64,000 bases of DNA, taken from assembly GCA_019096065.1 (NCBI GenBank), contig JAGUCH010000008.1, positions 2,423,001-2,487,000 of the forward strand. The letters run 5' to 3'. This document shows, piece after piece, positions 1 through 64,000 of the stretch (positions are counted from its first letter, which is position 1; every line of letters starts with the position of its first letter). The stretch is from Paracyclopina nana. Lineage: Eukaryota; Arthropoda; Copepoda; Cyclopoida; Cyclopettidae. The translations under genes and the position numbers were made by a program. The notes beneath the pieces were generated by a model, which saw nothing but the letters and a program-made list of their open reading frames with translations, did not search any database and was not told the DNA's origin.

Positions 1-1226
1 TTCCATCAAAAGCGAGTCTTTCCGAGTCAGCATTTTCCCATATCTGGATAATATTCTGGAAAAGAGATTCGAATGAGGACCGAAGTACTTTATTGTCCAG
101 GAAAATGCACTAGTTTTATGTCAGACTTCACTTCTTTTTCAGTAAAAAAAGAGATATAGGTGACAAGATTCCTCCATTTAGCCAATGTATTCGGATGTAT
201 TCCCTTCCTATACCATAATAAATCTTGGTGGCAAAGATTGGGTATTTACGAGCTAGCTATTGGTTTTTCCTCCCTTGCGCTTTACACAGTTCCAAATGCA
301 CTGTGGTATCTGATTTAAAATCATAATCATAGCGTTGTAATACAACTCTCACAGTAATTAATTATGGAAGAACCTTCATGCGCCGAAAGCAATTAATACG
401 AGGCTACATGAAAATTACCATATACGCCAATCAAAAGAATGATAATGATTAGGTAATTCCTCTGAGCATTGTAATTACATGATTATGCAGCATTACTATT
501 TTTGATAGGTAATGAAAGTTCCAACTTTAAAATTATTACTTACGTACTATTTTCTAAAAATCCCTTAATCAAAACATCGAAATTCATTCTCAAATATATT
601 TACTATAAAATATTGGAAATAAAAGAGGGAAAGGATTGCCAGATTTGTTGCATGAAAATGTAGCATTTTCCCAATAAGAATAATACGAAAACGTGCAAGA
701 AAGGGACAGTAAATACAAAACTGATTCTCACGTGGTGGTACACAAATCTGAAGGCCAAATCGAATAATTGTTTATGAAGTCCAAGGCCAGAGCTTAATGC
801 TCGTGCCACGAAACGTTGCTGGCCATTTTCTCTCAAAACGCGGCTGGTCAGCGCGACGACTTTGGTTAAACTGAGCTCTCCAGCTTTCGTATGAATTAAG
901 GTCTGCTACTGAGTAAAAGTAGAGTTCTCTTTTTCCGTCTGGAGCGGCCGTCGGTCGATAGCTGAGCTTCAACAGGGTTGTGCGAAATTGCTAACTTTAA
1001 CTTTGCTCCGATTTTTGCTACGCGTCGTGGAATTAATAGGATCTGTTCTAATACTTTGTATCATGATGATTGCAAAGTCAAAATGTCAGACGCCTTCAGA
1101 ATGATTTAATTTGACAATGTGCTTGACATTTTCAAGAGAGAAATTTTGCAATATGATCCAGGCTCAAAGAGGTAACCAGGAAAAAACCGGCTTTATTGCA
1201 TTTGCATTTGGCTACATAAAAAAAAT
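1..1226. other. AT-rich stretch, no supported gene
   Basis: Short open frames occur, the best on the minus strand between about 600 and 970, but none has a recognisable domain, convincing splice sites or a start context that stands out. The part from about 770 to 1030 is visibly richer in G+C than its surroundings and could be an exon or promoter of a gene lying further left, but nothing proves it. Confidence 0.5.
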
Positions 1227-1424
1227 CCGGTAGATGGAGCCGCAATATGTTTATCTATTTTTTTGCAAACTATTAAAGGCTAATTTCGCCATAATACCGC
1301 CAAAACTGCCAAAAAGCATGAATAGTGAAAATATCCCTCTCTGGTATTTATGTCACCCTCTACCGTGGCGCTATCGAAATATGCTGTGAACAACGCCTGA
1401 ACTAAACTCTTGAACCAAGCATGT
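1227..1424 (+). repeat. dispersed CTAGATGG repeat, copy 1
   Basis: The left end reads CCGGTAGATGGAGC (1227-1240), the middle has the family's GCCAAAA and CTGGTATTT blocks, and the right end has GTGGCGCTATC (1365-1375). The tail, a variant of GAACTAAATCTCTTGATCCA, follows at 1399-1420. A diverged member of the 17-copy family described under findings. Confidence 0.75.
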
Positions 1425-2160
1425 ATGAGTCAAACATTTTGTTATACGAAGTTGTGCACTAAATTGCAGCCATTTAAAATTTTAAACTGTGCGATAACCA
1501 CAATGAATTGCTAGCTAGGCATTAATGGGCTATTTGTCTTCACAGGGGAGTAGTTAGCTCTAGCAGAAAGTTGCTTTGTTGGCAATTTAAATGACTCCTA
1601 ATAAATGCATCCTTTGATCTGCTCTCTTGAATTCTCAAACCAAATGCTAAAATGATCTTTGTAACCTAATGCAAGCTTTTTGCTCATTCATAATCTTGTA
1701 TTTGGAACGACGCAGAATGCTGTAATCACATCAGATTAATCATCAAGAGCTGCTTGGGTAAATTGATCAAATGTGATGACTAAGTATCCTAGGATAAAAA
1801 ATGATCATTGCTCAGAAAAACTATGCATAATGACATCAAGGAAGTAATATTTCCCTTCCTTGGCCTGATACTACTACATTCAGCTGAACTGAAGCTGCCT
1901 TTTAGCTCGATACGCAGAAGAACAGAGGAGAATTATTGGCTACTGCTCGCCTTTGTGGAAATGCTCCTACAAACGATTCTTCAACTTCAGTTTCCAGCAT
2001 CTGTATGGCAAATCAAGCCGAAGAGGCCATTACAACGGTTAGGCCACCCTAAGAACTTTTTACCTAGATAAATGGTCCAATGTGAATGAATGTAGAAAAA
2101 AATTTAATTTGCTGTATTCTCTAAGATACCGCTATAGTACAAATATTGTTTGATATTAAC
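1425..2160. other. intergenic, nothing recognised
   Basis: An 87-codon plus-strand open frame at 1808-2071 has no signal peptide, domain or splice context that supports a gene. I see no RNA gene here. Confidence 0.5.
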
Positions 2161-2304
2161 CCGCTAGATGGCGCTACAACAAGATTCAGCGGAAAGTTCG
2201 TATAAGCCATTCGTTCGTCAAAAAGGCCAAAAATTATTTATAGTGAAAAAATCCAATTCTGGTATTTTTGCCCCTTTTATGGTGGCAACATCTATACTGC
2301 TAAT
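2161..2304 (+). repeat. dispersed CTAGATGG repeat, copy 2, left part (split by the retroelement)
   Basis: Starts CCGCTAGATGGCGC (2161-2174) and reaches the right-end block GTGGCAACATCTA (2282-2294), then is interrupted at TAAT (2301-2304). The missing tail of the same copy resumes at 16190 after the second LTR, with a block ending CTAAATCTCTTGATG. Joining the two flanks with a single TAAT restores a normal family member, which proves that the LTR element landed inside a pre-existing repeat. Confidence 0.9.
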
Positions 2305-2541
2305 TATGAAGAAATGGAACCAGACGACGACCACAAGTAGGTCACGACGCCCGATCTCTCTTTTTTTGGCTCTACGCGCACGCCGCTGGTATATGTTACT
2401 TCTACCTGCATTTTTACTTCAGTATGCTAAAGTTTGCTTCGCTCACTTCACCCTAGCAAATAAAGTATACTCAAACCCGTTTCATCACTCTTCTACTCAT
2501 AAAACTGTTCGAACCCAGTTCTTCACCTCCATTTCATCATA
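2305..2541 (+). repeat. 5' LTR
   Basis: 237 bp, starting TATGAAGAAATGG and ending CCATTTCATCATA, which are imperfect inverted repeats of each other (one mismatch in 13). It contains its own promoter and poly(A) elements. The boundary was set by comparing both LTR flanks: the preceding base differs between copies (T versus C) and the following base differs (G versus T). With these limits the 4-bp duplication TAAT is exact. Confidence 0.95.
2390..2464 (+). promoter_or_regulatory. LTR core promoter and poly(A) signal
   Basis: TATATG at 2390-2395 is followed, 31 bp from its first base to the A, by an arthropod-type initiator TCAGT (2419-2423). AATAAA lies at 2459-2464, about 38 bp inside the predicted transcript start, as expected for an R region. 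The same elements recur at 16038-16112 in the 3' LTR. Predicted from motif spacing only. Confidence 0.6.
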
Positions 2542-2543
2542 GT

Positions 2544-2560
2544 TGGCTCCCACGGAATTG
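2544..2560 (+). other. probable primer-binding site
   Basis: TGGCTCCCACGGAATT begins two bases after the LTR. TGG pairs with the CCA end of a tRNA. I could not match the rest confidently to a particular tRNA family. Confidence 0.5.
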
Positions 2561-2902
2561 TATCAAGATCACGAGTGGAAGTGAAGTGCTTTTTCCGAGC
2601 GGGGGAGAAATAATATCATCTAAAGAAGACCTAGCCAGTCTAATTTGGATCGACTCCCTCAACAAAGTCGTACAGTGCTCCATCACTCCATCTGAACCAT
2701 AAAGGTAACCTTGCCTTAGACGAGATTAGCTACCTCAAAAAAGGACACTTCCGGCTACGCGCCCATATAAGTTAAAAGAGGCCCTTAATTCAGAGTCCCG
2801 TGTTGTGACTTACAGCTCAAACAAAGCCCTTAAGGCAATCTGGGCGGAGCATAGAAGTTCTTTCCTATCAACAACTTACTTTCACGTACATTAGGTTCAA
2901 AA
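2561..2902 (+). other. leader of the retroelement with candidate splice donor
   Basis: Untranslated leader between primer site and gag. AAAG|GTAACC at 2704/2705 is a plausible donor for spliced subgenomic messages of the downstream membrane-protein ORFs. A packaging signal would be expected here but cannot be recognised by eye. Confidence 0.4.
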
Positions 2903-4795
2903 ATGGCTGAATCTGGTGCTCATCATCATGACCACCACGAAGAGACTTTAGAGAACGCCATACAAAACGAGCTACTAGGCATTGCAGCTCGCATGGCCGT
3001 GCCTCCAAATGAAGTTTCACAAGATCGCAGAGCAAAACTTGCCACTAACAGGAAAATTGAGAAGCTTGAGAGAAACCTCCTCAAAATGCAAGAAAACGTC
3101 GACACCAGCTTCTCAACCATCACCAGAGCATTGAATGATGTTCATGAGTCAAACAAGGCCATTCTACAGCGCATGGAACCATCTCCGGACTCACCTCCAC
3201 AAGACCAACCTGAGCCAAGAAGATCTCGCCGATCAAGTGTGGCATCCTCCATCAGAGGAGACTCTCGAGCACCATCTCCTCATGCCAATGCTGGAGTAGC
3301 CCCACTCTTCCAAAGCTTGGCTTATGGAACTAGCAACCTTCTCCAAGGGAAAACTCATAAATATGAAAAGTCCCTTAAGGATCTGAAGGAATATGCTCGT
3401 CACAATTCAGTCCAAAACAGGGTGGAAATGGAACGAGATATTATCGCAGCAGAACTCAGGAACGACTTCCTTCAACTCATTCCAAAACTCATCCAAACGC
3501 AAAGAATCCCATGCCTGAAAACTGTCCCTTTCATTCCTGGATCAGATACAAGAGAGTCCAATGCGCTTTTTGTCCAACTAAAAAGAGAAAACTTGAAAGA
3601 GTTCCCAAGGTTGAGCAAGGCAAGCCCAGATGTGAGGCACATTATTGAAGCTATGGCTGAGCGACACGCAGGCGAGCTAACAGCCAAGCAGTTTGCCAAC
3701 CTCATTATACACCAGACTAACTCTCAACTCAAGGACACTTTCACCAACATTTTCAAGAGTCATGATGATATTAATGAAGCTATCAAGGAAATCCTTGAGA
3801 GCTATTGTTGCAGCAAGAGACCAGACGAACTCTTGTGCGAGTTTTATGACTCCAAAATTGACACGAAAAAGGTCGATGACTCGCTAACCAAGATAGTCGA
3901 AAAGGCTCGTTTGGCCTTCCCAGAACAAAGGAACGACGCCTTGACTAAGTTAGTTATCGATCATGTCATTCCCCAGCTGCCTTCAGAGGTACAAAAGGCA
4001 GTTAACCTTGAACGGACAAAGATTGCGGAACTCCAAAAAATATCACCCTTTGTTCCACCCATGGATTTGAACACGTTCAAAAACATGGTTACATCCCATC
4101 CTTCCATGACAAAAAGGGTAGTAAAAAACTTGGAAGTGGCCCCTCAAGCCATAAATAATGAGCCTACCACAACCGCAAGCATAAAAACCGGTTCTTCCAA
4201 CCACTCCAATGGCCATTTCGCTGCTAATAATCAAATCATCTCTGAAATGAAAGAAACGAACCAGTTATTGATGAAAACTGTGGCTGCACTCGAAAATCAG
4301 CCCAAGACTTACCAAAACGAAAAGGGAGGATACAACAGACCTCAAAAGTCTAAGCTGATTGTCTACAAAATTTCAGACCCCAAATTTTCTGAAATAGCAG
4401 CCAAGTTTGACAAAAAAGGCCCTCTTATGAATGTTCTTCTCATGGAAATTGATTCGTATGAACGAAACACCAGAAAGAGAGGCCCAAAGCTCAAGATGCT
4501 GGATGATCCACATTCGCGAATTCCCTACAAGTTTGACAATCTTGGACGCATTATTCCTGAAAATGCACCAATTGACTTTCCAGTATTTGTTGAAACTCAA
4601 CCGGGAAAGTATCGCATCTCTTTGAAAACTCTTGAAAGAATCTCTATTTCTTGTGCGAGATGTGGACATTTACTGTGTGGATTCAATGCTGAAAATTGCA
4701 TTTACAAGAGCTCCACTCCTAGCTTCAATGCATGCTCCAAATGCATGCAAGGTTTCCATCTTGATCACCAATGTCGAGCAGTTCCTTTAAACTAG
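2903..4795 (+). CDS. gag: Gag polyprotein of the LTR element
   Basis: Structural polyprotein of the particle, 630 residues. The N-terminus is His/Asp/Glu-rich and followed by a helical, probably coiled-coil segment and an Arg/Ser-rich linker near residues 105-125. Residues about 190-420 are a helical, capsid-like block. The C-terminus has a retroviral CCHC zinc knuckle of exact spacing C-X2-C-X4-H-X4-C (CSKCMQGFHLDHQC), preceded by a cysteine cluster C-X2-C-X4-C-X6-C that looks like a variant knuckle. The start AAAATGG has a good context. It ends TTA AAC TAG, with a slippery heptamer directly before the stop, so most ribosomes should make Gag and a minority Gag-Pro. Role inferred from position and the knuckle; the capsid region is too diverged to place in a clade by eye. 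Confidence 0.9.
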   Translation: MAESGAHHHDHHEETLENAIQNELLGIAARMAVPPNEVSQDRRAKLATNRKIEKLERNLLKMQENVDTSFSTITRALNDVHESNKAILQRMEPSPDSPPQDQPEPRRSRRSSVASSIRGDSRAPSPHANAGVAPLFQSLAYGTSNLLQGKTHKYEKSLKDLKEYARHNSVQNRVEMERDIIAAELRNDFLQLIPKLIQTQRIPCLKTVPFIPGSDTRESNALFVQLKRENLKEFPRLSKASPDVRHIIEAMAERHAGELTAKQFANLIIHQTNSQLKDTFTNIFKSHDDINEAIKEILESYCCSKRPDELLCEFYDSKIDTKKVDDSLTKIVEKARLAFPEQRNDALTKLVIDHVIPQLPSEVQKAVNLERTKIAELQKISPFVPPMDLNTFKNMVTSHPSMTKRVVKNLEVAPQAINNEPTTTASIKTGSSNHSNGHFAANNQIISEMKETNQLLMKTVAALENQPKTYQNEKGGYNRPQKSKLIVYKISDPKFSEIAAKFDKKGPLMNVLLMEIDSYERNTRKRGPKLKMLDDPHSRIPYKFDNLGRIIPENAPIDFPVFVETQPGKYRISLKTLERISISCARCGHLLCGFNAENCIYKSSTPSFNACSKCMQGFHLDHQCRAVPLN

Positions 4796-5253
4796 CTCGG
4801 CCCTTTCCAAAAACAGCAACTGTAAAAGAAGAAATATCATTAGTCACGTTCTCGGACATTTCACTCGCAGATATTGACACTGAAGATGATGACAACCCCA
4901 CCATTTCCTCTTCAATCGAACCTGACTGGTTAGATTCAGATGCTGCCTTGGAAATCGCATCCTCATTCGACTATCAAGAAATTTCGCAAGTCTCCAAAAT
5001 TCCTACTCCAGATATCATTTTAGAAGGACTCGATCTTCCAGTGATCAACGAAAGTCCTCTAAAAACAGCTTTGACAACAGACTTTGGCCTAAAAGTCGAC
5101 TTCACTGTCGACTCAGGTGCACAAGTCTCAATTCTCTCCGTCAAAACTTTCCAAGAGCTTTCCAAGACAAGTATTCCCTTTCTAATGAAAAACTCACATT
5201 GGTCGATGTCCAAAAGAATGAAATACCACAATACCAGTGTCCAATCGAACTAA
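4771..5253 (+). CDS. pro: protease frame (Gag-Pro), N-terminal half of the retropepsin
   Basis: Reached by the -1 step at 4786-4792; the ATG at 4771 lies inside gag and is probably not used. After an acidic spacer of about 100 residues comes the aspartic protease active site VDSGAQ (about 5107-5124). The frame ends at TAA 5251-5253, before the second half of the domain. The ILG-like motif that normally completes a retropepsin (LLGLDF) is in the next frame, inside pol. So the protease domain is split over two frames and needs another -1 step, or a one-base indel has arisen in this copy. Confidence 0.8.
   Translation: MSSSSFKLARPFPKTATVKEEISLVTFSDISLADIDTEDDDNPTISSSIEPDWLDSDAALEIASSFDYQEISQVSKIPTPDIILEGLDLPVINESPLKTALTTDFGLKVDFTVDSGAQVSILSVKTFQELSKTSIPFLMKNSHWSMSKRMKYHNTSVQSN
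4786..4792 (+). promoter_or_regulatory. -1 ribosomal frameshift site at the gag stop
   Basis: The heptamer T TTA AAC is in the gag reading frame, immediately followed by the gag stop TAG (4793-4795). This is the X XXY YYZ slippery form, of the same sequence used by coronaviruses. A -1 step here enters the protease frame directly. A downstream pseudoknot or stem is expected but I could not fold the RNA. Confidence 0.85.
5187..5193 (+). promoter_or_regulatory. candidate second -1 frameshift site (pro to pol)
   Basis: In the protease frame the codons ATG AAA AAC give the heptamer G AAA AAC, close to the A AAA AAC site used by MMTV but with a mismatch at the first position. A -1 step here continues in the pol frame. 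The pol frame is open well upstream of this point, so other positions are possible. Confidence 0.4.
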
Positions 5254-8200
5254 CCTTCAAACTACAAGGATTTCAGTTTAAGCACACATTTTTCATTGCC
5301 TCTTCAAGCAATCTACTTGGTTTAGATTTCATAACCACTCACAACCTTCAAATAATCCAACAAAAAGGTAGAACAAACCTCATCATAAGCTTTGAGCAAA
5401 AATCTGAACAAAAGTCTCTGCCATCTCCGGAAGGCTTAGACTCATGGGCTTCAGTGGACGAGATCGAAGTTCTACCCGGATTAAATGAGGTCACTGGCAC
5501 TCTGGATCTTCCGGATGGCCAATATAACTTGTCAATTCCCCGTGAATCACCCTTAAAGACAGTTGGATCACTTTCAGTCAGAGGGGGAAAATTCACTACC
5601 ACCATGGAAAACAAGTCTACTTCAAGATTCCCACTTTCCTGCAATGAAATCATTGGAAAAGTAACCACTGAGGATGAAGCCACCAAGCAAATAGATGAAG
5701 AGACAGTTGAACCAACCGGATTCCCATGCTTGACTACAGAAGAAAAAGATGACTGGAAAATGATTATTCGTGATAATCATTCTCACATCGATAAATCTGC
5801 AGTTGAAGACATCATATCATTCATGGAAAAGGAAACACCCAATCTTTTCAGCACACATGAATCCGACATTGGAAAGATCCATGAAAAGTTTGAAATCTTC
5901 TTTGACATAGAAACTACAACTGAAAAACCTGTCTACATCAAACCTTACACCTTGGACCCGCTCAGAGAAGCTCAACTGGCTGACCAACTCACTGAACTTG
6001 AGAAAATTGGAGTTCTGAAAAAAGGATTTTCACCATGGGCCATGCCATGTTTCTTGGTCACAAAAAGGAACGGAACATTAAGAGCAGTGTATAATGCTCG
6101 TGAACTGAACAAGGTAACAAAACCTGTAAAGTTCCCCTACAAGCCAATTAACACCATCATCGAAGAAATCTCATTGGCCAATCCCAAATATTTCACTACC
6201 ATTGACATTGCCTCAGCCTTTCTCTCTATTCCCATGACAGAGAGAGCACAAAAGATCTGTGCAATTGTCACCAATTCAGGTCAGTGGCTTCCCCTTCGAA
6301 TGATCTTTGGTCTCTCTAATGCTCCATCCTACTACAATTACTGCATGAGCCGCATCCTTGATACTGCAGACAAATCTCCGTGTAAGAGCAACTTTGTGTG
6401 CAACTACTCTGATGATGTCTGTCTTTATTCAAAAAGCTTTGAACTCAACATTCAGCAAACCAAAATCATACTCAGAACACTTTACAATGCTGGAATCAAA
6501 CTACGACCAAGAAAATTCCAGTTTGCCCAAAAAAGCATCGAACTTCTCGGCAAACACTTGGACCAAAATGGATTTTCCATTCTTCCTCGACACTTGTCTG
6601 CTGTCAAGAACTTTAAAAAGCCTGAGGACAAACACACTTTGATGTCCTTCATCGGCTTGGCTCAATGGAACGCTAACTTAGTTTATGCCTTTTCTGAAAA
6701 ATTGAAGCCACTCACCAAACTTTTACGGAAAGATGAAGACTTTGCCTGGGGTACCGAACAAGATCAAGCCTTTGACGATATTAAAAATGCCATTATCAAC
6801 TCTACAACGGTGTACTTTGTGAACTATAACGAACCGCTCTATCTCCATTATGACAGCAGCCTCAATGCCATCGCTGGCTATTGCTATCAGATCAAGTCCT
6901 TCTCCAGGGAGGAAGTCTCCAAATGGCATGAAGAACTTTATCAAGAGGAATCCCTCGATAGCAAGTCAAAATTGAACACAAAACATCCAGTCATCCCTCC
7001 ATCTGGAAAAAATAATCCAGGAATGGTAACACTGTCACCAATAGATGAAGCATTGAAGCAATATGAAAGTAACTTGAAAACCAACAACGAAGAGCTCTTC
7101 ATCAGAGACATCAGACATGAAGAACTTGACGAATTGGAACCCATCTCTACATATCTTCAGGAAAAGGACAAATTACACATAATTTGTCCTGTGGGTTTTT
7201 ACAGTGCAACGCTCAACAAGCAGCAATCCAGATATACCATTCTGGAACTTGAATGCCTTGCCCTTGTGAAATCACTTGAACATTTTGCTCATCTACTTCA
7301 TGGAGTTCCGACAACTTTTGTCTGTGGTGATAACATGGCACTTCTGTGGATCCTCAAATCATCCAAGCTGTCCCCAAATCCACCTCCAAAGCTAGTGAGA
7401 TGGTGCATCACGATTAGCTCAATGCCATTCAAATGCATCTTCCTACATTGCCAAGGAAAATACAATTTGTGTGCAGATGCCATGACTAGAAACTTTCCCA
7501 TAGTGTATAAAGCTGTTCAAAATGATGGTCAACTAGAACCCATTCTCATCACTTCACCGTTCAAGCTTGGTAAGGTTGTCACTTTAAATGATCTCCAAGA
7601 ATATCTAGAAAAAGTCTATGAAGAAGGTTTTGAGCCCAAGTTCAATGGAGAACAAAAGCTTGGGACACGCAAGAAAGACCCTAAAAAGACTTTTTCCTAC
7701 ATTGATTCGATTCCGGAGAAGATCCAAATTAACTACATTGGTAAGAAAAATCCAAAACATGAACTCGCTGAACTGCTGACTCTTGATAACATCGCAATGG
7801 AACAAGAAAAGGATGCCAATATTCAAAAAATGAGGAGAAATCCACCAAAAGGCTTCGCTTTTGAACAAAATGTTCTATACAAAACTGTTCAGAATCCAGA
7901 CCAATCCACTGAAAGGAGCCTTATTTATATTCCCGATTCTCTTCTTGGTGTACTTTTAGCCTATCTTCATTTGGATTGTCATATAGGAGGAACAAGCTTG
8001 GCACGAATGGCTGCTATGACTCATTATCATCCCAAGTTATTTAAGTCAGCTTTGAACTTCACAATCCAATGTTATCTTTGCCAACTCGCCAAACCCAATC
8101 GACTTGGAAAGGCCAAGCTAAAACCTATCTCATATGGAGAATCACCAAAAGGCCATACCTTTTCAATTGACATCCTCGAAGGCTATCCTGAGTTTTATAA

Positions 8201-9266
8201 AAGCTCCAAAATCCTTGTCATGATTGAGTACTTTACTGGTTACAAGATCATAGTACCCGTCAAGAATGCGACTGGTGACGAAATTGCCAAGATTATTGAA
8301 CAATACATCATTGCAGTGTTTTCACCACCTAAAATCCTCATCTCTGATGGTGCCTCCAACCTTGTCTCTTCATCAAAAGTTAGAAGACTTCTGGAGTATT
8401 ATGACATCCACCCACATGTGACAATGCCATACTCTCCTCAAGCTCACTCAATTGTGGAAAATGCAGTTCAACAAGTCAGCAACCTCATCCGGATTTTGAC
8501 CAATCAACTTAAACTACCCTGGATCAAACTCTTGTATCTTGTTCAACTTTCTTTGAACACTCGCCCCTCACCAAGAATTGGCAACATTAGCCCCATTTAT
8601 GCTTACTTTGGAGTTGATCACGACAGACTAAGACCAGTTACAGAAAAGGACATTGTCGAACCAAGCACAATCAAAGACATCTGGAAAGCTCATGACGCCA
8701 TTATACAAGAAGCAATCAATAAGAACACTCAGCTCAAAAAGCAAGCAAGAGAAAAGATTCCTGGAAAAGACATCAACTATGAGCCTGGCACTTACGTTTT
8801 CATGCTTGATAAGAGAAAACACGAAAAGCCAAAGATTTGGGTACGTTATCACACGAGCCCTTACCTGGTCCTCAAGAACTTGCAAAACACATGCCTTCTA
8901 AAAAGTTTCAATGGAGTTGTCTTTCCTGCTCACAAGAATCTCCTGAAGAAATGCTCTCCTCGCTTCGCTGAGCTCTATGGAAATTTGCCATTAAGTGTTA
9001 GATTCATGCTTGGATCACACTTCACATTGGAGTCTCTCGAACCGTACATGGAAATCCAAAAGACCCCTGAATTCTTCGATGAGGACATTTTCAAGCCCAT
9101 TGCAAAGGGCCGTGTAATGACACGTGGTGAATCAAAAAGACTAAAGGAGCAAGAAAAAGCTCAAAGTGTCAACTCTCAGCTTCCAATCATTGACCAGATG
9201 TTCCTGGATGATGAAGAAGATGAACAAGCTATGCCATATGAACCTACTGTACATTTCGCAGAATGA
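5199..9266 (+). CDS. pol: Pol: protease C-terminus, reverse transcriptase, RNase H, integrase
   Basis: About 1355 residues, no ATG needed because it is reached by frameshift. Order: end of the retropepsin (LLGLDF near residue 45), reverse transcriptase (about 190-450, with FGLSNAP and the catalytic YSDD near residue 402), RNase H (Asp near 551, Glu in LELECLA near 683, Asp in CGDN near 709, Asp in CADAMT), then integrase. The integrase has a zinc-binding HHCC region (CYLCQLAK near 960) and a D,D,E core (SIDI near 990, SDGA near 1048, VENA near 1085). The domain order with integrase after RNase H identifies Ty3/gypsy type. Oddity: roughly 130 residues separate the first two RNase H acidic residues, about 90 more than usual. 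About 60 residues of acidic tail follow the integrase. Confidence 0.93.
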   Translation: MVDVQKNEIPQYQCPIELTFKLQGFQFKHTFFIASSSNLLGLDFITTHNLQIIQQKGRTNLIISFEQKSEQKSLPSPEGLDSWASVDEIEVLPGLNEVTGTLDLPDGQYNLSIPRESPLKTVGSLSVRGGKFTTTMENKSTSRFPLSCNEIIGKVTTEDEATKQIDEETVEPTGFPCLTTEEKDDWKMIIRDNHSHIDKSAVEDIISFMEKETPNLFSTHESDIGKIHEKFEIFFDIETTTEKPVYIKPYTLDPLREAQLADQLTELEKIGVLKKGFSPWAMPCFLVTKRNGTLRAVYNARELNKVTKPVKFPYKPINTIIEEISLANPKYFTTIDIASAFLSIPMTERAQKICAIVTNSGQWLPLRMIFGLSNAPSYYNYCMSRILDTADKSPCKSNFVCNYSDDVCLYSKSFELNIQQTKIILRTLYNAGIKLRPRKFQFAQKSIELLGKHLDQNGFSILPRHLSAVKNFKKPEDKHTLMSFIGLAQWNANLVYAFSEKLKPLTKLLRKDEDFAWGTEQDQAFDDIKNAIINSTTVYFVNYNEPLYLHYDSSLNAIAGYCYQIKSFSREEVSKWHEELYQEESLDSKSKLNTKHPVIPPSGKNNPGMVTLSPIDEALKQYESNLKTNNEELFIRDIRHEELDELEPISTYLQEKDKLHIICPVGFYSATLNKQQSRYTILELECLALVKSLEHFAHLLHGVPTTFVCGDNMALLWILKSSKLSPNPPPKLVRWCITISSMPFKCIFLHCQGKYNLCADAMTRNFPIVYKAVQNDGQLEPILITSPFKLGKVVTLNDLQEYLEKVYEEGFEPKFNGEQKLGTRKKDPKKTFSYIDSIPEKIQINYIGKKNPKHELAELLTLDNIAMEQEKDANIQKMRRNPPKGFAFEQNVLYKTVQNPDQSTERSLIYIPDSLLGVLLAYLHLDCHIGGTSLARMAAMTHYHPKLFKSALNFTIQCYLCQLAKPNRLGKAKLKPISYGESPKGHTFSIDILEGYPEFYKSSKILVMIEYFTGYKIIVPVKNATGDEIAKIIEQYIIAVFSPPKILISDGASNLVSSSKVRRLLEYYDIHPHVTMPYSPQAHSIVENAVQQVSNLIRILTNQLKLPWIKLLYLVQLSLNTRPSPRIGNISPIYAYFGVDHDRLRPVTEKDIVEPSTIKDIWKAHDAIIQEAINKNTQLKKQAREKIPGKDINYEPGTYVFMLDKRKHEKPKIWVRYHTSPYLVLKNLQNTCLLKSFNGVVFPAHKNLLKKCSPRFAELYGNLPLSVRFMLGSHFTLESLEPYMEIQKTPEFFDEDIFKPIAKGRVMTRGESKRLKEQEKAQSVNSQLPIIDQMFLDDEEDEQAMPYEPTVHFAE

Positions 9267-9310
9267 ATATTAGACAAATGTGATACAAATGATGATGGAT
9301 GAATGATAAC

Positions 9311-9335
9311 CTCTACACTCTACTTTGACTTCTAG
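9311..9335 (+). promoter_or_regulatory. candidate splice acceptor for the envelope-like mRNA
   Basis: A pyrimidine-rich run ending TGACTTCTAG lies eight bases before the ATG of the envelope-like ORF. Gypsy errantiviruses express env from a spliced subgenomic RNA, so this fits, with the leader donor at 2705 as a likely partner. Not verified by transcripts. Confidence 0.5.
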
Positions 9336-9342
9336 CCCAACT

Positions 9343-10968
9343 ATGAGTACAAGGATGAAACAACTTCTGTGGAGTTTGGCGTTGGCAACACTGCTCCACA
9401 ACACGAGTGTGACAAGCACTCACTTCTGCAAGGCTTACAACATTGTGTCCTTGTCAGAAACACTCAATCAACTACATCAGCTCCTAGAGCCTCTAGTTGA
9501 TGCCATCTCGAACCAAATTACTGATGTGGAGACTTTTGCAAAAGTTCGCATTGTCAACGACAAAGTTTACAAGCTGATCAATGTTCAAGACAAGTTTGCC
9601 ACTTCAAAATTGGTCTGCGAGATCGAGAAGATGACTTTCATCAAGCCCAAAGGTGATTTTGCATCTGTTTTAAAGAAGATAGAGGCAGGTGTGAGAGACC
9701 CACCTAACTTCAAATTCGATGACAAGAAAATCTGGGTAAATCTTCAATATGACAAAAGAACTGATTCCTACTACTTCGACGGTGAACCATTTCCACTATA
9801 CTGGGGAGACAATGTTGAGAATCTAAGTGTCAAGCCTACTTCATTTGATGAAAACAAGTGCTATCGGATCGTCGTACCAAACAATTACGACGACAACACT
9901 GTTTTTGTAATTGAAGATGTGGCTTGCAGGAACGGACAAGCTTTGACACTGTGTGAAGCTGCCATTCCGGACAATTATGAAAAGTACACTTCCCTTCGAA
10001 AAGTTTACTCAGCAGAACTCACTACTATCAAAGACAACTTCCCAAATGGAAAAGAGTTAATCCAAGAGTTGAATCAAGCTGATTGGTGCGATCAATATCA
10101 AGAAAGCAATGTGGATGAACTCTTTCTGGACCACCCTTTACAAGAAGTGAAGAATCTACTAGAATCTACTCCACCCAATATGGAGTTGATCTTTGACCTT
10201 CTTCCTAATCTAGTGAATGATTATGTCACAGCGGACAATATTATTCAGAGATTGGATAATAGTGCAAAATCTATGGATGGAAACCAAATTTGCATTTGTG
10301 ATGAAGAAGAAAAACAAAACTCCGCTGAAATCAACCCTCCTACTACAGTTATTAATGGCTCTATACCCACTAAGACAAAAAGGCCAAAGGTGATAAAAAC
10401 ACTTCCAGCTGATAAGCCATCAATCAACATCACTGAGATTTTTGATAAGGCAAAAGAAAAACTGCCAGATTGGATCACTAAACATACAAATCCTAAAGTG
10501 CTGGATATTATATTTAGTATCATAGGCGGTATATCTGGAATTGTCACCTTGATCACAAGCCTTTTCCTCGTCATAAGAAGCTGTCGGAAAGATGGATTTA
10601 TGTGCCATAAAAGAAAAAGATTTGTTGCTTTTAAAGTACCTGCCAACAAGGCGAGTCCCAAAACTACCAATCGTAATGAAACTGAAATGGCCACTTTTCT
10701 CCCATCAAAAAAGGACTCTTCAAGCGAGGGGGAAAATGATAAAAGTGATGTCTATTTTGTGACTCAAGATTCAAAATCAAAGAAACAAATGGACAACACA
10801 AAACCTTCAAGACCACCAAGAAGAAGCCCAAGAGCCAAAAGATCTGTAAAAGTGATTGATGTTGCTCATGTCCATAGCATTGATCCCAGGAGACACAGCA
10901 ACTATTCCTGTTACACAAGTGAGGATGAAATTCAAGCAGCAAGCAAAATTCACCCCTACTATGACTAA
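9343..10968 (+). CDS. envelope-like type I membrane protein
   Basis: 541 residues from ATG 9343. Hydrophobic signal peptide at residues 5-25 (KQLLWSLALATLL), a large ectodomain with scattered cysteines and several N-X-S/T sites, one transmembrane helix near residues 387-410 (FSIIGGISGIVTLITSLFL), then a basic, Ser/Pro-rich cytoplasmic tail of about 130 residues (RPPRRSPRAKR). Its position directly after pol and its topology match the env slot of errantiviruses. I saw no convincing furin site or fusion peptide, so homology to known envelope proteins is not shown. Alternative: an unrelated captured membrane protein. The reading frame is intact. Confidence 0.75.
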   Translation: MSTRMKQLLWSLALATLLHNTSVTSTHFCKAYNIVSLSETLNQLHQLLEPLVDAISNQITDVETFAKVRIVNDKVYKLINVQDKFATSKLVCEIEKMTFIKPKGDFASVLKKIEAGVRDPPNFKFDDKKIWVNLQYDKRTDSYYFDGEPFPLYWGDNVENLSVKPTSFDENKCYRIVVPNNYDDNTVFVIEDVACRNGQALTLCEAAIPDNYEKYTSLRKVYSAELTTIKDNFPNGKELIQELNQADWCDQYQESNVDELFLDHPLQEVKNLLESTPPNMELIFDLLPNLVNDYVTADNIIQRLDNSAKSMDGNQICICDEEEKQNSAEINPPTTVINGSIPTKTKRPKVIKTLPADKPSINITEIFDKAKEKLPDWITKHTNPKVLDIIFSIIGGISGIVTLITSLFLVIRSCRKDGFMCHKRKRFVAFKVPANKASPKTTNRNETEMATFLPSKKDSSSEGENDKSDVYFVTQDSKSKKQMDNTKPSRPPRRSPRAKRSVKVIDVAHVHSIDPRRHSNYSCYTSEDEIQAASKIHPYYD

Positions 10969-11050
10969 TGGATATGCAACATCAACTTTTCGCCTTCAAA
11001 TACAGTATAGCCAAGCATTTTACATCTAGTTCAACACAACAGCAATTTTA

Positions 11051-12361
11051 ATGAGCCATTATTGCACATTAAGCACGAAGAAGATACACTATCAAATTGC
11101 AAAACCTCAGTCTCATCTACTACCAAGAAGAAGCAACATGAGTCCACTCCAATTCTTCGTCATCACCTTAAGATTGATTTCTGCCATAGAAGCCAAATCA
11201 ATCTCTGAGATTGAATTCCTCAACAACTATGTCCTCAATCAACAACGACTAACCACCTGTCTTGCATCCGAAGCTGAACTCAAGGAAAACAACCAGGAAT
11301 TGAAGACCAAAATTACCACCTTGACTGATCAACTTGACAAGTGCCAAACAACCTATGCTGCCATGATAACAGAAGAGAAGGAGAATAACAAATCTACTTA
11401 TCTGGATCCAACGGCAGACACCGATCTTGAGGAGCAAGAGGCTCTTTTTCAAAACATAAGTGTGGCCTCTCAAGATTTGATCAATGCTTCATCCAGATTG
11501 AATCCCAATCAAGGTCTCCGTGATGTCCCTTGTCAAAGAAAAGTCATCATCCTGGAAAAACTCTATGATTATGCCAAATCCAAGGTTGAGGATATGCTAA
11601 TTACCATGTCAGCTCAAGAAGAACGCCTCAATACAGAAATCCTTAACCTCCAAAAGGATCTATCCAATCAAAAGGTCCTCAACATTGAGCTCCAAGCTAC
11701 AATTGCCTCACTAGAAGATGTCAAGACTGGTACGGTCCCCATTTATGACGAATTGATTGGAACCCCTGGATTCGACACCGCTCTGAGAAACAATCCTACC
11801 TTGACGATGTGGCTCACCATCCCCACCTCGATCTTAGTCCTCCTGGCTTTGGCATTCTTCACATATCTACTTCATAAGTGCTCAGAGAACAACTTTTTCC
11901 TTCTGAGACAGCTTGGAACCAGAGCTAGAAAATACGTGAAACGTCAAGACAAAAAGTTGAGATCCAGAATCCAAGTACGACTTACCAAGATGAGGAAAGC
12001 CAAGGACTCCATGGAAAATGAAAACTTCGACGAGGATATTCTTGACCCTTCGAAGGACATCTTAAAGTCTGTGGAGAAAAGCATTATCAAAAACGAGCGT
12101 AAACTTGAGGCCATGAAGCACAAAAAGGCCAAGCTCATGGAGATGATGCCACAACCTGGAAACTCACCTTCAACTCTACCCAACACTCCCACTATTCACG
12201 TTGAAACCGCAGTTGAAGTTCATGTCGCTGATGACAACAATTCTGACGGCAACAACGTCGATGACGACAACATTGAGGTGAACACTTCTTCCACTGAGAA
12301 AATCGTCGCTGATGTCACTGCGGCCTCCCAAGTTGAAAAGGCCCAGTGTAAAACTGATTAA
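11051..12361 (+). CDS. second membrane protein of the retroelement, coiled coil plus one TM helix
   Basis: 436 residues from ATG 11051. A more likely start is ATG 11138, which places a hydrophobic signal (FFVITLRLISAIEA) at the very N-terminus and leaves 407 residues. The ectodomain is rich in Leu, Gln, Glu and Asn with heptad-like patterning (coiled coil around 30-75 and 150-210 of the short form), followed by a transmembrane helix near 224-246 (IPTSILVLLALAFFTYLL). A basic then acidic cytoplasmic tail follows. A candidate acceptor TACATCTAG lies at 11021-11029. It could be a partner of the first envelope-like protein, for example a separate fusion or attachment subunit; that is inference only. 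No family recognised. Confidence 0.7.
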   Translation: MSHYCTLSTKKIHYQIAKPQSHLLPRRSNMSPLQFFVITLRLISAIEAKSISEIEFLNNYVLNQQRLTTCLASEAELKENNQELKTKITTLTDQLDKCQTTYAAMITEEKENNKSTYLDPTADTDLEEQEALFQNISVASQDLINASSRLNPNQGLRDVPCQRKVIILEKLYDYAKSKVEDMLITMSAQEERLNTEILNLQKDLSNQKVLNIELQATIASLEDVKTGTVPIYDELIGTPGFDTALRNNPTLTMWLTIPTSILVLLALAFFTYLLHKCSENNFFLLRQLGTRARKYVKRQDKKLRSRIQVRLTKMRKAKDSMENENFDEDILDPSKDILKSVEKSIIKNERKLEAMKHKKAKLMEMMPQPGNSPSTLPNTPTIHVETAVEVHVADDNNSDGNNVDDDNIEVNTSSTEKIVADVTAASQVEKAQCKTD

Positions 12362-12978
12362 AATGCATTTGGAATCACTTGCATCCACTTTCGAATAAAA
12401 TTAACAAAATCACTTTGTTTTGCCATGCTTTAGGAAAATGTCAACAAAAATTAAGTTGGTCGGAAAAATAGCTCGATCTAGACACTTCATTTTCCAACCT
12501 GATTCTCCATGGATCCAAACGCCAAAATCCTCACCAATTGGTGCCCTCGATGGCGTAATGGCATTCTCTGATTATATTTTCGCAAAATCTTTGAAAATGA
12601 TCAAAACCATCAAAGCAAGAATTTTCCCAAATTAGCCTTAAAAATAACTGCTCGATTCACACGGCTTGATGATTAGTAAACAACAACAACTGTCATGTGG
12701 ACCGTGGGAAAATTCATCCTCATTCATCTATCAGCTGATGTTTTGACAAGTCATCTCAGGCCTACTTCCGGACGCCATAATAAGGAAAGTAAATCTGTCA
12801 ATTATAAGGAATCTTCAAAAATCAGTCACATCACACCTTTCAAAAGTAATTGCCATATATTGGTCATTTGCTGGCTTAACATCATAACAATTATTAAACA
12901 AAGTGACTAGATTAAAGCTTCCTCTTCTGTAAAAGGACAGCCATTCGAGCTGACCTCCTCTCTTGGGCCATCTTGGCC
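12362..12978. other. non-coding stretch inside the retroelement
   Basis: Separates the sense membrane-protein ORF from the antisense block. AATAAA near 12395 could end a sense message. Short open frames at 12420-12910 show no features. This is the natural 3' region for both the sense and the antisense transcripts converging here. Confidence 0.5.
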
Positions 12979-13880
12979 CTAATGGCCATCCTCCGACTCG
13001 GGACTTCCATTGGAGTTGGGGCAACCTGGCTGGAAGAATCCAGGCCCCCCTTGACGAAAGGGCTGCTGCCCTTGACCCTCCTGGTCACCGACGACGCCAT
13101 TGCCATTACTGGCCAGTCCAGCCGAGGCCACTACCTCGCCGTTATCGCCGACAGCATCATAAATGCCATCCTCGAGGTTGACATCCTCAAAAGGTGCTGA
13201 TGGGGTAGGCCAACTCGATTGACCTGACTCCACATCTTCGGGCCATCTCGCCAAACGGGGGAGGATGAGGTCACGGACCAACACTGTCCTCTCTGTGGAG
13301 CCTGGCGGGTGGAAAACAAGAGAGAGGTACTCGCCAGACAACACCTCTCTCACAAACGCGTCATTCCCATCGAAGTTCGTGGCTAACAAGTAAGGCAGGA
13401 CCACACGCACCAAATTGGCCAACGTCTGAGCAGCCTCCGTAGGCTTCGGCCTCACTGGCAACTGCTCCTTCCCGCACATGTCATGAAAGACATACCCCAG
13501 AAATGGTCCAAACGTCAACGGGAAGAACATAGCCGCCAAAAACTTAACAAAGATGTCAAGCCATGCATTCCGGAGAGCCTAGAACATAGGAACAGTGAAA
13601 GTGAAAGCGCCCTTTAAAATTCATATCAACTTACTTTACGAGTGAAAAACCCGTACACCATGTACGCGAGGAAGACGAGGAAGACGAGGACCATGTACAC
13701 CACCACCACCAAGAAACCGAGCTCACCAATCAACAGTGACCCCACACCTTCTTCAGGCTGACACATATTAGCCCTAAGCCAATTCGGATCCACAAACTTG
13801 GACACCTCATTCCGGATCTCGCCGACCTCCGAGGCTACCTTACTGAGCCGGTACTCGTTCATACGCTGAACTGATGACAT
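12979..13880 (-). CDS. antisense gene A of the retroelement, spliced single-TM protein
   Basis: Two exons, 13880-13635 and 13578-12979, separated by a 56-bp intron with GTAAGT and TTCTAG ends. Both junctions are in phase 0 and give 281 residues. The N-terminus is a short helical region, followed by one strong membrane segment near residues 52-78 (LGFLVVVVYMVLVFLVFLAYMV). After it comes a soluble region and a low-complexity Gly/Gln/Pro tail ending in acidic residues. The ATG is preceded by an acceptor-like TTTTCAG at 13885-13891, so a further 5' exon is likely, possibly the donor at 14516. It runs against gag-pol transcription and contains an intron that genomic RNA would keep, so a separate antisense promoter is required. 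No family recognised. Confidence 0.7.
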
Positions 13881-13973
13881 GACGCTGAAAAGTCAATGAT
13901 TAAACAAAGTGATTGACAGTAAAGCAAAACTAGCAAACTTAAAAAGGCTGAGGAAACATCTATTTACAAAAGC

Positions 13974-14462
13974 TTAACAGAAAGGAAAAAGAGGGAAGAA
14001 GGAACAGAATGGAGAAACTGGTGGCGAATAGGACATGGTTTGTGACACCACCAGGATCATCAACACCATAGCCATCAATCCGTATCGCCTGGTTGACCCT
14101 GACCAGACGAGGACTCCATAAAAGAGGCTGGCAAGGCCTCCAGCCAGGCCTACAATGATGCCAATCAGAGCCAAGATCAGCCTTCTCAAAAGTCTTCGTC
14201 GCCATCTCCCAGCTTCCACTCTACTTGGCCCCCCATAGTAATCCCGCCATGCCATCCGATAGTCAAGTGATGCCAAGGCCAGAATGGCCATGGCAAGGAC
14301 CCAAAGAGCCCTTAGACGAGGTGACAAGCCCGACGCAGCCTCCGTCAACGCCTCCAAATCCACAAGGAATCTCTTCAAAAGGCGAATTACTTCTTGACTA
14401 GAATCGTTGGCCATCCAGAATTGGAGGCCATGGGCAATAAGCTCCGTTATGAAATCAGCCAT
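13974..14462 (-). CDS. antisense gene B of the retroelement, multi-TM protein
   Basis: 162 residues from ATG 14462. The ATG directly follows an acceptor (TTTGTAG), and a donor CAAG|GTAAGT lies at 14516/14515, giving a 53-bp intron. The upstream exon (14516 to at least 14635) can be read in frame, adding up to 40 residues, or may be leader. Three hydrophobic segments are visible: ALWVLAMAILALA near residue 55, LILALIGIIVGLAGGLASLFY near 95 and LMAMVLMILVV near 130. Between the first two lies an Arg-rich loop. This region is visibly richer in G+C than gag-pol. No homologue recognised. Confidence 0.65.
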   Translation of the reverse strand: MADFITELIAHGLQFWMANDSSQEVIRLLKRFLVDLEALTEAASGLSPRLRALWVLAMAILALASLDYRMAWRDYYGGPSRVEAGRWRRRLLRRLILALIGIIVGLAGGLASLFYGVLVWSGSTRRYGLMAMVLMILVVSQTMSYSPPVSPFCSFFPLFPFC

Positions 14463-14515
14463 CTACAAATCAAATGTTTCCACAGCCCTGAAGAAAATGC
14501 TAAAGTGTAACTTAC

Positions 14516-14635
14516 CTTGACAAAGACTCCGCAAAAAACCGTAATGGTGACTGACCGGGAATGAAAATTCGAATGACCTGGCTTATGAATGCTACCCAAA
14601 AAAGTTGACCTCATGTCCCTGCTTCTCAACCTCAT
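14516..14635 (-). other. upstream exon of the antisense transcript
   Basis: Ends at a strong donor (GTCAAG|GTAAGT). It may be spliced to gene B (acceptor at 14463) or skip to gene A (acceptor at 13885), which would produce two proteins from one antisense pre-mRNA. It is open in the gene B frame. The 5' limit is not determined. Confidence 0.5.
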
Positions 14636-14781
14636 GCAAGAGACAGGTTAATACAGCCCATTCAGCCCGCTACAGGTCCACACTCCTGACTTCACCTGTT
14701 GCCACCACAAGTCTGTTCAGCTATACGTGCACTCCTAAGCCGAATTCAAGCTAGTTGCCTGACAACAGCTACCAGACAAAG

Positions 14782-15282
14782 ATGCATCTTTTGCAACTAT
14801 TGCTCGAAAGCACCAATCTAATCATGCAAACATGGCTTACCTTGGCCTCGTTCATTTGCATGATCATTGGAGCGTTTACGATCGTGGCCAAAATTATCTC
14901 ATTAAGAAAAATGAAGAAAACTCAAATCATTCACGTGACCATTGGCATCTCTAAAATCTTGAAAGCCTTCAATTTAGTGACATTTGTTGAAGCTTCATCA
15001 AACTCAACCATAGAGTATCACGGAACACTTTGTCGCATCATCATCAACTACTCTTTCTGCAACAACTATTTTCACTTCCTTATGGATTCGCCAATCAAAA
15101 AGATCAATTTCATTTGCGAACCACACTCCATTGAAGAACTCATCCTGGACATTGATGAATTAAGCAGATTGAAGTCCATTGAAGACACAGTACAGAAACT
15201 TTACAGGCTTGCCTTCAGGGGAAATTCCACTACTAACCGCCAAAGAGGACTCGCCCGACATGAAGCAAGAAACAGGTTTTAA
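14782..15282 (+). CDS. short sense-strand membrane protein of the retroelement
   Basis: 166 residues from ATG 14782. A membrane segment sits near residues 17-38 (WLTLASFICMIIGAFTIVA), preceded by a short Leu-rich stretch and followed by a Lys/Arg cluster, suggesting an anchor. The remainder is soluble with five or so cysteines. It lies convergent to gene C with a 69-bp gap. Origin and function unknown; it could be an accessory protein or a third surface protein. It must be translated from a spliced or internally initiated sense message, since it is more than 12 kb from the cap. Confidence 0.6.
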   Translation: MHLLQLLLESTNLIMQTWLTLASFICMIIGAFTIVAKIISLRKMKKTQIIHVTIGISKILKAFNLVTFVEASSNSTIEYHGTLCRIIINYSFCNNYFHFLMDSPIKKINFICEPHSIEELILDIDELSRLKSIEDTVQKLYRLAFRGNSTTNRQRGLARHEARNRF

Positions 15283-15351
15283 TATCAGCCCACAACGAAA
15301 TCTACAATAAGTCCACATGGAGAAGATCAGCCCAAAAACATCACTAACAAT

Positions 15352-15917
15352 TTATTCATCATCTTTCTCATTCTCAAAAGTATCATACTCTAATGATATT
15401 TCATCACACAACATGACTTCCCTGGAAACAGCTTCCACTTGGTCATCTTCATCACCCATATTTGAAATAGTAATCTCAAGACTCTCTCTTGTCTCCATCA
15501 TAATGCCTGATCCGGATTTTGAAGATGACGCTGCCCTTATTTGGTTGGAGTCCTCTAAAACCAGATCACGGAAATATGACAAGTCAATGTGAAGATTCTT
15601 CTCAAGAGCCCTCCGCACTTTTCTCCTGAATATTGGTGATCTCTTCAAATACCGGCATACCTCCTCGTACTGTCTCCTTTTCAACGACAAAATGATCCTT
15701 TTCAACGTATTCACCAATGATGCGGCCTCCAACCTAAAATTGACACTTCTTGGGTCGACCCCATCGCCATTCCCCAGTTCGTCCATGGGCAAACGATGGA
15801 TCATCATAAGAAGATCGACATAGGCAATGCAAATCGACACCTAAATTGGAAAAATCACATTATTATAGACGTCGTGATTCATTTCTTCAATCATACCTGA
15901 CTGGTCCTAGCCTTCAT
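15352..15917 (-). CDS. antisense gene C of the retroelement, spliced, starting beside the 3' LTR
   Basis: Two exons: 15917-15897 (ATG plus six codons, ending CAG|GTATGA) and 15840-15352 (acceptor CAATTTAG). The 56-bp intron is in phase 0 and the product has 169 residues. The centre is strongly basic with repeated Lys/Arg pairs (LKRRQYEEVCRYLKRS, RRKVRRALEK), and the last 70 residues are acidic and Ser/Glu-rich. No signal peptide or membrane helix. Only 35 bp separate the ATG from the LTR, so the natural promoter is on the antisense strand of the 3' LTR. Basic-plus-acidic composition would fit a regulatory or RNA-binding protein, but that is inference; no family recognised. Confidence 0.7.
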
Positions 15918-15930
15918 CGTGGAAGGCTAG
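15907..15930. repeat. perfect 9-bp hairpin at the antisense start codon
   Basis: CTAGCCTTC (15907-15915) and GAAGGCTAG (15922-15930) are exact inverted complements around a six-base loop. The antisense ATG of gene C occupies the loop edge, and the purine tract follows ten bases later. Confidence 0.7.
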
Positions 15931-15940
15931 CTTCTTCTTC

Positions 15941-15952
15941 CGGGGGGATATC
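15941..15952 (+). other. polypurine tract
   Basis: CGGGGGGATATC directly precedes the 3' LTR, the usual place for priming of second-strand synthesis. Confidence 0.7.
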
Positions 15953-16189
15953 TATGAAGAAATGGAACCAGACGACGACCACAAGTAGGTCACGACGCCC
16001 GATCTCTCTTTTTTTGGCTCTACGCGCACGCCGCTGGTATATGTTACTTCTACCTGCATTTTTACTTCAGTATGCTAAAGTTTGCTTCGCTCACTTCACC
16101 CTAGCAAATAAAGTATACTCAAACCCGTTTCATCACTCTTCTACTCATAAAACTGTTCGAACCCAGTTCTTCACCTCCATTTCATCATA
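15953..16189 (+). repeat. 3' LTR
   Basis: Same 237 bp as the 5' LTR with no difference seen. Followed by TAATG, giving the TAAT duplication. Confidence 0.95.
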
Positions 16190-16235
16190 TAATGAAAACA
16201 TCCTGAGCTAAATCTCTTGATGTAAGCTATAAAAC
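16190..16235 (+). repeat. dispersed CTAGATGG repeat, copy 2, right part
   Basis: Tail of the copy interrupted by the retroelement, containing GAGCTAAATCTCTTGATG and AAGCTAT as in other members. Confidence 0.85.
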
Positions 16236-17468
16236 TTGAAGCGAAACCACGCTATATAGAAGCTATGCAGCAAGAAAGCTTTAATTAAATTCCATTCCAC
16301 AGTGGGTCAAAAAGCCGTTTTCACGCGCACAAGAAAATCCGCCAAATCGCCCGAATTCTCATTTAACCACCAATTTTCAAATTCTAATTGGAATGACTTC
16401 TAGGCAATGAAAAGAGTCAAAAATGGTTTGAATTGACAGATACATAGTCAAATTTGACTTCTAAATCAAACTTTGCTTGAAATAGTGTTCAGCAAGAAAA
16501 ATTGTAGAATAGCTACTTTTGCCCATTTTTTGTGCATCCCTAACTTATTATTGGAATCTAATTTAATTGTTCTTTTATGACTGAGAGGTCAATCAGACCC
16601 CGTTTAATGGTTATTCACCAAAATTGGCTGCGGAAATTTGCGGACTTGGGTGCACTGAATGTCAGTTTTTAGCTTACGGCCCTAAGAAAATTGACTACTC
16701 CGATTTCGCGAGTTTTTTTCCCGTGCGCGTCCAAAAGGTATTTTGAGCCACTGTGCATTCATTCTTTTGCCTCTTCAGGTTATTGTGCATATGCTTTTGT
16801 ATGTGTACTTTTGAACCGAGGCCACAGTAGAACAATTTTAGTTACGGAACAATGTCAAAGGCAGATTTGGCAATTTGAGAGCTGACAAATGCACATTCTG
16901 CCCGCATAGGCTTCATTAGCCAACTCAATATCTGCTTTTGGTTCATTAGGAATTTTGGGTTGCTGCTGCTGCTGCTTCTCATTGTGTTGTAGCTTTGATG
17001 TCTTGGCGTGAGGAAATGAGAGGTGTATGCCTTTTGTGAGGAAGTGGGTAATCCCATGGGAGAAAATGCTGAAATACTCAGAGAAAGCATTTCTTCATAA
17101 TTAATTTGCTTGCCTTTGCAAAGTTGCCCAAAAGTTCTTTCATCAGCTTATTCTATACTTAACAAACCGTTGAGAAACAAGGAACGACAAAAAGCCTTTC
17201 CACCTCTAATTTCAAGCAAAGCAATCTTTTTTCCAAGTTTTTACATATGACCTTATTTCATCACGGTATAGCAAAATTATCATCAGCATTCATGCACATA
17301 CCCGTCATTGGAAATAGTCCTAGTTCATGTTGTTTTCCTAGAGTTACACTATTTTCCAGAAAGTTATTCTGCTTTTTCCCTGTTGACCAAACAGCGCACA
17401 GAATGCGCAGTGGGCGCTCTAAATAGAGAATGCGTATTGGTTGCAGCTAAACCTCGTGCGGTCCAAAT
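16236..17468. other. intergenic, nothing recognised
   Basis: AT-rich. A short CTG-type microsatellite sits near 16960-16975. Open frames here are short and without features. Confidence 0.5.
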
Positions 17469-17667
17469 CCGCAAGATGGAGCTGCAATTTGTTTTTACGG
17501 AAATGGCGTACGTGACCGGGCTATTTCAGCCATTCGGCCGTCAAAAATGCCAAAAACATAGAGAACAAAAAAGTCCCCTTCTGGCTTTTTTGCCCCCTTC
17601 TATGGTGGCGCCATCTAAAGTGGAAGTGAAAAAACTCATGAACTAAATCTTTTCATACAGGAAGCTT
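17469..17667 (+). repeat. dispersed CTAGATGG repeat, copy 3
   Basis: Left end CCGCAAGATGGAGC (17469-17482), GTCAAAAATGCCAAAAA in the middle, right end GTGGCGCCATCTA (17605-17617), tail GAACTAAATCTTTTCATAC. About 200 bp in all, one of the best preserved copies. Confidence 0.9.
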
Positions 17668-18044
17668 AGAAAATAAAGCAGTTTAAAAATAATGGCTTTA
17701 TTCCGAGTCAGAAACCGCAACTTGGGCACAAAATCCGCCAAACCTCCGTTTAAAAAGCTTCCCCCATCAATCACCACACCGAGTATTTTCAAGCTAAGAA
17801 AGCTAGTCTCTCATTAAGATTCTTCAACAACTCCAGGCTTTCTAGCAGGTCATTCTAATTTCCATGTATCAGTTACGCTGTGTACATAAGCTCTCCATAT
17901 AAATATTTGGGTCCGTCCAAACGCGCATCTCATCGAACTAATGGTTTTCCACTGTGTTTGCGAGGCCAAAGCAAACTTGGCATGATATATAATAAAATTG
18001 CAACCACTCGCCATTAATCTGAGGTGAGCCTTCAAGTTGGAAAC

Positions 18045-19556
18045 ATGTCATCTCTAGTGGACAAAGCTCATTTGCTCTTCTATGCAAAATGGGTGGCATT
18101 CATTGTCTGCACCACTGGCTTCGTATGGAAAGTCTCTGGCAGCTTTGCCAGCTACCTTTGCAAGGAAACTGGGACCAAGACGGACTTGAAGGCCAACTAC
18201 GAGATTGATTTTCCTGGCCTTGCGGTTTGCAGGCATCCGCATCAAATTGCGAACTTGGAGGACGCAAAAAATGGCAGCCAAAGTTTGGAGAGGACGTATA
18301 ACCTAACTTTGGCTCATCTCAAATACTTGGAGCCTTACAGGGTGAATCGCAGGGAAGGCTTAGGACCACTTTTAAGCCAGTTCTTGTTCAACGATTCAGC
18401 CTGCATTCGTGGCCTCACTGTGGCCAGCAGGGGCCTTTATGCCAGAGCCTCCCAGCCTAATTTATCCTCAAGGCCAGCCACACATCCCAATGAGTGGCCT
18501 TCGTTTTTCCACCCAATTTTTGGAACTTGCTACCAATTTCAGCCAGCTGAATTGCTCCCTTTGAAATATGTTGGCACTGCTGGCATCGAATATATGAAAG
18601 TCAACATTGACTTTGACCATGCATTCCCTTTTGTCCACCGAAGCAGTGACGAAGATGCACAAATGTCAATGGAGGAGCTGCAGAAATCCATCATGAATTC
18701 AGTGGGAGAAGATCAAGTGCTGGTCATGATTTATGACAGAGGATCATTTTTGACTTCTTTGGAAGTGGCATTGTTGTCAGCCTCTGCCAATGAAGTATTT
18801 TCCCTGCAGCAAGAAGTGGTGGACAGGTCCAATACCAAGGACCTGTATGGCTGTCATGACTATACTCATGACTACACTGAAGATGATTGCCTTTTTGATT
18901 GCTTGGCACATTTATTCATTCAAGAGTTTGGCTGCTTGCATGCTCGACTAAGCTTGATGCCCATTCACAATGAAACTTTAAAAGCCACGCGAGCTTGTCT
19001 GCTCGAGGATTTGGAGGAGAAAACACGGAATTACTCTCAGCACATCAATCGTGGGCTCAAGTTCCAAAGGTCTGTTGAAGAATATGGCCTGATAAGGATC
19101 AGGCAAATTCTGGCTGAATTCAACCAGGAAGATTTGGAGCCTCGATGTGGCTGCAAATTGAGGTGCACTCGAAATATCATCTCAGTTGCAAAATGGCCTT
19201 CGCAAACTGCTGAAAGGCACAAAAGCACTAACGCAACAACTCATAGGGAAAATCACAAATTTGCTATTTTTCAGGTAAAACCCTCATTCCCAATTCCCAA
19301 TTTTAAAATAATGCATGTTCTGCTGCAGTTTCAGCCCTATTTAAAGGTGTACAGCAGCCATATGCTGTATACTGGGAGTGACCTTGTGGCAGATATTGGA
19401 GGCTATTTGGGCTTGTTCTTGGGGCTGTCAGCCTTTGGACTAGTGGAGCTCTTGGAAAAGGTGCTATTGGAGAAAGCTGCTATTGTAGTGGTTGAAAGTT
19501 CAACAAATTCGATGGCCGATGCCAACAAAGAAAGCCCAACAACTCCCGATCAGTGA
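18045..19556 (+). CDS. DEG/ENaC family sodium channel subunit (pickpocket-like)
   Basis: Amiloride-sensitive-type cation channel subunit of the plasma membrane. Exons 18045-19274 and 19329-19556 give 485 residues. TM1 lies near residues 13-33, then the family motif with FPGLAVC, a Cys-rich ectodomain with N-glycosylation sites, and TM2 near 425-455 with DIGGYLGLFLGLSAFGLVE, which contains the G-X-S selectivity filter (GLS). A 54-bp intron (GTAAAA...CTGCAG) is a multiple of three without stop, so the locus also reads as one ORF. Removing it restores the normal spacing before TM2. The N-terminal cytoplasmic part is only about 12 residues, without the usual His-Gly gating motif, so an upstream exon may be missing from this model. 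Confidence 0.88.
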   Translation: MSSLVDKAHLLFYAKWVAFIVCTTGFVWKVSGSFASYLCKETGTKTDLKANYEIDFPGLAVCRHPHQIANLEDAKNGSQSLERTYNLTLAHLKYLEPYRVNRREGLGPLLSQFLFNDSACIRGLTVASRGLYARASQPNLSSRPATHPNEWPSFFHPIFGTCYQFQPAELLPLKYVGTAGIEYMKVNIDFDHAFPFVHRSSDEDAQMSMEELQKSIMNSVGEDQVLVMIYDRGSFLTSLEVALLSASANEVFSLQQEVVDRSNTKDLYGCHDYTHDYTEDDCLFDCLAHLFIQEFGCLHARLSLMPIHNETLKATRACLLEDLEEKTRNYSQHINRGLKFQRSVEEYGLIRIRQILAEFNQEDLEPRCGCKLRCTRNIISVAKWPSQTAERHKSTNATTHRENHKFAIFQVKPSFPIPNFKIMHVLLQFQPYLKVYSSHMLYTGSDLVADIGGYLGLFLGLSAFGLVELLEKVLLEKAAIVVVESSTNSMADANKESPTTPDQ

Positions 19557-19994
19557 AGAAGAGCTATCAAATTAGTATTTATGGCTTCTAATGAATATAT
19601 CGCCTTCAATTCCTTTTCTTTGCTATTCTGTGGATTCATCAATAATAATCGATTAACTTTGCAGACTGCAAAGTTGCGCTTGATTAAAAATGCCGTCAAA
19701 TGGATCTACTTTGCCGCGCAACATTTGAATACGACCTTTAAATTACATGTGAACCGAGCTATGAAATCTTAGCGTAAAATGACTTTTGATAGAAACAAAA
19801 TTCAATCAGTAGATTGCTACTGAAACTGATCTTCTACACCACTCTGAATTTTCAATTATATTCAATTGAGAATTTCGTTTTTGAAGGATTTTAACGGCTT
19901 CTGAGCACTTTAAATAAACATTTTCGCACGAGCTCTTCAGATCGACTTAATTTAGTACCCTCATCCAGAAGTGACTGCTTAGTGCTCAGTCCTA
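19557..19994. other. intergenic between channel and hAT element
   Basis: AATAAA near 19911 may end the channel transcript. Nothing else recognised. Confidence 0.5.
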
Positions 19995-20002
19995 GTGCAA
20001 AG

Positions 20003-20445
20003 CAGGGTGACCAGATGTGGCTATTTATAGCCAAAGTGGCTATTTTTGACCCGTGTGTGGCTACGGAAATTTAGTCCGAATAGCCATAGCCATTTGTGGC
20101 TATTTTTGAAAAGTCCGAAAATTGGATATTTTCACTTAATAAACGCTTGAAAATCATCAAAAAAGCAGGGAAAAAATGAAATTTGCAAAAATGGCTGACT
20201 TTTTTAGAAATCTTTTGCCACCATTATAAGAAGAAAATCATAATTAAATACTTGATTTCATCCACAACAATTCCCAAAAACGGTAAATTTTTTCATGATA
20301 ACTAATATTATCTCGAAAATTCATAAAAATGTGGCTATTTTTTACCAATTTGTGGCTATTTTGAGCAATTTTTCTGAGATAGCCAAACGTGGCTATTTTA
20401 GGGGAAAATCTGGCTACAACCCACTCAAATTTTCTGGTCACCCTG
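20003..20445. mobile_element. non-autonomous hAT-type element (MITE)
   Basis: 443 bp with perfect 13-bp terminal inverted repeats (CAGGGTGACCAGA) and an exact 8-bp target duplication GTGCAAAG (19995-20002 and 20446-20453). An 8-bp duplication is the signature of hAT transposases. No transposase is encoded. The interior repeats TGGCTATTTT-like words about eight times. Both ends and the duplication are intact, so it inserted recently. It sits about 250 bp upstream of the glutaminyl cyclase gene. Confidence 0.93.
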
Positions 20446-20633
20446 GTGCAAAGCAATAAGTGAGCAAATTGACAACAAGTGCAAGATGAATTGGCGCAAC
20501 AATAATAACACCTGATTCAAGTGCAAGCACAAAATAGGCGAGATAACAGCTTCTTTTATGCTTCGTTTAGGTAAAATCCCAATACGTTTGAAGCCCTCCT
20601 CCCTTTTCTACTCTTTACTTTTTGTCTGCAGAG

Positions 20634-20641
20634 TGACGTCA
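20634..20641. promoter_or_regulatory. CRE-type palindrome upstream of glutaminyl cyclase
   Basis: TGACGTCA, the full consensus for CREB/ATF-type bZIP factors, 58 bp before the ATG. Binding not tested. Confidence 0.5.
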
Positions 20642-20698
20642 GTCATCTCTTGACTTGAAGAAAGTTTCTAGTCAGTCTGGTTCCATTTCCTCGCCAAG

Positions 20699-21912
<1,214 letters not shown>

Positions 21913-22456
21913 GGGTACGGGGGAGGTCATGGAAATGAGTTGTAATAATTGTATCTTTATTTTTCATGGTCTTCCGGGTTGACATCTTTTATTTAAATAA
22001 AGCTTGACCATAACATGAGACTTTCAAATGTCGAGTCTTCATGACATCTGTTCTTATTTCTTTATGCTGACAGGGCATAAGAATTCACAAATTCCACAGC
22101 TTCTGGAAGTCGATTTATGATCCAAATTTAGCTCGATTTCGGCTTTAATTGCAAATAAATTAGTTATTTCCAAAGACGCTCGAACTGATCTGGTAGAGTT
22201 TAAACTAGTTCGTTTCCCGCCAAAGAATTTGAACTTCCTTTCTATTTTCAACCAGAGTTGTGCTATCAACAAAGTTCAGCTATAGCTATAATTTTGGCTC
22301 TTTTTAAAAATGGTTGGCTATTTCATACTTAGTACAGCGGGAACAAATGACGTCATACCTGTCACTCAATTCTAACTTCTAAATAATAAATGTTGTTAAA
22401 TGGCCAGAGCATAAAAAAGAAAAGCTCAAATTACTGAAATTAGAAATAGAAGGATC
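21913..22456. other. intergenic, 3' end of cyclase and upstream region of next gene
   Basis: Contains the cyclase poly(A) signal AATAAA and then AT-rich sequence. Nothing else recognised. Confidence 0.5.
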
Positions 22457-24436
22457 ATGACATCGAGTTCTGACACCGAATTCTCCAAGAGAAGGCTTTA
22501 CATTGACGGCCTTCCGCACAAAGTGAGCTCCAGTGAAGTCCGTGAAATTTTCTCCCCTTATGGAAGTGTGGCCTTCGTTCACATGGCGAGAGCTGGCCAT
22601 GGATTTGTGACCTTTGAGGAAGAAGACTCGGCTGGCAAGGCCCTTGAGCTCCATGGGACAACCTACAAGCAATGTCGGTTGACAGTACAACCCGAAACCG
22701 AGGCTGCTATGCCTTTTCCAGTTGTGGGTGCCAAAAGAGAGGTCTACTTTCCCAAGCCTTTTGTGGCCGCTGGATCCAAGGCAAGCAGATCTGCGACTTC
22801 CTCACAAAGTAACTCTTCGGCAGCTGGAACCAGGACGCAACGATCAGGAGGTCGAGGCCTGCGTTTGGAGCGTAAAAGCTCTCATCCCAATATGGTCAAA
22901 ATCATTCAGTCTCCATCGGAGTTAGTTGGTAGCACTGGAGCTCCAGCTAACGACGAATCTTTTGCGCAAGGATTTCCTGAGCAATATCAGCGCCTGTTCT
23001 CCTTCACTTACTTTCCCCACGTGGCCAGCAAAATATTCCTCATGCTTGATACAGTTTCATTGATGAGGTCACGGCTCGTGTGCAGTGATTGGGCCCATAA
23101 TATCGACCATTTCATCCTGGAATCACCACTGTTTAGGCCTACACTTCTGAGTAATTGGAGAGAAGCCAAATGCTCAATCAGCCCTCTGACTCCCAAGGGA
23201 AATGATCTGATCATTTGTAAGGACAGCCCAGAGGCGCGATATCGCAATATTTTGAGCTTCAAGGCAGATGAGGTGGAAATCATTCTGGCTGTGGACAATG
23301 GAAATGTGGAGATTTACGACAGATCTTCAAGGAAGCTGTTGTGCATGTTGATTGGCCAATACTCGGCCTCTCCAGTCAAACTGGACTTGAATGCCAACCT
23401 CATTTTCGTGCAGTACACGTGCGCCTTTGCTGCCTCCAGAAGACGCCAAAGTCCCTCTTCTTGGTGGAACATTTACTGCAGGAAGACAAAGAGGCTGCTC
23501 CGCTCAATCGATCGTGACAATGCTGGTCCATTTGTCGATCTCAAGCTTGGCGTGGATAGCACGCTTTATCTCACTACCAATTCTACAATTTATGCTATTG
23601 ACGTGGTTGGCTCATCAAAGCCTCAGATGAATCGAATGCTGACTGTTGAGGAATGCATCGAAGCAGTCGACTTTGACTGCAACAAAGTCGTGGTCTTGGT
23701 TCATCTTGGCAAGAAGCTGTGTTTCAAGTTGAACAAAAATGCCATTAATGTTGATGCCGCGAAACGACACGAAGTGCCTATGTTTGACACAACATTCGAA
23801 GCCTTGCCCCCCTGTCCAGCTCCAGACGTGTTGGACTTTGATGAGGCCAAGTGCCATTGCATGTACATGCAGGTCAGATACCCCTTGTGTATGAGCCTGT
23901 TGTCTAACAACAAGGGCTCGTTTGAGTATCTCGGTGGCAAGCCCTACGTTCTCATAGTCTTCACAAACCTCATCAGGGAAGAAAGCGTGCGTATTCTCCG
24001 GTTGGATTCCAACTGGATGCAAAAAATGTCTGACCTGCTGGTTCCCTATGACAGTGAGTCTTGTTTGCTCAGTGCTCAATTTTGTGATGACCATCTGGCT
24101 GTGGGCTTTGGTTCTTTCTCTGATCGCAGGGATGGAGCCATCGCTCTATGGAAAATGTCAGAAATTCTCAATCCGTCTATGGGTGAAGATGAGCTATCAG
24201 TTTGGACATTGCCTGCACCCACCTATCATTGGGGTAGCTGGGATGGACATACTGGAGGCATCAACTGCCTTCATCTTGACAAGTTTGGTCTAATTGCAAG
24301 CAATGCTTGTAGCCATCGAGTCACAACTCGGTGCATTGAACGAGGGGATGAGTCCAAAAAGGACAATGTACTAATCTACGATTTTTGGCGTCCGGGTGAG
24401 GACAAAAGGCGTTTGCAACCATCGCTATCAGCTTGA
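22457..24436 (+). CDS. intronless protein with RRM, F-box and WD40-like repeats
   Basis: 659 residues in one exon. Residues 11-80 form an RNA-recognition motif, with RNP2 RLYIDGLP and RNP1 GHGFVTFE. A basic Ser/Gly-rich linker (85-150) follows. Residues about 175-215 match an F-box (FPHVASKIFLMLD...SRLVCSDW), which would bind Skp1 of an SCF ubiquitin ligase. From about 250 on come degenerate beta-propeller blades, e.g. VDNGNVEIYD, FGSFSDRRDGAIALWK and GHTGGINCLHLDKFGLIASN. The F-box/WD combination is usual for substrate receptors; the extra RRM is not a combination I know. Predicted role: targeting of an RNA-associated protein for degradation, inference only. AATAAA near 24518. No gap or stop suggests a retrocopy, although lack of introns is notable here. 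Confidence 0.8.
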   Translation: MTSSSDTEFSKRRLYIDGLPHKVSSSEVREIFSPYGSVAFVHMARAGHGFVTFEEEDSAGKALELHGTTYKQCRLTVQPETEAAMPFPVVGAKREVYFPKPFVAAGSKASRSATSSQSNSSAAGTRTQRSGGRGLRLERKSSHPNMVKIIQSPSELVGSTGAPANDESFAQGFPEQYQRLFSFTYFPHVASKIFLMLDTVSLMRSRLVCSDWAHNIDHFILESPLFRPTLLSNWREAKCSISPLTPKGNDLIICKDSPEARYRNILSFKADEVEIILAVDNGNVEIYDRSSRKLLCMLIGQYSASPVKLDLNANLIFVQYTCAFAASRRRQSPSSWWNIYCRKTKRLLRSIDRDNAGPFVDLKLGVDSTLYLTTNSTIYAIDVVGSSKPQMNRMLTVEECIEAVDFDCNKVVVLVHLGKKLCFKLNKNAINVDAAKRHEVPMFDTTFEALPPCPAPDVLDFDEAKCHCMYMQVRYPLCMSLLSNNKGSFEYLGGKPYVLIVFTNLIREESVRILRLDSNWMQKMSDLLVPYDSESCLLSAQFCDDHLAVGFGSFSDRRDGAIALWKMSEILNPSMGEDELSVWTLPAPTYHWGSWDGHTGGINCLHLDKFGLIASNACSHRVTTRCIERGDESKKDNVLIYDFWRPGEDKRRLQPSLSA

Positions 24437-24964
24437 ATACAAAAAATCCCTTATTAATTGTAACATATATGAATTCATTCAGTCATCAAATTTATGTTGA
24501 AGTGACGCCAAGAAGCATTCAATAAACTTGTCATTAAAAACTGCTGCCTTCATAATACCTTTTCACTTTAGATTTGAAACGAGGTGCTAACTTTAAATAT
24601 TTTTCATTTTGGTATCATCGAAATTATAGCGCTGAATGGTTTCGTGATAATTGCATAAGTGAAAAAGCGAACAAGAGTCATACCGAGCTACTATTTTTAG
24701 CCCGCTTTCTTGCAATCTATCCTAATGAAAGTCCTTCTTAGGCATTTAATGTCAGTTTTTGGCTATTTCAAACACATCATAAATTATGAATTTCTGTTGT
24801 AGATCGCCATTTGGGAAATCATGCGAGATTCTTGGTGACCGAAAACTTTGTTTTTGAGGAGTCATCATGATAGCTCTAATTCGATCCATCATCACAAAAG
24901 TGCAACTCAGACTGAGAAGTGAGAATTGAAAGCAAAAGCCGATTTGAGAAATTGAGTGTTTAAA
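24437..24964. other. intergenic, upstream region of Rpt2
   Basis: Holds the poly(A) signal of the preceding gene and the presumed promoter of the proteasome gene. No distinct element recognised. Confidence 0.5.
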
Positions 24965-26341
<1,377 letters not shown>

Positions 26342-26394
26342 GCATGTCACAGTCAGTGATAAAATAAAGTTCTTGCGTATTGATTTATTTGGGC

Positions 26395-27115
26395 TCCTGC
26401 CTTAGGATCTACTACGAACCCGGACTAGAAACTACTGTGACGGACCAGGACTAGCATCTACGCCGGACCCGGAATATAATCTACTGCCACAACACACCAG
26501 GAATAGAAACTACTGTGACAGAACCGGAATAGGATCTACTGGGTAACATAACAGGAAAAGCATCTACAAGGTTGAAACTAGGCCAGCAAAGTTAGTCAAT
26601 ACATCAGGTAGATAAATCAGCTTAGTTCAAAGTCCTGAAGTCTTGAAGTTAGAGGCAAGTCTTCAAGTTACAGGCAAGTCTTGAAGTTTTGGCCAAGTCC
26701 TGAAGTATTGGCCAAGTCCTGAAGTTTCAGCCAAGCCCTAGAGTTGCCAAATGTTGATTTATTGGCCAACTCCTGAAGTATCAGCTAGGTTGTGAAGCAT
26801 ATTGCATTTCAGCTTTAGTTTCAGCTTTAGTTTCAGCTAATTCAAAGTATTAGGTCAGCCTAAATTCTTTTATGATAAGAATAAGCAATAGTTTATATTC
26901 CTAGTCTGGTAAAGATGCTGTTCCTGGTCTGTCATAGTAGTTTCTATTCCTGTATTGTCACAGTAGATCCTATTCTTGCTCCGTCATGGAGTAGATTCAA
27001 TTCCGGTACCGTCACAGTAGTTCCTATTCCAGCTCTGTCATGAAGTAGATTCTATTCCTGTACCGTCACAGTAGTTTCTAGTACAGTATGTCCTGGTAGA
27101 TCCTATTCCGGCTTC
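26395..27115. repeat. inverted minisatellite block between two convergent genes
   Basis: Three sub-arrays. Around 26400-26585 are units such as GAAACTACTGTGACAGAAC. Around 26915-27115 lies the reverse complement form (GTCACAGTAGTTTCTATTCC, about 26-28 bp per unit, some seven units). Between them, around 26625-26790, sit about seven units of GGCCAAGTCCTGAAGT type (23-24 bp), then a 12-bp tandem of AGCTTTAGTTTC near 26815. The outer arrays can pair into a large hairpin. Units are degenerate, so it is not a CRISPR. Confidence 0.85.
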
Positions 27116-27145
27116 CCATTTATTTTCGTCCTGTACAAGCTATTT

Positions 27146-27922
27146 TCACATGTTTGGCGGTGGAGGTGGAACGGGTGCGAATGTCGGAGGCGGTGGCACA
27201 ATTCCGACTCCACCGTGCATTGGCGGCATTCCAGGCCTGAATTGGGGTGGAGGTGGTCCTCGTCTTCCCTCATTCTGCGAATGCTTGAATGCAAACTGGA
27301 GGAAAAACTCTTTCGTGTCTCGGTTCCACAACGACCAGAACTTGGACTCGGACTTGTCCACTTCCCTTGAAGGCACTTTAAATGCGATCGTCTCGTAGGG
27401 CTCAGCGGCAAAGAGGAGGTACTGCCATTTCCTATCTGGAGGCTCGATTTTCTGCTCGTAAGCAGACATGAATCTGTGTCGTGGGGCGACGCCATCAGCG
27501 ATTTCAGGGTAGTCAATTTCGAACATGAGCGACTGCTGCCCAGTTTCTGGATCTCTCTGCTTGGTCACTCGGTACCCGGGACGTCCAATTTTCACGAATT
27601 TCTTGATGTCAACCCTTGGCTTCTCGAGGGAAGGTTGAATTGGCGAATCTTTGGCCTCCTTGGCAGCCCTGCGGGCTAGGTTGCTTTGATGTTTTTTGCC
27701 TTGAGTGTGAGCAAGGTAGGAGGCTTCGTTGTTATGAAGAGTGAGACAAAGTTTGCACTCATACGTTCCAAGGTGGTTGCGCATGAAGTAGGGATCCTTG
27801 GCGAGATCGATGGTCTCGGCGGCCAAAGCGGCCAACCGCTCGCGCCGATCCCGATTCGACTCGGAGTATGAGGCCACGCCCCCTCCGCCCGTTTTTGAGC
27901 CCACTCGATTTTGAAAATCCAT
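27146..27922 (-). CDS. SF3A2: splicing factor 3A subunit 2 (SF3a66)
   Basis: Component of U2 snRNP SF3a, needed for branch-site recognition in the nucleus. Single exon, 258 residues from MDFQNRVGSKTGGGG, the conserved start; an ATG eight codons upstream is less likely. The C2H2-type zinc finger is at about 54-77 (CKLCLTLHNN...HTQGKKH), followed by the conserved SF3a66 block (KIGRPGYRVTKQRD, MFEIDYPEI, WQYLLFAAEPYETIAFK). The C-terminus is a short Pro-rich tail ending PPPPPNM, much shorter than the vertebrate repeat tail and typical of invertebrates. Divergent from the PP2A gene, 821 bp away, and convergent with Rpt2. Confidence 0.97.
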   Translation of the reverse strand: MDFQNRVGSKTGGGGVASYSESNRDRRERLAALAAETIDLAKDPYFMRNHLGTYECKLCLTLHNNEASYLAHTQGKKHQSNLARRAAKEAKDSPIQPSLEKPRVDIKKFVKIGRPGYRVTKQRDPETGQQSLMFEIDYPEIADGVAPRHRFMSAYEQKIEPPDRKWQYLLFAAEPYETIAFKVPSREVDKSESKFWSLWNRDTKEFFLQFAFKHSQNEGRRGPPPPQFRPGMPPMHGGVGIVPPPPTFAPVPPPPPNM

Positions 27923-28743
27923 CTTGAACTTGCAAAAACGTTGCAAATAACAAAATTCCTAGCTCGGCTCTTTTTGTTTATGTTTGTATTATTGATCTTT
28001 GAAACTTTTTTGGGGCGAATTATGCTCTTGTGAATTTTCTTCTTTTAGCTTCTAAACTTTACTGTCACTATATAGTTGATTGAAATCTCCGAATTGTATG
28101 ACTAAAAAGATACTGTAGTCTAAAGAACAACTTTTGAGCCAATTCTTTCTTACAAACTAACTTTAGAGAGTAAATAGGGGTATTGCGATCCATCGTTATG
28201 AAAATTCTCATCTTTTGTGCTTTTTAGATCGAATTGGCCGATCATCGCCTAGTTCATTTTACAATTTATGAATATTTTCTTGATTTTACTTTGAATAATT
28301 TCACAAGATTCCAAAAAAGCACTTTCAAGCTATCCTCTAATATGTTCAATTCATTGGAGTTTGAAATTTCGCGCCAACTCAAATTATTTCAGAACTCATT
28401 CGTACAGAGTTACTCGGTTACACATTTCCAATTTTTTAAGTACGTCAAAAACACAAATTTTACTGTTATAAACTCATTGTAATATTATTCTCCTGTTTAT
28501 AATTCTAAAGGTATGAAAATATTGCGAAATGGCGAAGTGATAAAAAGTTGAAGCATGAAATGTTCAGAATTTTGGCTTTTTTGCCAAGTTACCAGATGCC
28601 TTTATATATCAAAGCCTGGTGTTGAATTCTAAACAATCGCCTCATTCACTTCCCTGCCTACTTCGTTTTCTCTCCAGTCTCCAACCGCTCCACGGTCATC
28701 ACCGTCGCCAGTCCAGTGTCGTCGACCAAACTTCTCGACTAAA
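27923..28743. promoter_or_regulatory. divergent promoter region of SF3A2 and PP2A-A
   Basis: Contains both upstream regions. A TATATA at about 28601 lies 140 bp before the PP2A start codon and could be its TATA element. No other motif recognised. Confidence 0.4.
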
Positions 28744-30808
<2,065 letters not shown>

Positions 30809-31141
30809 ACTCCGACCGGCGTTGGCGAAATGATTATGGCACCCATCATAACCCGACCTTTTCGATAATGAGTGTGGCTGGGATGAGCTCCCGCCAAGCT
30901 TGAATGTTTCTAAACAAAAACTATTGTACATGCTTTAGAATTTAACACAGGTCAAAATAGACTTCCTCAATAAACAAGAAATGTTGCTAGCCTTGCCTTT
31001 TTCTTCATTTATCAGAGCATGATTCCAGTATTGACGGAAGACGGAGTTGGCTCCACATTGGGCAATTGGAAATTTCTGCCTCCTCGCATCTTTCTGCAAA
31101 ATACTCTAAATCAGTTTCCCTACAAGATATTATGTTAAGCT
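30809..31141. other. 3' regions of two convergent genes
   Basis: Poly(A) signal of the PP2A gene (CAATAAAC near 30969) and the downstream end of the Cys-rich gene. Nothing else seen. Confidence 0.5.
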
Positions 31142-31974
31142 TTACAGCAATTTTTCGTTGGGTCTGAGGCTTTCTCTGGTAGATGACTGGTTGACAGCAT
31201 TTACCACGACCTCGGTGAACTGCAAATCCTTGTCAGTAGCGCACGAGGGTTTAATGCAGAATATGCACTCGTTCTGCACGCATACAAACTGCTTAGGACA
31301 CATGAAGTTCATCTTCTCCTTTTCGCACATGAGGTCGCCCTTTTCTTTCTGAAATCATGCTTTTTAAAACCAAATCTGCTTATTGTGTCAACGATTTTTT
31401 AGTACGTCACAAGATTCCCTTGCTTTAGTGAGTGCGTCTTCTTTCGTTGAGCCCTTTGTACACTGAATAAATCCAACGGCCTTAAAGCAGTTTCAGATTG
31501 TGATAACCGCATTAAAAACTGCCTTGCAAAGCCTACTTTGAGCTCCTTCATTTGCGACTCGAAGGTCTTGCAACTGTAGTGGCAAATGCATTTGCATTTC
31601 TTTTCATCGCAACATTTCTCCTGGTTAGTGACGAACCCTAGCTCTTCTTTGTACTCAGGCTCGTGTGTTTTGCAGAAATCGTCCCCGAGACTTTTGTCCT
31701 GGCATTGAGTATAGCAATATTTCAAATGCTCCTCTTCGGTCTCGTAAACCTATAAAAATGAAATCACCGATAACACTTTTTTTCCATTTTGATATTCTTG
31801 GGTATGCACTCTTGTCCCAGTGACATCTCTGGTGTGAAATGAAGAAATCAAGCTCCTTTCACAAGGAATGTAGCTGTCAGTGCTGGTGTCAATGTCGAAC
31901 AAATTCACTTCTGCCCAAACTTGGTGCAGGCAATTATGAATTAGCATAAATTGAACTATTTTCACACCAGCCAT
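31142..31974 (-). CDS. secreted cysteine-rich protein of unknown function
   Basis: Model with exons 31974-31810, 31749-31411 and 31348-31142 (introns of 60 and 62 bp, phase 0), 236 residues. The N-terminus is hydrophobic (VKIVQFMLIHNCLHQVWA), a probable signal peptide. The middle exon has a dense cysteine cluster (YCYTQCQDKS, KCCDEKKCKCICHYSCK), and the last exon has six more cysteines spaced CPKQFVCVQNECIFC. No family recognised; it could be a secreted disulfide-rich protein such as an inhibitor, venom-like or gut protein. The first donor (GTGCAT) is weak, so the exon 1 boundary may differ. Starts 316 bp from the divergent aquaporin gene. Confidence 0.65.
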
Positions 31975-32290
31975 TTTAAAATTGCTACAGCAAAACCTCA
32001 CATCAGTAATGTATTGTCTATAAATCAAGCAATGATGAATAATAGTGTATCATGATTAATGGTGAAGTCATTTCATGAATATTTGACAACTATGGGCTTT
32101 TGGGGTTGAGCGTATGTATAATATGATACACATTTTTGTGTGTGCAGATAAAAGAGCTATTTGCAGATGTACGTGCAGATATGTGTATATCTACGTACTG
32201 CAGCTGCTCCTCCTCACCAAATTTCGTATACACATTTAGAATAAGGGCTTCTACAAAACCTCTCTCTTTGTCAGTTGACTAAGTTCAGCA
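31975..32290. promoter_or_regulatory. divergent promoter region of the Cys-rich and aquaporin genes
   Basis: 316 bp between two divergent start codons, so the promoters must be close or shared. AT-rich, with repeated GTGCAGAT words near 32140-32180. No defined motif. Confidence 0.4.
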
Positions 32291-33328
32291 ATGGCAGTGC
32301 TTGTGTCGGTCGCCATTATAGCGACCACTCTGCTCATTTGCGATTTGGCACGCAACAGAATTGGCAAAAATGGCCTTGGCTCATTATCTCTGGGCGAAAA
32401 AATACTCCTTGACGCCATTTTGACCATTGAACTCTGTGCTCCAGCATTGGAATTTGGTGTCATCTTCCAGCACTATGGAGTGGCAGTTTGGACTATTGGC
32501 CTCTATGCCAATTGCTTGTACCAATTATTCCGTTGGAGGGGGCTAACCAGTCCCACTCCATATGCCCACCTGGTGGACTGGTTAAGTGGAACCAAGACTC
32601 TGGGTGAGGTAGTCGTGAGATCTGGTTTGCTCCTCGTTTTTGGTGTGCTCACACATAGGATATTTATTGGCACCATATGGTCTTGGGAGATGTCTTCATT
32701 GCACACTGGTCGCCATTTAGCCACATCTGCGGGCGTTTGCGTCTACCCATGGCAGAGCATTCCAGTGCTGCAATCTGTATTAGCTGAATTTGCTGGCACT
32801 CTGTTCCTCGTAAGTTTTTTGCTATTTATCATTTCATTGGTCTTTTACGTTCTTCACGAATACCTGATATGCTAGTTATTATTGTATTCATTTTTAGCTT
32901 TTCATAAACATTTTAAGGTATTTTTCATATATTTATAAATATTCTGAATAAGCTACTTATCAATTTTTTTGGCATTATTTTTTAATCTCGATTTTTTATG
33001 TTTGTTTTAGGGAGTTGTTATTCGGCTTGTCTCTGATAATCCAACTTTGGCAAATAATGACCCCAAGTATGCAGCCGCCATCATTGCAGCTTTAATTTGC
33101 GTCACTATACATGCAGCTCTCGAGGTCTCTGGTGGAATGTTTAATCCTATGCTGGCCTCTGTTTTGGTGGCTGGCTGCAAGGGTCACTCCATGCTTGACC
33201 ATATCCTTATTTATTGGGCTGGTGGGACAATGGGTGCCATCGCTGGTCACTGGCTCTATCCCAAAATACAATCAATCATTTATCCACAGGCACAAAAGGG
33301 AATTTATCACACCAAAAAGTTCCACTGA
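32291..33328 (+). CDS. aquaporin of the AQP11/AQP12 (unorthodox) type
   Basis: Membrane channel, likely intracellular, for water or small solutes. Exons 32291-32809 and 33011-33328 (201-bp intron, phase 0) give 278 residues. Six hydrophobic segments. The first pore box, NPA in classical aquaporins, reads TPYAHL within LTSPTPYAHLVDW; insect members of this class usually have CPY. The second box is NPM in GGMFNPMLASV. This asymmetry and the long first helix mark the AQP11/12 branch. Length fits the family. The intron is the longest among the compact-cluster genes. Substrate cannot be inferred. Confidence 0.9.
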
Positions 33329-34491
33329 AAAAAAGCTTTCCATAATTGCAATGGCTTTCATGATTCTGCTGTGACTCTTGCTAAAAATTGCCTATCTTTA
33401 AATGTAATATACTATAAACCAAATTCTGCGGTTTGCAGTAGAAAGACGCTGCAAACTTGATAAAAAGCACAGATATATTATCTTTAATCGATGAGAAAAT
33501 TAATTGAGTTGATGGTGTAAGCAATATAACTTTTGCCTCCATTTTAACTTTTCTCCGGATTTGTGCATTTTGCCAAGTTTCCCCTGAAAAAATGCCTTGT
33601 TTTTGGCATTCTTTACATTAGCACTGAATCGAATTTGAAAGTCGCCTCAATATTCTCCAAGCTTTTAGGTTGATTACCCCGATTATTCTAAGGTTAATCA
33701 TCTCGGGCAAATCGATAGATAAGGGAGACAAGGAGAGGTTAAATGCTGGAAAAGCGACATCTCTGAACAAATTTCAAGCATTTGCATTCTCGCGAGCGAG
33801 TGTCAAATCGAGTGCCACTTTTAAGGATTACCTCATAAATGCCCGCGCCCTAGAAGAAGTATGCACAAAATTGCTGTTGCATTTCAGTAGTCGTGCAAAA
33901 GCTACTCAAATACAGTTCCTCTGAATCTCTCTCTCGCATAATATTATACGGATGACTTCGAACCGGAGCTACTTTATCGTGTCAATTTTGTCGGAGCTTT
34001 TAAGCTTTCGCATTCCGCCTCTTAAATACGAATAGCTTCTGTAGCTGACAAATTTATGCGCGAGAGGTGTCCGGTGGAATGTGGAAATTTTCTTAGCAGA
34101 TCAACGAGAGAAAGTCAGAATAATCACGAGCATGATTGAACTCAAAGAAGTTAGCTTTATTCGAGCGCTTGCCCAAATTATCCTCCTAATAACAGGTGCA
34201 ATAAGTGAGATTTCCCATTGCGATGTAGTTCTTTTTGAACCTAACTAATTATGGCGAATGTTGGAAGCAAAAGTCATTTTTGAACCAACATAAGTTTTGA
34301 CTACACCAAAAATAAATGAGAAACAAAAATAAGTTTTGCCAAATATGAGCTTTCCTGATATATTTTCGTGCTTTTAACTTTTGATGATTCGCACCTGAAC
34401 TGATATACGTACCCTATATCGAGTGTATAGTACATAATAGGCCTCTGTCAAAATGGGAAATGATACTGCCAACTGATATTAGGAGGGTAAT
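33329..34491. other. intergenic between two convergent genes
   Basis: AT-rich. An 84-codon frame at 33670-33924 has no features. Nothing recognised. Confidence 0.5.
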
Positions 34492-37327
34492 TTACAAGCG
34501 GAGTTGGTTTAAATCCTCATGCTCCATGTGCTGAACAAGTTTCAATTTATCTTGCTTTGGTGGCCTCCTCCAATTATCAGAAGGGCTTAATTCTGCTGAT
34601 CCACTATTATTGGGGAAGGAGGCTGCGGAGCTGGTCGTATTAATGCTTGCTGATCCGGAGTCTTCATCATCATCATGGTAGGCTTTCGCCGTGCTGATTG
34701 AAGCTGGCACAAAAGTCTTGGCAGCTTGCCTTTTTTTCAAGTGGAAAACGAAGTAGGAGAGCGCACCAACGAGCCCAATTGACACGACGACTACAACTCC
34801 TAATCTGGAGCTTTTTGCTGCAGGACAAAAATTGTACAAAAGCCGCAAGAAATTAAATATGAGTGAAGCTCACCTTGAAAGTGTCTCTCTTCTTCACCGC
34901 CCTGTTCATTTTTTGCTGAAGCAGAAAGGTCCGTATCTGAAGCAGCTGATAAATATTTAGCTGATTACTTTTAAAACAGTTAAGTAATTATAATTACCAG
35001 CGGTGTCAAACTCTTGCGAGCTGCAGTCTCCCAAACGAGCAAATTTGATGGAATTATCCTTGCAAGAGGCAACATCTAAAAGGCATCGATTATTGTAGGT
35101 TTTTCCGTCGGAGCCACAGCAGGGCATGAAATGTCTTGGGCAAACTGACCGACATTTGACAACGTCTGAATCCGGATTACTTTTTTGCGCCGTCTCTGGG
35201 CAATTTCCACGAGACTGTATCTGGATATTCATCTTTTTCTCGCAATTCAACTTTTTGACAATGCAGTCATTTCGGTAAGTGATTCCGTTGGATCCGCACA
35301 CTGGATTGTCCTCCAATGGGCAGCCTTTGGAGTCGCAAATTTCCTCTTCCGGACAATGGCCATCAGTGACAGTTGTGACTGCAATATTTTCTTGGCAAAT
35401 AACTACTTCCATAGTGCATTTATTGGGAAAACTCCTATGGCCATTCAAGCAAACTGGCTGAAGATTTTTGGTGCATTTTTTCTGGCAGTTGTCTATAATA
35501 GCAACTTTGTCATCATCCTCTTCATCGTTCTCCTCATTGTCAGTTTTGTCATAGATGAAGTCATTCAAGGGACATGCAGAATTTGAAGCGATTGTGACGT
35601 TGGCTTTTTGCTTGCAGCTCATCATGTCAAGGATGCAAGGGCTGGCATATGTTTTATTGTCCGATCCGCACACAGGGTTCAAGATTTTGGGGCATTTTCC
35701 ACAACGGTCTTTGTCAGGTGCATTCTGGCACTCACCCTGGTTGACAGTAGTGATTTCGACCTTAGAGCTGCAAGCCTTGGCTTGCATCGTGCAAAGATTT
35801 GAGTACGTCGTTCCATCAGAGCCACAAATTGGCTCATAGCTCAATGGGCACACTTGATGACATTCGTCTAAAGTTGAGTGATCTCGGTTATTATGCATGC
35901 ATAATAAAGCAGGTATTTTTATCAAAGTAGTATATTGAAACCTTGAGTGTTGCATGGTGATCCGGATCGGTGCAGCTCAATGTTATACAGGCAAGTATCC
36001 TGGCAACGTGAGCACTCATCAGTGCACTCATCCACACTTTTGGAGTGGCAGAGGCCTTGCTCAGTGCTCAGGGTGACCATGGCCCACGGATGGCCTACAA
36101 TCTGCTCAGGGCTCACCATCACTTGTGGATATTTGTACACAGTCATTTCTGAATTAATTTTTTTAGCATATTTGTAACAGTGGGAAAAGTGGAGCATTAT
36201 CTGCTTATACCCTTCGGCTTGTCCATATCCATTACTGAAAAACCATCTTGAAGCCCGATCAAAATTGGATATCCTTTAGACAGGATGAGATCCTTGCCAG
36301 CTATCTGGAAGTTCTGATAGAGGAACGTCATTGATCCGTCCAAAAGTATTCTTAGCTGGATGTGAATACGATTATCATCGTCGTCACCAAAGTGCCTGTC
36401 CCACTGGACGACAAAGTCCTCACCGTGGCTCAGCCTGTCATAAAATATGACTGTGTCTCTGTCTGATGGCGGAATGGAAGTTAAGAAGGGAGCGATGAAA
36501 TTTGGAATGGAAGGCAACGATGAATCATTCATGTCTTCCCCGGCTGTCAATAGAGCTCCAGCAGTGGTCAGTACGAAACTGTTGATGTACCTGCCAAAGA
36601 AGGGCACTGGCCTCGAAAAATTCACCCTCTGCAAAAAGAAGGAAAGTCATTCCGGACCTAATCGAATATGAACCAAAAAAGGTAAACCGACGATGTTGAG
36701 ATGATGGCCTTAAAGGATATCTTTGTTGATCCTGGCCTTAGTGAAGGTTCAAGAGGAATTGACCTGCAGCCTTGCTGCTAAGGAGGTTTTTCAAACAAAG
36801 AATGTATATGTAAGCAAACAAGTCCATATATTGACATTTTGGCCAACAAAGTACTATACTTAATTTTAACCTTTCAAAAGAGCGGTCAATGAAAATGCTA
36901 AAAGATTGCATATTGCTAACATAATATTGCATCAAAAGGCACATCAGCAAATCAAAAGCATAGTATACTCACGGTAAAGCCATGCTCAAACTGGTTAGGC
37001 AAAACTTCAGACGCATTTTTTATGTCGACCCATGCCTTCTGCAATGGTGCAGTGTTGAGGGCAATGCTAACTGAATACCAATCTTTTAATTGTGCCTAAA
37101 AGAATAACTATGCTTTATGATGTACTCCAACTTAAAAGGAAAGCTTAATTTACCTCTTTTATGCGGACAGTTTCAAACCTTTTCCCATTTCCATTGAGTA
37201 ATGAGTTATCATCAGTGATGTTCAAAAACTGAGCATCCAAAAGGCCTTGATAAGTTGCTGATGCAACAAATGATGACAATGACCCCAGAAACCAAAACAG
37301 AAGCTTGGATTGGAGCACTTTATACAT
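34492..37327 (-). CDS. plexin-domain-containing (TEM7-like) membrane protein with five Kazal domains
   Basis: Exons 37327-37154, 37095-36973, 36628-36211, 36148-35942, 35867-34998, 34945-34874 and 34817-34492; phases agree and give 729 residues. Signal peptide at 1-24. Residues about 60-250 match PLXDC1/2 (TEM7): RVNFSRPVPFFG, FVVQWD, ILLDGSMTFLYQN, YPILIGLQDGF. A short Cys-rich piece replaces the PSI module (CTDECSRCQDTC). Residues about 308-585 hold five Kazal-like domains, each C-X-C-X...-PVCGSDGKTY...C...C, the third with a changed LNGHRSF centre. A TM helix lies near 627-648 (LGVVVVVSIGLVGALSYFVF), then a cytoplasmic tail of about 80 residues. Type I cell-surface protein; human PLXDC proteins are receptors for PEDF. 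The Kazal array may inhibit proteases or bind ligands. I know no PLXDC protein with this Kazal array. Confidence 0.88.
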
Positions 37328-38822
37328 TATACACGTTTCGTTGGAGCAGACTTGCGCAGGTAACTATGTAACGTCGCATTTGATAAGATATGCTTCCCTA
37401 TGACTAACGTACTTATCAGCTAGCATTCATAGTAAACAGCTTTACTACTATCAGATTTTTTTAAATACGTGTTCGATTGCTCAAAACTCTATGAATCAGG
37501 CTGATCATTGCACTATCCGTTATAATTACGTAATCAATTACTCAACAACGAGCATTTCCAATGCATTTCATAAGATGTAGCTATTTCTTCAGGACTTCGT
37601 GATCGTATCTGAAATAGGTAGTAATTTCATCAAAGTCAAAATGAACCTTGCCCACCAAAGCTGCTTTTTGCTAATGTTTTTATTTTGCTCTTATCTAGAA
37701 AAACATTAACAAATAGAGCAATCTAGATATTCAGCCTCATATCTGCCTCATGACTTTTCACTCAAATAATATATCAGTTAGCATTGTAAGGATTCTAATA
37801 GATCCTCTTAGAATAGCTTGCAGTTTCGAAGCATATGAAGCTTATAATAGCGTATGTTCCTTGTTGTCACTTTTATAGCAAGTACATGCATTACAAGGAA
37901 TTTATAGGCTGTCAATTAAATTGTCTTGAGTGGAGGTGCATGTAATTACAAAATAGCTCCTGCTGTCTTATTTATTGCAAAAATTATGGCTAACCATAAT
38001 TACAGTGTGCTCCTCTCATAAATCATGCCAAGCCAATCCCAATCAATTTACGGCTTTCTACATCATTGATTTTTGTCACACAGTAGTAAGTAGTATCGGG
38101 TCAATGCATTCATGCTTTCATCTTGATCAAGATGCTGCTTCCACAGTAGAAAATGAACAATGTCCCCACCCTTAGCATGTAACTATATTGCCAATCCTTT
38201 CTTAATCCTCATAAGAGCCAAGGGGAGGAGAAGTCATCCCAAGGGACGGTCAGTAGCATAGCTACTTTGCTTATTTACTGTTCCACAATTAAGGATCCTC
38301 CAAAAATAGAAAGCCAAAATTCAACCACATCCATTCATTTATGCATGAAGCTTAATTCTTCATCCACTTGAGGTTGTGGAAGCTTTGGAACACTTGGAGC
38401 CAACTTGGTAATTGTGATTAATTTTGATTAATGGCAAGTAAGGGAAGAACTTGTGAAATGAGGAGAGGGAGAGTACACATCATCCTACTATCAAGGGTAG
38501 TATGACAAGGGTAAAGAAAAATTGATGCAAGCTGGTGGCAGCCATGGGGAGCTTGGAACTTCAACAGATTATTCCACCTCGTTTTGGAATTTTACTTTAT
38601 AACCACCAAGTCCACCAGACGTCTAGACAAGTGTACAACCCAGTTAGGACATTTATTTGTCACACTGAGTGAGCAGCTCTGGATTGACTACTTCCAATAA
38701 GAGGCCAGGACAATTTGTATTCTCATTAGGCCTTGTTTGGCTACATCACATTATTTCCTCGAGAGACAAGGGCAAATACCCTCCACTTGTATAAGCTACA
38801 ACGAAACATGTGCACTATTAAC

Positions 38823-39010
38823 CCACTAGATGGAGCTGCAAGTAGTATTTGAGAATGTGTGTATTTTACTGAACTATTTACGCCATTCGACCGTCAAAAA
38901 TGCCAAAATTCGAAAGAAATCCAAAAATCTACGTCTGGTATTTTTGCAGCTCTGAGGTGGCGCCATCTAAGGCAAATGTGAATGCTAAATATCTTATTAC
39001 AAGCTGCATA
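38823..39010 (+). repeat. dispersed CTAGATGG repeat, copy 4
   Basis: Left end CCACTAGATGGAGC (38823-38836), which matches the vertebrate CTCF core up to the last four bases. Middle GTCAAAAATGCCAAAA, right end GTGGCGCCATCTA near 38958-38970, tail GCTAAATATC. Confidence 0.9.
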
Positions 39011-40326
39011 AACAAACATGACAGTTTTTTGTTGAAAATTGGTGAAGTAAGGTGAATGGCCATCGTGATGTGTCTGCCTTCAATTTCCTGCTGACAGCAA
39101 AAGAGCAAACATTTTTCTACTGTGCAGCCAAAGGAAATCATCTTGGGCACGCATTGAATAGGAAAGTAATCTTTGGAGCTTTGACATTCGCCACAGAAGC
39201 AACCAGAAAGTTTTCAATCCAGCCATGGAGCTACTTAGCTTTCTATTTGAAGTTGGAAAGATTTGGTGGGTGATACTGTTGTGTATTTTAGCTGCTTTCA
39301 TTCGTCAAAAAGTAAGACAAGCGGAATGCTAGCAAGCAACAATGAAACAATCGGGACCCAAGTCCAGCTGCAGAATAAGAGGAAAATTGCCACTTTTTGC
39401 TCCTAGCTGAGTCTCTGTCGTCAAAAAGAAGTGATGCCCTTTAGCAAGCTGCAGCCGCCAACTGAAAGTAGTAGCTTCGACGGAAAACTTTTTCTCCCTC
39501 TCTGAAAGCAAGTATCTCCTAAAAACAGCAGTAGTCTCAGCAGACAAGAAGAAGCAGTCGTTGAGAGTTTCAGTGGGCTCAATTTATCTAATAGAAGAAG
39601 AGGAAATGTCTCGTGTGATGCTCTCCCCATCTTAACTTTTTACGACATTAAAAAAGTGAAAGCTACAGGTTCAGAGAACATGGGGTGGTCGTGCACAATA
39701 TTTATTTATGTCTAGGGCGTGAACGTAAAGCTGGGCTGTTAGTATTTTGGTCGCTGAGCAAGGAAAAATAATAGACAAGCCATACTAATTCGAGCCTACG
39801 AGGATGGAAATTGTACGAGCTTTAATATTTTTAAATAGTTGAGCAAGTTCAGAGGAATTCAGATCGGTAAACTGAATTATGGCACGAGGAAATCGTTTTT
39901 CAGCAGGCAAATGCGTTTATGGGCTGGAAATAAGGGATTGAGAAGTGGAGGGCAAATTTTCCGGTCATAATTTCCAACCAAGTAGCCTTTTATAGTGACT
40001 CACTCATATATTGCAACGCCCCTGAGCCTTCTTTGCTGCCAATAACACTTAGTACAGTTGCCCTCCCAGCTCCTTACTGAAGTACATACCAAGTACTTGC
40101 GACTCAGCAGCAGCCCATAAAAATAAGGGTCTTTTTCTTAACTTTTAGCCCCTGATTTATTTGCAGCCATTTCCAAATAATCAATTTATACATGGACTGT
40201 GCTCACCGCAATGAAGCATAAAGTATGCAGCACGCTCATTATGTTCTGGTAAATTATATAGCCTTCATGCTAACCTCATATTAATAATGGCTTTATGGGC
40301 TACATCAAAGCATATGCCGAGGAAAT

Positions 40327-40524
40327 CCGCAAGATGGCGCAGCAATTTGTTTTGCAAAAAATCCCAGAATGAAAAACCAACTTTTGTAGCCAATCGCTCG
40401 TCCAGAATGCCAAAAAGCCTAAGCAGTGAAAAAAGCCACTTCTGGCATTTCTTCCCCTATAGTGGTGGCGCCATCTAGCAAAGTTATGAAAAATGGCAGA
40501 ACTAAATCTATTGAGGCAAGCTAT
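40327..40524 (+). repeat. dispersed CTAGATGG repeat, copy 5
   Basis: Left end CCGCAAGATGGCGC (40327-40340), right end GTGGCGCCATCTA (40465-40477), tail GAACTAAATCTATTGAGG then CAAGCTAT. Confidence 0.9.
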
Positions 40525-41722
40525 AAGCAACAGATTTTCCAAAAAAGGGAAAAGGAGGCCCTTATAAAATCAGATTCCCTTGATCGAGGTCATATCAACT
40601 TTTCCCCTGCTTGAGCCATAGAAGCAGCTTTCTTGTGACTCTTATATGGTAAGGAGGAACTTTATGTTCGACATTAACCAGCCCACAAAATTGAGGGGAG
40701 GACTGAGATTGCCGCCATGAAGCATATCACCAGGCTGCACCGTGCCACAAAGTATCAGGCTCTGTGTAATTTCACCACCCGAAAAAAAGCATGCTCAAGT
40801 AGAAGCTGAGCCAGAGAGGGGCTTGGAATCTCAAAGGAGCTGAGGTAGAGGGAAAAAGCCCGCAGAATGGCATCATGTCCAAATAAAACGCCATCTGTCA
40901 GAAGGGACCCTCTCAACCGCATTTTAAAGCATTCTACGTGAGTTGTTGTACAATCATATATCGCATAAGCTGAGGGTTGTGACAGCTTTCCAAACAGCCA
41001 AAAAAAGTTAAGTGTGAGCATTTGTGTACTCTATAAGCCGTCACATTTCTCGAGGTGACAGCTGCTTTTTCCTGGATTGCAATGTGCATTTTCTTCTTAT
41101 GATTTTCAGAGCATAGAGGGAATTTTGCAGAACAAAAGAATCCAGCCGAAAAAAAGGGCTATTAATTAGCTCAAGTTCGGCATCTCTGATTAAGATATTA
41201 TCAGGGGAATAAGAAACCCCGTTGAGGATTTTCCATTTTCCCAAGGTGGGGGAAAAAGCAAAATGCGGCACTCGTTTCACCTTCTGAATTTTAAGCGCAT
41301 ATTCTATACAATATGGCAGCAACAGCATTATTATAGCCATCATCCCATCGATTTTGATCGTTCTGAATAATTTGGCTGTTTGCAGCGAATCTGTTGGTGG
41401 TTTGCGAGATCGATTTTTGCATTGCATTGATCAAAAAGCATCTGTCATGGGCGTCTTGCCACAAAGGGGCAAACCAATTTCCCATTCACACCCAGCCAAG
41501 GAGATTGCGCTTGGTTAATTAAAGTAAAGCTGCTGCTGTGGTCATCATTGGATCTAATGGGATGAGTCATGGCGAGTCAAACAACGTTTGCGATTTGGAT
41601 TAGCGCTCTCATTGTGAGCTCGCCAAGAAAGTCAGTGTGCGTAGATGGGGTGATACACAATCCGCGCTAAAATAGACACATTTCACCATTTGCAGGCTGC
41701 AGCAAAACACTTGCGGGGAAAT

Positions 41723-41916
41723 CTGCTAGATGGCGCATCGATTTGTTTTCAACTTTAAATTTGTTTGTGCGACAGAGCTTATTGTGCCATTTGGCCGTCA
41801 AAAATGCCAAAAAGCGTAAATGGTGAAAAATCCACTTCTGGTATTAATTGTCCTCTCCGATTGTGGCGCCATCTTGAGTAGCAATGAAGAAACGTTGAAA
41901 TAGAGTGCGATTACAT
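41723..41916 (+). repeat. dispersed CTAGATGG repeat, copy 6
   Basis: Left end CTGCTAGATGGCGC (41723-41736), CCGTCAAAAATGCCAAAAAG in the middle, right end GTGGCGCCATCTT near 41863-41875. The tail is diverged. Confidence 0.85.
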
Positions 41917-42958
41917 TTTAAGCAATGATGTAATTTAGTTTTTTGTTGTGTCATCAAATTCCTGCTTGAACTTTGAAGTGTTGACTCTTAGCAAACAAAA
42001 ATACTACAGTAAGCATTTGGTTGCTTCAGAAGAGTTGTTTGAATAAACAGTACAGGGTGTTTGTTGGCAGCTTCTGTGTGTCTCCAAATCCCTCTTCGTC
42101 TTTACCAAGGTACTTGGTGATAAGAAATGGTTTTTTCTCCTTGCTACCAGCTCCTTCCAAACAATTCCAATGTTTGCTCACTGTGCTGCTGTGGAGGATC
42201 CCCACATAATAATAAAAAGAAAGGTCCTGCCTCTCCTCACTCTTTTTTCAACCCTATATGTACTAAAACTGAATTGATATACTTAAGATTCGCATCTGAG
42301 AGTAATTTCTCTCTATCAAAGGTTGCATGCTTCTTTCCTGGCTTTTCCTGATTTGCCCATATGCTCTGGAAGCAAAATTTCTCCCTTCCAAGCAAGCGTC
42401 GTAACGTGGTCGTTCTTCTGTAAGCCCATGAGGTTTTCATTGCTCTCTTATCTGGAGGCTTTGACGGCTGCTATGTGGACTCTCATCAAGCATTCTCCCT
42501 GCAACTTTCTAAACGAGGGAAAACCACCGAGATTGCCATTGTTCCAAATAAAACTTTACCTTGGTCAAAATGCTGAGCTGGCCTCGAACCTTATCTTGCC
42601 ACATTTAGAGAGCAAGATTTGCTGTATATGGAAGTACTTGTCATCGCGATTGAGGGAAATATTACCAAACGAGCGAGCGAGGGGAGGGAATTGGCAAACA
42701 GGCTTAACGCGGAGAGCCATTCTTTTCTCCTGAAGCATATATGGTGATAATCTTAACCGATCTCTTTGAAGAAAAGGAGATAATACACTGAAATCCCCTT
42801 TGGGAATCCAGGAAATCGTTGAATATTCAGAAGGCGGATCGAGGAGGCAAACCTGAAATGTATCGCAGCAATTAACCCCCCCTGTACATAATGGATGGCT
42901 ATATTTTTTCTAGGTGGCTCTTATATAGTCTGCAATAAACCACAGTTTATTTAAAGAT

Positions 42959-43095
42959 CCGCTAGATGGAGCTGCGGTTTGTTTTGGCGGAAAACTTCTT
43001 ACGAGATTTAGCTATTATCGCCATTAAGTCTTGAAAAATGCCAAAAAATGAAAATTGTGGAAAATCCACTTCTGGTATTTTCCTACAACTCGATG
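42959..43095 (+). repeat. dispersed CTAGATGG repeat, copy 7, right end lost
   Basis: Left end CCGCTAGATGGAGC (42959-42972) and the CCACTTCTGGTATTTT block are present; the GGCGCCATCT end is not recognisable. Confidence 0.75.
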
Positions 43096-45131
43096 ATTTA
43101 GGCTATAGCAGATAAGAGACAAAACTTCCGGAATCTGAAAACAAATAAAACAAGTGTGATTCACAGTGTAGTACACAGCCTGGAATTGCTTAAAAAGTCA
43201 CGTTTTGGAAATCTCGTAAAACGTCTTTTTTATGCTTCCAATATAGAATGGTATAGGAAAGTTTCATGGGACCTTCTTCTTTGGTATATGGCAATATTAA
43301 ATTACTGCTTTTATCTTCGCCTGGCACGCTTGGCTCAGTTGGAAAAGTTCAATAGAGCTCAATAGAGATGGATCGCGTCAAAGAGCAGCTTTTTAGGCAC
43401 ATAGGAATCCAGCTGCATGTGGTTGGGTGAATAGATAATGAAATTGAATTAGAGGGAGTATAGCAGAACTTTTTCCATCATCCATTCTCTTATAGTGTCA
43501 GCCACCCTCGACAAAATTATAGAGTGTGTGTGTGTGTGTGAGTAAAACCCTTCAAGCTGCTTTTGACGTCCAATCCCACCACTAGATGACTACAAGTGGA
43601 TTTTGCCATATTCTCCCTTGATTTTACAATTTCAACTTATAATAGGAGAACTTTGAGTTTGTTTGTATGGCAACATTTTCACTATAGTATACCACTACGC
43701 TGGTCTGAAATGGCCGAAGCAGCCATGCGAAAAACGAGGAGCATGGCAGCATTTAAATCCTCTGAATAACGTTCTATATAAACATTCCAATTACACAGCT
43801 TGAGCCCCAATTGTATGTAGTTTAGAGACGTAATTTCAGAGAGTGTCCTCAATCAGTAACAAGTAGATTCAAACGTCTCTATTGACAATGATTCTCCCCT
43901 TTTCTTTTTGCATCCGATGGGAGATCGACTGTTCCAATCTTCAATTGGGGTCGACCATGGTGCTCCTTTCACTTTTGTGGAATTTAATGCTGACTCTCAA
44001 GCGAAGGCTGCCAAAAAGGGGGGATATATAAGCCTTTACGCAAGGCCAAATTAGACTAGCGCGCATAACTTTAAGCCACTTGAACCATAGATACTACGTT
44101 TATTGCTTTTTCGGTGGCAAAACTGATTTTTCCAGCTTAAGCCTGATGACACCTGTCTTGAGCACTGTAACTTTTTTCTCCGTAGCTTCTTTAATAATTA
44201 AAAAGCCAGCACAGCTTCCTTCCGTCAGCTCCAGATGCTCTCTAACTATAGAGGCTTTCCTTTTTTCAAATCTGAGCCTCGTAACTGATGATAACAGGTG
44301 TCGTAAAGGGTCTTTTTACTATAGTACAAAAATAGTAGTATTTCTCTCTTTTTATTACAGCTTTTAACGTAGTAGAAGTAGTCGCGTAGTAGTACATTTA
44401 TTTTCTTTCACTTACTCGAAAAATGGTCACATAACTTTGGTGATTTCACATAGTGTTGGTTGGTGGTGAGACTAGCAGTTTATGGCAGAACATGTTTGTT
44501 TCTTCATAAGTAATTCAAGATTGTGTAAAATATTCAAACGCTTTGGCTGCTGCTGAGCAACTTCTGCAGTGAGTGGTGGGAATTTCTATCTTTACACACA
44601 ATCAATGATAATCACGAACAGAGAGAGAGGTATGAATAATTGAGACACGTTGTGGAAAGAAAGCACTCAGAGGACCAAAAACAATCCCACTTCTTCTCGC
44701 CAGTAAAAGCTCTTGGAAAAGATTGGATGCGCAGGTCAAATTGCAGTACAGTGCAATTAATATATGGAACGTCTCTTCTGCCTTTTTCTCATATATAAAG
44801 TGGTAATTACATGCGTCAAATGGAGGCTGCTTTCTAATACCTCAATAGCCTCACATAGTATTTTTTATTTAGGAAAAAATCGAGCAGACTTCCCCCGCGA
44901 AGCAGCTTTGCATTTCAGGGGTTTTTCCTCGGTGGTTTCTTGGTTCGAAGCACTTGGAGCAACAACAAATCCTGAATGTGCTTTTTCTTATTTGTGTGTG
45001 TGTGTTTGCATCATCAAACACAAAAGATTCGTCATTGTCACACGCACTGTCGTCACATTATTTTATCTTCTTTTTCTTCTTCAGTGTTGTCACCAATTTC
45101 TGCTGCATGGTGAAAGCTATTTCCATAGGCG

Positions 45132-48100
45132 TTAGTTGAGGATAAAAAGGACAACTGTGGCAAGCACGAAACTGCTACATTTGACCATGGAAGTCCCACT
45201 GGTCCATCCCAAGTCACGAGCAGCAGGTTCGGCTAAAAAAGAGCGGAAGCAAAATGAGATTTATCCCAGTTTATAAGGAAGCACACAAAGACTTTTGGGA
45301 ACAGCTCCCCAAGGGGCAAGAAAAGCAATTGAAGTTTCCTAGTTGTGTAGTTCATTTTTTGCCCAATTTAAGCAACTGTACCAGTACGTAAAAAATTGGG
45401 ACACTAGCTCCTGCGTATAATTGTGCTTTTTCCCCGTTTACAAATTCATAACCTGCCATCAATGGAGCAGTGTAGTGTCAAATCGGTGCCAAATTGCTCT
45501 CAATATCCTTAGAGCATCGCGACATTGATGGAAGACCCTTTTGAGGAAATGAGAGCGAGCCTAAGTGTTTTCCACGTACTTATAAAGTCACCTAGCTTTC
45601 TATTGCTACTCCCAAGGGAGTGGAGCCACAAAAGGGAATAAACAAGTGTACTCACCAAATGCATTGGTCAGAAATCTGTGAATTCGACTCGCCTCACTCC
45701 ACCCATACTGATTTTTCGCCTGTACCAAACACTCGTACTGGGCATCTTGAGCCAAGTCGACGAGCATGAAGGTTTTCTCGTGGTGAAATTCCGTGCTTTT
45801 CGCATCTCCAGGAATGATAATGTTGGTCCAGTCGTTCCCACTTGCAATGCTCATTCCGGGGCCATCACTCTGCGTCAAAAATACATAGAACTTACATTTT
45901 GGTACTATTTTTTAGAAAGCCCTCAATGTCCAAATTTCACTCCCCCCTCACACATGTACTATTTTTTCCTCCTTCCATCCATCTAGATCAATCAAAATGT
46001 GAGTTGTACAGCGATGTTTACGATTATGTTACCTCTAGCAGGAAGCTTATACGATATATATCCATTTAATATCGCAAAAAGCTGCTGTGTGTGTCCGTGC
46101 ATTGTGTATGTGAAGCATCAGCAACATATGGTTTTCTCTTCCGCTTCTGAAACTCCCTAAAGGGATTTGCTGCTAAAAGCTTTCAAGTTTTCGAATGAAA
46201 ACTCCAGATTTGGATTTTTTAATGCGATATTAGCGACAAAAGATCCCTATCTCGCTCCTTTTCTGCTCTTGCCCTAGATATACTATATTGAGATCCTGCG
46301 TTTTTTCGCTATCACTTAAGATGGCGCCACCAAAGTAGGGGAGAAAAACAGGGTAACATTTTTGGCATTTTTTGACTGTCGATCTGCTGAAATAGATTGC
46401 AGCTCCATCTAGTGCGCGATTTGGGCTTCAAAATACTAGATGTAGCTAGTAGTACACTGCTAAATGTAGTATGTAGGATGAGTATCATTTTTTTCTCCGC
46501 TTTTTCTGCTGCTGCTGCTGCGCGGATTGATTGAGTGAGCCCCGCCTGTAATGCTTTCTAAGCGATAAAAGCCTTTTTAAAGAAAGGCGTCTGGGCTGTG
46601 TGGCCCCTTGGGTGCCTTTTCTCATTTGTGAAGGACCTTCGTGCACTTAACCACCCGCATACGTGCTGCACTGCTACGCACAGTACATATGCAGCTGTGT
46701 AAAGAATTGTGTAATACACTTGCAATACTTCTTATTATGTTTACCGTCTCCATTTTGTGGTATAGTATGTATGCCATACTGTAGCGCATGGCCTTCGTGG
46801 AAGGATAAATGCCTTTTTGCTATTGTGGCATTCAGTCCAAAAAGCCCAATGTTCCGAATCATTAAGGACAACTGGGATGTTTTCCGAATACAACGATACT
46901 CCATTAGTCACTTCATTACAGCATATTTTCATTTTATTCTCGAAAGGCTGCTAACTTTGTATCTGCGCACTGCTATGCTGCGAGGAGAATGATGATAACT
47001 TTTTGGGAGTAGTTGTAGCGAAAATTCGCTGCCTTCAACTTCCAAATGTAGCTAGCAAACTTCCAAATCACATAAATTCGCAGTAAAATGGGTCATAGTA
47101 TATTCCTCAAAAGTTCAAGAGATTTGTCATGTAGTTGTCATATTAGAAAAATCCGCTAGATGGAGCTAGAATTTGTCTCAGAGGATATCACGTACCAAAC
47201 CATTAGATTTCCGCCATTCGGCAACCACAAATGCCAAAAAATAAAAATTGTGAAAAAAACCACTTCTGGCACTTTTATCCGCCTCGATGGTGGCGCCATC
47301 TAAAGTGGCAAAACGGCATACTAAATATCTAGGCTATGCATGGTTCAATCCAATTTAAATCCTTCAACTCAGTATTATTGTGTACAGTAAAACACAATTA
47401 CAGCTGCTGTTTTAATTCTGAGCCTTACAACTTCCTCGCACGCAACTTATTTGGCTCAATCTGTGAGCGACATAATAAAAAGTGGCAGGTTTTTTGCACT
47501 GTGTGCATGGTTGTAATTGGGGCAAATGAACCTCCTAGCTGCTACCCTTTTTTCTCTTATCTGACTCTTATTGTTGACGACTACAATGAATGCGTGCAAG
47601 CAAGGCCACAGAAGAAGAAAGGCTGGGACATGGACGCGGCCTTTTGTGTCCCAAAAACAGCACGTGGCAAAAATGGCAATGAGTTTGTCTGCACTTACCG
47701 GATGAAAGGGTTTGATTTGGCGGTACAGAAGACGGTACTCCTGGATCGGTGTGTAGCTGTCCACGGTCCACACGAGGCGATACGAGTTTTTGCTCGCCTG
47801 ATGAGGCTTTTTGCGAAAAACCGCGGGGGTCGGCCTCCCATGGACCTCGATGTGTCGCCTAGAGGGAGAAAAGGGCGTGAAAATGCAAGAAATGGCCGCC
47901 ATATTGAATTATACTTGGAGCTGCCCAGCGAGTTTTCCGCGACGCAGGAATAATTTCCAAAGTCCGTCTGGGACTCGAGGCCGCGGAGGATGAGCGTGTG
48001 CCGATGCGAGGACTCCTTGCTCTCGATCTTGATTTTGCCATTCGAGGTCAGCTCGGAGTTGTCCTTGTACCATCGGATCGACGGCCTCGGCTCGCCGTGC

Positions 48101-51100
48101 ACGATGCAGGTCAGGTGGGCCTCCTTGCCCACCCCCGAGTGCACTTTTTCGGCCTCGACCTCGATCTCGGGCTCGTCTGAAATTATGAAAAATGGAGTAT
48201 TAGGGAATGAAGAGGCAATTTTGTGTTTTCCCCACTGGATATATCTGAGATCCATCTCACGGTCCACCGAGCTCAGATTTAGATCACTAATGCACCAAGA
48301 GCTAATGCTTTGGATGTTCCCCATTCGACTCCATTATGCACCGCAAATCGCCCGTGAGTTTGCAGGATATCCCGACAACTTTGACACGCTCCTTACTCCG
48401 ATGATGTATTACGTACGCCGTGACGGTAGTATATACAGGCAAATTACCAAAACAAGGCAAAAATGCGGCCATAGGATAATACGTAAATTATAGCTAGTTT
48501 GAATCCTCGCCCAAATCCGATTATTTTTGAAGGAAAACAACGTCACCGTTCATCGATCAAGTTGCTCATCTGCGTTCACGCGCGAGGGTCAAATGGCATC
48601 AAAACACATCAATATATACGAAAGCACTCAATTTTTCCAGAAGACATATCATTTCCCCCTCCTGTAGCAAAGTGTGCTCATTCCGCACACAATGACATCA
48701 GGATGAAATTTCCACTGTATGATGGAAAGTCGTCATTTTTTGCGGCCACGCGCACCGCAAACTTTAGGGGATTTTAGCCGAAAAATGTCGATATTCCAAT
48801 CCATAGCTCTCAGGGATTATTCCGTGCTTTTTGCCGTATAACTACATGGTAGAGAAGTAGCTTTTTCCCTCTTTTCTTCCCGCCTTGGATTTGTTGATCC
48901 TGGAGTTTCCAACTTTTGTGGCCAGGATAAATGTTGCTTTGCTAGGAATGGTGACAGCGAAAAGTTGTGGGACGTTAACAACGTGATAGCTGCTGCCAAA
49001 TATAAGCACTTTATCCAGCACAAAAAGGAGTGACCCTTTTCCGGCGGGGGAAACAGCCCCTTTTGGGCCATTTGAGGCCAGGAATACATCAAAAGGAGAT
49101 GCTTACATAAAACTTGTAGAGCAATGAATGCAGAAGCTGGGCTGCCCACTTTGTTGTTTGCAGTGCACGAATATCGGCCAGCGTCGAACCTATCCACTTT
49201 TCGGATCGTGTAGCCGTGGCTGTTTCGACCAGAAACGTGACCTTCGGGCAGTATATCGTTCTGAAAGAGATCGAGAGATGAATGCTTATTTGCCTTGGCT
49301 AATTTGCTTTTTTTACCCGGCAGACTCAATTTGTCTGATAAGCAGTAATTGACAATTCCACGTTGTGGTTTGAGAAAGCACTTGATCTTTGTGATCAAAT
49401 AGTCTATTGCTAGATAAGCTTGCCTATTTGGCCATGTATATATACTGTCTGATAAGCATGAATTACTGTGCTACAAGAGACCATTTTTATTGTGTGAGCT
49501 TTTTTCTCCCCTGTTATGGTTGATGGCAATCGAGAAATATTATAACAAATGAAACAACTCTCTTTAATTCCCTGCAAACATGCCAGCTTTCATTACCAGC
49601 TTACTTCTATAGAGAAGCCAAAAGCCAATATGTGAATTTGCCACCATAAACATGATATGGCATAAATGGGCAAATCCCATTCAATGGCCGCGGCCATTTT
49701 GCTAATCTTTTAAGCTCTGATCAAGCAAATAATGTGAGTGGTGTGTTTCAGCTGGAAGCAGCTGCCATTCTGCTACTATATGCTGTCAAGAATTATATGG
49801 TACTCACTTCTCTGCTCCATGTGATGGTAGGTACAGGATTTCCTGAGGCAATGCATTCCATTGTGACCTCGGTGCCTTTTTTCACCACGATGTTTCCATC
49901 CTCAGGCTTTGGCTTCACTCTTGAAGGCACTATATGCATGGAGAAAAATTACTATTACACTCGATTTTTCACCTTTGCATTTGCATATGCATGGATATGG
50001 TACTTTTTTAAACTTGTTGCAGCCCACCAAGAAGGAATATGACTTGCATTTAAATTGAATGAAAAAATGGAAAGCTTGGACCGAGATACATATTTAGTTC
50101 AGGCTTTCTTCACTACTTATTTTGATGGCGCCACTGTAGCAGAAGGACGAAAATACCAGAAGTAGTTTTTTTCGCTACATGTGATTTTTGGCATATTTGA
50201 CGCCCAAATGGCGAAAATACTCCAATCTCGTACGAAATTTGTATGTGCGCCATCTAGCGGACTGCTACAATCATGTCATTGTAGCCTAGAATATACCAAT
50301 ACATGGATGGCCATAAAACTCACCCCTCGGCTTAACCTAACCTGGCTGACATTATTTTATGCGCAGAGTAGCTAATTTGGTTTTCGGAAGCACTTGCACA
50401 ATAACAAATGTGGTCTTGTCCCGCACCTCATAAATCACCAACTTTTCTCTCTGTCGGATACAATTGACGCCAGTATATCTCTCTTCAATAAAACAAATTG
50501 GTCCTCAGGATGGCACAGTTTGGCCACAAATCATGGCGAAATAATGCGTACAATTGATTTTTCTCACCTAGGACTTCCACAGTGTGAGCCACTTCAAGCG
50601 TTTCACCGGCTGTCAGGGAGATTTGGCAGACGAAATCGCCTGCATCCTGGGGAATGATGTTGGTGAGCTCCAGGGTGTTATTTCCTGGGTGCAGCTTGAA
50701 CCGATCATCCTTGATGATCAGCATTGGTCCCGCAGCCAACACTTGATGGCCTTTCCGCCACACCACAGCATGATCACCTGGAGAAATGTAAGCTTTCTAA
50801 TACTATGTGGCCTTTTTCCTATGTATTCATGCTTACCTAAGTTGTTCACTTGGCAGGGCAGCCTTGTGGAGTCGCCCTCTGCGATTCTGAATGTTCTTGA
50901 TTGGGAGAGGAAAGATGGAAGCTGTGGACTTCTCACGGGTCGCCTCAAATTATGCTTGAATGCGTTGGCCGAGCCTGAAATGATGATTGAATCAAGTCAT
51001 ATATGGTGAAATAGTGTGCCAAACGTCAGGCGCGCACGAATTCGGATGTAAGCAAAGGGCTTAAGGAAAATAATAGGCGAGACATTAATAGAAACCAGGC

Positions 51101-53646
51101 TAACGAAGAGAAGTTTCTGAGATTGCTTCACCGGATTATCCTAACGCCTCACATAACCAAACAAAGCTTCCTGCGCCATCATATCCGGGGATCTTGGGAT
51201 TTTGAGAGGCAGTAGAAGTTGGCAGCAACAGCAAGCCCTTTTATTTTATTATGAGAGAGAGAGAGGAATTTTGGAGCAAAATATGTTTACAAACAAAGGC
51301 AGCTTAATTGAGCAGCAGTAGCAAAAAAGGGCCTGAATCAGAGCAGAGTTTTTTATCGCCATTGCAATTGCTTCGCGAGTAATAGCTACTTTCCAAAGCC
51401 ATCAGGCCACACTTGGTATATAGCAACGTAGTTGCCTGGTATCATGCAATCTATTGGGCGTTCATCTACTGGTACACAGGAGAAGTATTGGCGAAACATT
51501 AGCACTATTAGAGTTAGCATGATAGACGGCCTTTTTCCTTTTTTGCGAGTGCCAAAAATCAAGCAAAATACTACAGAGATATGCTATACGAGTTTTCGTA
51601 ACAAAGCAGCTATAGAAAGGGTTTTTTGCTGGGCTGTGCCATGTCGGATTGCAATAATAGCCAAGAAAAGTTTGCTTGCAAAAAGACGAGCCCTCGAGCA
51701 ATTCAGGAGGTCATCACACCACTCGATATACCAAATGAGCAATAGCCCAGATCAAGAGATTTAGTTCCGACGTTTTCTGCTACTAGTTTAGATGGTGCCA
51801 CTTCTGAGGAGGGGACAAAGGAACCAGATGTGGATTTTTGCGCTACTCATATTTTCGGCACTTTTTGCGGCCAACTGGTGAAAATAGGTCGGTGGCGTAG
51901 GAAATTTCCGATAAAACAAATTGCAGCGCCATCTTGCGGATGAAAAACTACAAGTGTTTTGCAGTAGCCAATAGAAAGTAATAAGGAGAAAAAATCTCAA
52001 ATAGATAGGAGCGAGTGGTGAGACTTGAGGCAAAGTTTTCTCCTCGCCATACACACATAAACTTTTTACCATTTCTCTCGCAGTGCAATACTTATATTCT
52101 TTTGAAGCCTGAGGTAGCTTAATTTACACTGACATGCCTGAAATTAATCATCTCACTTCGGCCTCTCAAAGTTTGGCCAGAAAATTGGGGCCAGTGGTTG
52201 AGGAGCAAACTTTCCTCCTCTTCCTAGGACTCAATTGAAGAGGATCTTTTTTTCTGTTCACATAAACTTGTATGTTACAAGGCTGCGTCCAGCTCTTTTC
52301 TTTATTGTAAAGGCCGGAATTCAAGTTCAACGATGTAGTCAGAATACAGAAAGAGACGAACGTTTCACTTACAAATGAGCTCGGCTTGGATGTAGCCGGG
52401 TTTTTTTTGTGCATGGCTCCATCTGTATTCAGTATTTTATTGCCCCACTCGACCCCAAGACTGCAATCCTTAGCTGTTTTTCGCTCCCTTTCTTATTGGT
52501 TTTCGCAGCAAGCGAACGAGAAAAAAAGCCCGGCCTATCTCGATCCAGTTTAATTTGGCCAAATTGGATTTTTCAAAAACTGATTATTAGCTAGCTGGTG
52601 TGCATAATCTTCCAGAATTCCGCGAGTTGTCGTTAAGCCCATGGGCGAAATATTTAGGCCAGGTCCCCTAGCTTCACTTCACAACATTCTGTAATGCATT
52701 CCTATGGAAAACACAGTGGTGCATTGTGCGTACGTATAGTGTAGTTGCAGACAGATAACTGCACAATGTTTCTTCTTAGACAAAGCTGATAAAGCTTGAC
52801 CCCCTGTCACCCTTTTCCAGCGCCTATGATAATTTACACCCTCTTCAGCCTGAAACTCAACATTCCTGATGTCACCACGATACACTAAAAAGGCATTATT
52901 ATATACTGTAAATGGGCTAAAATAAAAAGTGTGGCTTTGCAATCCGCTAGATGGCGCTGCAACATGTTTTAAATTGCGTACGTTACCGACCAATTCTTGC
53001 CATTCTCCAAAATTCTATCAAAAATGCCAAAATAATTCAAAAGTGAAAACATCCACATCTGGTATAGTCTAAATATAGATGGTGGCGCCATCTAAAGTGG
53101 TAGAGAAAAAAATGCATGAACCCACTTTTATGCGAAAAGTGATGCAATTTCTTCTGGGCTGCAAACTTTGAGCACAAGGACATCTTGTTCATATTCTGTA
53201 TTTTTCAGATAGTGATCCGGCTATCCGGCGCCGTGAAGACAATTTGGTTAAATTGAGAGAATGAGCAATATTGGCTTTTCTCGGGAAATAGGCAACAATA
53301 ATACGAGAGATGTGTAGTAGTAACGGAGAGCACTTTTAGATAACGATCAGCAACGGCTCGCGATGCAAGGGCAGGACAACGAGATTTGTGTCCACCATAA
53401 AGGGAATGTTGCCATCCTCATTTACTCTGTGAAAAAATCAACGCGCGCTGAGGTCCAAAAGGGAGACAAGTAGATAAACTCTGCTTTTATTGCGCCCATA
53501 AATAGCCATCCGTCACAACGTCCCCTTAATAAAATCCAAATGTCACTTGCTACACACGAGAGTAGCCATGCTTTGGAATAATTTAAAGTCAACTCACCCG
53601 AGGTGGAAATGGCAATAACACAGAGAAGGAGAAGCTGGCGTTTCAT
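45132..53646 (-). CDS. klg: Klingon-like Ig/FN3 cell-adhesion protein with GPI signal
   Basis: Nine exons: 53646-53598, 50974-50837, 50777-50568, 49929-49808, 49260-49107, 48176-47915, 47858-47699, 45869-45656 and 45232-45132. All junctions are GT-AG, the phases agree and the CDS is 470 codons (469 residues). Signal peptide at 1-17. Ig1 about 28-132 (Cys56, Trp69, Cys113), Ig2 133-224 (MECIASGNP, RYSCTANNK), Ig3 225-312 (LTCIVHGEPRP, GNYSCVAENSLGSSKY). A single FN3 follows at about 315-436 (YECLVQAKNQYGWSEAS), then a hydrophobic C-terminus (CSSFVLATVVLFILN) that fits a GPI-anchor signal. Drosophila Klingon has the same 3 Ig + 1 FN3 + GPI order and acts in photoreceptor development and memory. 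Introns here are long and contain five dispersed repeats, unlike the compact cluster. Assignment to klg rather than a lachesin relative rests on the FN3. Confidence 0.9.
46300..46418 (-). repeat. dispersed CTAGATGG repeat, copy 8 (intronic)
   Basis: Inverted copy in a klingon-like intron. GATGGCGCCACC at about 46320-46331 and GCTCCATCTAGTGCG at 46402-46416. Internally shortened. Confidence 0.8.
47153..47340 (+). repeat. dispersed CTAGATGG repeat, copy 9 (intronic)
   Basis: Left end CCGCTAGATGGAGC (47153-47166), CCACTTCTGG near 47261, right end GTGGCGCCATCTAAAGTGG near 47290-47308, tail ACTAAATATCTAGGCTAT. Confidence 0.9.
50080..50260 (-). repeat. dispersed CTAGATGG repeat, copy 10 (intronic)
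   Basis: Inverted: ATTTAGTTC tail near 50091, GATGGCGCCACTGTAGC near 50124, ACCAGAAGTAG near 50155, and the end GCGCCATCTAGCGG at 50247-50260. Confidence 0.9.
51740..51940 (-). repeat. dispersed CTAGATGG repeat, copy 11 (intronic)
   Basis: Inverted: GATCAAGAGATTTAGTTC tail at 51751-51768, GATGGTGCCAC near 51791, and the end GCGCCATCTTGCGG at 51927-51940. Confidence 0.9.
52944..53140 (+). repeat. dispersed CTAGATGG repeat, copy 12 (intronic)
   Basis: Left end CCGCTAGATGGCGC (52944-52957), matching the CTCF consensus at 13 of 14 positions; right end GTGGCGCCATCTAAAGTGG at about 53082-53100. Confidence 0.9.
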
Positions 53647-55558
53647 GCTTTGGCTGTTTTCATAAACAATAACACTTCTTTTATGAGAGAGAGAGTTGGT
53701 TATTTCGGTGTGTGTAAGCCAAGACGGAAATCCGATTAGTCGTCGATGCTTGCGCTCCGATTCATTGTATTGTTTTGCGTGCCTTGCTCCAATTTGCGGC
53801 TACTCATGCGGGCAAAGTGGCATGCATTCTTCAAAGGCCAAATTTTCCTTGGTCATCCTCTTCCTCTTTTGTATGGCACTTGAGTTATTATTATGGGCGG
53901 AGGAATAACATTCGAGCGCATATGTTTTATATGGAAACACAACACTCACCGCGCGGTCTTGCTCTCGCAGTGGCCTGTAACAAACTGGATTACTTCATAT
54001 ATAGTATACATGCAGGGGAGAAATCCGTAGTAGTAAGCGGAGAGTAGCAAGCGCCAACGACGCCGTTGTCTGCCCTTGTTGTTGTTGTTGACTTCCTACG
54101 TACCAATTTTTTTAACGTTCAGCCCCTGTGTGATGCATCGTTAATTTGTCCATGGCAGAAGACGCATCATCAAAGTTTGAAAAAGGCTAAAGAGGGGAAA
54201 TTTGAAAAGGTCAAGAGCAGTCTTTTTAAAAAGCTCGTTTTTCAGACTGTTTTTTTGCTTCCATGCATTTTCAGCAAGGGAGCAAACACTCGAAAAAGTG
54301 TTTTTTAAAGGCTAATGAAAAGAGAGAGGGAAAAACAAGCCTCGTTTTTCCTGATCACTTTTTGTGCCCCCGGGCTAAGCCTGTCACACTTATATTGTAA
54401 TACTAACATTATTGACCATACAAAATTACACAATTTTTTGCGCCCATCTTTCATCTGTATTCTCCCACCACAAAAAAGTTGTGGAAAAATGCTTCCTGCT
54501 GTCTTGGATATATCTGCTACATATTTGCAGGACTATTTACGTTTCAGCCACTTCCTCGCAGCTCCGTCAGGTCATGAGAGTAACTTGAGCTATTTTTTGT
54601 GCCAAACTTTCGAATCAGCACTTTGGCTGTTGCATTCTGATGCTTCCTATTTCAAGTTGAAAACTCTTGCTTTAGTTGGCAGAAACACTGATTTCTTCTC
54701 CATGTGTTTTTTTGGCGTTGCAGAAAAAGGTATTCGGTCTTGTTAGCTCAGTCTCTAATGCTGACAAGCCGCTAAACACGATATTTGATGATGTATCATT
54801 GAGTTGACAGCATTTTAGATCGCATGACACAACTTCATTCTGCGGCCCTCTATACACTAATGCTGATGATGGAAGAAAGTCAATATCCAAGGTCAATAGC
54901 ATCGTTAGAGAGCTCAATTTTCCCTCATTGCAACGAGGGTAGGGAGCTAGGAAGTGGAGCAAGCCAGCTTGAAAAAAATACGAGGTGACAGGTTGCCACT
55001 CTATATAATATAATTATTGCAAGCATAAAAAGCTAAGCTCTTGAAGTTATGGGATCGGTCCCAAGCACTAATAATAGGATATATCCCAGCTATAAAGTAG
55101 TAGAAAAGGAGCCTTAAGCAAAAACTCGTGTACGCGCCCAGAATGGCCAAAAAGTTACCCACTTTTGAATCGTTGCAGAAAAAGGAGCATTTTGGATATC
55201 CTGGCTCGATCTCCACGATCTGCATTGTTGATGCTACTTTTCATGCAGAAGCTGCTCAAGTTTTGTTTCAATCAGGATTTGCCTCTCGGATCAGCCAAGA
55301 ATGGCCAACAAATGATGCGTACCAAAATGAAATTGCAGGCTTTTTCCTTCTTTTGCATGAAACAATAGCAAGCTTGCAAGATTGCGATCCATGCATAAAA
55401 CAAAGCAATTCGAGCCGTAAAGCAATAAAAAATGGCTGCCATTGGGCACGCAGATAATCATCAAAAACAGTAAAACCAAAATTCTTATCTTTGTCGATAT
55501 CTCCATTGGTAACATTCCAAGTTGTGAACATCCACAAGGCAGCCGGGTAAACTCAAGG

Positions 55559-56162
55559 CACATCAACCTGAGGGCTATTGCAACCCAGAAAAAATTGCCC
55601 ACCTAAAATATATACATGTTCTGAAAGCTTATGGTATGGGGGTTCATTTGGTAGTAATTTTAAAATCCTGGCCTAGCGCTTCCCATAACATAAAATTTTA
55701 AAAAACTTCTAGCGCCGAAAGCACTGACTCAATCGGATTTTGTATGTTAACAAACCCCCACTAGAATCACAAGATCTATATTTCTTTACTTTATAAGAAA
55801 ATTGCTAGAATGCCCTGGAATCGAGATATTGTGGTCGGATCATGCACTGATGAATTCATGCCATTTGACAAAGAAGAAACCTGCCACCACTGTATCTCGA
55901 TTCCAGGGCATCCTAGCAATTTTCTTATGAAATAAAGAAAGATAGATCTTGCAATTTTATTGGGGGTATTATAAGAGGCAAAATCCGACCAAGTCAATAT
56001 TTTCGACGCTAGAAGTTTTTTAAAATTTTATGTTATGGGAAGCGCTAGGCCAGGATTTTAAAATTACTACCAAACGAACCCCCAGAGCATAAGCTTTCAG
56101 AATATGTGTATATTTTAGGTGGGCAATTTTTTCTGGGTTACAATAGCCCTCAGGTTGATGTG
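55559..56162. mobile_element. foldback element with long inverted arms
   Basis: 604 bp, in which the left arm (from CACATCAACCTGAGGGCTAT at 55559) and the right arm (ending AGCCCTCAGGTTGATGTG at 56162) are near-perfect reverse complements for about 270 bp each, with a central loop of roughly 50 bp. It is flanked by a 4-bp duplication AAGG (55555-55558 and 56163-56166). No ORF of note. Long arms and no transposase mark a non-autonomous foldback or MITE-like element; the superfamily is not determined. Arms differ at several positions, so it is not brand new. Confidence 0.88.
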
Positions 56163-58145
56163 AAGGCAAAATAATGGCCTCGTCATTGTTCCAACAGTTG
56201 AGGAAAACTTCTTTGAGATGATGGCCTTTGTTGCTCTCAACCTTAACCGAGTAGCTACTAGCAAGGCGAGATCACTAGGCTTTTAAAGGCGTGAGCAGTT
56301 TATCTCAGCAAGAAGTGAGATCAAAATCTGACCCGAGCTTGACATTTAGCGTTTCGCGACAACGCTCATTTCGACATCTTTTGTGTCTGCCCATCAGTTT
56401 TCGATGCAGATAATTTTCAGTCACTGCTTCTAAACCTTAAAAAGCATGACAACGCAACAATGAGAGAAAACTGCAGATTTAATTCAGTACTTTATTGCCT
56501 TGAGTTTAACCACTCGCTTCGGTGTGGCAACTGGTTCTCATCTGCCATTTTTCGCCTGTCATCGACATATTGGCCAATTTTCTGCACAGTATGTTGGTGA
56601 ATATTTTAACCCAAACTAATTGCCAGCCGCGAAAATATGATCGATACATTATTGTCTCTGGCTCCGTGGGTGCCTTTTTTGGCACAACTCCAATGCCAGA
56701 GCATATTTTGTAGTTAGCTCGCGTATAGTAAATTATGGCAAAGTTCTACTCAGTAGTTCAACTTATCGCGCTTCATTATAATGCTAGAGCGCAAATTGAG
56801 TCACATCTGTAGCTAATGACTATGATTAGTTTGCATGCACCCAAATTATTCAGATTGAGCAAAACACTTGCTGGCAAGCTGTAAACTGAGCCTTGAGCTC
56901 AGTCACTGTCAGTAACACAATATTTCGGACGATGCATCGCGTAGCTGCTGCAAAACAGCCAAAGATATCGTCGTGGCAGCTAGTAGAGAAAAAAGGCCAA
57001 TTTACATTGACAGCTTCCATGTCAGATTTTTGAAGTTTTGCTCCTGGCATGACATCGTCTCATGCGAAGATATTAAGGGATTAAGTGAAACGACGAAGGA
57101 TAATAATAAGCCCAGCACGGTATGAGATATATTGCAATACGTGTGCGAGAAAGCTTTGGCAGCTAGTGGAGCCTTATAACGTAAAGTCAACAAGAGTGTG
57201 TAAAGTTAGGACAATCATGGTGTAAAGTAGATGAACACACACAAGACTCAAGTGCATTGAAGAGGTATCATGGCATCAAGTCTATGGGGGCTTTTCACCA
57301 CCAAAAGCTAAAGCAGCAGTCACAGCAGCAACTGTAATCGAAAAAGTTTCCTAACTGCTTTCCATTGCTATTATATAAAGTAGATATCCTGTACAGCAGT
57401 AGTATATCTACCTAGCTCATGGAAAAGTGGCCCCACTAAAGATTAAGGTCAAAGCTACGTAGGAGAGTTTTAGTAAGCCTCTTTTGGTCCCTGCTGCCGT
57501 TGTTTTGAAAGCAAGCAAGTTTCGCTGATGACGAAAGTTCACACTGCACTAAGGTGTGACGAGTTCAAAGATTTGGCCATTTTTCTCTCGCGGTTACTTC
57601 ATCAAGAATTTGTAGGCTATGATATGGTGCACTTTCGTTTAGAAAGCGTCCCAAACAAAAGAGGGAAACTTCTTCTCTCCCCCCGCGCGCATATCCACTT
57701 CTTCTCCTTATCTAACGGTGTGATGGAAACCAAGATGAAACGTTTTCACTTTGAGTAACAGATCGTATAACGGCATCACGCTTTCGCCAAGCTCGCGCCC
57801 AAGTTATTGGGGAAAAAGCTGTGTGTGTGTGGGGAGCAAAATTGCCACGCATTTGCATTTGTCCCTTGAGAGATACTGAATAGTAGTATGTCCTATCATG
57901 CGTGATCTCCCTTCTCTCGGAATTAGAAACATTTCAAAAGTTCGCATCTTGCTCCACCTCGTTAAAAATGTTTGCCTAAACTTGGAGGTAATCCGGCTGC
58001 TGCTGCTGCACTTCCTAAATCCGGCCCACCTTTCATCCGAGGCATCATCTCCTTTTTCTCTCAGAATAGCATGTTTTTGGGGGCGAACGAATTGCCAATC
58101 TTTGGGGGCCATATAAAGTAGTAGCATATTATTTTTCATGTATAT

Positions 58146-58307
58146 AGCCTGGGCCAAGAGATTTAGTTCATGTTTTCTCCGCTACCACTCCAGATGGCGC
58201 CACCATGAAGTGGGACAGAGATGCCAGAAGATTTTTTTGTTTTGAGGCTTTTTTGACTGCCAAATGGCTAAAATAGCCTAGACAAATCACCGCGCCATCT
58301 AGCGGAC
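58146..58307 (-). repeat. dispersed CTAGATGG repeat, copy 13
   Basis: Inverted: CCAAGAGATTTAGTTCATG tail at 58153-58171, GATGGCGCCACCATGAAG near 58193, and end GCGCCATCTAGCGG at 58292-58305. Confidence 0.9.
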
Positions 58308-59339
58308 ATGTATCCCAAGTATTTTATTATACCAGTACATATAACAGAAGCATATTATTTTTCCTCCATACTATATACTGCTTCAGAGGAGATACTATAA
58401 ACCATATAAGAGGCAAAGAGACAAACGCCTCAAATTTGCTGGCAGGACAGTTGCTACTTCTGCTATATATACTACAGTATAATATGTAGGGGAGGAAAAA
58501 GAAGGGACTTTCGCTTTTATTAGTTCTGTTATCTGCGCGTAGCCCGTTTATGATAGAAGGAATCAAGACCCAAGTGGAGCACTCGCCCTTCTTCCCTTTT
58601 TTGTGAAAGCAGCTACAAAAACGACCCTAGCCTCCAAATTATACCCTATAATGTCACTTTTATTTCCGACAGTGGCATGGTAATATTCCAATAACAGAGC
58701 TTTTAACTCGGTGGCCCTTTTGCCTGACCTCTTCTTGGGGCTGCCAAAAGCTCGGTGATCAGCTGTTCTTTTTTGCTAGATCAACAAGAAAAATGAAAAA
58801 TAGCCATCCAATATAACAAACCCTCGAGTATACCATATATATAGTGCAAGCTGGTATCAGGCGGGATATTTTCAGCCTGGCTCTTCTTCTTCTTGGTCTG
58901 AGCAGCGGATATTAGCAGGATACAATAATCTTTCTTCGTGATTTATTTAGAAAAGAGCATTCTTTATACCACTATAAGGGGTGGCTGTGCAAAATTGCTT
59001 TGCCTTTTTATTTGTAGCCAGCCAATCTCGTTTTCAGCGCATATTGTGATCGTTTGAATATTGTGTGAGTATATGGCATCGAGAGAGAAAATTGGCTATA
59101 TTCCCTCCAGATCTGCTCATTCATAGTACCATGGACAACTATAATATGACCAACATGTTGTGAGTGTTATGTACCACACAGCAAAAAGCCAGCTATGTAT
59201 GGGGATTGCCCAGCTTGTAGAAGTAGCATAAAAATGGATCTGGTGTCACACCCTCACGCATGATTCACTCTCGGCAATTCTTTCAAAGATGAAGACATTT
59301 GCTACATCGAGATAACTTGGTCTTCCCAATAGGTACTAT

Positions 59340-59486
59340 ATTTTGCTGACCGAAACAGCAAAAATACCAGAAGTGGATTCTTTCAATCTATATTGCTTTT
59401 GGCATTTTTGATCGCAAAATGGCGAAACTACAAGGTTGGCCTCGCTCGATCCGCTCAAACAAATTGCTGCGCCATCTAGCGGATTG
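59340..59486 (-). repeat. dispersed CTAGATGG repeat, copy 14, one end lost
   Basis: Inverted: ATACCAGAAGTGGATT near 59364 and end GCGCCATCTAGCGG at 59470-59483. The GATGGCGCCACC end is not recognisable. Confidence 0.8.
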
Positions 59487-60414
59487 AAATTGCGCTTGAT
59501 TTGTGTTGTTGACCTTTTCCAAGATGGGGAGAAAAACAGCGATCCATCGCTCGCGCGAGTGAAGGAAAATGCAGTTGTTATGTTCCTAGTGCATTAACCT
59601 TATTACACATAAAGGAACTTTTCTTCCTGCACATTCAGTACAGCAGCATTGTGACATTTGGCGGAATTGGACATTATTCTTTTTCTGCATGAACAGAAGA
59701 AAGCTGGCTGCTAAAACCCTTATACCATTCGAAGCCTCCTTTCTTTTGCTGACAATGTTGACACAATCACAACGCACCCGCGTGCTCGTTTATTTATCAG
59801 CCACCATCCACACTGAGACAGCTATCCGATACTTTTGTGACTTTCAATTTTTTGTCAGCCCTCCCCATATGCATTGTAGTCTTCTCCTCTACCACTCAAC
59901 CGTTTTTGTGAGATTTCAATAGAGTGAAAGCCCCGCTAATTAAAACGTCCCATGATGGTAGAGCATTTTCATAGAGAGCTAGCGAAAATCCCATCAGCAT
60001 TCTGCTAAAGAAGCAGCTAACACCTTTCCGGGGAAAAGTTCCCACCATCACAAAAGCCTTGCTTATATCTATAATTCAGCCTCTTTTTTCTTAGCCCAGC
60101 ATAAATAGCCCCTTTATTACTACCACTTCTAGGCTGGCTGTGTCAAAATAATTCTCTGTGAGAACTCCTTCAAATCTGCGGTGGAGTCGTATTTGTGTTA
60201 GTGGGACGGCTACGCCTAATCTTCCGCTTAATTGTGTGCTTATTCATCGACGAGGATGTTGATTTTTCTTTTGCAACGTCATAACAACTGCATATTTGGT
60301 GCTGGTGGTCATTGATGAGGAGTGGCCGACTTATCCAAATAACAATTCCGGGGAATGGTGGCCACGCATGCACTGAAAATTAATCTTAGAGCCTGCATCA
60401 ATATATTTAATTTG

Positions 60415-60587
60415 TCGCAATCACTTTAGATGGCGCCACCATCGAGGGGGGCAAAAATAACAAAAATACCAGAAGTGGATTTTTTCATTGCTTATGCATT
60501 TTGGCATTTTTGGCGACCGAAAGGCGAAAATACCTCGATCCAGTATGCGATTACCGCGTAAACAAACTGCGGCTCCATCTAGCGGAA
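60415..60587 (-). repeat. dispersed CTAGATGG repeat, copy 15
   Basis: Inverted: ACTTTAGATGGCGCCACC at 60423-60440, ATACCAGAAGTGGATTTTTT near 60465, and end GCTCCATCTAGCGG at 60572-60585. Confidence 0.9.
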
Positions 60588-61793
60588 TTGTGGCGCATGC
60601 ACAGTAGCCGTTTGAGCTCGCGTCAATGAACGCAGACATTCTTTTTGTTGGCTTTTACTTTTGCACGAAGAAAAAGTCCGGCCACGTGTTTTCTTTGTCT
60701 TTGTCATCATTTTTTCTGCTCCTCTTTGCCGGTTCCCCTTTTTTAATCTGAGACAATCGGGAAACCAGTTAAGAACGGATGAGTTCACTTGGTTGCATCC
60801 AATCTCAAGGCAAACGCAACAGGAACAACGTTTTTGTCATAGTGCGCGGATATAAAAATTAGAGCACTCATTAGTGACACGTCTCAAATCCAATTTGGAC
60901 TGATTTGCAATCTGCCAAATCTCCAAGTTAAAGGGGACGACGATATTCTGAATGAGAGAGCCATTAATCAAAAAGTGACACTGCCATTCTTCTGGCTGAG
61001 CCAAAGCAGCAAGATCGATAATGGAGATGCTCATTTAGCTCTTTCCCATGAAGATGGCGGCCTTTATGCTGCAATTTTAAATGTTGACTTTTCTGGAGGG
61101 CACAATCTTCCATAGCCTTTCCAGCTATGCTACGCACGGGGGAGCCTTTGGTAACTATCTGGTTGAACAAACATGCCAACTGATTACTTCTTCCTCCATT
61201 CTGCTGCAATCTCTTTAATAATCGAGAACTACCGCTGCTCCTTTTTTCGCCATGTTTGCATAGAGTGAATCAACACACATGGCGCGCCTCTTTTTGAAAC
61301 TAATTTTGAAATATCTCTGTTTTGCGTGAAGAAGCAGGAGCTTTCTAAAATTTGCTTCTTGTGATGGATCACCCAATTCCTAGCTGCAAACTGTGACACT
61401 TTGTTCAAGTGGCGTTGCTCGCAGATATGTAATTGTGAAAAGCGGGGCAAAATTGATATACTGTGTGGGGAATCTGAAAAATATTGACTTATGCTGGTTC
61501 GAGGGTTGGCTGCTCCGGCTCTAACGAGGCATTTTCCATCATAACAATAATGTGAGAAAACACCATTAATGTCCCACTGTGAACACATTCACTTTTCATT
61601 TCTCCAGAGCGGCGCTGCAATGATAATCACGATGCAGACCAAAATCACTCAACCCATTCAATTCGGTCATTATTGGCGAGAGCCCCGTGCCACAGTCATT
61701 AATACTCCTGGAACTACTTGTAATGTAAGTAAGAAGCTTGTTGAAAAGTGCAAAAAAGTCTTTTATGAGCTACATAAAAAGTGTGGAGATAAT

Positions 61794-61996
61794 CCGCAAG
61801 ATGGAGTTGCCATTTGTTTTTAGCGGAAACTACGTTCGGGGCAGTGCTATTTTTGCCAACTAACAGCCAAAAATGCCAAAAAACAGACTTGGAGACAAAA
61901 TCGACATCTGGTGTTGTCAACCCCCTTGACGGTGGCGCCATCTCAAACAGTAGCGGAAAAACGCCGGAACTAAATCTCTTGATCCAGGCTATTATG
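61794..61996 (+). repeat. dispersed CTAGATGG repeat, copy 16
   Basis: Left end CCGCAAGATGGAG (61794-61806), right end GTGGCGCCATCT at 61932-61943, tail GAACTAAATCTCTTGATCC with AGGCTAT at 61968-61993. The best preserved tail. Confidence 0.9.
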
Positions 61997-63270
61997 CGTA
62001 GGGCTCCATAAATTAACCATGATAGAGTTCAGATTGGTTTAAATGGCACAGTAATAGCATCACTAATAATAATGTGACCTCGTTTCGCACCGAGGCTGCA
62101 GCCTTTTCGAATGGATGTGATGGGGGGAGGAAAAGCAAGTTGAGTTGAGGCTTTCGCAGTTGTCCAACAAAAATGATGACAAACGATTCGGACCCGCGCG
62201 TTCCTAATATAAAGCACACAAAGGAGCTTTGATTTTTCGAAAGCCTTCAGGCCATAAATTAAAAATAATCATCCAACGCAATGGCTTAATGCAAAATCAG
62301 GCCAACCACAAATATTTGGTTGTAGCGAATAATTTGCATCAGAAACTGCAATGCGACATTCATCATTTGTGAGGTTCAACAACCGTTCAATGATTTATGA
62401 TGTCATTTTTAAAAGGCTTCCAAATTTTTTTTGCAATAAACAACCCAAAAGGCCAAAATGTGGCCATTTTTCTGGCTCATTTTCCTCTGAAGCAAATGGA
62501 CACTTCTCTCCACGTACAATGCTAGTCTAAAAATATAATGGTTATATGTGAGAACAAAAAAAGGGCTGAATATGCATATGTGTATATCTCACTTTGAATG
62601 GATGAGCAGCACTTTGTAGCAACTCAATGCCACATTTGTGATTGCGTGGAATATGAAAAATTGAGCTCATAAATCATTTTCACAAAAATGGCTGCTTTCA
62701 ACGATCAATCTAAGCATGAAAATACTACTACAAAAGATGCAACAATCAATAGACCGTAATCCCATAATGGCAGATCACGAATGTGATGCATGTCGATTGT
62801 GCTTATGAATTTTTCAGAAGCGAGTATTATCTGACATTTTGGAATCGGGGAAAATGCCAGCAGCCATCAAAAAGGGAAGGGGCAATTACGTTGGAGGATT
62901 CGAGGGGAAGAAGCATTACAATGGCAAAGTGGCCTCAGATCTGTGACAAAATAAGGGCCGAAAAAAGTCTGACTTGTTTGGTTTCCCTCATCTTGTTAGG
63001 CTTCTGCCAAAAATCCAAAAATCTGTTTTTCGGCAAACATACTAAGGGAGAATTGGTGGCATTATACGGGAAATGGAGAAAATCGATCAATTGGAAAAGT
63101 TGGGAGCACTCACGCAATCCAGGATAATTTTTGAAAAAGCCAATTTGACAAAAGAGACTGATGCACTTTTCAATTTTGCATTTTACCATGGCCTAGTTGA
63201 GCAAACTAGGGGAAATAGTCAGTTTTTAATTGCATCTGTCTGAAGGCTAGAACTTATCGTGTGTAGTTAT

Positions 63271-63460
63271 CCGCTAGATGGAGCTACAGCATATTTTCTG
63301 CGGACATTTCGTACGAGACCGAACTATTTTCCCCATTAGGCAGTCAAAAGCGCCAAATACAACTCTAGCGAAAAAATCAACATCTGGTAATTTTAAACCC
63401 CGCTGCAGTGGCGCCATCTATGGTGGTTGCGAAAAAACGGTAGCTAGCAACACGTGAAAT
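63271..63460 (+). repeat. dispersed CTAGATGG repeat, copy 17
   Basis: Left end CCGCTAGATGGAGC (63271-63284), right end GTGGCGCCATCTA at 63409-63421. It lies only 17 bp from the 3' end of the small gene at 63477. Confidence 0.9.
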
Positions 63461-63476
63461 CATTTTTAGGTCTTTC

Positions 63477-63761
63477 TTAAGACAATTTATTATAGGCAAG
63501 ATTCAAGGCCACCCATACGCATAGCAATCCCAGTTCACGGACTTCGGGATCTTCTAACATACAATCGAAAAGGCCGTTGATGTTGGGAAGACGGTTCTCA
63601 TTTTTGAGCTCTTCTTCGAGGCCCTCAACAAAATCAACCACGAGTTCCATGCATCTGCTTTTCATTTCACCATTTAACAGCAAAGTCATGAAATAGTTTT
63701 CCACGTCAATCCGGTCAAGGTCCAAATTTCTGGTCATCTTAGAGAGTGACTTTGGTGGCAT
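63477..63761 (-). CDS. small acidic protein of unknown function, possibly partial
   Basis: 94 residues from ATG 63761 to TAA. Largely helical, with a Glu-rich middle (FVEGLEEELKNE) and a conserved-looking end (DPEVRELGLLCVWVALNLAY). Upstream, an acceptor-like TTTCTCATTAG (63775-63785) and a donor-like TAGTAAGT near 63830 suggest a 5' leader exon continuing towards the right edge of the window. No family recognised. The codon pattern is even and the frame is intact, so it is more likely a real exon than a chance ORF. Confidence 0.5.
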   Translation of the reverse strand: MPPKSLSKMTRNLDLDRIDVENYFMTLLLNGEMKSRCMELVVDFVEGLEEELKNENRLPNINGLFDCMLEDPEVRELGLLCVWVALNLAYNKLS

Positions 63762-64000
63762 TCTGGAATATTCTAATGAGAAAAATTTAGGTGAATTCCT
63801 CCCATTATTAATTATTATCTGTGTACTTACTACCCATCAAGATGACAAAACAAGTGAAAAACCGGAGAAACGGATGTTTTGAATTGTTGTCCTAAATAAA
63901 AGAGCTTAAGCTGAGAAGTATAACTAGCTACAAAGTTACAAGGGTGTACTTTTTATTTTGTTAACTTAGGCTCTTTTCAAAAAACGCCAAATTCGTGAAA
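63762..64000. other. upstream region of the small gene at the window edge
   Basis: Probable 56-bp intron (about 63775-63830) and part of an upstream non-coding exon on the minus strand. No coding region identified. Confidence 0.35.

Follow-up and report, generated by a model that had tools for sequence, protein, structure and literature searches.

The element at positions 2305-16189 of the window (the whole 64,000-nucleotide stretch of Paracyclopina nana DNA that was analysed) is 13,885 bp long and is, with good probability, a recently active Ty3-type (Metaviridae-like) animal retroelement that propagates as a many-gene provirus with an antisense module. Within its copy family gag, pol, the two envelope-like genes env1 and env2, s3 and the antisense frames as1, as2 and as3 are under purifying selection. 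Most likely, as judged from the sequence, as2 and as1 are two exons of one antisense gene.

Results

Copies and reading frames

The features of the element are collected in Table 1. As an earlier note on this DNA had proposed, the LTRs are identical, pol is of the Ty3/gypsy type and the insertion is recent, with no substitution between its LTRs. In the 92-Mb genome we found 11 copies with distinct flanks, each with its own 4-bp target-site duplication (TAAT, GCAG, CTTT, GCAA, TAAT, ACTC, CATC, ACGA, GAGG, CAGT and TATA) and all 11 without LTR-to-LTR substitutions. Since copies mostly differed internally by about 1% despite this lack of LTR substitutions, most of the differences predate insertion. 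The locus C2:3020468 is a solo LTR whose sequence has an internal gap, and 10 kb on each side of it contained no other element match.

The earlier note had named two observations that would speak against it, full-length copies lacking the 12.9-15.9 kb block and extra ORFs broken in most copies. Ten of the 11 copies carried the whole block, and most extra ORFs were open in most copies (env1 in 9, env2, read from M30, in 7, as1 in 9, as2 in 7, as3 in 9, s3 in 7 and as4 in all 11). The copy at C3:9795072 had lost the antisense block through a single deletion of 3,515 nt; its env1 was still open and its pol frame full-length. This copy and one full of small indels were the two in which as1 and as3 were not open. 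Several copies had gag, pol or env genes with broken frames.

The statement that all frames are open did not hold for the window copy, where the protease frame was disrupted by a 1-nt difference absent from all 10 other copies. Owing to this difference, protease and pol lie in different frames in the window copy; in 4 of the other 10, protease-pol was free of stops over 1,491-1,500 codons. A three-frame gag/pro/pol arrangement with two programmed frameshifts was rejected, as the second frame change was missing in the other 10 copies.

Between 9300 and 15952, seven stop-to-stop frames of at least 160 codons were present (162, 162, 168, 175, 199, 443 and 552 codons), whereas 300 dinucleotide shuffles had 0.2 on average and at most 4. 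For 12.4-15.95 kb the count was 4, against a shuffle mean of 0.2 and a largest number of 2. The 168-codon minus-strand frame inside env1 was left out of the gene count because it lies opposite a selected sense gene.

Table 1. Features of the element, by position in the window. dN/dS values (bootstrap intervals in brackets) were calculated over 10 copies, with the C1 copy omitted; a slash marks a candidate exon border.
Feature	Position	Strand	Description	dN/dS
Target-site duplication	2301..2304, repeated at 16190-16193	not applicable	TAAT, 4 bp	
5' LTR	2305..2541	+	237 nt; ends TATG...CATA	
Candidate primer-binding site	2544..2555	+	2 nt past 5' LTR; sequence inspection	
Candidate sense splice donor for env mRNAs	2705..2706	+	AAAG/GTAACC; predicted	
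gag	2903..4795	+	630 aa; cysteine-rich C terminus	0.24 (0.11-0.42)
Protease frame	4765..5253	+	-1 relative to gag; 31-nt overlap	
pol	5199..9266	+	RT, RNase H, integrase; Ty3-type	0.19 (0.12-0.28)
Candidate splice acceptor AG	9334..9335	+	7 nt 5' of env1 ATG; predicted	
env1	9343..10968	+	541 aa; signal-like N terminus; TM 393-411; 130-aa tail	0.26 (0.11-0.56)
Candidate splice acceptor AG	11028..11029	+	before env2; predicted	
env2	11138..12361	+	407 aa from internal ATG (436 aa from 11051); one TM	0.28 (0.12-0.58)
as1	12979..13578	-	putative 3' exon of as2-as1	0.17 (0.07-0.36)
Putative intron	13579..13634	-	56 nt; GTAAGT...AG; phase 0; between as2 and as1	
as2	13635..13880	-	putative 5' exon of as2-as1; strong TM	0.19 (0.05-0.56)
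as3	13974..14462	-	162 aa; two TM stretches; ATG immediately after TTTGTAG	0.11 (0-0.26)
Candidate leader intron	14463..14516	-	54 nt; AAG/GTAAGT...GTAG/ATG; before as3; predicted	
s3	14782..15282	+	166 aa; N-terminal TM	0.13 (0.04-0.28)
as4	15352..15807	-	151 aa; no TM; 3'-most antisense ORF	
Candidate polypurine tract	15940..15952	+	G-rich; sequence inspection	
3' LTR	15953..16189	+	237 nt; 100% identical to 5' LTR	

Sense genes

Along Pol, protease comes first, with a match under the Pfam cut-off, and is followed by RT, RNase H and integrase. In a PDB search its RT matched yeast Ty3 best (7q5b, 1e-45; 4ol8, 6e-38), followed by 8wus (2e-22); the pol relatives P0001-P0006 were 32-34% identical. 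Pfam gave no gag-family match for gag; a likeness to baculovirus P35 (Pfam 0.01, below the cut-off; PDB 0.48) was taken as chance.

Relatives of env1 were found in other sources at 98% and 56% identity, and the one at 56% makes env1 older than the current family expansion. The start of env2 is probably the internal ATG at 11138, where a signal-peptide-like stretch begins; by eye, its ectodomain is coiled-coil-like. Against Pfam, env1 had no match and env2 just two sub-threshold chance matches to unrelated families; PDB profile searches gave a best E of 0.04 for env1 and nothing at 0.1 for env2. No furin-type site was present in the env1 ectodomain or in env2, the sole site of env1 (R-x-K/R-R) being in its tail. 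The AlphaFold2 model of env1, built from 3 sequences, had a mean pLDDT of 31 and was not used.

Antisense genes and selection

Removal of the putative 56-nt intron keeps the frame and would give an as2-as1 product of 281 aa. The introns of the antisense block have the size of those in neighbouring host genes (about 50-60 nt, by eye). A splice-acceptor-like TTTTCAG lies 4 nt 5' of the as2 ATG. Because an AG sits just 5' of the antisense ATGs, these genes may alternatively form a trans-spliced operon; however, a candidate cis donor is present in front of as3. At a Pfam threshold of 0.1, in a scan of 12982-13539, 13977-14462 and 15355-15840, from the as1, as3 and as4 regions, neither a match nor TRP28 or another domain of plant antisense ORFs was found. 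The antisense proteins had no relative in Pfam, NCBIfam or the protein database, the latter searched with one spliced query.

Pooled over as1, as2 and as3, dN/dS was 0.16 (0.08-0.27), with 42 synonymous and 16 nonsynonymous changes (p 2e-11). Codons 1-130 of as3 gave 0.07, and its last 32 codons, with one variable site, were not informative. With 15-28 variable sites per antisense ORF and related copies, the per-gene intervals are wide. The proposal that the extra genes are kept by selection was borne out for env1, env2, s3 and as1-as3 (dN/dS 0.11-0.28) and not for as4, at 0.50 with an interval (0.19-1.56) that spans 1. Of the three antisense genes first proposed, what stands is an antisense coding block; it is better read as as3 next to one spliced gene, as2-as1, and selection on as4 is unsupported. 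Read in their own frames, the small ORFs at 15317-15592 (+) and 13960-14205 (-) gave no sign of coding constraint.

Chance, or constraint acting on a sense-strand reading, is barely credible overall as the reason why the antisense frames are open, being contradicted for as1-as3 and possible for as4: open frames do arise by chance opposite coding genes, and as4's own frame (0.41) did not stand out from two other readings of that stretch (0.46 and 0.41), but as1, as2 and as3 face no sense frame of at least 160 codons (longest 80-94 codons), the minus-strand frame of each had the lowest dN/dS of six readings, long frames exceeded the shuffles, and a relic outside the element retains protein likeness across the intron.

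Relics outside the element

This relic, L033, keeps the order as3, as2, as1, and partial copies lie in L029, L030 and L034. In the relics the intron site is preserved, as are splice-like sites just ahead of the ATGs, and L033 and L029 (the latter read by eye) share position and phase of the 56-nt intron with the element. Spliced as2-as1, aligned to L033 across the junction, scored 232, while the best of 500 shuffles reached 62, and the spliced relic runs for about 200 codons without a stop. The as3 match alone was weak (68, best shuffle 66) and leans on gene order. A similar layout of the leader intron before as3 was seen in L033, with a weak likeness reached by 36 of 1000 shuffles. None of the four loci looks whole: as3 has a stop in L030, as1 ends early in L033, and L029 and L034 hold only parts of the module or slipped frames. 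The module sequence is repeated in the genome (only the best candidates were scored).

As order, intron site and splice-like sites are kept, the block is a module that occurs in at least two repeat contexts, and it was probably captured ready-made. GC-skew at third positions gave too weak or mixed a signal on long residence and relic orientation and was set aside.

Discussion

In the scheme that we propose, Gag and, by a -1 frameshift, Pro-Pol would be made from a sense RNA transcribed from the LTR, and the leader donor would be joined to the acceptors 5' of env1 and env2 to give the mRNAs of the glycoproteins. A second promoter, on the minus strand and 5' of 14.5 kb, may make an antisense transcript, whose leader exon would be spliced to the as3 or the as2 acceptor, the 56-nt intron then being removed. 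Introns of the antisense genes would survive reverse transcription, because the packaged RNA is sense and they cannot be spliced from it. From their predicted TM stretches, as3 and as2-as1 would be small membrane proteins; our best guess is a role, shared with s3, in the membrane-related steps of the cycle (assembly, egress or control of re-infection), comparable to that of accessory proteins in complex retroviruses. We give an even chance to a wider reading, in which a selected, intron-containing antisense membrane-protein module travels as one unit from one repeat family to another, its antisense placement letting introns persist, and in which two transcription programmes are opposed, sense for replication and envelopes, antisense for alternatively spliced membrane accessory proteins.

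There is a real, if lesser, chance that each copy landed separately in the germline from a still infectious exogenous virus with this gene set and is not a product of intragenomic copying. About 1% of internal divergence, yet no LTR-to-LTR substitution in any copy, would fit such landings, as would two envelope-like genes under selection and the env1 relatives in other sources. Error-prone reverse transcription within one genome gives the same picture, however, and scans of viral_contigs (IMG/VR) with pol, the pol alignment and the env1 alignment, with few peptide patterns each, found no relative.

It is unlikely that the antisense block is a captured cluster of host genes. Its introns have host size and the spliced L033 relic is open over a long stretch, but against a host cluster stand the incomplete state of all four outside loci, the repetition of the sequence and the lack of a relative in the protein database (one spliced query). 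Highly improbable is that the block is a passenger from another mobile element, inserted in an ancestor and useless to the retroelement. Relics of the same module do exist elsewhere, and the copy without the block keeps env1 and the pol frame; the pooled dN/dS within the family argues against a passenger, as do as1 and as3, open except in the deleted and the indel-rich copy. Only the lack of use is disfavoured here, since an insertion may well be the block's origin.

For the Ty3-type provirus that we prefer, several features agree with Metaviridae (Ty3/gypsy): the Pol order, an RT closest to Ty3 (among structures only) and a 4-bp target-site duplication, where 4-6 bp is expected. The LTR ends are TATG...CATA and not TG...CA, which is common, though not strict, in Metaviridae. 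Errantiviruses, such as Drosophila gypsy, combine a Ty3-type pol with an envelope gene, and their target-site duplications are alternating pyrimidine-purine. An errantivirus-type envelope could not be upheld here: env1 lacks both a Pfam match and a furin-type site in its ectodomain, Pfam gave no baculovirus F-type envelope, and the duplication alternated in 1 of 11 copies (TATA). Errantiviruses have, in the account consulted, one envelope gene, likely from a baculovirus (PMC12440569), whereas this element has two envelope-like genes without a baculovirus match, plus s3 and antisense genes. The 3-bp duplication and CG...CG ends by which Troyka is defined (PMC12440569) are absent. In Anakin and its kin a chuvirus-type glycoprotein was captured by an LTR element, as excerpted from the same paper (PMC12440569); neither env1 nor env2 matched the Pfam model of that glycoprotein. 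The same genome also holds an LTR family with a captured chuvirus-type glycoprotein.

HTLV-1 HBZ is likewise an antisense gene in a retrovirus-like genome; it has a spliced form and is located near the 3' LTR. HBZ is described as nuclear in the passage concerned (PMC11963269); the antisense proteins of the present element, which is of Ty3 type, contain membrane-spanning stretches. Of the complex-retrovirus-like plan that had been suggested, the many-gene layout stands, with several selected accessory genes beside gag, pol and env; descent does not, as pol is closest to yeast Ty3 and matches it far better than retroviral RTs (structures only).

As in other LTR elements with an antisense ORF 3' of pol, the antisense ORFs are conserved across copies. 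Grande, RIRE2, Retand and Boty, from plants and fungi, likewise have antisense coding between pol and 3' LTR in most copies, according to the sections seen (PMC7264820, PMC11963269). In plant elements such ORFs have been on record from the 1990s onwards, and the review gives their function and origin as unknown (PMC7264820). In these extracts the plant and fungal proteins are nuclear or TRP28 proteins, in contrast to an animal host, membrane proteins, a putative intron and two envelope-like genes here. The plant ORFs lack relatives outside the element according to PMC7264820, whereas module relatives were found outside this one. Bdelloid rotifer LTR retrotransposons are also from invertebrates, with varied extra ORFs common to unrelated retroelements, in the portion covered (PMC5408684); those are ORF3-type, and a term search of that paper gave a single hit for 'antisense', concerning small RNAs, and none for an antisense gene. 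Among the matches listed from the open-licence PMC literature, judged by title and opening of the abstract, a spliced antisense block of membrane genes was not seen in any LTR element of an animal.

In conclusion, antisense ORFs are found here in an animal element, with measurable purifying selection, a putative intron, membrane-spanning stretches and outside relatives. The relatives of the module outside the element make an origin by module capture testable. Complex-retrovirus-like gene plans could have arisen outside vertebrate retroviruses.

The element and its placement

The element described in the earlier note, with its Ty3-type pol and extra ORFs, was found as such: two identical 237-bp LTRs with the ends TATG...CATA enclose it, and TAAT was present on both flanks of the insertion. 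It lies in a genome of 92 Mb on 10 contigs, near host genes for an amiloride-sensitive sodium channel, Kazal and Ig-domain proteins, a proteasomal ATPase, SF3A2 and a PP2A A-subunit-like HEAT protein, the introns of which measure about 50-60 nt by eye. These neighbours mark the host as an animal. The best match of pol among solved structures was the RT of Ty3, and its domains follow the Metaviridae order. Residues for metal binding and catalysis in RT, RNase H and integrase (columns assigned by eye) do not vary between this pol and six relatives at 32-33% identity. None of the errantivirus hallmarks tested was found. Since the next pol in the same genome is at most 29% identical (best 34 of 682 candidates scored), the family appears isolated within it. 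Also in this genome is a second Ty3-type family of high copy number, with at least 73 matched stretches (best 70 of 466 candidates scored); it encodes a fusion glycoprotein of the Monjiviricetes (chuvirus-like) type (Pfam PF24664, E 1.4e-72).

Features of the element and of related loci (window numbering unless a contig or locus is named; dN/dS in the own frame)
Feature	Position	Strand	Open copies (of 11)	Synonymous/nonsynonymous	dN/dS	p
LTR element, 13,885 bp	2305-16189
gag	2903-4795	sense	7	27/16	0.24	< 0.002
pol		sense		70/33	0.19	< 0.002
env1		sense	9	15/10	0.26	< 0.002
env2, from M30		sense	7	16/11	0.28	< 0.002
s3		sense	7	19/6	0.13	< 0.002
as1		antisense	9	20/8	0.17	< 0.002
as2		antisense	7	10/5	0.19	< 0.002
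as3		antisense	9	12/3	0.11	< 0.002
as1+as2+as3 pooled		antisense		42/16	0.16 (0.08-0.27)	2e-11
as4		antisense	11	7/9	0.50 (0.19-1.56)	0.13
GTAAGT donor, end of as2	13634	antisense
AG acceptor before as1	13579	antisense
Small ORF, rejected as gene	15317-15592	+			3.3
Small ORF, rejected as gene	13960-14205	-			1.0
Insertion sites, env2 tail	12199-12280
Stretch missing from deleted copy	11618-15132
Deleted copy	C3:9795072
C1 copy (L013)	C1:13076280-13090214
Fusion glycoprotein, second family	L029:7612-9492	-
Insert with two relics	L029:4317-7480
Repeat with inverted ends	L033:5927-6375
NNSQQQSTTV repeat	L034:5594-6434
Relic locus L033	C3:1.09 Mb
Relic locus L034	C8:6.74 Mb
Relic locus L030	C3:5.76 Mb
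Relic locus L029	C7:5.62 Mb

Copies and age

Eleven copies matched the first 1 kb of the element at 99-100% in a genome search, which also turned up a solitary LTR. Every copy has its own 4-bp duplication, and none of the 11 LTR pairs contained a substitution (the C1 copy has two gap columns), which bore out, for the window copy and the ten others, the recent insertion proposed earlier. Judged from LTR positions, ten copies are 13.9-14.0 kb long. The expectation that copies keep the block at 12.9-15.9 kb held for the ten near-full-length copies, the window copy among them, but not for the deleted copy, which lacks 3,515 nt and retains a full-length pol frame. In the 5' half, 58-83 substitutions separated nine of the ten other copies from the window copy (one compared over 5.5 kb only) and 137 the C1 copy; the corresponding numbers for the 3' half were 38-94 in eight of the ten, 167 in the C1 copy and 14 in the deleted copy. 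This divergence of about 1%, together with the absence of LTR substitutions in 11 pairs, suggests that most differences between copies predate their insertions. Indels are also frequent in the C1 copy, 63 and 48 in the respective halves, most only one to three bases long. They span 2.4-14.8 kb in window numbering, with zero in its last 1.4 kb. Either this copy has decayed or the assembly is poorly polished here; it was left out of all dN/dS counts.

Reading frames and selection

A pol stretch of 1,355 residues runs without a stop in five of the 11 copies, including the window copy, and with a single stop in one more; the env2 tail is altered in one copy beyond those counted as open. The claim that all frames are open did not hold for the window copy, where the protease part is frameshifted. 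The causal difference is absent from all other ten copies, so protease-pol is read as one frame across the family, which is -1 relative to gag and overlaps it by 31 nt.

For dN/dS, a variable site entered the count a single time across the ten copies, with a kappa of 4.99 estimated from the data, and the deleted copy entered only where its sequence is present. That selection keeps the extra genes was confirmed for env1, env2, s3, as1, as2 and as3 (0.11-0.28) but not for as4, which was not significant. Only one variable site falls within the final 32 codons of as3, which are uninformative. A kappa of 2 gave the same picture across genes. At this value, other readings of the same stretches yielded 0.76-7.1 for the eight selected frames, except for the opposite-strand frame with common third positions, a weaker echo of 0.18-0.47, as expected; as4 (0.41) did not separate from two other readings (0.46 and 0.41). 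Since most variants predate the insertions, selection acted during the replication of the element. Two small ORFs were rejected as genes on their own-frame ratios. One other reading inside each fell to 0.27 (p 0.03) in the sense-strand ORF and 0.23 (p 0.04) in the antisense one, the latter being the as3 frame, which shows how noisy such ratios can be over short stretches.

The N terminus of the env1 product is signal-like, and a single TM (393-411) precedes a long tail; N-glycosylation motifs are also present. A search of 5.8 billion proteins (best 7,999 candidates scored) gave two relatives, at 98% and 56% identity, and no family model matched, including in a slightly longer reading. Env2 has one TM mid-protein and an ectodomain that is heptad-rich by eye; it gave only two sub-threshold Pfam matches (0.041 and 0.045) and no NCBIfam or PDB match. 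In s3 the TM is N-terminal. The leader has a candidate splice donor, and candidate acceptors lie upstream of both env genes. Insertions of 54 to 87 nt occur in the env2 tail of three copies (L010, L011, L013), two of them at one site. Gag is without recognised domain; its seven C-terminal cysteines are spaced unlike the usual CCHC knuckle, and it has a sub-threshold likeness to baculovirus P35.

Predicted splicing of the antisense genes

The end of as2 is a GTAAGT and as1 opens immediately past an AG. When the intervening 56 nt are taken out, the two join in phase 0 into a 281-residue protein. The donor is unchanged and the AG kept in all eight further copies that could be cleanly judged; the noisy C1 copy keeps both, and copy L016 is without the region. 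In its acceptor motif, the window copy differs from the others. The starts of as3 and as2 lie directly 3' of splice-acceptor-like sites, and a donor AAG/GTAAGT is located 54 nt upstream of the as3 ATG. We infer these antisense splice sites from sequence; AGGTRAGT strings were no commoner in the window than in shuffles.

The HBZ gene of HTLV-1 is spliced. Antisense ORFs 3' of pol were described for Grande, RIRE2, Retand, PvRetro13 and the fungal Boty; nothing similar is known among genes, transposons or viruses outside such elements, which is given as the reason why their origin is unknown (PMC7264820). A TRP28 domain is reported for most Retand antisense ORFs, and HBZ as an antisense gene, in PMC11963269; varied extra ORFs in bdelloid LTR elements are mentioned in PMC5408684. 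Among the matches listed from the open-licence literature, judged by title and start of abstract, none was an animal Ty3 element that carries a spliced module of antisense genes.

Relics of the antisense module

Genome searches with as1, as3, env1 and an as1 relic yielded weak further loci. At L033, as3-like, as2-like and as1-like sequences follow in the order and strand of the element, and parts of the module were found at L034, L030 and L029. The relic DNA is 72-94% alike over matched stretches, and 72-87% where these exceed 100 bases. None of the four loci looks whole by eye: L030 has a stop in as3, only parts or slipped frames remain at L029 and L034, and at L033 as1 ends early. Spliced, the as2-as1 of L033 nevertheless runs for about 200 codons without a stop and is a continuous relative of the element's as2-as1 (score 232 vs a best of 62 in 500 shuffles). 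Its first intron, of 204 nt with extra sequence within, matches the one in the element in position and is likewise in phase 0. The likeness of as3 to L033 is weak on its own (score 68 vs best shuffle 66). A second intron in the as1 relic, of 58 nt and phase 1, is cleanly missing from as1 of the element. This would fit an earlier passage of the gene through a spliced antisense RNA, or a gain of the intron in the relic lineage. Beside the L033 relic, a repeat of about 450 bp is inserted that occurs at no fewer than 40 other places in the genome (best 40 of 351 candidates scored); at L034 a long open repeat adjoins the relic module.

No whole copy of the module outside the element was present among the best candidates scored in the genome, which argues against the antisense block being a plain host gene, though not as proof. 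At L029, an as2-as1 relic and, some 0.6 kb away on the same strand, an env1-like relic (26% identity) occupy a 3.1-kb insert within a copy of the second Ty3 family, the one with the fusion glycoprotein. The insert is a chimera, with the former relic between 113-nt direct repeats and the latter between 51-nt direct repeats. Taken together, the relics at the four loci indicate that as3/as2-as1 is a module present in more than one repeat context.
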